Positions 1 to 64,000 of a stretch of DNA of 64,000 bases are shown piece by piece (position 1 is the stretch's first letter; the number at the start of each line of letters is the position of its first letter). The notes under the pieces are model-generated. The model saw only the letters and a list, made by a program, of their open reading frames with translations. It made no database searches and was not told the DNA's origin. The translations under genes and the position numbers were made by a program. The DNA is from Anadara kagoshimensis (lineage: Eukaryota > Mollusca > Bivalvia > Arcoida > Arcidae). The DNA lies in NCBI GenBank assembly GCA_021292105.1, contig CM037861.1:53780920-53844919 (forward strand), given 5' to 3'.

Positions 1-365
1 AATGTCAAGGTAAGGATGTTAGTTCAGATACTGTAGATCTGTTTCATGTGTAATTTGATGAAGGGACACAGTGCTAAATTAAACTCTTATGCAATGTTTT
101 TTGTTTCCATTCCTGCCTGGTAACCAAAGTTGCCATCATCTACTTATTTCTGAAAAATTCTTTATAAAAGTAACTTATTTTGCCAAATTTGAAAAAAATA
201 CTTTAAAACAACAATTTTTTACAACTTTGTTAATTTGGCTGCAAATAATTTTTAATTTTTTGAAACCAAGCCAAGGGCAATATGATTTCACAAATCATAG
301 CCACTTCGTGATTAATTCAGACCATGGGATAAGCTGATAAAATAAAATTTCACTACATTATAAGA
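1..365. other. AT-rich sequence, nothing recognised
   Basis: There is no coding exon, repeat or RNA that I can support. An 82-codon open frame here lacks protein-like composition. Confidence 0.5.
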
Positions 366-554
366 ACAGTGAAACCTTGATTCATTGCCAACATTTGTTC
401 AGTCAAATTGTGGCTTTATAAAGGGGTTTGATGATAAATCGAGGAAGGCTTATAAAGTAAGTCATAGGGGAAATGGATTTTAGGACTTGAAAATAATGTG
501 ATGATAAGTGAAGTGGCAGAGTTATTGAGGGGCATTATTACAAGGTTTTACTGT
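366..554. mobile_element. Short inverted-repeat element (MITE), ACAGTGAAACC family
   Basis: The terminal inverted repeats ACAGTGAAACCTTG and CAAGGTTTTACTGT enclose 189 bp without coding capacity. A diverged relative lies at 1790-1920. The ends resemble Tc1/mariner-type MITEs. Confidence 0.55.
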
Positions 555-2542
555 AAAAATTAAAACACGGTAATACAGACACATAATTGTGTGTTTTCTT
601 TAAAAGATAAACTTTTTATAGTATCGTATAATATTCATAGAAATATCCAGTAAGAAAATTTTTTTTAGATAGATGAATTTTAATAATACAGCCACGTATG
701 TTTTATTTTACAGATTAGCTTCACATTAAGACATGACCATAGAAATACAACAATATCTCTACCAAGTGAGAACCAGGAACCGCAGATTGTTTGGTTAGAA
801 CATAAAGTCTTCATTGACTTGGGACCTGTCAAACAAAAATAAATGGTTATGGAATCTTTATTTTGAAACATCGGATCCAGGATTGATTGACATTTTATTC
901 TTCCTAACTTATATATAGTGCTTATATATAGTGCTTTATAAATATAATTTATTATTGATGGAAATAGTATTATATCATTAAGGTAAACCAGTGGTTTTAT
1001 AAGTCTTATTGAGAATCTTTGATTTTGTACTGGAAGAGTAAAAATATTTATTGCTATTTGACACAAGTGTTACTCTCAGTGATGTCAAATGACAAATTAA
1101 TATATGGAGCCATTTTACATGGTTTCTAATAATGTCAATTTTAGTTGTACCTGAAAATGGCATGTTCAGAAATTCATCACACGGCAAGGCCTACCGGTAA
1201 TGGCCATTTTGCTTTCTTGGTGATGTTGATTGCTCTTTTATCTGGAAAAGGCACATTCATGCTTATCATGTGATGAGACTTATTGCTTCCTTTTTGACAT
1301 CAGTATTGTTCTTTTATCCAGAAATAGCAACTTTATGTTGATCTGAGGAGACTTGCAGACATTATTGCTTCCTTGGTAATACTGATTGTTTTTGTACCTA
1401 GAAAACTGGTCACATCACAATACTTGGAGACCATATCACTTTCTTTGTATAAGATTGTATTTTGAACTGACATGCTTTATGGCATACATACAGATATACA
1501 TAAAGACCATCTATGTCAGCATATTTTGTGTTGTGAGCTGTACAGCAGTGCCATTGGCATGATGGAATAATTTAGGTTGTTGCTAAAAATAAAATATTAC
1601 TTGCTTGAAGATAATTGGTTAAAAGTGAAAACAAATACTATGAAGAAGACATTCTTGCCCTATTCAAAACATTAGTTTTTTTATCAAATATCATCCCATA
1701 TATCATAGATGTCATTGATAGAAGTATCTTCAGGCTTAGAAATAATGTACCTCTTTTAATATAATAACACATAAACCTGAAAGGGTACAGAAAAACCTCA
1801 TTTCATTGACGCCATTTGTCTAGTCATATTTTGGCATTATAAAGGGTGTTGGTGGAGACTTATGAAGGAAACATTTTTGGCCTTCATAATGCTTTGACGA
1901 TAAGTGAGGTAGCAAATTTAAACAAGATTATATTGCATATTATCGTTTTTCAGTATTTTAGTTGTTACCTTTATTTCATTTGCCTTTCTTTGTAGTTCAG
2001 TAGTGTAGCTTAACTTTGTAGCTTTTTTTGCCCATTGTTCAAAATCATGTTTAAATCTGAACTATGGGGGGTTTATCGTTGAAGTTAGTAAAGATGTTTG
2101 ACTTTGTCATGAAACAAATTTGTATGGAACCATTGACAACTTGTTGTGCCATTATCTTTATTGTTACTGCAATGCTGAAGTGAGAGTCATAGAACTCTGG
2201 CAGAGCTAACTTGAAAATGTTAAATTGCAAAAAGTTATATGTGCGTTTAACAAGTAATTATCTTAGCACCTATTGTTTATGACTTTGGTATTGGTTAGAG
2301 GTAAAAGTTATTGTATTTTTTTAGAGAATTTAAGGTTTATTTAGCCTCATTAACAAATTTGGATATTTGGTGATGGTATAGCTATTTACGGTAAATTATG
2401 AACAAACTTCTAATGCCTTCGCAGTAAATTGTTTATTTAAAAGTGCAGATGTTGAGTTATTGTATGTATACATGCATAATGCTGATCAAATAAAAGTCAA
2501 GATTCAGCATTAGACAAGTTTTTATTGTTATGAAAGTAGATC
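555..2542. other. AT-rich intergenic stretch with one MITE relative
   Basis: Only the diverged MITE copy at 1790-1920 stands out. Open frames at 680-1187 (minus) lack supporting signals. Confidence 0.5.

Positions 2543-2573
<31 letters not shown>
2543..2573. repeat. (AT)n microsatellite
   Basis: About 15 AT units. Similar AT tracts occur at 21475-21492 and 56799-56841. Confidence 0.9.
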
Positions 2574-2578
<5 letters not shown>

Positions 2579-2596
2579 TGCAAGATTACAGAATAT

Positions 2597-2705
2597 AGCC
2601 TCACTTCCCTGGTGAAAGTTCAGGTGTTTTAACTTAATTTGCCAGTTTCACTATACTTTTGAATTACTGTGTGAACATGGATTGGTATGTTTGTTCTTGA
2701 TTATC
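2597..2705 (+). mobile_element. Penelope-like element 3' tail copy
   Basis: It shares CCTCACTTCCCTGGTG, the AACTTAATTTGCCAGTTTC block and the final ATTGGTATGTTTGTT with the tail after the coding fragment at 18360-18490. Confidence 0.7.
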
Positions 2706-3327
2706 ATATCTGTAAATCTGAATAATAGATGAACATAAACATGTAGATTCATTTCCACTGAAACAATAGAGCAAACGAACCACTTGAGCCTTTCCTTTGT
2801 TCAACAACAACAACCAATCATAATATTAATTGGTTCATTGCATTATGCGCTTCAATTAACTTAAAAAACTATTTTGGATGTTATTATCTTAATTTTTCTG
2901 AAACAAATATAAAACTATACTTCTCAATTTTTCACAAATATGTTTGGTAATGTGTGTTACCGTATTTACCAAGAGGAGGTGTTAAAATATAATTGTTGTC
3001 GGTATACACACCGTAATATGGTTGTTTTCAGTTCAGCCAATAAGTTTTTGCATTACATAAAAACAATATGGCATGGAAGGTAGTAACCCACTTTTTAAAG
3101 TCAAGGATAGTGGATGGTCACAGTATTCATTAACTTGACACTGATGTCAAACTTTGTCTGTCAATTGAAATGCCTTTGAAACAAAATAATATATTTTAAA
3201 TAGAAAAAAGCAACTTAATAATATGTGATTAGGAATAGACAGTGCCACCAAGAACCACTATATCAAATAACAAAATAAATGTAGAACTTGGTGACACATA
3301 TTTAAACCACACATGAAATTGATATCA

Positions 3328-3474
3328 GGGATGAAGATTGGCAGGGGCCCAGTAGCCCATGGCTACTAAAAATCAATCTGGGCCCCTTAAAATTTACACA
3401 TTTTGGCTATTTATTACTATTACAACTTCTGAAGTGAGCTGGGCCCCTAACTCAAAATAGTTAAGCTTCATCCC
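3328..3474. mobile_element. MITE with GGGATGAAG inverted ends
   Basis: The outer inverted repeats GGGATGAAGATT and AAGCTTCATCCC enclose a second nested pair (GGGGCCCAG and CTGGGCCCC), so the 147-bp element can fold almost fully. It is non-coding. Confidence 0.6.
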
Positions 3475-3639
3475 CGGCTATCAGTATGACCCTGTGCCAA
3501 ATTACACCTTATATTCATTGGTACTTAACCGGTACATGGTGTTAGTCACGTTATTCTATTTGGACACAAGCTATTTTTGTGACATGATAAACTCTTTAAT
3601 ACCCTAGTTGCCTACAGTTGGTACCTTTCGAACATTCTA

Positions 3640-3861
3640 CTGTTATGTAGCACTACGTTATAAGGGGTATAGTGCTCTGAAGCGCGCACTTACGAATCAC
3701 AATACCTCTCATCGCCAAGGTCCGAAGGTCTGACAATTTGTCAGTTCGCTTTTCGAAGGTTAGTGATTGTCTCCGGGCACTCCGGTTTCCAACCTCCACA
3801 AACTACCTCTATATAAGTTAAAGGATCTTGACTGGGTCTTAAAACTCCATTACTCAACTCC
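3640..3861 (+). mobile_element. SINE-like copy
   Basis: It contains the CTCCGGGCACTCCGGTTTCC core and the family tail GATCTTGACTGGG...CCATTACTCAACTC, shared with 33505-33600 and 39957-40230. The tRNA-like head is degraded. Confidence 0.55.
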
Positions 3862-3872
3862 ATAGCACCAGG

Positions 3873-4223
3873 TTGCTTTGTTTTGTGCAAATGTATAATC
3901 CTTATAATAAGCTGGGCTTTGTTACAGCAGTGTTTAATATAACCATAGGAATCGCATATTTTGTATTCCTCTTCACCGGTATGAATACCCCATTTGATTT
4001 AACAAGAAGTTTGCGCCCTCTTACATCTGACGAACTCCAATGCGAATTTGAAAATGGATCTATGAGAACCCAGTCCTATGACGAATGCTTTGGTGAAATC
4101 CCAAATATACCCTTCCATATTTGTAAAAGTTGTGATAAAGGACACTTTCTTTACATATTCGAAATCTTCCTTATTTTAAGAGTGACCCCTACTAAGTTTA
4201 TTAGGTCTTCATGGACGCATTAA
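3873..4223 (+). CDS. Unrecognised 116-codon open frame with one membrane-like segment
   Basis: Its composition is more protein-like than other frames nearby. Residues ~16-36 (FVTAVFNITIGIAYFVFLF) are hydrophobic enough for a membrane span; cysteines at about 57, 72, 83 and 86 follow. It starts just after a SINE copy. No splice sites, promoter or homolog is recognised. It may be a remnant of a membrane-protein exon, part of a mobile element, or chance. Confidence 0.22.
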   Translation: MLCFVQMYNPYNKLGFVTAVFNITIGIAYFVFLFTGMNTPFDLTRSLRPLTSDELQCEFENGSMRTQSYDECFGEIPNIPFHICKSCDKGHFLYIFEIFLILRVTPTKFIRSSWTH

Positions 4224-4603
4224 CTTATTTTTGCGTCATCTACTTATATATTTTTTAGTAAGAAACCACAAAAATGTTTAAAATAACTTAAATTGTTATT
4301 GATTATCCGGTTTTAAAAAGAAAGAGGTGTATTTTTAGCCTAAACGCCATTGACATATCATATTTCCTCTAATATAATATACATGTTGGTTAAAATTTCA
4401 TATGTAAAATAGAAGAGATAGATTTCTATCATAAAACAATACACTTGGCAACGACAAATATAACCAAGATCAATTAAACACATAACAAGAGAAGACATGT
4501 ACAGACACTAAAAGTCTCTGGGGAGGACACATGGTTTATGACAAAACGGGGTTCATTGGTGTGGCCGTAGAAGTACTGGATGCCTTCAAGTTTATTGCAG
4601 TCT

Positions 4604-4772
4604 GACCCCGGTTTCTCAATCGTTTCTTAACTATAAGATTTTCCTCAACATCATTTTGAAGACCACTTATAGCTTGTATTTAGTTTTGTAAAAATATTTA
4701 TTAGAAGCTCCGAAAAAGATTTGCCAAAATTGGAATATGGCTTGGTTAAGAAATGATTGAGAAACCGGGGTC
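4604..4772. mobile_element. MITE, GACCCCGGTTTC family, intact copy
   Basis: The 169-bp unit has near-perfect inverted ends: GACCCCGGTTTCTCAATC at the left, and GTTAAGAAATGATTGAGAAA then CCGGGGTC at the right. It lies 25 bp from a second copy of the same family. Confidence 0.75.
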
Positions 4773-4796
4773 TGTGGTTCCAGCGACATTTAACAC

Positions 4797-5300
4797 AGGC
4801 CCCAGTTTCACAATCATTTCTTAACTAAGAGTTTCCTTAATTAAATCTGGCAAATTTAAAATCTTAAATACTTTTGTTAATTTTTAAGATATTCGTGAAT
4901 TTAAGGTGTCATATTGAAGATCATTCAATACATCTATATTTTAATTCAGTGTTGGAACTTTTTATTTGTAGTGACATAAAATATTGTCAAAATTTGCCAG
5001 ATTTAAGTTACAACTAGAAAAACTGTAAGCCACAAGCTCACAAAAATATCCCCGCTCCCCCACATAAAAAATCCATCGGATCAAATTTTTAAATAGGAGG
5101 TGCACATCTATATCATATCACAAAGATTGTGTGAAAGTTTCATGAAAATCCATTAAAGGGTTTAGGAGGAGTTGCGGATAAGAGATGTAACGGAGGGACA
5201 GACAGACACACGGACGGACACCCCATCACTATATACCCCCCACTTTTAAGCGGGGGGTATAAAAATCTTAGTTAATTAGGAATGATTGTGAAACCAATCC
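4797..5300. mobile_element. Second MITE copy, interrupted by another repeat
   Basis: The left end GGCCCCAGTTTCACAATC and the right end GATTGTGAAACC (5284-5295) belong to the same family as 4604-4772, but lie about 500 bp apart instead of 170. The middle (about 5010-5265) is a different element. Confidence 0.65.
5010..5265 (+). mobile_element. Nested repeat with CGGGGGGTATAAAA end
   Basis: Starts near CTGTAAGCCACAAGCTC and ends AAGCGGGGGGTATAAAA; includes GTGTGAAAGTTTCATGAAAA and a run of ACAGACAGAC/ACGGACGGAC. The style matches repeats at 23240-23620 and 33180-33500. Confidence 0.5.
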
Positions 5301-6572
5301 CTAGGTGTATTAAATGTTACTAGTGGTTCATAAATACATTACAGCATACTCACGTTGAAAAATGATGAGCATTGATTTACTGAACATTGAACCAACCAGA
5401 TAGAAACAACAATGAGGCACGTGTATCTTATCATAGTAACATATAACACTGTATTATAGGTTGTTGTATAAAAATATCTTTGTATTTAATATTAAAAGTC
5501 CAATTACCAATCGATTACACATCTATAAACTGATAAAACACTCCTTGTTTTAGCCGGATACACTCGAGCTTTTGTACGTGAACACACACACACACATCGT
5601 TACACACACACACATCGTGACACACACACACACACACACCGCGAAAAACACAGTAACAAGCATTGAACATACCAGTACCATGTTTATAACAATTATAATA
5701 GACAACGTTCAGTTACTAGTACATCACACATTTAAGTAAAACTGTTGTTAGTATTTTAATTAAAATGCTTCCGCGTTTTTGTACACGGATGTGATGTTTT
5801 ATCTCGAATCAACCAATCATTTTAAACATAAATATTAAAATCAATTACATATACATCTACATAACGTAACCTGGAATGATATAAAGCGAATATAAGACAA
5901 AACAGGTATTTATTATAAACATAATTAAGTATCTAAAACACATGACATAATTACCTGTGTATTCAGGTGTGTTAAATTTTAATTAGTTTTTAAACAGTAC
6001 AATAGTATAACACAATCCTACATTACTATTTATATAGCAGATAGTGTTTTCGTAGTATTTCTTGTAAACAAATATATTTATATGCTTCCTTGTTGATAAT
6101 TATACACTGGAGTTTCGTGTATGTATACTAGTATATCATATTCGATTATACACACAAGGTACGTAAGAGAACTTTGAATCAATGACATACTATATAGTAG
6201 TTACCTTGTCAACTTATAAAAGGAACGTTTGTCCTTCTGTATATGTTATATTTTGGGTCTCAATTTAACTGAACACATAAATAGACGAAACTTATGTATT
6301 CACTTATATTACATGAATATGTATGTTTTCATTCAATGTATCTCCACATTTTTCTATCACAAATTCCCTATACCCACAACCCATACTAATTGTTAGCCCC
6401 TTAAATGATAAGGTACATCTCCCAAACGTATAAATGGAATCTCGATGACAAAGGTACACGATAACGGTACCTCCAGGATCAGTTTTATTTCAAGTCTGAT
6501 TACTATTAGGTTTTAAATTTATTGGACATTATGATTTCTATTCTTCAACCAAATTTCCACTGTTGTTCATGA
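5301..6572. other. Intergenic, CA microsatellites only
   Basis: Interrupted (CA)n tracts lie at 5582-5639. I see no coding exon. Confidence 0.5.
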
Positions 6573-8599
6573 AGTACTGTGTCGAACCCTTATATGTAGT
6601 AACTACGCTATATGTAGTAACGCCGTTATATGTAGTAACAAATGTACGTCAAATGTAGTAAGGACACGTTATGTGTAGTAAAACTCTCCGTCAAATGTAG
6701 TAAGGACACGTTATATGTAGTAACATTTTTGTACGTTATATGTAGTAACTGCTAGGTCACGTTATATGTAGCAACATTTTTATACGCTATATGTAGTAAC
6801 TTGATAAATGTCTCTTAAATGTTCAAAATGTTAATAGCTGGACTTTACTAGAAAATTGAAAAAGAAAATTTGGTTGGGTGAATTAATAAACCGACAGACA
6901 GACGGCAGACGGACATTCAGGCCCAATAATATATAATTGTCTAATTGTTGATGCTTTCCACTGAATTTACACAAATGTCGTAGAAGCTACAAACGTTGGC
7001 GCCGTCAGCAGAGTATGGTGTCATAATAATAATAATAATAATTCTTATTTATTATTTTTCGCAACACATTTTAAAAAAAATATAATATGAAACACTTAAA
7101 GAATCTAAACTCTTGGGTTACCTAAAGTCGACGAGAGTGGGGACGTCAAAGTAGTTTCCGGATGATAACTTTAACAGTTACAGGCATTTCAAAAAAAACT
7201 TTGCATTTAGATACATTGTTTCAAGATATTGGTTGGGTTACTCATAGGGTCCGTTGGTCAACAGTCGGGTCACCACGACAGAACAATATCAATTATGATG
7301 CAGGTCCCCGGAATACATGCATCGAACCTGTATGTTTTTCAATCTATGAAAGAAGGTGTTTTACTTTAGAGGATGCTCTGTACATTTTCTCCAGATAAAA
7401 AAAACAAACAAAATGGCTGTCTGGAATATATATGGCCGTTGTTTTTCTACAAAAATATAAATACATCCAATACATATATTCTAGGGACCTGTATTTTCTT
7501 AATTGAAACTGTTTTGTCACCGGCAGTATGACATTAAATTAAGGGTTCACTACTTGAGTTTATTTAAACAAAATCACCACATGTATGTGGAGACACTTGG
7601 ATAAATGGTTCGGTGGGTTCGCGTCTAACTGTGTGTTATGCCTTTATAATGTCACATTGTTCGACTCTATCTAGCTCCACATGAATGTATACTGACAATG
7701 TGATGGACTAGTTAACACCCAATCCAAATAGAACATTGGACGCCTTTACGTCATTGGAAGCAGGATAAACACTAGCCTTGAGAGCCTAAAGACTCAGGGT
7801 GGACTATAATCCATGCAACCATATGCATATTATATAACGCTTCGACACAACAATTTTAGAGTCATACACATATTTCATTACTTTATGAAGGTTAAATGCT
7901 GCTTTCTATTCATTAAAATTTAAACATTTAGAAAACTGCAACATTCCACATCAGAATATCTTCAAAATATAGACTTAAGACCTATAACATCAGAATTTGT
8001 CACTGACCTAAAAGGAATCCCAACATGCAAAATCAATTTGAAAAATCTCTGTTACAGTTAAAGTTATCATCCAGAAACCACTTTGACGTCGCCCGTTCCA
8101 GATTCTTCGGGTGTATAATGTTGTTTTTTGTTTAAAATATGTTGCAAAAAATAATAAATAAAAATTATTATTATGACACAATACTCCCCAGACGACGCAA
8201 AAATTGCGGTGCCTATGATGTTTGAAGTCAATTAAGTGGTCAGGCATGAAAAAAAATCAACAATTAGATAACTACATGTATTTATTATTGGGCCTGAATG
8301 TCCATCTGTCGTCTGTCTGTCGGTTTATTAATTCACCCAACCAAATTTTCTTTTTCAATTTTCTGGTAAAGTCCAATCTATTAACATTTTGAACATTTAA
8401 GAGAGATTTATTAAGTTACTACATATAGCGTATAAAAATGTTGCTACATATAACGTGACCTAGCAGCTACTACATATAACGTACAAAAATGTTACTACAT
8501 ATAACGTGTCCTTACTACATATGACGGAGATTTTTACTACATATAGCGGAGTTACTACATATAGCGTAGTTACTACATATAAGGGTTCGACAGTACTGT
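6573..8599. mobile_element. Foldback DNA transposon with 8-bp target duplication
   Basis: The element spans 6581-8591 (2011 bp) and is flanked by AGTACTGT at 6573-6580 and 8592-8599. The ends GTCGAACCC and GGGTTCGAC begin long inverted arms: 6581 to about 7207, and about 8024 to 8591. The outer part of each arm carries repeats of a TATATGTAGTAAC motif (about 10 left, 8 right). Further in, the arms share GGTTGGGTGAATTAATAAACC and GATGATAACTTTAAC. The ~800-bp centre has no transposase. Eight-bp duplications are typical of hAT, P and some Merlin elements; I cannot choose among them. Confidence 0.85.
6588..6800 (+). repeat. Left-arm array of 13-bp TATATGTAGTAAC motif
   Basis: About ten copies, spaced irregularly by 17-27 bp, alternate with GTTA/CGTTA spacers; some have TGTGTAGTAAA or AAATGTAGTAAG variants. 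The mirror array is at 8415-8582. Subterminal motif arrays of this kind are often transposase-binding sites. Confidence 0.85.
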
Positions 8600-11052
8600 T
8601 ATATATTAAAAAAATCCACGTAAACCTGTCCACATTTAAATAATAACGGTAGAAAGCTGTTCATAATGTATACAATATTTCTTAAAACAGCATTGACTTG
8701 AGCATCGGGATAAAGTAATTAAACTGAAAAAAATCATTTTTAAGATGCAGTATTGTCATGAAGATATATGAATGTAAGTGGACATAAATTTTTGAATATT
8801 TCTTTCAGAAAATTAAAAAAATTATAATATGACACTACGACCAGCCTTGGACTCGATGTGTGTGTTTGGGGGGGAGGTGGGTTAAAAACCACATTATAAT
8901 TCCAAATGCGTTTTTCTCGTTTTTCTCTATGGAGTTCTGATTTAAAATCACAAAAATATTAATCATTTTCATACCAACATGTTGCTTTACTCATTGGTTG
9001 CAAAATGTAATCCTCCCAACGAACAGGTTCTGTTACCAAATACGAATGAGTTCGCATGAAGATTATATTTCACAGAGGCTTAGTACATGACCACAATACA
9101 TAAATGAATTGTTCAGCTTAATATACTAGTACATTGTAGTTCATTATATGCCAATTCAAGATGTATGTGTGTTTTCACGTGTACAGAAATTGCCACCAGA
9201 AACGATTCCACAATTGTGTTATATAATTCTGTATTATTTATATTCACGGATAGTTGTTATAAGAAGTACATCCAGGAAGGGAATAATTATTTTAGTTAAT
9301 AATTTGATGTGTTTTGGAAATAATAACCACTTATAATTATTATATTAATTCTAATATTGGTTTATTGGAAAGCAATCATAGGTGCTGAAGTTATTCATTA
9401 TTATTGAAGACAGAACTTCTCTGAAGTTTACAACACTAGGGAGGGCTCTGTACAACCTATTCATTATGGACTAATCTTCATACAGATGTGTTTGTTTTAC
9501 GTATTCTTCCTTGTTTCGACCATTTAGCAAGTTGCTGAGCATTGTGTACATTATATTCAGTATTTTATTTTAAAACAGCAGTTGTGTTAAGCGCATTGTA
9601 ATAGCTAAGAGCTTTTCTTTCTACACATGGTTTTATACAACATGGGATTTGCAATGTGTTCGCTTTACTTGTACATTGACGATATTTTCGGTATAAACTT
9701 ATTAAATCCAATGCTCGTACGAGGTGGGGAGTTTAATTATCAATGGTCTCAGTATGTGTTTTTTTTGTCTTGTCTGTTTCTTTCGTGATCTTTTGTTGTT
9801 TAGTGATTTAACTTGTATTGGCTTTTACTTAGTATGTGTTTTAAGTTACAAAGCCTTACTTCTATCTGGGTACGCAATGGTTGCAAACAATTTCCTAACA
9901 CATGTACATATATGGATATATTATGTAACAACTTGTTTAGACACTTTCAAGTTTCCACGGTGGATATCCGTTGATGTTTTCCAATCTAAAACCACCATTT
10001 TTCGATATAATGTGCTTGACTTCAGTAAATACTAGACATTAATGGATTTGTGAATCTAATAATTTATACCAACTTGCAGTTTGAAAAAATGCAATGTTAA
10101 TACCCTAATAAGTGAACATACATCCTGCTTCATTCAACATAAATATAGGAAGGCTGCTTGGAAGGATTCAGTCCAAAGTATGGAAAATTTTCTACATCAA
10201 ATTGCTTAAAGGACTTCGTCTATTGGAAAGGCGCCATGTATCAATATGGGACGTCTCATTTAGCACATTTAACGAAACTGAAAACTATTTGCAAATAGCA
10301 CAAGGAAGATATTTACTGTGTTTAACTTAACGTTAATACGTTTCTACAAACTCTGTGCAATATTAAGTCAGCATGATCACGTTGTATTTAAAACTACCGG
10401 TCCGTGTTGTCTTTTATTATTAACTTCCTCAAGGTGATATGATTATCTGTAAACAAATCAGATGTAATCGCTCCTGTCAAATTACCTGTGAAGTTGTAGT
10501 TACAGTTTCGGAATCTTTACATACAATTCCCATGTAGTGTAATGTTCAAGATTTGTTTATTTTTAGGTGAATTAGTTTTTAGTATTTAAATGTTGTCATG
10601 TGCTACTTTTGGATGCATTATTTCATAAAGCAGTTACTGCTTTGGACAATTATTGCTATTGTGGGTGCCAGTGAAAATAAATGATTATTATGTCTATCTA
10701 ATTGTTATCTATAACATGTGTTTTTTCTTTATTTGTAAATTTGTATGGTGTTTGTTTTGTTAAATATTTTATATTGCCTTAACCAATTATGTAAATTGTG
10801 TTTGAGCAATAAATTATTATTATTATTATTATATAGCTGAAACCAGACTTCATTTTGGGAAAGTGTTATTTGTATGCGGTTCCGTTTCATAAATAAATAC
10901 TAAATCGCCGTTTGGGTTAATTTGGCTCTGGGCAAGAACTTTATTGTTGGTTTTAACGAAGTCCACATTCACACCGCGAGTATTCACCATACAAATGTAT
11001 ATACAATGTATTTTTTTTACTTACAATGCTGCTCCAATTGCAAGATAAGAGA
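8600..11052. other. AT-rich intergenic stretch
   Basis: Short open frames at 9148-9336, 9724-10035 and 10112-10330 have no protein-like composition, splice sites or homology that I can recognise. A short ATT microsatellite lies at about 10816-10831. Confidence 0.5.
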
Positions 11053-11215
11053 GCGTTTGGTCGATTGTTGAAGGGTTGACTAGATTGATTTCTCAAATTT
11101 TATGGATCACATCACCTCTCGTCGCAAATATTCGAATCCTAGCTGAGCAGATACTAATGAGAAAGTTCGCCTGCCTTCTCCGGACACGGCCACCGGTTTC
11201 CTCCACCATTAGAAC
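11053..11215 (+). mobile_element. SINE-like copy
   Basis: A B-box-like ATTCGAATCCTAGC is followed by CTTCTCCGGACACGGCCACC and GGTTTCCTCCACC, the same core order as in the SINE at 3640-3861. Confidence 0.5.
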
Positions 11216-11647
11216 AGACGACATCGTTATATTTACAAATGCAAGTGAAAGAAACAAGTCTGGGGCGTAATTTAACCACAATGATCCATTCTGCTCTAAT
11301 CATTCCGGAAATGGTCGCCTGTCGTCAATATTACTCTAAAAGACTTAGGTGCGCTTGGAAAGTACAATTGCAGTGTTTGAAGAAGGAATCCAAGTCCGAC
11401 TACTCTGCTGTTGTTATAACTTGCATATTCAATCAAAATGATAAATTTTCACTTTGTTAGAATTAAAACTTTTTAAAATTGCAATCATATCCCACATTGT
11501 TTTACTACATGCATTTATTAATTCGACTTAAAACGAAAGTACAAATATGTTTTTTCCCTTACATTCAAAACGAAAGTAGGCGTCTGGACATTCCAATTTC
11601 TTCACTGACTTCTTGAACTCACCACTGCAAGCTGCACTAAAGGTATA

Positions 11648-11678
<31 letters not shown>

Positions 11679-12318
11679 TAATAAATAATAATGATAATAC
11701 ATTAAGTGACGTCAGATTGATTCTAAAGATCTAGCGAAGTGGGAAATAAATTCCCGCTGCATTGCTTCAGATAGGATAGAATCTACAAGACTACAATAAC
11801 AATGATAAAGAGTTCGTTATAAATGCAATAGTAATATATATTTACATTTAAAACACTTAAAAAAGGGTATTTATTACATTCCAAAAATGATTTATGGCAA
11901 TACCGATCGATGTGGCATTGGATTAATTTACAATATAAACCCTTAAGTATGTAGGACGATACAAACGTATTTAACTTTTATTGTTCGCAAACCTCTTGCC
12001 AGACCAGTTAAGAGTATCAATGTTATCATGTGGTTTGATACACGTGTGTGTATGTGTGTGTGTGTTTCGTCATAGCTAATTTTATAAAGAATTAATAAGA
12101 CCCAATTTTAATGCCAACCAAAATGGCTGCTATTTTACCTGTAAAGTGGACAGTGTGACGTCACATGGGAACTATCTATATATAAAAAGTAAAAATAATA
12201 CTTGTGTCACAGTTAATTTAATTTTCAATTTCAGATGTATCGATCGAAAACTTTAAAATAATGCATTGTTCCCTCACCAATGAGGGCACGTCAAGTATTA
12301 TTCCATATCTGCAGGTTG

Positions 12319-12321
<3 letters not shown>
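11216..12321. other. Intergenic; AAT and GT microsatellites
   Basis: (AAT)n at about 11654-11692 and (GT)n at about 12045-12064. No gene seen. Confidence 0.5.
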
Positions 12322-12354
<33 letters not shown>

Positions 12355-12382
12355 GAGAGAGAGAGAGAGAGGAAGAGATCGC

Positions 12383-12413
<31 letters not shown>

Positions 12414-12418
12414 TGTGA

Positions 12419-12448
<30 letters not shown>
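12322..12448. repeat. Compound microsatellite (GA)n(GC)n(GT)n(GA)n
   Basis: GA blocks flank (CG)n and (TG)n at about 12379-12430. The alternating purine-pyrimidine centre could adopt Z-DNA. Two overlapping open frames here are low-complexity artefacts. Confidence 0.92.
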
Positions 12449-12449
<1 letters not shown>

Positions 12450-13899
12450 CGAGAGCTATGTGCTATGTGGCCTTAATTGAAATGCAGTAATATATAATAA
12501 TTATTTATGTTTCATCATAGCTAAATGAAAACATGACTGTGTACATATATGCATTTACATACCGTGGCCGGTATATGCAATGTTATATACCTATATATGC
12601 TTACAGCTTACGGCAATAAAATTAAGTTGATAAATTGAAGTTCATTTTATATATTTAGATTGGAGTTTTTGCAGTATTTGGAAGTGATATCTAAGTTTAT
12701 GCTACATAGATACTTTTATTGGAATTTTTAAAAAATTTGGTGAAAAATACGTAAATAAATATGGAGAAGATAAAACACAGTTTTAGATAAAACACACAGT
12801 TTTAACAGTTTTTCGACAATGTTTAATTTGCTGCAATCACATGACCCATGTATAATTAGTTATGGATAGCTATATACAAATAAAGATAAAAATATTTGCA
12901 ACACAGTAAATAATCATCGATCTTGTTTGACCATGGCCACATCAAGAGATCAATGCATTGTTCCCGATTTAGCCTTTAGTTATTGCCCTCAATTTACTAT
13001 AAATGCATTGTCTTGATCAGACCGGAAAATGATAGTATTGTAAAAATGACTGACTGGAAATTTCCAATTTGACGACAGAATAAACACAACACAAGTATTT
13101 CCGAGTAAAAAAGAAATGAAACTAAACACTTAACAGAAAAATAGAAGCCCCAGTTATCTGCAATGAAAGAATTTGTTTCTACACACTAAAACACATAATA
13201 AGATAATCAACAGTAACTCATATAAAGACCGTAAGATGAGATAATACTGCTTTTTCGTGAAGGGGAAATCCAGCAAGGGGAAACCCCTTTATATTATGGG
13301 ATTTCAATAACTATGGAAGGTAAGTGTTTGTGACAACAGTCGGACTCAAAATGTATCTTTTTAAGTGTCCTAAGATTCTCTTGGTGTGTTAAATAGTAGA
13401 AAGGGCTTCACAAATTCATCTGTAAACAGAAAACTTATATGTGACTAACAGTGGATAGGTTAAGAATTAACAATTTCCGTAAACCATATGTTTTTAATAT
13501 CACGGTCTAGTCACCTGAACGATGGGAGGGGCATTGACCTGGTAGATAAGTCCGTTTCTGTGTTGTTTTTCAGTCTAGAATACATGGATTTCGAAACCAG
13601 TCATATCTAAACATTTGGAAGATAACAAATAATATAAGACATATTAAATCATTCATATTTAAATCATTTATTAATTTAATTTAATTTAATTAATAATACA
13701 TCGCCCTTTACTCTTTACATATATTAACACATGTATGTATTAAAAAGTATACAATGTATACATATGGTACTATTTATTATTATAAATGGGACTGGAGTAT
13801 GTCCAATTTTGTATGTGAAATTAAAAAAAAATTATGAACGAATGAGAATTATAAAAACCGTTAAAAGACTGAAAATTAAAAAATTCTTTGATGGAAACC
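12449..13899. other. AT-rich intergenic stretch
   Basis: Nothing recognised beyond a short (TTTAA)n tract at about 13672-13692. Confidence 0.5.
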
Positions 13900-15310
13900 T
13901 ATAAAAAAGTAATAAAACTCCTTTATAAATTTTGGAAGAACTCTACGAATTCTCCAAAAATTTACAAAACAACCTTGATGGCATCTGAACGAAATCCACG
14001 GCTCCCCCCGAATATTAAAATGAACAAACACTCCTTAATAGAGTCTAAACGAAACCCAACCTTAATGGCATATTGGGGTCCGAAGAAAATTCATGGTACC
14101 AACAACACATCAACGCCTATATGTAAATTGCACAAATTTGCTGGAATGTAATTTTTATTTTAAAAAAACGATAAAATTCTTTTCGAACAATAGGCGTGAT
14201 AGTTCTTCAGTCTTTTGGTATCTGATGAATCTAATAGAGGTAGACCTTGGCTCTCCTTACTTGTATTGGATTCCTAAATTTCATAAACATCTATACACGG
14301 AAAGCTCAAGTTCCTCTAAATGCACTTCTTACCCATTATTAGTAATTCTAACACATATGTTGACAATTGCTGGTCTTCATTCTTATTTAGGTAAAGTCTA
14401 ATCTACATCTGGTATCAAACAAATGTGGATTAAAAAAATCTAAAGGATTACTTGAACATCTTGTTTCTAATACCTTTTCTCGTGTAAAAAGTATGTTAAA
14501 AACATTGATTTTTCTACAGTTTACAACACTATTTCTCATTTTAAACTGATAGAACGTCTAAATAACATTTATGTGTCATTATTCTTTTATAAAGAAATAA
14601 AAACAACAAGCGAAGGTATAAATGTCTACTGCTAAAGATTCTAGTTATTTTGTGAAGCACCATGCATACGGACTACAAACAATAACATACCATCAACAAA
14701 ATGTTAATATTTTTATAGACAACATATTTGTTATGTTTGGTAATATAGTTTCCAACCAACAATCGGACTACCAATGGGTACAAACTGTGCATCATTATTA
14801 ATATAAAACAGGTTTTATGTAGAACTTTGTTACATCTGTGAGAAAACTGTCGCCAAATCATTCAACTCCACATAAGGCTTATGGATGAAGTTTTAATACT
14901 CCTTCAGTTATAGAATTTTATGGCCGTCATTACAATACTGTAGATAAAAATAATGTCTCTGCATCCAAGGTTGCCATGGATATAGTTCCAGGTTTCTTTC
15001 ATCCTCAATTATATTTCACATATGAGAGTGTTACTAACAAAATAAGAGACGCTTAAACTTTCGGAGCAACAGACTTAAGTTACTTGGTGGAGGTTGTCAA
15101 TTTTTGTCACTTTTCAAAGTTTTTACTTTGCTTTTGGGATTGTGATTTGAACGTAGACCGGTAGTATTTAAATATATTTTGGTCCTTTGGATATTTTATC
15201 AACCCTTGAAGAGAAAATTGGTTTCACAACTTTTGTCCAAGTACTACTGATGAGGAATTCTATTACAAAACGACCTCTAGTACATAATTAACATTGGTAT
15301 AATATGTAAT
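13900..15310 (+). pseudogene. Degenerate Penelope-like reverse transcriptase copy with 3' tail
   Basis: Reading across frames in order: LYWIPKFHKHLYT and SSSSKCTSYPL (14250-14340), SGIKQMWIKK (14409 on), KTLIFLQFTTL (14500 on), YFVKHHA and NIFIDNIFVMFGN (14650-14750), QQTIGLPMGTNCASLL (14755-14800), then after a deletion FYGRHYNTVDKNNVSASKVA (14920-14980). These are the ordered blocks of a Penelope-like RT family common in marine invertebrates. Stops, frameshifts and an internal deletion make it dead. The 3' tail (15040-15165) is followed by a hammerhead-like motif at 15241-15283. Confidence 0.75.
15241..15283 (+). ncRNA. Degenerate hammerhead-ribozyme-like motif
   Basis: GTACTA - CTGATGAG - 12 nt - AAAAC - GACCTC - TAGTAC. 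The outer 6-bp arms pair perfectly and surround a CUGAUGA core. The second core box has AAAA instead of GAAA, so it is not expected to cleave. It sits just 3' of the Penelope-like tail. Confidence 0.45.
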
Positions 15311-17618
15311 TGAAGGTTGGTTAGGTTCCTTCAACCACCAATAGGGTCTCTCTTACATTTTTATCACATGCCCTATATAAAATCCTTATCTATAGGAAGC
15401 AATTAATTTGAGGTTCCTATAAATTATAGCCCTCCTTATATGATTATTTTTAAAAAATAGTCTTTCCAGTAAGAGAACAGTTAGCATTGTATATTATGGT
15501 ACAGTGTATAGTTTGTTTCCATTGGGATTTCAATAATTGAAAAATTCTTCATTATTTGAATTCAAATAATTAATTAGTACAATATTTAAATACAAAAAAG
15601 TGCACTTATTTTTTACCTGTTTTGTATTCTGCTTATATCTATAGTTTAATCATTATTTTTTTTTTAATTGATGGATTTATTACGTGGCAATATTTTATTG
15701 ATATCTCATGACGCCAAATTTATATGTATCATATTTTATCACAGACACTTCAGGTCATTTATTTATTTATTTATTTATTTACTTTATTTAATTTTAAAAT
15801 CACGTGTTTCTGGACAAAATAGGTCAGAAATAAAGCGATTATTTGCATTTTAACTTTAAAAAAATTCTTTATATTAAAAGTTGAAAAATTAAATAGATAG
15901 ATACTAAACCCCAAATACCTACCTGTGGTGTACCTCTCCTTTAAAAAAATTATTTGAGATAAAGACAAACATCGATTTCAAAGAGAAAAATGACATACTC
16001 GTACGCTTTGTCATCAAAATAGAATAAAGATATTTGCAACTAAAAATGTGTACATGTACTTTGAAACTGTCAACTTATTCAAGAACACGAAGCGATATAA
16101 ATAAACGACAGAGCAACCATACAAGCCAAGAACAACAAATGTTGGAAACAATGATTATAAAATTCCTTAAAAATCTTCATTGATGTTGTTTTGAACCTGT
16201 ATATAATTGGGCGCCTTCCCATAAAGGCCACTTTTAGTGGTTCTATTAGTTGCTAATAAGACAGGTTTGACTGTATACGTATTCAGAAACACACTTTGGG
16301 TTGGTTAAAGTCGTCAAACAGACTGAGAACTTGAACGACACTAATTGGTTTGGTTTTATTGTTATATTCTTGTGTCTTTGTATCTTTTTTGTTCTTTTTG
16401 TTGTTTTGAAATCTTTGATCTCTTGGCTTGTGTCAAATACATGTTTTTGATATTCGATTGCGCTAAAGGAACGGTTGTTGGTTGTTACACACAATAGACA
16501 TAATAATATAATTTCATAGCCTGTCTAGTCATGTGATTTTGTTTTCTCTTTCAGATAATTAAGCATTAAGGAACTTATAGGTAAGCAAATGGAATAAATA
16601 TCAAGTGTAGTACCATGGGGTGCCAAACTAGCTAAATGTTATGTTTTCAAAATTTTAATTGTATCCCGTGAATTTCATATTAAAAAGACGCACTTTCTTG
16701 TAGACAACTACCTGTGTAGTGAACATTTCATTGTAACCAACTAGATGGACATCTCCAATCAAACCGTGAATGGTAAGCTAGTTGGTTTGGCCTTTAAGCT
16801 ATGGATCTGATCTGGTTCGACGGCCAAACTTTTAAAACCCCTTTCTTAATTATTGATTTTTGTATCAATCGTATGGTTTGATGCAGCCTGATGCAAGTCT
16901 AACTGTTCTGGTTCTGGTTGTCAAAACTTTTTTTCTGAATTATTAATATCATATCTGCTGTATTGCAGATGTTTTATGCATGGTGGGACAAGTAAAACTG
17001 CTCGCCTTGTAAAATATTGCCACATCAACCAGAAGTATTCAGAGCTCTAGAAGATTTCTGAATTATTTCTTTGTTTTATTTTGAAAAGTATGGATTCCAT
17101 ATCCACAATTCATTCGCCTCATTGCTTTGTGCATTCCATTTGGTCCTATACAACCGGTGGCATACTACTTCTTGAAACGTTTGTTGAAGTGTCAAAAGCT
17201 TCAAGACATTAATAATATTTAAATTGTTTTCGCTTATTGTGGTGCTGACAAGGCTAGTTTCTGTGTAATTGTTGTGAAATATACTTAGGTGTGTTAAAGA
17301 AAGACTAGTTGAACATCTCCAATCAAACGTATTATGTTTTGTAACTGTGATTTACCAAATATGGATCGTAAAACAATATTTTAAACGATATATTGAATTA
17401 ATTTTGTGACAATAAGTAAAGTGATAATTATATTGTCAGATTTTTTTTAAAAAAAAAGCAAGAATAATGTTAATGTTTGAAAATGTGTAAACTGACAATA
17501 CTGACAACGACAATGTTTGGTTAATTAAACAGATACTGGCCCATGTCAAATCACAATCTCAAAACCAGACAAATAAGTTTAAACACGTTTGTCATGCCCC
17601 TGTATTAACTAACATTAT
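15311..17618. other. AT-rich intergenic stretch
   Basis: It contains a minus-strand ACAGTCAAACCTG-family fragment (about 16213-16275) and TTTA repeats at about 15757-15782. No coding exon seen. Confidence 0.5.
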
Positions 17619-17883
17619 GATTGTTTCAGCTTTCTGTTTCTATATTTCATTGTTTCAGCTTTCTGTTTCTATATTTCATTGTTTCAGCTTTCTGTTTCTA
17701 TATTTCATTGTTTCAGCTTTCTGTTTCTATATTTCATTGTTTCAGCTTTCTGTTTCTATATTTCATTGTTTCAGCTTTCTGTTTCTTTATTTCATTGTTT
17801 CAGCTTTCTGTTTCTATATTTCATTGTTTCAGCTTTCTGTTTCTATATTTCATTGTTTCAGCTTTCTGTTTCTATATTTCATT
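17619..17883 (+). repeat. 29-bp tandem array, about nine copies
   Basis: The unit is TTGTTTCAGCTTTCTGTTTC followed by TATATTTCA; copies are nearly identical (one has TTTATTTCA). Because 29 is not a multiple of 3 and the unit has no stop, all three plus frames stay open, giving spurious 73-118-codon frames. Every unit holds a TTTCAG acceptor-like word. Confidence 0.95.
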
Positions 17884-17911
17884 CTAATATACCTCCTTAA
17901 TACTATTCTGC

Positions 17912-17926
17912 CCCCCCCCCCCCCCA
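17912..17926 (+). repeat. Poly-C run
   Basis: About 15 C residues separate the 29-bp array from the Penelope-like fragment. Other C runs: 46200-46221 and about 50329-50342, both also beside or inside Penelope-like copies. Confidence 0.9.
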
Positions 17927-17930
17927 GCAC

Positions 17931-18490
17931 GATGTGGGGACATATTATGACGCACAGGAAAGGCTACATTTGAAACTTTATGACAAACGTGATGACCTCA
18001 ATTTTTCTATTGTCAACTTTCCTTTTTTATGCAGCAATATACCTGCTTCTCCTGCTTATGGTGTATTTGTTTCCCAATTAATACGCTATGGTAGAGCTTG
18101 TTCCCAATACGGGGACTTTGTACAACGAAGTAGGCTGCTTGCAAATAAATTGTTGACTCAGGGATATTGCAAGCCTAGGCTTATCAAGGCCCTCAAAAAG
18201 TTTTATGGCCGTCATCACAGTATTGTTGATAAGTTTGATGTCTCTGTATCCAGGATTGCCTTGGATATATTTGACGTCTCATAGTTCCATGTTCCTTTCA
18301 CACAATTTTGATTACACACGTGGCGGGTGTAGCTAGCTAAACAGGAGGTGCTTACCCTTCCGGAGCACCCGGCCTCACTTCCCTGGTGGAAGTTCACGTG
18401 TCTAACCTAACTTGTCAGTTCCAAAGTATTTACTTTGCTTCTGGATTGTGATTCGGAAATGGATTAGTATATTTGTTTTTGATTACTTCA
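17931..18490 (+). mobile_element. 5'-truncated Penelope-like element: RT C-terminus plus 3' tail
   Basis: The frame from about 17934 to 18284 encodes KLYDKRDDLNFSIVNFPFLC, NIPASPAYGVFVSQLIRYGR and KALKKFYGRHHSIVDKF, the typical C-terminal end of this RT family, and is uninterrupted (about 110 codons). Non-coding tail to 18490: GGCGGGTGTAGCTAGC, TTCCGGAGCACCCGG, CCTGGTGGAAGTTCACGTG, TGGATTGTGATTCGG. The 5' end is lost at the poly-C run. It is the best-preserved copy in the window. Confidence 0.8.
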
Positions 18491-20159
18491 TTTCTTTCGC
18501 CAACATTTTGTTCCCCACTTTTCTCGAAACCCTTTTAAGAGAACTTAATGAAACATCACAGGAACAATAATTGGATGTAGTAGACGCACGATTGGCTATT
18601 CGTATTTTTTTCATCACGCATATGATTGGGGATTTCTCAGTTGAGAATCGTTTTGGGACACTTTTGAAATTGCATACATCCCATTTCAGTTATAAAATTG
18701 TCGTGAATAGAAGTCATCATGTAAGGAGGATGTGTTGTTGAGTCTGAAGTACCGTAACTAGGGATGATCAATAATGTAATGTAATTGATTACATTTTGTT
18801 TCTTTTAGTTTACTTATATATCGACATTGAAGCAGACGATCAGGTACAATTTGTAAGAGGTAAGTAGTTACTATAAAATACTAGTAACCAAAGTGGTCAA
18901 GAACACGCTCGGTCAAGGCAATTGTTAAAGCGGTCAGTAGAACGTTTACGCCACAACTTCCCGGAATAACGTGTTTTCGAAAAACATTTATTATGCTATT
19001 ATATGTCCAATGTAAATAATAATTTCGCAGAGGGTTTATTGAAAACGTTTACGTAGCAACTTCCAGGAATAACGTGTTTTCTTTAGGTAAAACATGTACA
19101 CATGTCTAATGTAAAGAATAGTTCCGCACTAACATTTCACGCTTCATGAATACAGATGAACTCCGTTCTGGAATGTCTTGGTATGCATTTATCACCATCA
19201 AATTTTTGGCATCAATCCTTTGTCCTACACAAGTCAATTTTGGTACAATTTTGTACCCAGCGTGTATAGTTTACAGGGTGAATATTATATAGCATTATAA
19301 TGATATGTTTAATATACATCCATTATGTCATGTATGTACCAGCTTGTTTTCTGTCAGCGTTTATGTAATTGCAGTGTCATATTAAACATGATCTAATTTT
19401 CAGAATGAAATGGTTAAATTTATAGGATGACAACTTTTTAAAATTTTATTTAAAAACTCAAAAATTATTATATTACGGTAGCAATAAAATGTTTTCGGTA
19501 TTGCCGTGTATTATTTATGAATCTCGATTCAAAAATAGAATAGTGATTCAATGGTGTACTACCATTTATTCGATTGGAGTCATTACACATAAACATTTGA
19601 ACTTCTTTCAAGCCTTATGTTGTGTTCCTTATAGTTGTTACTGAGTCCATATAATATTTATGGATATATGAATTTGCGATTTCCGTGTACATGACGTGAT
19701 TAGAAACTGAAATTTGTCTACAAAGGCCACCTAAGGGAACCAGTAAAAGTGACCTTTATGGACAGGTAGCCTTTTTAAACAGGTTCAAATAATATGAATA
19801 AAGAATAACTAGGATATAATTCTACTGGCCTTTATAAGCAGGCGACCCGTATACAGAGGTGGCCTTTAAAGCAAATTAGACTATGTCGCAAATGACGCCA
19901 CCAAGCAATTGACGTTATCAACGACAAGGTCTGTTCTCGAAATCAATTGTGAGGGACATTTTTATACTCAGTACAACATCGATAATTGTGAACCAAACTT
20001 AATTAAAGATCCCTTTCAGATGCAACATTTACTCTTCACTCTGCAGCTAATTCCATTTTAGTCTACAATCGATTTACACCAATTTTATTTTATTTCCGTA
20101 AGGAGTCAAAATGAACCCCTTGGTCCATCCGATTACGGTATACACAGTTCAAACTAGTC
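18491..20159. other. Intergenic, one MITE copy
   Basis: The ACAGTCAAACCTG-family element at 19715-19885 is described separately; otherwise nothing recognised. Confidence 0.5.
19715..19885 (+). repeat. Dispersed repeat, CTAC/TATAAAGGCCACC family
   Basis: It shares GGCCACCTAAGGGAACCAGT, CTTTATGGACAGGT and TTCTACTGGCCT with 24513-24665, and more distantly with 29118-29290. It contains internal complementary stretches. Confidence 0.65.
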
Positions 20160-20576
20160 CACCTTTCGAATGAATCAACAAGTTACTAGTGGTATACCAC
20201 AAGGTAGTGTGTTAGGACCCACATTGTTTTAACATACGTAGACGATCTTCCGAAATCTATTTCAAGTCTTGTGAAGATATTTGCAGACGACACAAAAAAT
20301 TACAGGGAAGTAGGCAACGTAATGGACACTATCCAGCTACAAAGTGATTTGGGCAAAATTCACAAATGGTCTGAAACTTGGCAATTGAAATTCAACACGG
20401 ACAAATGTAAACATCTACATCTAGGACATACGGAACCAAACGAATATTCAATATTGAAAAATGTAGCTAGGGTAAAAATAGATCTTTCAAAAGAAGAAAA
20501 GGACCTGCGAGTAACCATTGACAAGCTTAAGGATCTAAACTTTCAACCACACAAAGTTGGTCTTTGTTTAAAGTAA
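20160..20576 (+). pseudogene. LINE reverse transcriptase fragment
   Basis: TSGIPQGSVLGPTLF (RT motif 4) is at 20180-20228. One frame over follow FVDDLPKSI-like sequence, then KIFADDTK (the F-A-D-D catalytic box) and LQSDLGKIHKWSETWQLKFN to 20576. This order is that of Jockey/CR1-like non-LTR retrotransposons. A frameshift between motifs 4 and 5 and missing endonuclease and C-terminal parts show a dead fragment. Confidence 0.85.
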
Positions 20577-22666
20577 CAGTTATGCCAATTCAAAAGTGCT
20601 ACATGTATATATCTGAGGAAGCTTCCTCTTTATAATTATATAGCATTGACCGTCCAAATAGAGCATCACACCAGGATCACATGGTCAATCGTTTCAGTGT
20701 GCTTTCGTGTTCCATTGTTTGTTTGATTGTGTTACTGCATGGACGGTGCTTTGGCTATTCGCAATTACAAGATTTTCTTTGTTGTTGTCATTGGATGTCA
20801 AATGTGATGGTAAGGGAAACCCCCTTATTTCATCACTAATTAACGATTTTATGTCCTGTCACGTACGTAACAGATGAGACTATTCATGATGTCGTCAGTG
20901 GTGTTCTAAGGTAGGGTTACAATAATTATTGGACCGAATGATTTCTGTCGTAAACGACCCTTATTATTGATAATAGGGGACCGCGGGACCAATAACAAGA
21001 GACCGAGTGGTTGCGACAGAAACAATCAAGATTCTGTTTAATCTATTTAATGGCTGAATGCAATTTAATTGTGTGATTATACTGAACAGACTGAATATTA
21101 CTTTGCACTTCCTGGTTTAAGAGTTGATTATGATGTATAATTGTACCACTGTACGATTTATCTGTAATGGAAGTAACAGTCATTATACATGTGTGCATTA
21201 TTCATAAGGAAACTTGAATTCTGTTGTTTTTTAAAAGTATCATTGCACCCCACAGTTTGAAGCATCTTTGACGGACCTCAGGCTGTCAGGTGTCATTGAT
21301 TTCTGATGTTATTTGGTCCGACCTAAAATCGGTTTAGCCTGTCAAATTGCCAAACTGGGATTTTGGTGCTATCAATAAAAGCATAGGAATTTCGTTTGAT
21401 AAGTAAAAGGGAAATTAAAACACAAAGAATCTTCCGTTGAACCGTGTTAATCCAGCTAAGAGAAAATTAGCAAATATATATATATATATATATTAGGCGT
21501 TTTTCTTGTGGGGTTTACTACTGCACATGTTCAAATTCATTAAATCCGTTTAATAATTTCATTGTAAATATAACCCGCAAACATAGTTTGAAACCACAAT
21601 GACCGTACGACTTTCCATCATTCTGTCTTCCGTGTAAAAACGTGTGACTGTCCGTTCGATAACTTCCACGAATATTATGGGTGATCAAACTTGACACTTG
21701 TAAATGTATATATCAACATGTGAAAATACCTCACCCTTTACAAAATTTACAAAAATTACTTAAGTAGCTATAAAGTTCTAGTATATAACTAGAGGTCTGT
21801 CTTAGAAATGCCGGGTTTAAACATAGCGGTAACTGAATGTGACCACAACCGTACCCAGTAAATGACAACTCTGAATGGTGTTCCTTCTTAGGTGGGATTT
21901 ATCAATAAAACAAGAACAACAACAACAAACATGAACTTCCGGTTTTAATAGTGACAAAACTGTCAACAACGTATTTTCGGATTTATTGCGTAATCGTAGC
22001 TACATGTGGATGTGTCACAGAAACACATGTAGGTGTGAACTTTATCAGATGATTAATTGTCTGTCAAAAGTGTATGGGATCACGCGAAACCTTTGGCCCC
22101 AATATAAAACCGTCTACTGTAATGAATTTTAAGAGGCATGATCAAACTTTATTCAATAGCCTATCTGTTTTATTTAAAAAATACATTAAAATAGACTCCG
22201 GAATTCTTTATAAGAAGGTCTATATTTAGTTAAATACTGACTACGCAGTATAGTATTTCCCAGATGTTGTCTTTCAGTATTAAATCGTACATACACAGTC
22301 GGATATTGAATGATTTGAGTAAGGAAAAATCGGCTACAGTAAAACTTAATGTTGACTGATTAATCTACCAATAATAGTATTTTATTTTGGAGTGTTTATT
22401 ATTTAGCTGGCATGACAGTGGATATTAATGTGTGGTAAGAGAGAAAAAATGTGTTCTGCAGTGTGATAAGAGACAACTAATCTTAAAATGTGTGGTAAGA
22501 GAGGAATGTTGTTCATTTAGAAAGTAAAAACAAAATATGTTATATTTACAATGAGATGAGTACAGATCAAATGTATGAATCATTAATTTGAGACGTGAAT
22601 CACATTGTTGTTTAACAAGTAGAAGTTCATGAAGGTGTTTTTAATTCAAGAATTTCAAGACAAATT
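20577..22666. other. Intergenic stretch
   Basis: An (AT)n tract at 21475-21492 and an imperfect inverted pair around 20928-21030 (ACCGAATGATTTCTGTCG and CGACAGAAAC). No gene seen. Confidence 0.45.
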
Positions 22667-22852
22667 ATGGGGTTTACCATGTAACATGTGATACCCCTAA
22701 AGATTGTGGGAAAAAATATTTCCATTGGATATGGAATCATATCCATTCATGTTTTCCCGTAAAAATTATATTTTTCTGTGAATTTGCAATGTGGACATTT
22801 TCCAAAATGCTCCACACAAATGTTTAGGGTATTGATCATGTGCCATACTATT
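22667..22852. mobile_element. Palindromic MITE, GGGGTT..GTGATACC family, diverged copy
   Basis: It follows the same order as 27961-28160: ATGGGGTTTACCATGTAACA, TTTTCCCGTAAAAA, CATTTTCCAAAATG, TATTGATCATGTGCCAT. Confidence 0.65.
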
Positions 22853-23229
22853 ACTAATCTGTCTCATTGGCCCATATATTTAGAACGAGGAAGGTCCTTT
22901 TGTGCTACATTTCTTAAAACCACATTCTGAAAACCCTGATTATTATGTTCATCCAGGCAATACCTGGAAATAGTTCTTTAGAATTACTAGATTTGTATCT
23001 TATTACTAAATAAATGTATTGATTTTTCTTCTAAGTTATAAAGTCTGATAATATTTGTGCTCAATATGATGCTGTAGTGTTTATAAAATACAAAAAAAAA
23101 ATGTTTAGGAAATATTACCGGTAGCTTAAAATTCTACATCTTGACCACATATAAATATTTTGTTATCGAGTTTGTGTTTTTGCTACTATTTTAAGCTATT
23201 GTTGGAAATATTTCAATGTAGATATATTA

Positions 23230-23620
23230 TTTATACCCCCACAATAAAGTGATAGGTGAAATGCCCTGTCTGTCAAATTGTCAATCATACTCATGTCTGC
23301 TCTATATCTCCTATAGTATCACCAAATTTGACACAAATGTAAACCAGCATGTGAGATTGTGTCACGAACCATGATAAAATATGTAGGTCAAAGGTCAAGG
23401 TTACAAAACTAAATATTAGAATTTTGGCAGTGCATTTTGTGTCACAGTATTTTCTACAGTCCTATATGGATTTTAAAACTGGGTACAAAAATGTAAATCA
23501 GCATTCAAGAATGTGTCATGAAACATGTTTAGTTGTGTAGGTCAAAGGTCATGAGGTATTTTGGAAGCCGGCAGAGGGTTTGTGAGCTTACTCACTTTTC
23601 CTCTTGGTTTTTTATGTTTT
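23230..23620 (+). repeat. Dispersed repeat with CACCAAATTTGACAC and GTAGGTCAAAGGTCA blocks
   Basis: Two GTCAAAGGTCA-like stretches and ATACCCCCACAATAAAG at the left end resemble a bivalve-type dispersed repeat. Non-coding; it lies upstream of the TNIP-like gene. Confidence 0.4.
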
Positions 23621-24151
23621 GAAGCATTGTTTTTCTACATGTAAGCCAAGTTCAAAGTCAGGGCCAATACAGTATTGGTTAAGTAAGCTTTAAATTGTCT
23701 TCACTATATGTAAGTTTTGTCTTAACAGTTTTCATGAAATGACCTTCAAAACAAAGCCAAGTTCAAGATTATCTATTTTTATTATATATTATATTTTGTA
23801 ATATTTCAATGCTAATTTTTGCAAATTATGCATTATTTTTTTCTCCTTGAATAAGATTTTTTGGTGAAAGATATTTTGTTACACAATTTCATTATTTTAT
23901 TAATTGAGTTTTATGCAGTGTAAAAAATGCAATAAAGTGAATTTTATTTAGAAATAAAGCATAACAACTAGCCATTGTTTATCAAGTGAACCTCATGTTT
24001 GCATGTGCATCCTTTGGCTTTGAACAAAAAGGTGATAGAAACTCGTACTTACTCAGCATACAGACTCAAAAAAGTGAAAAGTAAATTTTGGATGATCAGG
24101 TTCTACTGTCCTACTAAGATTAACTTTAATATTGTTTTAATTTATTTTCAG

Positions 24152-24200
24152 AAATGATGATAATGAAGATAAATTGACTGATGTTTCAAACTGAGGCATC
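24152..24200 (+). other. 5' UTR part of the TNIP-like first coding exon
   Basis: A 3' splice site (TTTATTTTCAG) ends at 24151. The exon then runs 49 bases to the ATG at 24201, with an in-frame TGA nine bases before it. The gene therefore has at least one further non-coding exon upstream, which I could not locate. No promoter is visible to me within 1 kb. Confidence 0.65.
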
Positions 24201-27200
24201 ATGTCAGCCATTAACGATAAGCATGTTTTTACACAAACATCTATGGACGAGAAGTCCCAAAAAGAAATAGAAAGACTGAAAGCTGAAAATGAGTTACTGC
24301 AAGGGAAAATTAAGGGTTACGTGAATTTAAGTGAGTTCATATAGATTTAAATTTAACATTGACTTTGATTGATTTTATTTAGTAACTGTACTTCCATATG
24401 TATATTTTTGCAGTTATTATTATACTTGTTCAAATTTACATTCATAAAATATTAACAAAGGAGTCAGTTTGGTAAACTGTCTCTGATACCCTGAAACATG
24501 AAACTAATTATGTACAGTCAAACCTGTCTATAAAGATCACCCAAGGGGACCAGTAAAAGTGGCTTTTATGGACAGGTTGCCTTTATATACAGGCTCAAAT
24601 AACATGAGTAATGAACAATTGGGATACAGTTCTACTGGCCTATATAAGCAGGTGTCCCTGAAGGTAATTTCAACAGTCAAATTGTTTCAATGGAGCTTTT
24701 TGCAAATGGATAGTAAAATGTACATGTATTTTCGAAGAAAGATTTCATAATGTTTATTTCAATCCTTTCTATCTACCGGTAAGTCATGTTAGATTTGAAA
24801 TGATCAACATTTACCTGTGATATATCATCGTTAACATGCGGCGAATATATCACTCGGTAGCATATTCTTCCGCATGTGAACTCCAGCCTGTGTATTATTC
24901 GATGATATACCATGGGTAAATGTTTATTATTTCTTAATTCTCCATATTGATAGCAAGTTATATTTTGGAAACATGTAGCTAAGTTGATAGAGGTTCAGCC
25001 TCTAGATACATGGGTCATGTGGTCAAACTGTTGTAAAGAACATTTTGTGACCTTGGTCAAGTCATTTGACTGTAATGCAGTAACTGTTTGATAGTTAATG
25101 TTTTTATGTGTTATTACAGGTGATTTGTTTAGAGAAAAGAAACAAGAATGTCAGAAGCTGCAGGAAATGAATGTAAAACTTACAGAACAACTACATCTTG
25201 ACAAAGATTACAGCTATGCAGACAAAGGAACTAGTATTTCTTTTAAAGTGAGTTATCAGATTGGATATTGGAAACAAAAGCATTGTTGCTAGTAAACCGT
25301 CCTTCTGTTTATCTAAGACTGATGACATGGGCTTAGTTAAGAACCAATTATAGCCGAGGCAAAGAAATAGAAGCGCTAAATGCGCTACAAATGGGGGTAT
25401 GCTCCCCTTGAAAAATTTGAATAATGAAATTAAATGGTGCATTCTGACAACACCTGAACCTAATATTTACTGTTAAATAATACTAGTAAATGAATAAGAA
25501 AACTTATGAATTTAAAACATACCATTCCAAGTCCCATGATAAACATTACCAAAAAGACAAAGCAAAACTTTACAGAAACTGAACTTTGCATAATACAGTT
25601 AAACAAATGAAACAATTTAGTATCTCAAGTTTTACCAGAGTTTCATTTAGTCAGCCATCAAAAAGACAGCAATTAAGATATTTTTCTGCTTTATTAGTTG
25701 AGTCAAATACTTAAAAAAATGATCCAAATTTTACCGAGGCATCTTCTTCATTGCCTCAAAGTAAGCTACATCTCTTGACGAATTAACTGATTAAATCTTA
25801 ATTACTAGTTTGATAAATGAAATTGTTCACTTACACTTAATGACAAACAATGTTTACATCACTGTTTGTTATTTTCAAAACATGGACACCAAGGCATGTA
25901 AATTAGTGGCAAACTTGGACATAAACTAAGGTAAATTTGGAAAAGTTCTTTTTGCAAAAAAATGTCATTTCAAGATATTCACATGCTTTTATATTTCTGT
26001 GTGATGATGCCCAGTGAAAATGCAAGTCAATTATACCAAAATAAAAGGACATTGTTTATGTATTTAAATTTATTTTATTTTAATTTTCTGTTGTAGAATT
26101 TGCAAAACTTGCAGAATGGACATGGAGCAGATATAGTACCTGGTAATGAAAAAATAAGTACAAGAGATAATTTGGTTTTAGGATTAGATAAGGGAACCAT
26201 CAACAACTCGACTGTTCATACAACTGATTTGTTTCGCAGTGCTCCAAAATATCAGATGTCCGACGTACCTATTGTAGAAAACGGAGTTACCTATCCACCA
26301 CAGACCAATTACCTGTATAATCCAATGCAGGAATCTTTGTCTTCAGAAAACAATGTGTCTGTCATGGAGTCATCAGATCAAAAAGAAAAAGTATCACCAA
26401 AATCACCTAACCCAGAAAAATTGTTGGAAGAAAACTTGGAATGTGATTCTCTAAGAATTGAAGACAATGGATATGTCCATGTTTCTAAACCTGGTGGATT
26501 GATGAAACAGACATCAACTAATGCTACGTATGGTTCAGATTCTGTGTCTGGAAGTTTAAACTTAATGGAGTTCCCAAGTGTTGGTCGGCAGAATAGTGTT
26601 CCAAAGTCAGTATCACCAGAAGTTTGTAATCCACCAACAAAATTTGAGGTAATTAAAACATTATTTTGATTTTGGTGTTTCTGTTGGTTTTGTTTTTCTA
26701 GTTTGTCTTTAATATAATCTATAACATAAACATTACTGTTTATTTACCTTATTCTTTAGAAGGCAGAAATGCAAATATATTACAAGTTTTTAATATGAGC
26801 GGTATAAGCCAATAATTCATTTACTTAAATTAGCAGGGTTATTGTCAATACAATGTAATCTTTAGCTCTATTCTTGACTTAAACCGCCATTTAAGCAAAT
26901 TGTTATTGGTGTAAATGTTTACAATGGTAAAAAAAAGTGACAATGCAATGTTTATATGTGAGGTAGTGATTGCAGAAGAGTTGGGTATCTATGTAGCTTA
27001 GTGCAGTTCAAGGACATATTGATTTTGGTACAGTTTAGGTGGCCTTAATTTTGCCATAAGTAATAAACTCTTCGTCATAATAATGTTACATGCTACATAC
27101 CATTGTGAACACTTAGCCAATAAATTGATGTTTTATTTTATTACAAACATTGTATGGGTGCTTTTAAACGAGAACCTACATATCATAGTGCCTCTCACTG

Positions 27201-30200
27201 CCTAGGACGAGAACCTACATATCATAGTGCCTCTCACTGCCTAGGACGAGAACCTACATATCATAGTGCCTCTCACTGCCTAGGACGAGAACCTACATAT
27301 CATAGTGCCTCTCACTGCCTAGGACGAGAACCTACATATCATAGTGCCTCTCACTGCCTAGGTTTAAATCTCACTTGGACAGATCCTAGTTTGAGAAAGC
27401 TTGTCAGTAGCTTGCGGAAGATGAATGGTTTTCTCTGGGTACTTCCCTCTCAAAACATATCATATATAAGAGATATTGTATTTATTACACAAATCCTTAT
27501 ATCTATTCACAGCGAGTTATTTTAATTTTGTGACATCAAATACATTTGTAGTCACCAGAGTATGCTATTTGAACAGTAGCAATGTTTGTCATTCCACATC
27601 CATCAAATTTTTTTTGTAGTCACCAGAGTATGCTATTTGAACAGTAGTAATGTTTGTCATACCACATCCATCAAATACATTTGTAGTCACCAGAGTGTGC
27701 TATTTGAACAGTAGCAATGTTTGTCATACCACATCCATCAAATTTATTTGTAGGCTTCAGAGGTACTTCAGAGTTTGTCTGTTGAGTTGGTTAAGAGTCT
27801 CCAGAACAATCAAGCTGGTAGTGATAATGGACATTTGACAACAGACGGCCCAACATCCCCCATAGAATACTTGATCAATGTGATAATACCTGAGATCCGG
27901 AAACTGGAGGAAGCTTCAGCTAACGATAAGGTACAGACTGTAAATACAAATTATCCTTGATAATGGGGTTCGCCGCTGTACCATGTGATACCTTCTAACG
28001 TGTCTGTGAAATGCTTGTTCCCAATGGACATGGAATCGGACAATATGACGCTTTCCCGTAAAAATGACGTTATTCCTGGAATTTGTAACGTTGACGTTTT
28101 CCAAAATGTTCCGCACAAACGTTAAGCGGTATTGATCACATGGTACGGCGGCAAACCCCATGAAATATCTGTATAAGAAATAAAGCAGAATAACATGTGT
28201 AGTCACAATAACAAGAAGGGCCATGAAAATCTAAAACAAAATAAAAATCGTAAATAACAGAAGATAAACATATGATGACAACAGTGATTACAAAGCTAAT
28301 GTCCAGGTTTGAATTCCACTCTTTCAGAATGTTTGTGAATTTCCTTGTCAAAGATTTGTGGTTTTCTCTTGATACTCTGGTTCCTCCATCACCACAGAAC
28401 TATCATAATTGCCACATTTTAAGTAAAACGATTTTGAAAGGGTGTAAAAGTGCAATCACTCTTTTCCAATTTGTAAGGGGAGCAGCAAAATGATAAATTT
28501 GTACTTCTGTGTGTGTATCATTAGCTTATTGGCTTTTTAATTTTAATATATGTCTATGAATATTAGCAATTTTCTAATACACAACCCACATGAGAACCTA
28601 AAAGTTTTGGGTTTTACTTTACATATTGGTATGTCTTATCTTTACAGAGAACAATATCCATGTTACAACAAGAAGTCAACAGATACAAGTAAGTTGCCTT
28701 TATTTACCATGATTAAGGACAAGGGATATTTAGTCTCTCAGAAGACTTCTAGAGTTTTGCTTAGATTCACCTTCTTCTGTCCAATACAGCCTGAAGAATT
28801 ACAACCAAACCTTGTTCTGATTTTTCCTATGACTGCATAATGAGGTTCGCCAGAGTGTAACATGATCAATACACCACGACATTCATGCCAATTGTTATGG
28901 AAAACATTTATATCACAAATTTCTCAACTTATGCAATGTCATATTCATTTGGAAAAGATGTTTCACACAAACTTTATAGGAATCAAGCTGAATTGTGGCA
29001 AACTCCTTTGAAATCCTGCTTTCATTTTAGCATATCCATCATATAACATGTATTTTAAATGTTTGACAAAATGTAGTAGATATTTATTATATATAATATT
29101 GATGGTATAATTTGATACAGTAAAACCTATATATCAAGACCACCCATGAAACCTTAAAATATGATAGACTATCAGAAAATGGTCTTTTTATAGAGGGTCT
29201 ATTTGATTGAAATATGAAGCAAAGAGGCCTTAAAACTCTGGTCTTAATGGGCAGGTGGTCTTTATGTTAAGATGGTCACTCTATAAAGTTTGTTTGTATT
29301 TGTAGGGAAACCAATAGAAGACAGCTGGAAAAGATACAGAGACTTGAACATCAAGTTAACAACTTACCTGAACCTAATTCTTTATCATCACAAACACAGG
29401 TGGTTGGATGGGAATATGTCAAGAAACCAGATCATAAGGTAGAGTTTAGTATGACATGAAAACAATAGCTTTAACACCCAAATGAATAGGTGATATTGCA
29501 GACACATATAGAAGATTTTAACAACTTCTTTATGAACATGTATATATTTATTGCCTTTGAGTGAGGGAGATATGAACATTTGTTCACTCGCAACAAGTTA
29601 TATTTCCCAAGGGCGAAATATTGTTTGAAACGACCATTAAATGTCTTCCCAGTCATTTTTTCCTATGAACTTTGGAACTCACCGGAGGCAAACATTAGAA
29701 TGTTGAAACAGATTGTCTATCAATGTCATCATATCATTGTGACTTTATGGTATGTTCGGAACGATTGGAATATGATGTTTTCATAGGGATACACAGTGTT
29801 TTTTTCCAATCGATCACATGATTCAACGATCCATTGAAATTACAGATAGCATAGTATTTTGTCAATGAGGTATAATAATAGATCTTCTACTTCATGGATA
29901 GGGTTACATTTAAACATCTTTTTTCAACCAATATTCAAGATTAAGTAGGGTCCACAGTGGCCAAGTGCTTAAGGGGTAAGCTTTTAAAACCCAAGGTCTC
30001 TCACCACTGTGATTTTGACCACACTCAAGTGGAGAAGAGCTACTTATTGGGTTAGGTCCTTCACTGGTTGGCTCAGTACCAGTATAATGGACTTAGTGGT
30101 ATGTAATGTTGATCAATGACTCTGTAATCGAGTATGCTCTACTGTAGTACAAGGCAAATCAGAAAGATTTCTTCAAACGTATCCTTGTGTTTAGATTAAT

Positions 30201-32421
30201 CCTTATAATTGTTAAAATTATTGTAGTCAGAAACAGCTGAAAAATTGCTGATGTGACATACAACCAGGTGAAATCAACATCAAATTATTTGTATGACTTA
30301 TGGTAGTGACAGCATTAAACAAAACCAAATAAAAGAAATTTGAAAATTTAGATCTCCTGCACAAGTGTTTGCATCCAGATTTTAAACTGATAGTAAATTG
30401 TAAAGGACTAGATAATAAATAGATAATAACATGGCCCAATTCTCCTCACAGAGGGATGGAAATAAGTCAAGTCAGATAATAACGGACAACTCCAACTTGT
30501 TTATCTGACATCTCTACTCTTGTTATAAATGGGAAAATTAATTATGAATTTTTAATATAAGTTTATTCCTTTGTTATTTAGCAGTCAGAACATCTGTCAG
30601 TAGAAGTTTCTGAAGCACAGAAGACTGCAACATCTACTAACACGGACTTAGAGGCTGAAGTTAAAAAGGTAAGGTTAACATATCAAACAATGCTAGGAAA
30701 AGGAGTAAAGTGGAATAATTTTGTTTTAACAACTCGGTCAAGACTTTCCACTTAAATTGGGGTGGGCCAGTTAAGAGTTGGCGTGAAGGTGGATGAAACT
30801 GCAATGCCCAGAGGAAACCATCGACCTTGGACAACTTAAAAACCTTCTCACTCTAGGATTTATCCAAGAGGGATTCAAAACGAGGCAGTGACAGGCCTTG
30901 GGATCTTTATGCACATACTTTAGACCACCCCGAGATAACTTTTATTTTCCATATGGTAGAAGACTAATACCAGGGAAATATTTTAGAGAATTTGGGGATT
31001 AAGTATTCAAGACTTCTTCAAACTTTAAGTGATGTTTGGAATTTTAAATTAAGCTTTCAGAAGCAAATCGTCAATGGCCTTTACATGTACAACAGCTCCA
31101 TCAGAACTATAGAGAGGAAATAGAAAAACTGAACCAGATCATCAGAAAGTTTAAAGAACAGGATAATAGAAGACAAGAAGACTTTGATAAGATTCTTCTG
31201 ACAGCAAAACGCAGACAGAATGATGAAGAGGTAGAACTTTTATTTTAATCAATTTATAGGCACTTTATGAAATTTCCACCTATATCTATTGGTATATGGA
31301 TTTTCAGTGATTTTGTTTGCTTAAAATTACTTTACTACAAATAAAGATAGTTTCCCCTAGGGAAAAATGACTAAAATTTTCCAATTTGTCCACTTAAATT
31401 CCCCAAAACAACACTGAAAAATTCAATCTACAAAATATCACAATATAGTGTCTTTGCAATTAAGATACTAGCTATTGCCAACATATAATAATGCAGTTTG
31501 CTAGATCTCAGAACTTCAATTTTCCCAGTCTTAAAAGCAGAAGGTAGTTGTCAAAAAATGTAACAAATCACTGATTTTGTAAAAATACCAATCTCTATTG
31601 GTATATAGATTTTGTAAAAATATCAACCTCTTTTGGCAAATGAATTTTTGTAAAAAATACCCATCTCTATTGGTACATGAAAATTGTAGGAATAGCAATC
31701 TCATTTGGTATATAAATTTTGTAAAAAGTCCATCTTTTGATTAAAATTGGAAGCATAAGCACACAAGTTTTAGCTTTGTGTGTCAACAGGGTTGTCTTAT
31801 ATGATTATACAATGTGTATAATATGTAATATATACATTGTATAAAATTTGTTTTACCTTTTAATATACAAAATGTACTTTAATAAGCTTAGGCGTGTATG
31901 GGCACATTTTAATTTTTGCACTATGATGCTAGTGTCAGTCAGATTACACCACAAGCCTACTCCAATGTAACCATGGCTGACAATAAGTATAATATGTATG
32001 TCTTGGTTTTCAGTATTAAAAATTTATCATAAAAATCTTTACTTTTATTTATATCTTAGATGGCTAAAGAAGATGCCCTTGGAAAATTGGCTCAATTAAC
32101 AGGACAGTTCGAAGATCAGCAAAGAATGTATAGTGAGATGGAACAAGTTTTGAATGACATGACAAGAGAGAAACAGGACCTTATATCACAAATAACAGCC
32201 CTCAAGGTATAAACATGTACATATATACTTATGTTTATTGATGCCATAGTGACCAAATAGATGAATAATTCCAATATAACCAAAGTTGGTAAGGTGTTGT
32301 GAGTTGCTTGATACGTTATATGATTCAGGCAAGAACCATAAAAAACTTTCGAGACAGTCTGTAAAATGTATAATGATTCCATATATTGCACATAGATACA
32401 TGCATGCACACACTTACGAAT

Positions 32422-32476
<55 letters not shown>

Positions 32477-35400
32477 CCATTGTGATTTAAAATTTTGTAT
32501 TACATTGTACATCTAGTAGCCAGCCCAGTGATTATATGAGAGCTCTTGAAACTTTGGAGTGAATGATATACATGTATTTATATATTGATCTTCTTGAGTA
32601 AGAGAACAAAGACTTTGAGAAGAAACATTTTAATAAATAATTTTATGCATTTTATTTACAGATTTCCAATGCAGAGACAGTTGCAGCTAGGTCCTCAAGG
32701 TCTGGTGATCATAGTACAGAAATAACAGTTTTAAGAGAACAGGTATTTAGTCTACCATCATTATATAATGGGTATTGGCTTGAATTGACGGATGGCCAGC
32801 CACACCCACAATGTTCCGACAAAGGCCAGCATGCAAACACACAAAGAGAATGAAAACTTGGCCTGAATTGTGCCATTTAATGACGTAATTGACACTAGTT
32901 TGTCATTAGTTTCCTTGACACTGCCTTGGTACCGTGATGGTGGCCAGTACTGGAACATAAAAGGCATGGAGGCAATACGTCAATTTTATGTACAGCTAAC
33001 AAGAAAAATTTTTGACTGCAAACAGATGTAACAAATTTAGTTTTTTGCCAGTTTTGAAGATTTTCATCATCAATTTTGGCTAATGTTTGTATAGTTTTGT
33101 AGAATGTATACTATTTTGTTTTTACACAACACATTTTGAAGTCATAGAGCTGATTCTTGTTGTAATATATTTAACTACTAATTATTATTCCCTGCCTTTT
33201 GGAGTAAGAGGGGGATATTAGATTTGAGTGTCCGTCAGTCCGAAATTCTTGTCTGCGCAAATTCTCTAAAACTATTTCATGAAACTTGGTGTAAAGCATC
33301 AACATTAATAGGAGATGCCCATATCATTTACCCGAGTTGGTTTGCTCATTTTTCTGGGAGTGCCAGTAATTGCCCTTTGAACATGATGCAAATCGCAAAA
33401 AAGAACCTGCTGGCAGGAGATCCTAATTCACTGAATTCACTTGTTTTTACATTATTTTCATTTCCATTTCCAATTACATCAGAGATGATACAAGTATTGT
33501 AAGTTTACTTGTTGAAGGTTGGTGGTTCTCTCTGGACACTCCAGATATAAGTGAAAAAATCTTGACTGGGGTATAAAACACCTTTACTCTATTACACTCA
33601 TTTTTAGAAGCATTTCATTTTCTTTTATTACATAGTTAAAGGTATTTCAAGAAGATTTCGACAGAGAAAGAAATGATAGAGCTAGAGCACAGTCTTCTAA
33701 AGATGAAATGATGAAGCAGTTGGATGTATCTAAAAAAGAAAACCTAGCTCTTAAACAGCAGGTAAACTTAAGTTATCAGACAAACTGTTAATACATACAT
33801 ATTATATACACAGTGTGTATGTACAAACCTCAGTATCAGGTCGAGTGTGGTGATACAAGATTCTGTATCATGCATGTTCGATAAAACTTGTATTTCGTCA
33901 AATCAGACAGAAAAACTAGTAGTCTAATGTTAGATAAATCTATGTATCCTATGTAAAGGTGAATTTGTTTTTCTGCTATTGTGCTATTGGCTAATATGAT
34001 AGTACTAGGAACAATGCATGAAACATGCTGTAAACAAGTAGATGGACCAGAGCCATGGACTTTTAAATTTGTGTGGTTTAGGTATAAACTTAGTGGCCTT
34101 GGTATAAACTAGAAAGTAGCATTATTAATATTGCACAGACCTTGTTACACAGAATCAATCTTTAAAAACGAAAACTCTGAATAATAAAACCATTGAGCAG
34201 TTCTTTATCAATGGATCTTCTCCATGTCTTTTTGGTTTGTCTCACTTTCTCTTGCCTGGTGGTGTCCATTGCATTGATACCTTTGGGATGAATTCAGGGT
34301 GCAGTTTGTAAACTTGCCCTACCCATTTCATTTCCATGTTTTGATGGCTTGTTATAGAGGAATGGTGTCTGTCCTCTCATAAGTTTTTTTTGGAGATGGA
34401 TTGTGAACAAAAAATTTCCATAATCCGATGTGAGTATAAGAGATTACTCAGTGATTTTTTTAAATTTTTAGAAATGACCTTTTGCCTTTTAAACTGGGAA
34501 AAAATTAAGTTCTGAAATACAGCAAACTACATAATAACATGTTTGCAATAGCTTAAGATCCTCACTGCAAAGATGGATATTGTGAAATATGTATAATTTG
34601 TTGTTTTGGGAATTTTAGTAGTCAAATTTGGAAAATTTAGTCATTTTTCCCCAGGGGAAACTACCTTTATTCGGTAGTAATTTAAAGCAAACAAAATCAC
34701 TGTACTCCGTTATATATTTATAAGAATAAATGTTTAAATACAATAAACATTCACATTCATTCCGTTTCATACATTTATATTTGCTTACTGATACTAAAGT
34801 TTCTAATTTATGATATAATTTCAGTTGAGAGGTGCTGAAAACAGCATGAAGACAGCATTGAATCAAAATTCCATATTACAGAAAGAGGTCATAGACTTAA
34901 AAAATCAGGTATACGTCAGCATTGATATGGTTGAATAATCATAATATTGTAGGTTTTGTTTCAAATTTGAGTTATCATTGCATTTTGAAAGGTTTATCTT
35001 CAAACTTGAATAATGTGTGGGATTTTAAAATTTAAGTTTTCGTCAAACATGAAATTAACAAAAGATTATTTTCAGTTTAATCAGCTGTGGCCAAATTTGT
35101 CTTAAAAATGAACACCTACTAGGCACCACCTGTTTATCCAGGCCTGCTATCATTTTGAAGTGTTTGACAGTAGTTCTATTTGCTATTTTCACAACTTTAA
35201 TCTGAAAAAATGTATGGCGTAAACATTGTATGTTTTGGATATTATTTGAAATTACTCCAATTAATTTTAAGTGACTTTCAATTTTCAAAATGCAGATACA
35301 TGTATTTAAAAAAAACCTCCAGATATAAAAATATTTTAAAATCTTTTTCTTCATAGCTGAGACAGGAACGCGAGGCCAACGCCAGACCCAATGCAATATC

Positions 35401-38400
35401 AGCCACAGTTACAGTATCCAGGAGCTGCAGCTATGGGCTATAACATTGGAAGAAATAAACCATCTCAACCAGAAACAGATCCAATGGCTGGCCCGATGGC
35501 GCCATATCTGTTTCAAAATAACAGACAACAATATCCTGGTTAGTAATTTTAAAACAATCTTTCATACTTTTAATTTATTAAGATTATGGTGGTATTTTCA
35601 AAAATATTAACAGATTAAGAAAAAAGAGCTCCTGTCATTAACTTAGCAGTTGTGTGCATATTAATTTTACCCTGTCCATCTTCTAAGTATTCATTCAAGA
35701 GTCCAGATAGGGTTTTTATGGGTTGTCTGTCTCAAATTTCTTAAAACAAAGCTTGCCACTAACAATTAAAATTCTGCATAATCTTCAGCAGGCAGGACTT
35801 GCTTCTTTTGTAGTTTAAAATTAAAACACTTGTTATTGTTGTTCTGTGCTTATTAAAGCACTTTCTTAAAAATATTAAAGATTTTGATGACCATAAAATA
35901 ATTCAAAATTGATTTTTTTTTCAATGCTTCATGTATTGACTCTTTCATTTACACATGAAAGCTTTTATACAGCTTTGTCTAAGGAAATTGTTATAAACAT
36001 TATAGTTATTCATCAAAATGGCAAAATTTAACAACCAAAAACAAACATATCAATGCATGTCAAAATCACAACCCTAAAGCAAAGTATAAACCTGAAACTA
36101 CTTAACAAAAGTGAGGTTGGGTGCTTTGGAAGGGTAAGCACCTCTTGTTTAGCTAGCTTCCACATGTGAAATATAAATAAATATACATGTAAATTTATAT
36201 GTTATATATACAGTTTGTTGTGTAGAGCAAGACAATTGTATTAAGTTAGAAGCATGTTTGATTTGATTTTAACACATCTCCATTTATAGTAGCTACCTCA
36301 AAAAGTAAGAACAGTACAACTGAATGATGAGTGTAGAGAGTTAATAAAAAAAATTGCAAAAAACATATCGACTTCAAGGTAAAATAAAAACATGATAAAA
36401 TCTACAATCTATCGATACTGTAATTTCTTTTGACGACTATTATAAGGTGATCCTATACTTATTGTATTAAAATTATTTGTTTTTGTGTTATAATTGAAGT
36501 TTGTGTTTTGCAACTTGTTTAATCAATGGAAATATGCCTAGATTTTGCCCTTACTCATTCTAGATGGGGCCATTAATTCCTTGTTTTGCCAAATTAATGG
36601 CCTTATTGATAAGGTCTAAGTGGGCCATATTTTAACCTTCCATGAATGCAAAAATGTTGATATTATGGTGTTTTAGACAAAAATTTTGACACCCCCACCC
36701 CCCACTCCCCTCCCGAAAAATCCTAGATTGAACACTACTTACTTAGTGACTTTGTTGAATTACAGCACCTACTATCCAACAAGGAGGTACACAAGGAGGT
36801 ATAAGGACATTCTATACAGCTAATCATCCCCAGAATGCACCTGAACTACTTCCTGGAGCCTGGAATTGTGCTGTATGCACCTACAAAAATCACCCAACTA
36901 GAGTCATATGTGAAATTTGTGGATCTGATAAAATTGAAGGTAAAGGGAGTTTATACATGTATATTTCATATGACTGACAGTGTGAGTGTTACAAAAATGA
37001 GCAGGCCACTAGATTCATTCTAGTTTTAGCCTAGGTTGGTTGGTTGAATGTTGCTTAACATCACATCAGCAATTTTTCAACTATTCACGACGAGAACGAT
37101 TTTATTAATCTCTTTGGATTAATCTATGAACAAATTTGTGTATGCATGTGAAGTGTGAGTGTGTTAATTGGTCTGCCTTGTACTAGGGGGCACTCAGGGC
37201 AACTTTAAGGTGCTAGCTCACCGAGTCAGTACACCTCAGACAAGCGTACCACTCCCCCAGTCCATTATACTAATACCAAGTGAATCAGTAAAGGCCAACG
37301 GCAAGGAAAATTCATTTTCCCACATGTGGTCTGAGTGGCACTCGAACTCACAATGGTGAGAGACCCTGGATTTGAAGACTGTAGTTTTAGCCTAGGCCTA
37401 ATACAGATTATGTTCTAGATCAAATATTTTTGGGCCCTAATCTATTTTTCTATATTTCTTGGGAAAAATCCCGAATCCATTCCAAATGATTAGTTTTAAG
37501 ATCTATTGAGGTCTCACAGGATCATGTTCTGTTCTCATTTCAAAATGGTGACATATAGCAGGAAATTCCACATGAATTTGACACATTTTTTTTAATCACC
37601 AGTATAAGGATGGACATGATGTAAGCTTTGCTTCAATAACTGCAAACTTGAAAATTACTTGGGAAATTCTGATTGATAAGTTGAAATAACTTCTTGTATA
37701 AACTTGAATAGTTGAAAATCTACTATTCTGTTTTTGTTAGCATTTTAAGTTACTCCAAGATTGTGATTTACATGATTTAAGAGTGGAAAAAATTTTGAAA
37801 ATGTAAGGAAATTGAATTCATTGCACCTTGCCAAGTAATGTTACATATTATTCTGAATTACTTCCCTTTAGATATCGTATTCTTTCTGCTCATATTGACT
37901 TTGATTAAAATTAAAAGAAATAAAAGCTAGAATATGGTCATCTTGTGGTAATTGTTTTTTAATAAAGTATTTTGATCTGGTTACTGTGTATTGCATTTGC
38001 TACCATGGATATATACAACACAAATCAGCGGACATTGAAGTCTATTTATCTATATTAAATAGGTAACATGGTAAATGGGCAGTATGCTAGTGGACAGTCT
38101 GCAGCAGAGGTAAATATTGATCAGTTTTACATTTAGTAGTAGTAGAAGTAATAGTAGTGTGTGTGTGATATAAGATTGTCCATGACAGGTACATCAGTGC
38201 CTTGACCAATTGATTAAGGAGCTAGTCTTAAGTCTTTAAGCCAAAGATATAACACCTCTGGATATCACCTAGATGCATGTTGGAATTCGAAAAAAGTGAC
38301 TCAGCATTTGCTAGTTTTTCATCTTTCTTAGAATTTCTACCACAAAAAACCCCTATTTATGGTGAAGCTAATTTTTAATTTTTTAAATAATTATTTTAAA

Positions 38401-39068
38401 ACACCACTATTTGTTGAATAATAGAGGTTTTTGAGCCTATGAAAAATTATTTAACCACATCATTGTAAATCATTTTGTCATTATATTCAGTGTCTTTCCA
38501 CAGACTGAAGTTTTTAAAGTAAGTTTTGTAATATTTTAATCTGACCTCATTTTCTTGCTTTGTTTTTTGTTTTGTTATTTGTTGCATTTATTGCCAATAT
38601 TATGCAGGCGGGTGGACAGAAACTAGTTTTCCAAACACCTGCAGATATTGAACTGATATTTGGATTGTGAGTCTAGGGTCATGAGTTTCAGATCAAGTTT
38701 GAGTTTCGTTCCACTTCACTGATTTTTTTATAAAATTATGGGCTGTGGACTTAGAAAATTTCTTTAAAATAGCATTTTTTTGGTCTTTATTCTAGATGCT
38801 TGCAGATATTGAACTAATATTTGATATGTTGATCATATTGATCATCATCGTATAGAATGTGAAATTACAACTCGACTTGTGCAGCCTGATACCTGTTGAT
38901 TTTTTTAATGCATACTACTTTATTTCATAGAATTGTATTATTTAATTACATGAAATATTTATTATTTTTTTCTTGTAGTTGATGCCACGTGGAGAGAACA
39001 ACTCACCACCCAGACTAAATGATCCTGATCTGTCAACCGATTGTGGTAGAGAATACCAATGTTGCTAA
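24201..39068 (+). CDS. TNIP1-like: TNFAIP3-interacting protein (TNIP/ABIN-like), 16 coding exons, UBAN plus NZF finger
   Basis: Exons joined by GT..AG and matching phase: 24201-24330, 25120-25247, 26097-26648, 27754-27930, 28648-28688, 29306-29438, 30582-30668, 31054-31230, 32060-32206, 32662-32742, 33636-33761, 34825-34908, 35357-35538, 36766-36939, 38063-38109, 38979-39068. The total is about 784 residues once one extra base in exon 13 is discounted. The start is supported by an in-frame TGA at 24192. Residues ~15-75 and ~330-630 are charged, heptad-like coiled coil. Residues ~421-475 match the ABIN segment that begins NRQW..H and ends in a DFD..LL.AK run. Residues 552-593 hold the UBAN motif. 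A proline/glutamine-rich linker leads to an NZF finger at 714-733. Known ABIN proteins bind linear/K63 ubiquitin and the deubiquitinase A20, and restrain NF-kB and cell death in the cytoplasm; the same role here is inferred. Human TNIP1 is shorter (636 residues) and, as far as I recall, lacks an NZF. The last exon is uncertain (see 40423-40569). Confidence 0.87.
24513..24665 (+). repeat. Dispersed repeat, ACAGTCAAACCTGTC family
   Basis: TACAGTCAAACCTGTCTATA, GATCACCCAAGGGGACCAGT, TTATGGACAGGTTGCC, TTCTACTGGCCTATATAAGC. In the first coding intron of the TNIP-like gene. Confidence 0.65.
26097..26648 (+). CDS. TNIP-like exon 3: long low-complexity acidic/serine region with a possible LIR
   Basis: The largest exon (184 codons, phase 0 to 0, residues 87-270). 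It lacks coiled-coil character and is rich in Ser, Asn, Pro and Glu, so probably disordered. Residues EDNGYVHV fit the loose LC3-interacting pattern (acidic residues, then an aromatic, two residues and an aliphatic). A later exon (29306-29438) has GWEYV, which also fits. ABIN-1 is known to carry LIR motifs in its disordered N-terminal half, so the parallel is reasonable, but short motifs like these are weak evidence. Confidence 0.8.
27158..27361 (+). repeat. 39-bp minisatellite, five copies, in TNIP-like intron 3
   Basis: Five nearly identical 39-bp units. One frame stays open through them, encoding five REPTYHSASHCLG repeats. The surrounding frame (27154-27525) lacks splice signals that would join it to the neighbouring exons, so I treat it as intronic. 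Confidence 0.92.
27545..27753 (+). repeat. Three 67-68-bp tandem repeats ending at a splice acceptor
   Basis: Units begin at 27545, 27613 and 27680; each starts TTTGTAGTCACCAGAGT, then TGCTATTTGAACAGTAG and CCACATCCATCAAAT. The fourth TTTGTAG (27747-27753) is the real acceptor of exon 4. Confidence 0.9.
27961..28160. mobile_element. Palindromic MITE, best copy
   Basis: The ends ATGGGGTTCGCCGCTGTACC and GGTACGGCGGCAAACCCCAT are inverted repeats continuing into ATGTGATACC and GGTATTGATCACAT. About 200 bp, non-coding, in intron 4 of the TNIP-like gene. Relatives: 22667-22852, 28843-28985 and 50766-50961. Confidence 0.8.
28843..28985. mobile_element. Diverged copy of the palindromic MITE
   Basis: GAGGTTCGCCAGAGTGTAAC and ATGATCAATACAC mark the left end; GGAAAAGATGTTTCACACAA lies internally. 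The right end is lost. Confidence 0.4.
29118..29290 (+). repeat. Dispersed repeat, ACAGTAAAACCT family
   Basis: ACAGTAAAACCTATATATCA, AAGACCACCCATGAAACC and GGGCAGGTGGTCTTTATG. In intron 5 of the TNIP-like gene. Confidence 0.5.
29949..30130 (+). mobile_element. tRNA-derived SINE head
   Basis: An A-box-like AGTGGCCAAGTGCTTAA is followed by GGTCTCTCACCACTGTGA and CCAGTATAATGGAC. It matches the minus-strand copy at 37150-37385. In intron 6 of the TNIP-like gene. Confidence 0.55.
31054..31230 (+). CDS. TNIP-like exon 8: conserved ABIN coiled-coil segment
   Basis: Fifty-nine codons, phase 0 to 0 (residues 417-475). NRQW followed by H and later Y..EI..L, then QEDFDKILLTAKRR, aligns by eye with the human TNIP1 region NRQW.QHF...Y..KI..L and its DFDRKLLLAK. 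This is the best stretch for assigning the protein to the ABIN family rather than to optineurin or NEMO. The acceptor must be at 31053: the next AG (31060) would shift the frame. It lacks a good pyrimidine tract (TTTTAAATTAAG). Confidence 0.85.
32425..32475. repeat. (CA)n microsatellite in TNIP-like intron 9
   Basis: About 25 CA units. The open frames that cross it on both strands are low-complexity artefacts. Confidence 0.95.
33180..33600 (+). mobile_element. Dispersed repeat followed by SINE tail
   Basis: CCTGCCTTTTGGAGTAAGAG, GTCCGTCAGTCCGAAATTC and TTTCATGAAACTTGGTGTAA form one repeat. Then GGTTCTCTCTGGACACTCCA, GATATAAGTGAAAAAATC and TTGACTGGGGTATAAAACAC match the SINE tail. In intron 10 of the TNIP-like gene; the 92-codon open frame in it is not a gene. 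Confidence 0.55.
33636..33761 (+). CDS. TNIP-like exon 11: UBAN ubiquitin-binding motif
   Basis: Forty-two codons (residues 552-593), phase 0 to 0. It begins LKVFQEDFDRERNDRARAQ, matching the UBAN core shared by ABIN, NEMO and optineurin (F.EDF..ER.DR). In NEMO and ABINs these residues form the parallel coiled-coil dimer surface that grips the two halves of a linear diubiquitin. The key Asp-Phe, Glu-Arg and Asp-Arg pairs are all present, so binding should be intact. The next exon (34825-34908) continues the coiled coil. Confidence 0.9.
35357..35538 (+). CDS. TNIP-like exon 13: coiled-coil end and proline-rich linker, with an internal +1 frameshift
   Basis: Entering in phase 0 from exon 12, the exon reads LRQEREANARP and would then stop at a TAA around 35441. 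One base over, from the ATG at 35391, it reads open to the donor at 35539 (MQYQPQLQYPGAAAMGYN and onward). That second frame leaves the exon in phase 1, exactly what exon 14 needs. Dropping one C from the CCC run at about 35387-35389 restores everything. The Pro/Tyr/Gln-rich text resembles the region after UBAN in human TNIP1 (YPYAYPPMP). No alternative AG near 35357 fixes the phase; AGs at 35402, 35408 and 35414 would, but have poor acceptor context. The cause may be an assembly indel or a true disrupted allele. Confidence 0.75.
36037..36165 (-). mobile_element. Penelope-like 3' tail, antisense in TNIP-like intron 13
   Basis: Read on the minus strand: GAAGCTAGCTAAACAAGAGG, GTGCTTACCCTTCCAAAGCA, CCCAACCTCAC, then TTGCTTTAGGGTTGTGATT. 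Truncated at both sides. Confidence 0.65.
36766..36939 (+). CDS. TNIP-like exon 14: RanBP2-type/NZF zinc finger
   Basis: Residues 682-739, phase 1 to 1. W714, C716, C719, N723, C730 and C733 satisfy the RanBP2/NZF spacing W-x-C-x2-C-x3-N-x6-C-x2-C exactly. A Thr-Tyr pair follows the second cysteine, at the site where ubiquitin-binding NZFs (TAB2, HOIL-1L, NPL4) have Thr-Phe/Tyr; this predicts ubiquitin rather than RNA binding. The finger most resembles that of HOIL-1L, where C-T-F also precedes N.PTR. The exon is symmetric (1-1), so it could have been gained by exon shuffling. Confidence 0.9.
37150..37385 (-). mobile_element. tRNA-derived SINE, minus orientation
   Basis: On the minus strand GGTCTCTCACCATTGTGAGT then TCGAGTGCC (B-box-like GAGTTCGAGTGCC), followed by GGTATTAGTATAATGGAC. 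Shares its order with 29949-30130. In intron 14 of the TNIP-like gene. Confidence 0.55.
38604..38670 (+). other. Possible alternative C-terminal exon of the TNIP-like gene
   Basis: After an acceptor-like ATTATGCAG, phase 0 reads AGGQKLVFQTPADIELIFGL and then TGA. The words GCAGATATTGAACTRATATTTG recur at about 38801-38822, so this may be a small local duplication rather than a used exon. Confidence 0.2.
38979..39068 (+). CDS. TNIP-like candidate last exon (short form)
   Basis: The acceptor TTTTTCTTGTAG ends at 38978. Entered in phase 0 from 38109, it gives LMPRGENNSPPRLNDPDLST and then a TAA at 39066-39068. An internal donor (G|GTAGAG, exon end 39045, phase 1) allows splicing on to 40423, giving a different C-terminus. 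No domain is recognised in either version. Confidence 0.55.
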   Translation: MMPRGENNSPPRLNDPDLSTDCGREYQCC

Positions 39069-39574
39069 AGTACTCTTTAGATTGTAATTATCAATTTATC
39101 TAATCTTTCTATGTGCTGCTGAGAAATTTTCTCGTCTCCATCAAATGATACAATGCTTCTTCTTGCATGTTTGTCCAGTGCTCTACAAATCAAGCATAAC
39201 CTTAAGCATAACCACAATTCCTTCACAACTGGCAGAAGTAGCACCATGTCCCTAATGGTACCATAAGATGTGTATGTCAAAACATTGGTTATTTGACTAT
39301 GCAGGATAATGTCAATTTTTATAGTTTTTGTGGATACCCTGTACCAAAAATTTACATGTCAATAAAAAAGTATATAGTACAAATTCCCCTTCAATAGAAA
39401 TCCATACCAAGAACTTACCACTCATAAAAAATAGGACACCACGAAAGTAAATTATTTCAAAGTAATGAAAATGATTGTTACAATTTAATTTGTAAAATTT
39501 AAAGCAATGCAGTATATCCATATCTGAAGAAAAAACATTCCTTTGGAAAATAACTGAAAGCTATAATCAAATCA

Positions 39575-39692
39575 AACATACTTATCCATGTCCGAATCAC
39601 AATCCAGAAGCAAAGTAAAAACTTTGGAACTAACAAGTCAGATTAGACATGTGAACTTCACCAGAGAAGTGAGGCCGAGTGCTCAGGCAAGT
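39575..39692 (-). mobile_element. Penelope-like 3' tail, antisense
   Basis: On the minus strand GCCTCACTTCTCTGGTGAAG, TTCACATGTCTAATC, TTTTTACTTTGCTTCTGG and ATTGTGATTCGGACATGG match the 18.4-kb tail. Confidence 0.75.
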
Positions 39693-39956
39693 TCTATGAT
39701 CTCTAACAATAAGCAAATCCACATGTATCTCAAAGTATTTTTATTTTCATTGGAAAAATCCTAAATATTACAAGAAATGCGTTTTGCATTTGTATTTATT
39801 AGCTGTGGATTGTTACTAAAATGAATATTTTAATAAAGTTATGAACAAATTTTGGCATTGCTCATATCATTAACCGTCTAGGCAGTTTCTGCAAGAGTTT
39901 TGTAATGTAATGATCTGCTTACTACTATATGTCAAATTTTATTACCACTTCAGTAT

Positions 39957-40230
39957 CTAAGATGAGAGTGCTTGCTCCTTAAGTGGGAGGTTGTGGGTTC
40001 GAACCTGGACTGGGTCTGATCCAAGACTTGAAAGTGGGTAGTGACTGTTCTTTCGCCAACCTATCGGCATTACGAAATGAAAGTCACAGTTATAAAGAAC
40101 CCTGCTATATAATGCTATCAGCGCAATGCATAGACAAAATGTCTGCACCTTTGCCTATAGCTGGTGACATCTCGATATAAGTGAAATATTCTTGATTGGG
40201 ACATTCAACACCATTACTCAACTCGACTCA
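39957..40230 (+). mobile_element. tRNA-derived SINE, most complete copy
   Basis: It has a B-box GGTTCGAACCTGG, a middle region with TCACAGTTATAAAGAACCC, and the tail GACATCTCGATATAAGTGAA, ATATTCTTGATTGGGACA, CACCATTACTCAACTC. About 270 bp. Between the two candidate last exons of the TNIP-like gene. Confidence 0.65.
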
Positions 40231-40422
40231 AATTTTAATTTTTGCTAACTTAAATTAAAAAAATAATGGCTATTGTTAAAAAATGCTCATTCACATAAAT
40301 ATATATTAGTATACAAAATGCACGTAGAGAGCCTTTCATAACTCTTACAACAATAAGACAAAACAAGTTTTGATGAAATTATTTTATTGCATACTTCATA
40401 TACAATTTTATTTCCTTTTTAG

Positions 40423-40569
40423 AATCTAAAGAAGAAATCTTTGCAACAACACAAAATGTCTGCAGCCAGGTTTCTTCGGGATTTTGACGATATGAACTCT
40501 ATCAAAGATAGCATGTTTCGTTTATTTCGAGTTATCCCAGAAGGTTCCAAATATGAATTCAAGTTTTAA
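40423..40569 (+). CDS. TNIP-like alternative terminal exon, open in two frames
   Basis: A strong acceptor (TTTCCTTTTTAG) ends at 40422. Joined in phase 0 (from 38109) it encodes 48 residues from NLKKKSLQQHK to YEFKF and stops at 40567-40569. Joined in phase 1 (from 39045) it encodes ESKEEIFATTQNVCSQVSS plus two residues and stops at about 40490. The exon is followed by AT-rich 3' UTR-like sequence. I cannot tell which frame is used; both joins obey splice rules. Confidence 0.5.
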   Translation, partial: NLKKKSLQQHKMSAARFLRDFDDMNSIKDSMFRLFRVIPEGSKYEFKF

Positions 40570-42329
40570 AGAGGAACAATATAGATTAGCTTTTCCATTT
40601 TACCACATTTCTGAAGAAAGGAAAATGTTATCCTTTATGGAAAAGTTTCCATTTGCTTAATTTTAAAACAATAATGTTGTAAATTATTTTTGTTAGTTTT
40701 GTTATTTGCATTGTATTTACCAATTTGCAGTGTTATAAATATATCATGGTTCCACATTACAATTTTTCTTTTACTTTCTGTTATGTATTTTGACAATAAT
40801 CTACAATGTACATTTTACTAGAAATGGGAAGATAAGTGATTTTTTATATTTTGTGAAATTGATGAATTTGTAGAACCATGTAGTAAGTCCGAAGTAAGTA
40901 CTTCTTCTTGATATACTTATATATTTTTTTTTTAAATGTGGAACAACAACAAAAAAAAAAAAAAAAACAAACAAACACAAATCGTTTTTTGTTTTACTCA
41001 AAAAGATTCAATCCACAATGCAAGTAATAAATCTTGCAAAAACTTTGAAAACTTTAATCTATTTTAGTATTATATATATTAAATATTTTCATTAAAACTC
41101 GCATTGTAATTTCCAATGTTTTTATAGTTAACTTTATCACTACTCTTAAAAAATTCTAAACATACACTTACCTTAAAAACATTCTCACCTATTTTAGTGT
41201 CACCTGTCTATGATTTATATTGAACATTGTCACTAAATCTTAAATTGTAATTTCTACTGTTTTTATAGTTGTAAACATTGTTATAACTCTATGAATTGTA
41301 ATCAGAATTTTGTTCACTGAATGTCAATTTTAATTAATCAATTCGAATATAAATTGGTATATTGTGTCTAATAACACTGACATATTTCTTCACTTTTTGT
41401 AATTACATGTATATGTAATTGTTATTATAATATCTGACAATGTTGTATTTGGAGAGTCCGACAAGTTTTCCATTTCAACAGAAATTTACAGAGGTTAAAG
41501 GATATTTTATTTGAATTAGGATGAGTATTTAAAATATATAAGCTTGGTTAACGTTTGCATCCAGTGCGATGAAATGTACAACAACCAGTTACTGGGTTAC
41601 AGCGGGTTAAATTTCAAATATTGGACATGTATATATGGGAGAAGACCAGGTTGGTAAAGGATAAATTTGGTAATTTTTTTGAGTAGACAATGGAACAGTT
41701 GACAACAAGAAGTATATAATGGTTTAGGCTAAATGTTAAGTTGATACAATGTGATTGATTATGATTCACCACCACCACCACCACCACCACCACCATTATG
41801 ACGATGATTACCACACTACCACCACATAATGACAATGAAGAATAAAGTTTAATGGTGTTTTCTTATGTATATGTACTATGTGACATCCAAATATATGTTA
41901 GGAACGTTTGTTTTTGTTGGTTAAGGAATAAAATGGTTTTTTTTACTAATAATAATAATAATAATAATGAGTATTTTATTATAGTGTCACAAGTCATATA
42001 AACATAAAATAAATACAGTGTGTACAATCAGTATAAATATGACATCCAGCCTTAAGAGACTTATGAGACACTTTTGAATATATATACACGTGTTAAGACA
42101 TATTTACACCTGTTAAATGTCAAGATATATACATGTGATAAGATAATTTAATACTGATATAAAAATTATAAAAATCTTTTCTACGCTGAAACATGCATAA
42201 AAGAGTTTTGCTAAGTTTTAAAAGCAAGTTCATTACACGACATTAAAAAAGTAAGTTTTTCATAGCTATCTAAAAACAAAAAACCGTTAAAAATATTCTG
42301 TGCAGAGTTAAAAAGATCAATCGCAAATC
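40570..42329. other. 3' flank of the TNIP-like gene; microsatellites
   Basis: Probably begins with 3' UTR; ATAAA-type words are too common here to choose a poly-A site. Then (ACC)n at 41766-41795 and (AAT)n at about 41947-41969. No coding exon seen. Confidence 0.45.
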
Positions 42330-43080
42330 GTTATAAAAAATACAATCTATTAAAAATGTGTTTCGTCTTCAACTTTACTAGCAGTACAAAATTTACAAAT
42401 CCTTTCATTTAATGGGGTTTTAGGCCTGCTATATCGTCCGGTTTCAACATGTAAGGGCAGACAACCGCTTCTGAATTTTGCTAAACAGACCGATAAAATT
42501 TAGGTATATTATTAGACACATAAAATTCGGTAAAAATATCACATTTAAAAAGTCTATAAGTTCTCAATTTGTTACCATTTTCGTTGTTCCTATCATTCCA
42601 TAATTGTTGGTACCAATGTTCCCTATCACAGTTCAAAACGTTTACTTTACTAAAATCTAAATAAATTTGATAGAGTTAAAAGATGTACAATGATTAAAAA
42701 TATCATATAAATCCATATCTTCTAAAGTTTTTTAACATTAAATCCCACGATCGTTTATTTTTAACACTCCAATTGTGAATTCGTTTAGGAAGTCTGTCCT
42801 CTGGCATGACTTTTAATTTAAGCCAGTAACGGAATATGTCGATTGTCTGACGTGATTTACAACTCATCCAACTAGGTCGCCCCTAGTTGCGATGTTTGAT
42901 GCCGTTTTACCGACACCCAGGAAAAGACGAGCGGCTCTGTTCTGTATTGTTTCAATTTTATTGCGCACAGCAAGTCCCCAAATTGGGGAACCATAAAACA
43001 TAACAGGTTCAACAATAGCAGAGTAAAGCTGAGTGTAAACATCGAACGACATATCACCAGCGTTATAAAACTTTGTGATT
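42330..43080 (-). pseudogene. LINE ORF2 C-terminal remnant
   Basis: Minus strand from 43052: YTQLYSAIVEPVMFYGSPIW, GLAVRNKIETIQNRAARLFL and GVGKTASNIATRGDL, the usual block after the RT catalytic core in Jockey-like non-LTR elements. After a frameshift near 42870 other frames read SRQTIDIFRYWLKLKVMPED, YRSVLQNSEAVVCPYMLKPD and related text down to about 42340. The several frame breaks mean it is inactive. The catalytic core itself is missing. Confidence 0.75.
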
Positions 43081-43099
43081 TACTTTATACTGTAACAAT

Positions 43100-44480
43100 A
43101 AAGTTTAAATAGTGTTGACTATCATAAAAAATGGAAGTTCATTCATAAACCAGGTAGTGCCCATCTTTGTGCAGAATTTTTTTTTCTGATGGGTATGTAT
43201 TATCGTTTTTTTACATTTTCCTGTAAAAATGGCTAAAACAGGAAGATGGAAAAATGTTTTTTCATACCAATCAGCTTTGAAAATATATTGCACAACTTTA
43301 AGAAATTACTGTTTTGTTACATGAATGAACTTATTGCAGTTTTGTAAAGATAACTATAATATGAATTAAATGAAATTCATTCCTGTATGTACCAGATGAT
43401 TGTTTTGTTTGTATGAAGATTTTATTTCAGAATTTTGATTCAGTTTAGAAAATGACTAAACCATAAGGGAACTAAAAATATTTCAATATCAAATGTAAAC
43501 AGACATGTACCACCCAGTAATGTTACAACGATCTTTAAAGATGATTATAATAAAATCAAATGAGAACCATTCCTGTATTTACTAAATAATTACCATGTGT
43601 GTTTGAAGATTTTATTTCATTGATTATGGAATTCTATTTTTTAACATTTTCTTGGAAAAATTAAATAAATACAGGAAAGTGAAAAAATGTTTTCCTATCC
43701 AATAGAAAAATATATCTTCACATACATATTGTGGTCATTTGAGGTACAAGAATGGAGGGACTCTTTTTACTTCAGAAAATGACTGAATCGCAAGACAAAT
43801 GGTGGTTAGGTGTCGGTTTCAAAATGTAGATCTATGTGGTTTTGAAATGCAAGACATAGTTTAAGTGTATCAACTACATTAATTTTAGCTTGTCAGTGTT
43901 ATTGTTAACATTTATATGAATATATATATTGTATTAATGGTTTTGGACATGGATTTTTTTAGATATATTTCACATTATTTTTGGTCATAATGCTTGGATA
44001 TTTAACCCCTATAACCACATCCGTTTTTCAATTAATTTATATCCAGTCAACCTCATAATTAATACCTTAAAGAATTGTTACAATTTGTACAAAATACATC
44101 AGTGAACCTCAAGTATTCTTATTTTCTTGAAGTAATTTCAAAAACTTTATTTCGAATTTTGTCATAATGTTATAAGGATTAATCTCTGTGGGTATAAAAT
44201 TTTATTTAAATTGGTGTTATTAACAGAACTTCTAATACAGGGATGGGAAAATAAGTTGAATCCAACTTGGTCTCTGAATTGTTTTGAAATGATTTCAATT
44301 TTATTTCTGATGTTGTAATCTGATTCATCTTTGTGTGGGTAAAATATTATTTTTTGTATTAAACACATTTTGGAGGACATCAAATACAATTAGAAATTAA
44401 CATAAACCCAAATACAGGACATTAAAATAATTGGATTCAACTTGTTCTCAATTGTATTAAACTACATGTTTTATTAATTA
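43100..44480. repeat. Diverged tandem repeats of about 150-200 bp
   Basis: Recurring blocks: ATTCATTCCTGTATGTACCA (about 43377) with CCATTCCTGTATTTACTAAA (about 43568); GAAGATTTTATTTCA twice (about 43415 and 43605); GTGTGGGTAAAATAT with CTGTGGGTATAAAATTT; and GAATCCAACTTGGTCTCTGA with GATTCAACTTGTTCTCA. Spacing is irregular and the copies are heavily diverged. Non-coding. Confidence 0.5.
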
Positions 44481-46199
44481 TTCTATTTTGAAATATGTAT
44501 TTTGATGGAAAGTAAACTTTATAAATCATTCATTTATTTCCATTAAAAATAATTGTGTTTTTTCCATTTTAGCTGTTTTTGTTTTTCAGTTTTTTCTTCT
44601 TTATATACATGTCCATGCTATTTTCCAGATACCTGTCGGCTTTTTTAACATTTATATTTTGAAAACGTTTGGATATGGATGGCTCGAAAATGATGTCATT
44701 TGTATGTATTTTGCTTCAAACAATTGAAATGCGGGGAAGTTTTTACACAAATGAAAAAAAGAGTGGGATTACTCTTTACAGTTTAGACCCAGCACGATAA
44801 AAATACTCACCTTTCCGTAAGTTTTTATGCTCTAATCTTTTAATGTACTATATGTTAATAATGATGTAAAGAAAAACAGAAGAAAAACTGCAGCATCTAT
44901 TGCATCCACCATCGATTGGATGCAATGCTAGTGATCCAAAGACACTTTTAAACAATTTTCTGTTTTATATGTTTCAACCATAAGGTTAAATGGATATTTT
45001 AAAGATGGCCCTTATATAGAAAACTTACACAAAAACAAACTGAAAACTTTAAAAATTCATTATTGGTATTTAGTTTTTTAAATTAACTCAGTAATTTGTC
45101 AGCCTACTTTGACATAGTTTTAATCTTTCTCTCTCACTTGTGTAAATACTTCTCAGAATGCTAAATAAACATTTCGAAAAAAGCATTCAGATGTCTGAAA
45201 GCGATGATTCATATTTTTTTGTCATAAATATTATGCATACATTAGTATACTAGTGTGTTATATCAAGAAAATGTATTTTAATTTGAATGTAAACTATTTG
45301 TTTTCTTTGTTGTTGCTTAATTTACTTAAAGTTTTTAATCATCCTATTTAATAAATATCTAAATTTGATAAATATCTAAATGTCAAATGATGCTTGTCTG
45401 TCTGTCTGCCATGGCAGACTGCATGCACAGCATTTTTAAGTTGTAAAAAAATATCGAAAAAGATTGAGTTATTATTTTCAAATTCTTGTAAACAGGCAAA
45501 CGTTTATTTAGCATATATAAAACAATGGGAATTGATTGTTAAATGTTGCCTCCTGCATCCATTAGTGCATATTTATCACATTTTACACTTTTCAATGGGA
45601 TTGAATTATTAGTTTGCTTTTTTTTTGTCTTTTCTGAAACATTGTAAATATATTTTTATTAATAAACACTGTATGTTACTTCAGCTAATTAAAATTGGGC
45701 CTATACATGAGAAATGTCATCTTGGATCAACATGGCTGATCATATTTTGCTGAAAAGTCTTATTGATGTACAAATCGGTCTGAATTAAAAGTTATTCTTA
45801 ACAGCCGGAAAATTTAGTTTTGGAGAAAAATAATGTATGTGAAAACATAACATTATTAGTAAAAAGTCTGTCAAAAGTCCATAAAGTCCTTTTCCTTGAC
45901 AAAAACATTTTTTCCCACAGTGGTTTTGCAGTGATTGTTGTTGAGGTGAAGTGAATTTATATTTTATGTTTTGTTCCTTCATCATCAGGTCAATATGATA
46001 CAAATTTGTCAAATAATTGGCATTACAAAACTTACTGATTAATAATATGAAAATTTTATTGATTGATTGATTTGATCCACATTTGTATAATTTGAGTATA
46101 ATTTGTTCTATCTCTGAAAATTTCTTATGTAATATAGTGTTGTAGCATATTGTATTTTGTTTTCAATAAATGGTTATATTGCAAGCCTATGCTTATTGC
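44481..46199. other. AT-rich intergenic stretch
   Basis: Nothing recognised. Confidence 0.5.
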
Positions 46200-46200
46200 C

Positions 46201-46231
<31 letters not shown>

Positions 46232-46375
46232 AAAAGTATGACATATTTGTATCCAGCACTACCCTGGTTTGGACGTCACATTGTCCATGTTCCTTAACTC
46301 TTAATTTTGATAACAACATGTGGGGGTGTAGCTTGCTAAACAGAAGTCTGCTTACCCTGGGGGCACCCGGGATCG
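46200..46375 (+). mobile_element. Penelope-like 3' fragment preceded by poly-C/poly-A
   Basis: About 22 C then 13 A, followed by sequence aligning to 18240-18372: TTTGTATCCAGCACTACCCT, GACGTCACATTGTCCATG, GGGGGTGTAGCTTGCTAAAC and CTGGGGGCACCCGG. It includes the very end of the RT coding part. Confidence 0.65.
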
Positions 46376-46966
46376 TTAACAACATGGTTAGCATCTAAAG
46401 TAAGAAAAGGCAAATAACTTTTGCAAAAAATATGGAAAAAATGATGAACACGACAGAGATCGCTATATTTGATAAGAAGGTTTAGCACCAAAGGGTACCC
46501 ATGCTGACATTTAACACACTAGGTTATACGCCTTCAGTAAAAAGTGTACGGAATTAAAACACGCAGACAGAGCTCTGAGGATGGTCCCGTCGAGGAAAAT
46601 ATGTAAATGTTGAAACCCAAGAATGGCCAATAAAGTACATGGCAACATACAGCGAGATACAGAACATATATTTCTATGAATGAAATGTGGCTGTATCATT
46701 TCACTCCGCAGGACAAACAAGTCTAAACAGAAACAGTCCCTGGTTCAAACCCATCAAAGAAGGCAAAGACTTTCCACCAGAAGGAAATATTATGACCTCG
46801 GTTCTGGAATGCTAATGGTATATCTCTAATCAAATAATCAATGCAACACAGTTACGAGTAAATATTCAATAAAAACATCGGAAAAAGTGTGTTGTTCCAC
46901 CAATCAATATCCTAGTTCGCAAATCATATTTTAGTCTTTTAAAGTTTGAAATAATGTGCATATATA

Positions 46967-47656
46967 CAGGTCCGTCCAGAAAGTTTGGAGCACCCTTATA
47001 TTACCCTTGTAAAACGACAGTTTTGGCGGTTTTAGTATTTGAAGTTTGTTATCTTATACTTGTTGAAGGACATTACTTATATACTTCATAGATTTTTTTT
47101 TTCAAATGGCATAATTGATAAGAGGTTAAATTTCAGTTTTAGTGAGCTGAAAAAACTTAAACTGAACTTCATGTAATTACCAAGCACGTTCGAACTCAAG
47201 CATACACTTTTATCAGTTACAATCTATTCTGTATCAAAAATGCTAAAATATGCAGAAATAGGGTAACATTGGATTTTTGATGAGTGTATTTAGCGATTAT
47301 TTATTTTTCGTATAACGTCCATTTCCTTCTGCAAAAAGATGTTTTATAGTAAACGTAGAAAAAATTATTTATGTTTTGGAACAAAAGCTTTGTTCTCAGT
47401 GTCTGAAATCATTTTTTGCCAAAGGACAGCCGTTTTTTGTCTGAAATGAGCGTGTCTTTTGCAATTGTATTGCATCATATGTACATCTGCTATATCTAGT
47501 GGTATGTCACATGTAAGAAACTAATAAACAAATCATTGATAACACATGTCAATTTTTATCACAGCAAACACACTCGTGCCTAGCTATGAACCATTTTTAT
47601 AGATTATTTTGTTTGTTTTTGATTATGGGGTGCTCCAAACTTTCTGGACGAACCTG
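46967..47656. mobile_element. 690-bp inverted-repeat DNA element, non-autonomous
   Basis: The left end CAGGTCCGTCCAGAAAGTTT then GGAGCACCC is mirrored by GGGTGCTCC then AAACTTTCTGGACGAACCTG at the right: a 29-bp terminal inverted repeat with one mismatch. No open frame long enough for a transposase. Ends of this type occur in Tc1/mariner-related elements, but no clear TA duplication is visible. Confidence 0.8.
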
Positions 47657-49214
47657 AAAGTAAACAAAATCGATCTGAGGTAGATATGTAGTCCATAATA
47701 AATAAGCAAAATGCTTGAATTTCTGAACTATTGGAAATGAGATTGGTTATTAACTATAAGGTGATAAATAATTTGGAAGTTTCGAAAAATGTAAAATTGA
47801 CCAGAACCATAGGTGAGAACATAAGGACTTTCTTAAGTTTTTTGAAGATCTTCATCTAAAAGGGTAACTGCTGGACAATAATGAAACATAATTTAAAATA
47901 ATGTCTAGTAATACAATGGTTCTCTATACAGTTATTAATAGTGATACGCATAAGTGATAGTCTAGTTTTAGAATCTGGAATTGTTTAATTTATTGCAGGT
48001 TGAACTTAAGGTGATTTACAAATCGATATCTGAAATTGCATAAGTTAAAAGAATAACTACACTTACGATTAATTTTTTATGGAGTTATGTCCATTTTGAC
48101 ACTAAATTTTTTCATTGTGTATCGAACTCATAGAGCGTTATATCGATAATATTGGAACTTAACAGACTTTTTTCTTATTATTTGCAGAGGGTCCCATGAT
48201 TCTCCACAGTCGCTGCAATAATCTTTTTCTGAGGGTATGCATGTCCCTTTGGACACTTTAGAATGAATAAATATTCCAAGCAATTCTTTAAAAACTTACA
48301 ATTACCATGTTAAAATATCTTTATGCACAGTAAACTAATAGTTACCTTTTGGGAAGGACAATGTGTCGAGCTGGACATGATAGGGTTTTGATTGTTTATC
48401 CTTTTTAGGTTCCGTTTAGCTAGTTTTCCACAACCTCTCCATTTACCTATATGTGTTATGTTAACACACACACATACACACACAGACACACACATAAATA
48501 TATTATATATATATATATATATGAACCGGAAAAAACGACTAAACTAAATGATATAAATGATCAAAATCGTGACACAATACAAGTAAAATTAAAAACAAGA
48601 CAAGAAAACGGAACACATATTGGCCCCACTGAATTTAAATTCCAAAACATTGACTGGTACTAGAATCAATGTCAAATAGTGGGGTTATAGGTTTATAATA
48701 CGATTACATGGCTCCTACACAGATTTTTCACATTAAATACAGATTTGACATGTGATTTCCTCTAATCAATAAAAGACGACCACTTTCAATTCAAACTCTT
48801 GCAAACATTTGTACTATATAAATGACGATGTTATATAGAATTATTGTGCTAGGTTAGCATACATCAAAGAAATACCCATGTGTATATGTTACCTTCACAA
48901 AGCGAAAGATCGAGTTAGACAGTTATGAAATTATTGATTGCTGGACCATAATTAATACATCCCACAAGAAATGTCTATTAACTATTAATTTTCAACGATT
49001 ATTACCAATGTTTACTCACGCTTATAACGGTCGGTTAAGATTTATACAGGTCATAAATTGTGTTGATATTTATATAAGGCAACTAATGTCATTAATTAAT
49101 GTCGATTGCCTCAAACATGACGTCAAGAGCCAATTCATGACCAAATTGGATATTAACAAACCACAACATTTGGATTAATATTGAAATCTTCAACTTTGTT
49201 TTGTCTACAGAACG
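47657..49214. other. Intergenic; CA and AT microsatellites
   Basis: (CA)n at about 48464-48494 and (AT)n at about 48502-48522. No gene seen. Confidence 0.5.
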
Positions 49215-49560
49215 ATATATCTGCTTCTCCTGCTTATGTTGGGAACTGAATATAACAAAACAAGCTGCTTACATTTTTGACACAGTGATATTGCAAACAT
49301 AGGCTTATCAAATCCCTCAAAAAGTTTTTGGTCGTCATCACAAAATTCTTGATACGTATGGCGTCTCCGTATCCAAAATCACCATGGATATATTTGACGT
49401 GCCATAGTTTCACGTTCCTTTCATGTCCAATTATCCGGAGCAACCAGCCTCACTTCCCTGGTGGAAGTTAACGTGTTTAACTTAATTACCAGTTCCAATT
49501 TGTTACTTTGGGATTGCAATTTGGACATGGATTGGTATGTTTGTTTTTTATTTTTATCTC
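49215..49560 (+). pseudogene. Penelope-like RT C-terminus and tail, degenerate
   Basis: Reads in pieces: TSASPAY (49221), CKHRLIKSLKKFL (about 49293), SPYPKSPWIYLT, then the tail CCTCACTTCCCTGGTGGAAG and GGGATTGCAATTTGGACATG. Internal deletions relative to 17931-18490. Confidence 0.7.
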
Positions 49561-49603
49561 TTTTTTTAAATTCTGCTTCATATTAAGACTTATATCCTAT
49601 TTA

Positions 49604-49965
49604 TAAGGCCCACGAAAGGCTTCATTTTAAACTCTATGACAAACGTGATGACTTCAATTTTTCTATTGTCAACTTTCCTTTTTTATGCAGCGATATAATT
49701 GCTTCTCCTACTTTATGGCATATTTATTTCATAATTAATACGCCGTGGTAGGGTTTGCTCCAAGTTTGATGTCTCTGTGTCTAGGATTTCCCTGGATATA
49801 TTTGACGTTCCCTAGTTCAATGTAGCTAGCTGAACAAGAGTTGCTTACTCTTCTGGAGCACCCGGTCTCTATTCCCTTGTGGAAGTTAATGTGTTTAACT
49901 TATTTGTCATTTTCAAAGTTCTTATTTTGCCTCTGGATTGCGATTCGTGTTTTGTTTTTTGAGTT
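49604..49965 (+). pseudogene. Second Penelope-like copy in tandem
   Basis: AHERLHFKLYDKRDDFNFSI and VNFPFLCSDIIASPT, then frameshifts and a deletion, then the tail TGTAGCTAGCTGAACAAGAG, TTCTGGAGCACCCGG, TGTGGAAGTTAATGTG. Its 5' end falls at nearly the same codon as the 17.9-kb copy. Confidence 0.7.
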
Positions 49966-50267
49966 AAACTACAGATCCGTGCAACATACTTCATAACCCA
50001 TTAAAACGCCAGCCACCTTCAATAAACATGTCAACAATTAATTATTCAATTATAAGTGGCATGCGGGTCTATTATTGTAAATTGCTTATGGGCGATAAAA
50101 AAGGATAACATGTCTTGTTCAATGCATACAAAGATGAGGGGGGTGCATAGACTCAATCATGTAAGAAATTCATCATGTGTCAAGTTTTAAGTTTTTATCG
50201 GCAATTAGAACATGTTAGCTACTGTCATATGCCACATACTACTTTTGGTATATTCCATTTACTCTCA

Positions 50268-50402
50268 GTTTTCATTACTCATGTGGCGGGTGTAGCAAGT
50301 GAAACAGGTGCTTACCATTCGACCTTACCCCCCCCCCCCCCATTGGAGGTTCACGTGTTGAACCTAATTTGTTAGTTTCAAAAGTTTTACTTTGGTTTTG
50401 GA
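50268..50402 (+). mobile_element. Penelope-like 3' tail, plus arm of an inverted pair
   Basis: CATGTGGCGGGTGTAGCAAG, CAGGTGCTTACCATTCG, a C run (about 14), TGGAGGTTCACGTG and AAAAGTTTTACTTTGG. Confidence 0.7.
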
Positions 50403-50417
50403 CAAAAATACATATGA

Positions 50418-50516
50418 CACATGTTCGAATCACAATCCAAAAAGCAAAGTAAAAACTTGCAAAAATAATAAAACACCGACTTCCACCAGGGATGTGAGGC
50501 CGGATGTTCCTCTTGT
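50418..50516 (-). mobile_element. Penelope-like 3' tail, minus arm of the inverted pair
   Basis: On the minus strand: GGCCTCACATCCCTGGTGGA, AGTCGGTG, AAGTTTTTACTTTGC, TTTTTGGATTGTGATTCGAA. It faces the plus copy across about 15 bp. Confidence 0.7.
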
Positions 50517-50765
50517 AGGTGTTCTAAGATATGTAGAAGTCAATATTTCATTAATGGTTAAAATTAACATCATTTTATTTTTCAGACATGTAATAATAAC
50601 ATAGCAACATCAATCGTAAAACAAATACAAACATTTCATTTATATTTCACATTTAATTAATTAATTCACATTTGGTTATTTATAATGATTCAAATTAAGT
50701 ATAAAGATATAAATAAGAACATCTATGTACATATAAGTAGTAAAAAATACTACATCTGACATGAA

Positions 50766-50961
50766 TGGGATTCGTCAGGGTACCTCGTGACCAATACCCC
50801 TTAACGTTTGTGCGGAACGATTTAAAACACGTTTATGTCGCAAACTTCCTGAAAAACACCGTTTTAGGGGAAAACATACAGAATTCAATCATATGCAATT
50901 GAAATATTTGATTCGCTCTCGCTCTCAAATTATAGGGTATCACGTTGGACTCTGATGAACT
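50766..50961. mobile_element. Palindromic MITE copy
   Basis: GGGATTCGTCAGGGTACCTC then GTGACCAATACCCC at the left; TAGGGTATCACGTTGGACTC then TGATGAACTC at the right. Same family as 27961-28160, in inverted ends. Confidence 0.65.
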
Positions 50962-51764
50962 CAAGGTTGTGAACAAATTGTATACCACTATGAAAGACGA
51001 ACGGGATACCCTCATCCCTAATGACAACACAAAACTAAACATAATTGTTCCCCGATTTACAGCTCGGCCTGAACCAAAAATCAAATGAATCAACATTGTG
51101 AACAGCACCAGACAAGTCTTTATAGTTTTTTTTAATACCAGTTGTCATGATTCATTAGGAACTATAACGTTTTTTATAAAGGCGATATTAAAAAAATGAT
51201 TTTGAGTATAACTGAAATGGTACTTATTTATAATTTTTGGTTTTTATCATTCGTAATATTCTGATATTGCAATTATCATATTACTTTAAAAAATTCAAAA
51301 ATTTCTTACATGGCAGAAACGTCTTTTTTTTAAAAAAAATACATGACTATATTATATTATGTAGATTGAAATGCAATAAATTCAACACATGTTACCGATT
51401 TGCAATGCATAGCTGTATAATTAACAAAAAATAAATATGGACGAATTATTTGGAGTATTAATGCTTTGTACAACACAAGTTTCTGAGAATTAAATAAAAC
51501 AAAACAACGAAAACAAGACATGAAATAGTTTGAACAGAAACCATGAAAAATCACTATAATGTATATATTATGTAATACCTGTACAATAATACTCAACAAT
51601 TGAATCAACAATTGAACGTGACGCAACATGAAATACTCTTTATCTTGTAAATATTCTAAGATCGAATTGTTATAATTCCATAAATAAAGGTTAATATGAT
51701 TAAAATGACAAAAGTAATAAGAATATTGTAATATCAATTATAATAGAAATACATGTATATACAT

Positions 51765-51990
51765 TTAATTAACATTGCACAAATAATACATATTTGGAAA
51801 TATATAATGATTCATATAAAGTATAAAGGTATAATTAGGTATAATTAATTAACATATTATATCAGTTTAAAATTTACAGCACTAGAAGGCCGTTTCAGAT
51901 TATAATTCCTCATCAGTAGTGCCTAGTATAAATAAGAATATCTATTTACAAATGAGTAAAAATTTCTTCATCAGGCAAGAATTGGGATTC
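51765..51990. repeat. Paralogous copy of the 50640-50780 segment, carrying a 97-bp insertion
   Basis: Both copies share ATTTAATTAA, TATAATGATTCA, AAGTATAAAG.TATAA, ATAAGAA.ATCTAT and GGGATTCG. Only this copy has 51835-51931 between the two halves. Confidence 0.7.
51879..51922 (-). ncRNA. Hammerhead-ribozyme-like motif inside a 97-bp insertion
   Basis: On the minus strand GCACTA - CTGATGAG - GAATTATAATCT - GAAAC - GGCCTTC - TAGTGC. The outer arms form six perfect pairs. Both invariant core boxes (CUGAUGA and GAAA) are present. Stem II is short (G.U, G-C, A-U). The base triplet before the 3' arm is TTC where an active type-I hammerhead has GUH, so cleavage may be lost. Established: hammerheads occur in Penelope-like elements and in small metazoan retrozymes. 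Confidence 0.55.
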
Positions 51991-52079
51991 GCAAGCATAA
52001 CACATGAAAGATCATAGTGTATAAATATTATCAGTTAGCTTGGCTTGCCAAAGATCACTGGATTTCCCTTAGTACCCCC

Positions 52080-52350
52080 GTATACGCCACAATCCAAGAC
52101 GGTCGCGATAAAAATCAAAGCATCATTTCATCTGATTTCCTGTTTATTTCAATGCTTGTTTTATCATAACTGATAATGATTACGTAAAACAAAACGTAAT
52201 TGACCAGTCACGTATACGCCACAATCCAAGACGGTCGCGATAAAAATCAAACCATCATTTCAACATTTCATCTGATTTCCTGTTTATTTCAATGCTTGTT
52301 TTATCATAACTGATAATGGTTACATAAAGCAAAACACAATTGGCCAGTCA
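52080..52350. repeat. Two tandem copies of about 132-139 bp
   Basis: Each copy starts GTATACGCCACAATCCAAGA then CGGTCGCGATAAAAATCAAA and ends near CCAGTCAC. The second has a small extra CATTTCAA. The copies start at 52080 and 52212, in the likely 3' flank of the EGF gene. Confidence 0.9.
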
Positions 52351-52731
52351 CTCTTTGTCCTGAATATAGAATCATTTATATGGTATTCGTAATGACAAAA
52401 TATTGTCACGTCGTATTTCATTCAATTTTCTGAAAGAAATATATTTAAAAATGGCAGAATATTAAAAACGACACGACAATATATTATTCTGTAGTTTAAA
52501 AGGCAAGTAGACAACATACATAATAATACTGAAAGGTCTCCTTTAAACATATTCGGCAATTATTCTCAGTTTCTGCAGTAAGTGTACATATAACAACATA
52601 ATATCACTTCAAGGAAAGTCAAACTTTGTGACCGTAGGAATGTTACAACTTAGTACTCCGATAGCCAGTTTGCATCAATGTTTTACCAATAAAGAAACCA
52701 GAAATTTGAAACAATTGTTTAAAATGACATA

Positions 52732-55700
52732 TCACACTGTATTGTATATATCACTGTCTTCTTGTTTAATCTTCAATGATAAAACCGGAATCGTCGTCTC
52801 CAGGTTTTCAAAAATCGTGCTTTCATCATCTATGTCGATCGTGCCATCAGCAGAATACTCCACCGACCCTTCCGCTGGCAAAGGAATTGTGTCACATCTC
52901 GGTAATTTTACATCATAATCTAAATTAGAATAATATGATAATTTGTTATTTCTAACATGTCTCTTTGACAGCCTTAACAGTTAATTATGTTATAGTGAAA
53001 CCTACCTCATGAAATTAATGAGATTTAAGCTTGATTGGGATTAAACAGACTTAAGCTTGGTCGGAATTGAGCATACTTAGCTCAGTCGGAGGTTTTATAA
53101 TCAGTTGAATAAATATTTACTTATCCCGTCTTAATTCACATACTTGCTTTGTTATGGTCACAGTCGCTTTAGTTAAAATCAAAGCAACCAAATAATTTCT
53201 ATATTGTTGGTTCATTCAGGCTCACAGCTTGGAAAGATTGTATATAGAGAAAACGTTCACCTACTAGTAAGTAAGGAATACCTAAAGAAGAGTGTATAGG
53301 AATCGACAAAATTTGGACATATTTCACATTTTACTAGATAGACGTCGCAAATAAAGATGGAGATAATAGGGTATTATTGCGCTTTATTTATTTACCATAA
53401 AAAGTGGTGTTCTTCTCCACAGTTAAGATATCAAGACGGTCAGTTCTCCGATGATACTATTGAACTTCGGCAAGCGTCTGACGAATATGCGTGTTTTTAT
53501 GTGTTTTTAATCACATTTATCTGTTGATTATACTCAGCAGTGTGATGTTGATGGAAATAAAACTAATACAAACTAGGGCACCGCATAGTCAATTAAAAAG
53601 AACTAGTACAACACAACTTATTTGACATTAATAAGACAAAAGAAACAAAGTAATTGACAATAAAAATAAAATGAAGAAATTAAGGAGAAAAAGAAAAAAA
53701 AATTGAAGACAGATAGGAAGGTTGAAGAAAGAAATAAGTATAAAAACCGTAATAATAGTATGATTGTAATTTTACGTACCTTCTTCCTCTTTGTTACATT
53801 TGTAGTATCTACCATTAAACGTCATCCTGCAGTTTGTAAACTGGTTACCATGGCATTCTATTAACTCTTCATCATCATCTTCTTCAAGTGCACATATGTA
53901 TACAACCTAATGTAAACAAACAAAAAACGATTACATAAATCAACAATACCAAGACACACTTTCAAGTTGTTCATTCATCAAAATTAGGCAAGGTTATCTA
54001 GAACTGTTACATTAGTTCAAGTACATCGTAACTGTGTCTGTACATCTTCTAAACAAAATGAAAAAAGGAATAAAAAGATTCGACAGAGCAATTTTTAAAT
54101 ACAACATACTGTGAAATAATTTATTTTAATTTTGTGCAGTAGTAAATTCGTGTTTTGAGGTGTCGTTGTCATGAACTTTCGTGGTTAAGGCTATCCACAA
54201 AAATGGCAAAAAATGGCAAAAAATAATATTAATAATAATGAAAGGAAAAACGAAAGAAACAACGAAAAAATGATTTGAAATAAACAAATCGTTCATGGTA
54301 CCAAGTCTAAATTGTAAAATGTACCAAATGTATGATACAAAAGTCAAAAGTTTACAAAGTCTATAAAACAGAACAAACAATTCAAACTTTAAGTATATGA
54401 TTTGTTATGGTGGTTGAAATATTAAATATAGTGTAAAATGATCTATCATATGTTAATATGAAGTGACAACCTTCATATACACTATCAGAAACGTAACTTA
54501 CAATGTCAGAATGAAATATGCCATTTAATTATCTATAACGAATGATAAATGATGTTTATGATAAAAGGATTCTACCTCTTCAATAGTATCTTCACAAAAT
54601 TTTCCAGTATATCCCGAGGGGCATCTACATTTAAGTTCTGAGGCATAAGACATGGGTCCGCATATTGCTGTCCCGTTGTTTTGACACGGGTTTGCAAATC
54701 TTCGACAATATTCACCTACAATGAGAGTATTAATGTTTTTATAAAATTTTATAAAATTTAAAGCGAAGTTAAAAGAGATAATGTCAATCGAAATAACTTG
54801 ACAAAACACAGATATATCTGCTAGTTCAATCGCATCCGTTATGGTCATTATTCGAAGTAACATGTTTTCCACATTACAGAACAAACCAACCACATAAGAA
54901 TGAGACACGAATTTAAATATGTGCTCATTATTAATATGTCCTCATCATTATATAGAACAAACCAGGCACCCAAATCATAATATTTGCGCTTTACTCTGAT
55001 TAAACACATGTTCAAATCGCAACCACTAAAGCAAAGAAAGCAACTAGCAAACATTAAGATTAAAACACTCGAACTTCCGCCAAGGCAGTGGCGTCCTGTA
55101 CCTTGACAGGATAAACACTTCCTGTATACCAAACTACATGCGCAACATGTGGCATCAAAATTTAAAATGGAAGGAATAAGGAACTATGTGACTTCAAGTA
55201 CTTTCAGGGTAATTTTTGATACTGAGAAATTATAACAATAATGTATCCTCCAAACATTATTGGTGTTCATTACTACTAATAACGTGTTCTGATAGTTATA
55301 GAACAAAACAGAGACACGAGAACGGATGTCATATAAATAGCTTAATCCGATTGATAATGCAAGAGGGGCTTCGGTGGCCGAGTGGTCAACCGCCATTTCA
55401 CAACTGACCGCATCTATATATGTAAAATAATCTTTACTGGGACTTGAAACTCTAGTGATATCACAAACTCAGTAGGCAATAATTGTGTATTCCTGAGTAG
55501 GCAATAATTGTGTATTCCTGTGAGAAACATACTATGTCTAAATTTGCTGCTACTTAAAATTTGAAATTTCTCAAAAACTAAGGTATTCTCCCTCAAAGTA
55601 TTTCCTTAGCTAAATTTGGTAACATATATTTTGGTCCTTTTGGTAATCTTTTGAAATCTTGAAAGCAATTTTGGTTTCATAATTTCGGTCAAGCACTACT

Positions 55701-56795
55701 GATGAGGAATTGAACTTAAAACTGGTATAATATGTAATTAATGTGTCTTCTACATTGTAGAACAATCAAACACAAAAACAATCATTTTAAAATTACATAT
55801 ATATTAGATATAATGTTTGATCAATCGATAACTTACATGTCAAAACTGTGCTTGGATCATCGTTTCGATTTCGGCACAATGATTTCCATATTGATTTATG
55901 TTGACCACACATCAGGCACTCTTGTTTTACCGACTTCTGGAAGAATTTGTCACATGGGTATATGTCTAGTTCAGCTGAAAATATAATTAAAACAATTTAT
56001 AAATTCATACATTGACTAAAATTATTATCTATAAAAGCTTGAATAATTTATGACTTTGTTGAAGCCTGAAGCTATTTTATGGAACAATTATTCTGTAACT
56101 TAGATTCGTAACCTAAATCTGACAACTTTTGGCAAAGTTTCATTTGTCTTGAATATAAAAAAATATAGATACATATTAGCATAGGACGATCACTTTTATA
56201 TGACAACTTTTATTCGTTAATATCTTGAAAACAGACAAAATGATAAAGATTTAACGCATATTTGTCAGATTTAAGATAAGGAATATATTAGTTATGAAAT
56301 GATTGTGAAGCTAGCAACTGGAATACTGGCAGCCAGATACATTCGCTAACGAACAGGGAGGAAATGTTGAACCCACTGGCTACGCTTATTAGTATTCTTT
56401 GGGACCCCGGTAGCCGGATTTCAGCTAAGCGCTTTCTAGTCTCAGTGCTTCTTATCGCTTAGTTTCTAACTCCAATCGGACAGTTACTAGAGTGAGAAGA
56501 ACGTCGGAGGTTATCAATCCATTCAACTCTTATATATTTCTTTTCGGCAGTAAATAAATATCTTCTATGCTGTGATAGTATATTTTCAGATTCAAAAGTT
56601 TTTATATTTTTATTCAAGGCAGCTGTGTACATATAAATATAGCATATTAAAATAAAAACTCATCGCCCGGAAACATAGATCGCTTGTATTAATCCTAAGT
56701 TGTTATAACTATAACCACTTACTGTAATATTCGTCAACTAAACAGTATTGTCTTCGTTCACTTTCATTTTCAAACTCTTTTGAATCTAAAACATA

Positions 56796-56844
<49 letters not shown>

Positions 56845-59800
56845 TCCTATATAATCTGCAGTGAAACTTTATATCATGTCACAACAGAACGTTGATTAAA
56901 AGCTGTGGTAACAACACGTGAGCTTTATTTAAACGCTGATCGTAAAATAAATAGTAGATAACAGAATGTCCGGAAATAGTATTAGTTCTAACTAAACAGG
57001 AGGTGCTTAACCTTCCGGAGTACCCGGTTTAAGTTCATGTGTCTAACATAACTTGTCAGTTCCAAAATTTTTACTTTGCTTCTAGATTGTGATTCGGACA
57101 TGGATTAGTATTTTTGTTTTTGATCCACAACATTAGACATAATTTTGTCTACATTTAATTCAGTTCATGCCCAATTTCGGACATTTAATGATCAATAGTT
57201 CCACTACTTGTCTGTCTTTTCTTGTCTAGTTTTGTTTGTTTTTTGCTTTTGGTTGCTTTAGCATATTTTCTTGTGCTTGTTAGCTACAATCAAATTGTGT
57301 ATTTATAGTTTTGTTACAGCACAACGGCAGATATTAGTGCAAGTTGACTTCAAATTGCCTGTTGTAATTGAATACCAATTTTGTCATAGTAAAAAAGCGC
57401 TTATTGTTATATGTTTGTTACAAATTGTTCGTTTCTAACTTTAATTTGCAATGACAAATTAACGCCTTCTATACATGTATTGCAAATTGCTTCTTATAAC
57501 TTCATTGCACATTTGCCATGACACAATAACGTCTATTATTTAATTTAAGATACAAAATTGTTTCTATTTTAATGTCAAATTTGCTTTCGTCATTAACGCC
57601 TACTAGAGTATATAAGTTATAAAATCCCTGTTGCCAATTCAATGTCACATTTGCCGTGGCAAAATTACGCATACTAGCAGCTACAAATTGCTTGCTATCA
57701 TGTTAATGTCTTTTTGTCCATGGGAAAATCAAGAATTTTTGCTAGACACATTCGATATTTGTTTCGGTTATACACTCTTTGAGACCACACATGTGAGGTC
57801 TCGAATCACCTACTTACAGCGTGGACCTGTTATATAAGATCATTAATCACACTAAGATAATATACTGATATATTAAACACTTACATTTGCTGGGACTGTG
57901 TCTCTGTATGGTTTGTTTAGAGATACATCTCATATCTAAACAAAGATAAAGTAATAAGTATCATATCAGCTTTCTTATAAACATAAAACAACTTTATCAG
58001 ATAATTAAATAAATATTCTTGCTAATTTTATTATATGATTTAACTCAAACGAGACAAAAATCTTTAACAAGGTTCTTTTTGTGATAAGAAACATTTTTAT
58101 AAGACATTCACCAAAAATGACCTTTGGTGATAAATAAAAATATATCAAACTTTTAAACTTGACCTTTTGTTCGCATTTCTAACAAATGCTATTGTGTACA
58201 ACTATTTGCAACCAACATTGACCTGTCTGCTTGACTTTTAGTGATAAATTATATATATGAGACTTTTAAACTTCTCTTGTGTTTCTAACGAATGTCATTT
58301 ATAGGATTTAAAACACTGCACATACCCGAATTCAAAAGGCACCCAAATGATTTCAAATTAGTTAATCTTTATAAAAACATTAGCAATTTTATTTTATTTT
58401 TTTTAACAAATATCATTGTAAACATTATATACACTGTATGGTATATATAAATTGACCTTTCCATTTGATCTTTGAGTACTAGTATTTATTATGGACAAGT
58501 ACAATAATGTATAAGGAGCGTAGGTGTAAATTTCGTCTAAATCATGAGAAAAACAAGCATTGCTTATACATTATACATAACCTCTTAAAATACTACCCAT
58601 GCATTGGGTGCATCCTCTTTAAAAATATTCCCAAATGAAGGGTCAAGCGGACAGATCAATGTTGTTTACCTATAACTGTTACCATTATTAGTGTTATAAT
58701 TCAATAACGATGTACGGCAAGCTGGCATGGGACGTTTCTATAGACAATCAAATACCATGTGACATTAATTAATTTTGTTTATTTATTCATGATACATCAT
58801 ACTTAATACGAGTAATTGGTAATGATTTTTATTTGTCTTGTTGCTCAGATGGACATTTGTAAAATGCCAAATAGGAAAAATCCCCAAGGACAAATATGCA
58901 TACATTATGTGGCCCCATGAACAAATCATTATCCGATCTCACGAAGACCCATTATCCGACATCACAGTTTTTAATGATGTACTTTATCGTGCATGTTTTA
59001 ATGGCGGTATAACAATTTAAAATTCTTTAATTTTGGGCCAGCTGTGTTATTTAATATACTTTTTAAACATATTCCCATGTTAATACATTGATTTGCATTT
59101 CAAAGCACAACGTTCTTTTTTTTACTGAGAGCATCAGAAGCACATTTTATAGATACGGATTTGTAGTTTAAAGCCCAACGTTGATAGTTTGACAACATTA
59201 GGAACTGGGTATACATGAAGTTCTGAAAACAATGATCTCAATCTTTTGGCAGGAAATATAAGCCACTACACATACTACATGTATCATTGTTTTGTAATCG
59301 ATGGCTTTTGTTTCTTCACATTAATTTTATCCGTTTTGTTGTTTTATTTTCTTATAATGCATTTGTTCTTGTTGCTGTTTTCAAGTAGCTTTAGCTTTTT
59401 TATTTATGTGTTTGTGAAAGCAATTCTTCCGTTAATTATAAAAAATAAACATATCAGTCCATGTTCAAATCACAATCCAAAAAGAAAACTTAGAAAATTG
59501 GCAAATTTAGTTAGAACACACGGACTTCCATTAGGCAAGTGAAACCGGGTGCTCTGGAAGTGTAAGCGTCTTTTGTTTAGCTAGCTTCACCACCATGTGG
59601 GTAAACACGCTTATAACTACCTATTACATATGCAAGGGTAGTTTTCACAAATAAAACGGATAAATAAACTGTTAGGTGGAGAGAGTGTAACGCAAATCTA
59701 TAGTGGTGGTAATTTGTGCACGTACCAGACCACGTCAGACCATACAATGATATACATATACATTTTATAAATAAATACATTACATCATTTATATAAAGGA

Positions 59801-61519
59801 GCAGTTTACTCTACTTATCGTTATTTACTTCCGCGTTATTTATAGACCAAGTCATTTAAAAATAATACACATTATTTAAGTCGCAATTTGATTTGTTCAA
59901 GTGTAATTCAAAATATATTTACCACTTAAAATGAGAAAACGAGCAAATAATTTACTTCAGTTACATTCACATCCGTCAAAAACTACTTTTATAAATGCAC
60001 ATTATCCAAATTCTTTACGACATTGTAGTGCTTAAATTGCATATTATTCAGTACGTATACATAAATCTTTATTCTGAAATGGAAGTGCAGTGGTGTGCAA
60101 TCGATGCTTGTGATTCTAAATTAAAATAAAGAACTATATATCTATGACAAAAATACATGTAACATCTGTATATGTGGAACTTCAATCCGGATCTTTTTTT
60201 AAATAACGATACAAATTTTCTGACAAATACGACACTTGATGGAGTGCTCAAATTGCATAAAATAACTTGGAAGGGATAACATATTTTTTCATTCTGATAT
60301 GCAATTGCAGTCGTATAATAACAAATGCTCGTTTTGTTTGATTTAAGATAAAAAAAACTACATTTCTATGACAAAAATGCATATAGCATTTGTGCATGTG
60401 CAGTTTCAATCCGGATCTTTGGTGTGTTTTTTTTTAAATTTTAATTATTTTAAAAACCAAGTCTTGTATTTTGTTATCCGGTAAGTCAACACTCCATATC
60501 TCATCATCAAATCTAGATACATTTATACTTTATGCCGTCTGTCTAAACCAAAAAACCCCAGCTTGTAACATGTTTATGTGCATTACCTAAAAACTTCACT
60601 AAGAGAAACCTTGGATAATATGATAAAGTTACTTTTTGTTTACTTTTCTTTAGACTTAACATGTCTTGTAGTACTAATCTATCTAGAGATAGTTCAAACT
60701 AGTACACGTCGTAATGATTATAAATTCGCGCGCTATATCTGCAGGTTGCAGATCCGGCGAACATATATAGTAAAGTACTTTGACATATATGACATATATG
60801 AAAATAATTAAAGTACTTCGACATATATGACATTTATGAATTTATGACTCTTTAATAGACAGCAAAAATAATTAAATTGTTTTTTTCTAAAAAAAATAAA
60901 TAAAAGTAATACAATTTTTACATATAATGAAATTGTTATTTAAAAATACTACGATTACAGCTACTAACACTAAAATACAAAGTCATTGTGGCATTGCAAT
61001 TATATAACAGAGCAATTTTGAAATGACATATTTAAAATATTCAGGACCCTTTGATAGGACAAAAATAATAATTTTTTGAAACATAATAAAGGTATTGCAA
61101 TACATGTGCAACGAAATATTAGTTAGAAATACTACAACTACAGGTCATACTAATAATAATAAAAAATAAAAAGCCATTGTGGCATTGTAATTATATAGCA
61201 GAGCAATTTTGAAATGACATATATAGAATATTGAGAACTATTTGAGAGTCTGCAATTTCTTTTAGATTTTTTTTAAAATACATGTATAATGAAAATACTA
61301 TTTAAAATATTACGACTACAGCTAATACTACTAATAATAAAAATAAAAAGCCACTAGGAGTATGCAACATCACGATCAAAATGAATTTGAATATTTATTA
61401 TAGAATAGTTATTTTAAAAGGCACAAACCTTTATGTCTGTTATTAAGCGTCGGTAGTGCCGATAATCCTCCTAAAACTTCTATTAAAATCAACATCACAA
61501 ACATGTCAAATCTGAACAT
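52732..61519 (-). CDS. Secreted cysteine-rich protein with one EGF domain, 7 coding exons
   Basis: Exons on the minus strand: 61519-61429, 57935-57885, 56785-56723, 55974-55837, 54715-54576, 53906-53780, 52919-52732; all have GT..AG ends and consistent phases (1,1,1,1,0,1). The product is 265 residues. Residues 1-21 are a signal peptide (MFRFDMFVMLILIEVLGGLSA), cleavage expected near A21/L22. There are 12 cysteines outside the EGF domain (34, 62, 76, 88, 91, 102, 115, 166, 179, 187, 198, 212), including CLMCG. The EGF domain is C118-C155. An acidic stretch (EEDDDEE) follows at ~169-175, then an acidic tail. No transmembrane segment is seen, so it is secreted. Eighteen cysteines in total is compatible with nine disulfides. 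The mostly phase-1 introns are typical of extracellular modular proteins. I do not recognise the family; a ligand, shell-matrix or mucus role would be a guess. Confidence 0.82.
54576..54715 (-). CDS. EGF-like domain exon of the secreted protein
   Basis: The exon encodes residues 115-161. C118, C125, C133, C144, C146 and C155 follow the EGF plan C-x6-C-x7-C-x10-C-x-C-x8-C, with the classic PCQNNGTAIC and CRCPSGYTGKFC blocks. It lacks the D/N-x-D/N-E calcium-binding signature before the first cysteine, so it is probably a non-calcium EGF. Unlike its neighbours it ends in phase 0. Confidence 0.92.
55000..55125 (-). mobile_element. Penelope-like 3' tail in EGF-gene intron 4
   Basis: On the minus strand AGGAAGTGTTTATCCTGTCA, CACTGCCTTGGCGGAAGTTC, GAGTGTTTTAATC, GGTTGCGATTTGAACATG. 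Confidence 0.65.
55364..55455 (+). mobile_element. Short SINE copy, head joined to tail
   Basis: A clear A-box-like head GGCTTCGGTGGCCGAGTGGT is followed within 50 bp by the tail ATAATCTTTACTGGGACTTG. The middle is deleted. In EGF-gene intron 4. Confidence 0.55.
55469..55520 (+). repeat. 25-27-bp direct repeat, two copies
   Basis: AGTAGGCAATAATTGTGTAT then TCCTG occurs twice in tandem. Confidence 0.9.
55630..55740 (+). ncRNA. Truncated hammerhead-like motif with Penelope-like flank
   Basis: GCACTA - CTGATGAG - GAATTGAACTTA - AAAC (55693-55721); the 3' arm is deleted. The 60 bp upstream (TTTTGGTCCTTTTGG, TTGGTTTCATAATTTCGGTC) and the following GGTATAATATGTAATT match the surroundings of the 15.24-kb motif. 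Confidence 0.4.
56799..56841. repeat. (AT)n microsatellite in EGF-gene intron 2
   Basis: About 20 AT units, just upstream of exon 3 on the minus strand. Confidence 0.95.
56992..57125 (+). mobile_element. Penelope-like 3' tail in EGF-gene intron 2
   Basis: AACTAAACAGGAGGTGCTTA, ACCTTCCGGAGTACCCGG, AACATAACTTGTCAGTTCC, GATTGTGATTCGGACATGG. A short internal deletion. Confidence 0.75.
57300..57715. repeat. Diverged 60-70-bp tandem repeats (about six) in EGF-gene intron 2
   Basis: Each unit has the order CAAATTGCTT, then CAATGTCACATTTGCC, ATGACAAAATAACGCCTACT with variation. Units near 57349, 57410, 57482, 57553, 57625 and 57685. Confidence 0.65.
59445..59600 (-). mobile_element. Penelope-like 3' tail in EGF-gene intron 1
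   Basis: On the minus strand GAAGCTAGCTAAACAAAAGA, CGCTTACACTTCCAGAGCAC, CCGGTTTCACTTGCC, GGATTGTGATTTGAACATGG. Confidence 0.7.
60920..61370. repeat. Three diverged ~180-bp tandem repeats in EGF-gene intron 1
   Basis: The blocks ATACTACGATTACAGCTACT, AGTCATTGTGGCATTGCAAT and CAGAGCAATTTTGAAATGAC repeat with about 180-bp spacing (units near 60939, 61119, 61298). The third is truncated. Confidence 0.8.
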
Positions 61520-61534
61520 TTTAATTTCTGATAT
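61429..61534 (-). CDS. Signal-peptide exon of the secreted EGF protein
   Basis: An acceptor with a run of eight T (TTTTTTTTCAG) precedes 15 bases of 5' UTR and the ATG at 61519. The exon encodes MFRFDMFVMLILIEVLGGLS and ten more residues, and splices out at GTTTGT in phase 1. Confidence 0.82.
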
Positions 61535-61699
61535 CTGAAAAAAAAGATTTCAAATATCAATTTAACATAAAATTGTTATTCAATATAAAAACCACATAAT
61601 AATTTTAAACAAATACGGTAGATAATATTCAAAATTAAAATTAATCATGCAAAAATATTATAGATGTAGAAACGCATATAAAAATAAATTGCTACTTAC

Positions 61700-61790
61700 G
61701 ACGTTGAGTAAGGAGCACATGACTGTCCGAAGTGAATTATAATTTAAGAATGATCATTGTTGATGGTCAAACAGAAGCTCATATATACCT
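61700..61790 (-). promoter_or_regulatory. TATA-like box and non-coding first exon of the EGF gene
   Basis: On the minus strand GGTATATATGAG lies at about 61779-61790. Roughly 30 bases downstream would put transcription start near 61755. A 5' UTR exon then ends at a good donor (CGTC|GTAAGT, last base 61700), pairing with the acceptor just before 61534. This is inferred from spacing and splice-site quality only. Confidence 0.45.
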
Positions 61791-62927
61791 CGCCTGGGTG
61801 ATCCCCTACATGCTACATAAGATATAAATAGACCAGGGAATTCAAATGAATCAGAATTATTTATAATACCATTGTAACCAATGGAAACGATTTAATCAGC
61901 ATCAATTCTCTTTAACACGTATGAGATTCAGAGAAATATAACATCCGGGTTAATGACAAGTTATCACTGTGACATAGATATCGTCTACAACTTAACTGCT
62001 ATTTTCTACAAAGTTAAGTACGTACACTCTATGGTCTGATTTTATTTGTTCATTTTTTCCCGTGTCATATAACATCCACTCCCGCTTTTTGGTCAATCAT
62101 TGTTCTAGAAGTATTAGACATACTTATTAAATATATGGTGGTTTTCATTGCCCCCACTTAACTTACACGTCCAGTGATGTGTAACTGTCGTAATGGGTAC
62201 AATGTACGTAGTTTCGAAATACCCCGCTCAGGCTTCATTTAAATGAAATGGAACAACAACAAAACAAACAAACTTGTGCTGAAAATTTTCAGAACAACTG
62301 AAACACAATAACAACGATATACCACTCACAATTCAAACCTATTGAGGCCACCTATCAGAAAAAAACAACAATTTTGTATTAATTGGTACAATTTGAGTTA
62401 CAATGTGATAAGGTAAACCCCTAAGTATTATAATTAACCAGATGTTCGATCACTTATCAAGCATATGTACATTGTCCATATTTTGCATTTTGTATCGAAA
62501 CTTTACGAAAAAGGCATATGCTATACTTTGTTTGAAGCAAAAGATTTTTGAAACAGTGTTTGATAAAATATGACCACAATATAGATGGGATTGATCAGTT
62601 GCTATCGGCCTATGTGAAGGAGACGATAGGTCAGTCTTAGTAGCCAAGTTAGACTAATCAAATAATTTAACACTTTTTACTAATAAATAGTGTGCAAGTT
62701 CAGAATGATTACAACGAATCGGTGAAACAAAAGAAACAAAAGGGGTACATGAGACGTATTTTGTACATACTGCATTTGATTGCAACTGAAGGAAGGTAAT
62801 AGTGTTCATCCCTCAAATGTGATTAAAATAAAACAGTAAAATCCAACATTGCATATATCTATTTACATACTCATGTTTAATTATTTAAAATAAATCTTCC
62901 CCAATAGATGTAACTTCGATCTTTTGT

Positions 62928-62984
<57 letters not shown>

Positions 62985-63704
62985 AATACGCCTGACCTAT
63001 ATGCCGACATCACTTCAAAAGTGACGCATTGTCCCAAGTAGAGGATTTCTGTTTCATAACAATGACTGACCAACCAGAAATCTGTCAACATAAAAAAGTT
63101 TATTGGTGACAATAACCTGTAACCACCCACAGCTAACACACTCTTGGTATTAGAACTTATAGTATTCGCCGAAATTTTGATGTAAATAATCGTTAAAAAA
63201 CGTGCTACCTTACACATGGCATCAACGACCATTGACTGATTAATTTTCGCCATTATTGGTTTTGGGTTTAACTATACTTTTTACGTTCCTTCCTCAGTGT
63301 TTGTAAAACATTTATATTGAGCTCGATAAGATAATGTGCAACTTATTCTACAATTGGTATAGTAGACTTCACACTAATGATACACCATTAGCCTTCTCAT
63401 ACAGAAGAGTAAAAATATTACTTTTGTAAACGTTCGTTGAACTATTCTTTTTTATCATTAACGTGTATAAAACTAGTAGGAAAATTGGTTTAATTAGTAT
63501 AATTTGGCAGTTAGTTAATGCGGAACGCTAGTTTATGCAAAAGTAAACAGAATTATTAGAATCGGGTTAAACATCGAAGTCATAATGTTATAGTAAATTT
63601 GCAGCATTAAAAACCTTTGATTTATTTAGTTCTTATTTTATATATACATCCATTCAAATAGTATAAGATTTATTTGTGTAAAACTCTAACACAAATTTTA
63701 ACAA
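61791..63704. other. Upstream flank of the EGF gene
   Basis: No exon is recognised. The only clear feature is the GA microsatellite at 62934-62980. Confidence 0.5.
62934..62980. repeat. (GA)n microsatellite
   Basis: About 23 GA units. The minus-strand open frame crossing it (62885-63253) is an artefact. Confidence 0.95.
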
Positions 63705-63960
63705 TCGCCAAAGATGGTCTTCAGCCTAGCTGAACAGGGATTCTGCTTATTTTGTCAAGCACCATACTGATTACAAAGAAAAATATACTGAAGATACCAT
63801 CATCAAAATGTTGGAGTTTTTGGTAGATAAAATATTTGTTGTGTTTGGTAATATAGTTTTTCAGCAATGGGTACCAAAGGGTACAAACTGTGCACCCAAA
63901 GTGCACTACGCTAATCAAGAAAATTCATTAGTTCATAAAGATTGCAATGGATCCAAGAAA
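63705..63960 (+). pseudogene. Penelope-like RT internal fragment
   Basis: FVKHHTDYKEKYTEDTIIKM, LEFLVDKIFVVFGNIVFQQ (63752-63870), then a damaged PMGTNCAP block (GTNCAPK at about 63880). It corresponds to the same block as 14650-14800 and is better preserved, but ends after it. Confidence 0.75.
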
Positions 63961-64000
63961 CAGAAGGGTTACATATGAAACACTTTTTGTATTGCAAGTT

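Follow-up and report, generated by a model that had tools for sequence, protein, structure and literature searches.

The 97-bp insertion at positions 51835-51931 of the window (by which we mean the whole stretch of 64,000 nucleotides that was analysed) is very probably a decayed copy, with a truncated 5' end, of a non-LTR retrozyme that is neither autonomous nor coding; the 339-bp unit of this retrozyme carries a type I hammerhead ribozyme and is found both as single truncated copies and in tandem arrays. This degree of confidence extends to the reading taken together with the working model that we give below. As a locus, the insert is an ordinary one: it is the decayed stump of an abundant retrozyme family. 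It belongs to that family and has an empty paralogous site in the same window, and the family itself displays tandem monomers, a constant 3' end, a variable 5' end and many intact ribozyme sequences. The constant 3' junction of most placed copies, with none at the cut site, bears on the identity of the enzyme that copies animal retrozymes and on the kind of RNA that this enzyme uses as its template.

The Insert and Its Empty Paralogous Site

The insert, its parts and the host segments around it lie in the window as follows:

51835-51931, minus strand: 97-bp insertion relative to the empty paralogue; its flanks join gap-free to 50659-50773
50659-50773, plus strand: paralogous segment without the insert (empty site), from its alignment to the joined flanks
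51781-51834, plus strand: host segment left of the insert, from its alignment to 50659-50773
51932-51990, plus strand: host segment right of the insert, from its alignment to 50659-50773
51847-51922, minus strand: homology to the retrozyme family, corresponding to positions 265-339 of the monomer, with 89.5% identity to the consensus
51835-51846, no strand: junction bases at the 3' end, matching neither the family nor the empty site and holding a 10-bp near-repeat of the target (by eye)
51923-51926, no strand: CTAG, at the 5' junction of the insert and outside the family homology (by eye)
51830-51834, plus strand: TATAA, one copy of a proposed target duplication, the other being at 51927-51931; within chance, at least 5 bp being matched in 32% of mismatched flanks

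The segment at 50659-50773 aligns to the joined flanks (51781-51834 plus 51932-51990) without any gap at the join, with a score of 117 in a local comparison within the window, while the best score reached in 500 shuffles that permuted single bases of the joined flanks was 35. Thus, the proposal of the earlier note that the two host segments are diverged copies, with 97 extra bases at 51835-51931, is borne out, and the insertion is real relative to its paralogue. The homology to the retrozyme family spans 76 bp of the insert (51847-51922), and outside it the insert has 12 bases on one side (51835-51846) and 4 on the other (51923-51926). The broader claim of a hammerhead lying within a mobile-element insertion that has an empty paralogous site is right as well. 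The same note had taken TATAA for a target duplication, and this is not supported: the best match between the flanks is 6 bp, a length that mismatched flank pairs reach in 10.8% of cases, with at least 5 bp in 32%.

The Hammerhead Ribozyme of the Insert and of the Family

Two further features of the minus strand concern the ribozyme:

51879-51922, minus strand: type I hammerhead ribozyme, decayed; core intact, with 6/6 pairs in stem I, 4/5 in stem II and 3/4 in stem III; RF00163, 21.8 bits
51847-51884, minus strand: 3' extension past the predicted cut site; its length is 38 nt here and 37 nt in the consensus of the family

The unit that had been described from the letters alone can be read directly: it is a 44-mer, at 51922-51879, in which the six-base complementary arms GCACTA/TAGTGC stand around CTGATGAG and GAAAC. 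The pattern CTGATGAG-N4-25-GAAAC occurs once in the window, against 0.01 expected. The predicted ribozyme has a six-pair stem I, an intact core (CTGATGA and GAA) and a UUC cut site; it has kept its core but is weakened.

The Rfam model Hammerhead_1 (RF00163) gives the window copy 21.8 bits (E 0.0012, with 66 bases searched), under the curated cut-off of 34, and an intact copy of the family (L013) also scores below 34, at 28.1 bits (E 2e-5 in a 131-base scan). Scans of the whole window and of 351 bases, including those at curated thresholds, reported no hammerhead, and a 44-kb scan that took in eight loci, of which five contain copies of the family, returned nothing at E 0.1. Because these five loci were missed too, the miss in long scans is weak evidence; the scan of the whole window was dropped as a test, and scans of short stretches were used instead.

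Intact copies of the family read GCACTA-CTGATGA-GGAAT-TGT-ATTCC-GAA-ACGGCCGTC, followed by the 37-nt extension, which ends in GTAATT. The core is intact in 50 of the 66 complete local hammerheads, and 41 of the 66 pass all the rules, in a sample for which half of the loci (20) were picked by an exact intact core. The folding z-scores of the 44-mers are unremarkable (-1.43 for the intact one and -0.83 for that of the window). Folded as single strands, the consensus and the window copy both have a minimum-energy structure other than the hammerhead; for the consensus, this structure pairs part of the core, at -10.7 kcal/mol vs. -6.2 kcal/mol for the hammerhead with a 2-bp stem III. Stem III of the family is a palindrome, ACGGCCGU, and two consensus 44-mers are predicted to pair with each other as a double hammerhead whose stem III is 8 bp long (-31.3 kcal/mol). 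For the window copy, the predicted co-fold is another structure, without a double hammerhead, at -22.0 kcal/mol. From this co-fold, and by analogy with published type I hammerheads that have a weak helix III (described in passages of PMC7229834 and PMC7761336), we infer that the family ribozyme would cut as a dimer.

The Retrozyme Family in the Genome

The genome analysed amounts to 1.115 Gb in 36 contigs. It holds 2,403 copies of the exact 39-nt ribozyme core and 5,509 copies of the exact 21-nt 3' end, while the reversed controls gave 0 in both cases; the matches to the insert itself number 40, these being the 40 that were scored out of 2,115 candidates. A consensus monomer of 339 bp was derived from four tandem units (L016, L024 and L027), and five units in tandem are found at one further locus (L059). 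Indeed, the spacing of close neighbors on the same strand is 325-368 bp in 16 of 18 pairs, and 677 and 680 in the remaining two. The monomer has a GC content of 35%, and its longest stop-free stretch, read on the circular monomer, is of 75 aa. No terminal inverted repeats were found in the monomer (score 8, against a shuffle mean of 9.3), which speaks against an inverted-repeat DNA transposon (MITE).

The window carries two other copies of the family:

15170-15311, plus strand: second copy, 5'-truncated, about 81% identical, with the same 3' end
55457-55739, plus strand: third copy, longer, most of the ribozyme missing at 55712/55713, with the same 3' end

Inverted arrangements are also seen. 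Among the 100 matches listed on contig C1, three pairs of neighbors less than 1.5 kb apart are head-to-head and none is tail-to-tail; the head-to-head pairs (6334706/6335323, 42916465/42917333 and 43123973/43124841) are 0.6-0.9 kb apart, and two of the three have identical spacing, so they may perhaps reflect one event. One tail-to-tail pair (12038046/12038946) was noticed by eye in the list of exact 3'-end matches.

A Constant 3' End and the Template That It Suggests

The monomer was mapped by local alignment on 40 loci (L009-L028 and L059-L078) and on the window, which placed 72 insertions, of which 5 near an edge were dropped and 67 kept. This sample is biased, as 20 of the loci are the best matches to the insert and 20 were chosen for the exact core, and two loci (L009 and L015) share duplicated copies. 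The 3' end falls at monomer positions 337-339, and thus within 2 nt of one site, in 57 of the 67 insertions (42 of them at 339), and the other 10 end between positions 122 and 332. None of the 67 ends at the ribozyme cut site (position 302), and the standard 3' end is 37 nt past this predicted site. Genome-wide, 1,243 of the 5,509 exact 3'-end 21-mers continue with an exact TAAAC into the next monomer, and these tail counts are free of the bias of the placed sample. In the local copies, such a 5-base extension is kept at three internal sites in 26/35, 31/46 and 36/39 cases, vs. 8/26 at the tail.

Since a linear template cut by the ribozyme would end the copies at position 302, and none of the 67 ends there, the template would have been continuous across the cut site; judging from these junctions, it may have been circular, a multimer left uncut or a read-through transcript. 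Our working model is the following. The retrozyme arrays would be transcribed, and the hammerheads, probably paired, would cut the array RNA into monomers, the ends of which would be joined to give circles. Reverse transcription, by an enzyme provided in trans, would then begin at an internal position that is always the same, 37 nt beyond the cut, and would usually halt before the unit is complete, leaving 5'-truncated copies with a constant 3' end.

The most specific form of this idea is that reverse transcription starts, in the manner of Penelope-like elements, at a single base inside the unit, 37 nt downstream of the cut, that the RNA being copied runs uninterrupted across the cut site, and that animal retrozymes are parasites of the Penelope machinery. 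We advance it tentatively, at somewhat less than even odds. If it is true, the ribozyme serves the supply of RNA and does not define the inserted ends, and this can be read from genomic junctions alone. As to an earlier use of the 3' junction, the word 'tail' is absent from PMC7229834 and from the review PMC7761336 (supplements excluded), and no paper was found that combines hammerhead ribozyme with clam.

The constant 3' end at an internal site recalls the Penelope-like elements and, by this analogy, suggests a possible mobilization by Penelope. Whether Penelope-like elements supply the enzyme is, in our estimation, an evenly balanced matter; we have weighted this step down because, in the element from Anolis, which alone among Penelope elements has been studied in vitro, reverse transcription starts at a much greater distance past the cut.

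For the supply of the enzyme, and for this step only, the competing source would be a LINE-type machinery, which we consider unlikely though worth weighing. The 5' truncation of the family, and its long target duplications of 15 and 32 bp in two copies, would also be compatible with target-primed reverse transcription by a LINE. These two (L023 and L061, respectively) are the only ones of the 57 insertions with the standard 3' end whose flanks match over at least 9 bp, against 0.3% of mismatched flanks. Matches of at least 7 bp are found in 7/57 (3.4% when mismatched) and of at least 5 bp in 28/57 (32%), so that long target duplications are rare in the family and most flank matches are near the chance level. 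The flanks are slightly richer in AT than the background (71% and 74% vs. 68%), a point of likeness to Penelope-like elements. What speaks against the LINE machinery is the 3' end: in place of a poly(A) tract, the copies end at a site within a repeating template, a behaviour that PMC11167929 reports as particular to Penelope elements.

Inverted duplications of at least 9 bp between the flanks were found in 5/56 insertions, against 1.5% by mismatch. One locus (L012, on C13 near 55695077) has a 12-bp repeat in its two flanks that is inverted and not direct; it looks real, and the other cases look A/T-rich or simple.

Probable Penelope-Like Elements of the Same Genome

The genome contains 50 matches to GIY-YIG genes of the Penelope type, and 30 of these loci were examined, some of which look like duplicates (e.g., L038-L041). 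Going by their domain, copy number and motifs, these loci are probably Penelope elements. Under a relaxed rule, a hammerhead-like motif is found where the GIY-YIG frame ends, or a short way beyond it, in 17 of the 30 (L031, L032, L038-L041, L043-L045, L047-L050, L054-L056 and L058), and in none of the base-shuffled loci; in one case (L049), the frame runs into the motif. These motifs read CTGAAGA ... GAAAGCGCTA or close variants, with GAAA, and fall into three families, among which the sequence of stem I differs and its complementarity is kept. By eye, most of them are followed by a stretch of about 40 to more than 100 nt and then by a (TA)n run, and in the family of L032 and L044 the common sequence past the cut site is of about 40 nt. 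Downstream of the GIY-YIG frame of L033-L036, there is seemingly, by eye, a second frame with an ATG overlapping or adjoining the stop codon and with a CxxCGK motif.

Such loci raise the question of a solo end, that is, a pseudo-LTR and tail left by an autonomous Penelope-like element, as an explanation of the insert. Penelope elements can indeed end in a pseudo-LTR with a 30-40-bp tail and carry hammerheads (as given in parts of PMC11167929 and PMC3846280), and the motifs of the 17 loci also speak for it. However, these motifs and the bases that follow them are unlike those of the retrozyme, the 339-bp unit has practically no coding capacity, and among the 30 loci the monomer matches only two (L033 and L047), plus a 27-nt piece in a third (L044), all of which we read as separate retrozyme copies. 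Neither an autonomous partner with a matching tail nor a Penelope ORF bounded by the 339-bp unit was found among these 30 loci. We thus regard a solo end as improbable. The suggestion of a truncated Penelope end survives in one half: the insert is a 5'-truncated copy of a larger ribozyme-bearing element, but the end of a Penelope element is not supported, the monomer matching so few of the 30 GIY-YIG loci.

Variable 5' Ends and the Direction of the Event

A non-autonomous retrozyme, truncated at its 5' end, remains our reading of the insert, and it is on the 5' side that its copies vary. In the 67 placed insertions, the 5' starts are scattered over monomer positions 1 to 311. Among the 57 insertions that have the standard 3' end, seven, the insert of the window (start 265) included, are single copies that begin no earlier than position 240 and measure 62 to 90 bp by alignment, which could evoke a distinct mobile unit of about 80-100 bp, made of the hammerhead and the tail and moving as such. 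The starts of these seven nevertheless differ (250, 252, 253, 255, 265, 269 and 280) and form the tail of the broad distribution, whose clearest excess lies elsewhere, at positions 28-46 (13/67, vs. 3.8 expected if uniform). We therefore hold such a unit to be very improbable. The earlier note had favored it, but other copies extend upstream into the 339-bp tandem monomer; in the placed insertions, the 3' boundary is common to most copies and the 5' one is variable.

That the 97 bp would be ancestral and lost by deletion from the first copy has a negligible probability: a single empty paralogue is known and a search with the host segment gave no other, but one boundary of the insert is near the common 3' end of the family and the same sequence is present in thousands of other places, because of which we take the 97 bp as inserted. 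The genome search for further empty sites, made with the empty host segment, returned only this segment itself and missed even the paralogue at 51781; it is therefore insensitive to diverged copies.

Other Features of the Window

Several other repeats were noted in the window. A long nested inverted repeat lies at 6580-8592, with arms at 6667-6837/8378-8548 (171 nt, 96% complementary), at 6839-6940/8274-8375 and others, each of the two arms also containing arrays of a TATATGTAGTAAC-type repeat; it looks like a foldback-type element. Overlapping inverted repeats with arms of 41 nt and 36 nt (4604-4829) are potential hairpins, with weak matches to microRNA families below the cut-off. A 29-bp tandem repeat (17620-17883; 9.1 copies, 99% matches) is contained in a 160-aa open frame (17491-17973), and a 39-bp one (27168-27362; 5.0 copies, 100% matches), which is followed by a 67-bp repeat (27534-27753), in a 133-aa open frame; neither frame has a Pfam match. 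Finally, a minus-strand open frame of 138 aa (54528-54941) contains an EGF-like domain (PF00008, E 3.9e-05).

Comparison with Known Systems

The metazoan non-LTR retrozymes are described, in passages of PMC7229834, as tandem repeats with type I hammerheads that are expressed as linear and circular RNA; the mussel Mytilus galloprovincialis, according to the same passages, carries about 5,000 type I hammerheads, which usually lie in repeats of 350-390 bp. The present family, read here from genomic DNA, is like them by its anatomy: it combines a type I hammerhead with monomers of about 340 bp in tandem, a low GC content, no coding region and thousands of copies, and Penelope elements share the same genome. 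Its monomer of 339 bp is within the metazoan range of 150-450 bp. We would accordingly file it under the metazoan non-LTR retrozymes, with which its size, its GC content and its lack of a coding region or inverted ends are in keeping. The copy in the window differs in being a truncated stump with one decayed ribozyme. Target duplications in metazoan retrozymes exceed 4 bp when present; here, they are of 15 and 32 bp in 2/57 insertions, and most of the others are near chance.

In the newt and axolotl, whose type I hammerheads also have a very short helix III, the activity of dimers has been shown, as reported in a portion of PMC7229834, whereas for the present family it is deduced from the predicted co-fold, in which the palindromic stem III, ACGGCCGU, would provide an 8-bp pairing between two copies.

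Passages of PMC7229834 present the Penelope elements as a strong candidate for the enzyme of the retrozymes, on account of shared type I hammerheads, tandem copies and coexistence. In this genome, the Penelope loci carry CTGAAGA motifs, while the retrozyme family carries the classical CTGATGAG ribozyme, and the retrozyme unit differs from a Penelope-like element in having no reverse transcriptase or GIY-YIG ORF (no stop-free stretch above 75 aa). With a Penelope protein from Anolis, reverse transcription begins inside the RNA, and this internal start accounts for the 30-40-bp tail that genomic copies optionally carry (PMC11167929); this tail is counted, in the relevant parts of PMC11167929 and PMC3846280, from the end of the pseudo-LTR instead of the cut site. 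Measured along the ORF of the Anolis element, the cut site is at 26 bp and the start at 111-118 bp (PMC11167929), which by arithmetic places the start about 85-92 nt past the cut, vs. 37 nt in the retrozyme family. The two are nonetheless alike, as far as the same parts of PMC11167929 and PMC3846280 go, in having ends at an internal site downstream of the ribozyme, 5' truncation, partial tandems and a target duplication that is sometimes absent.
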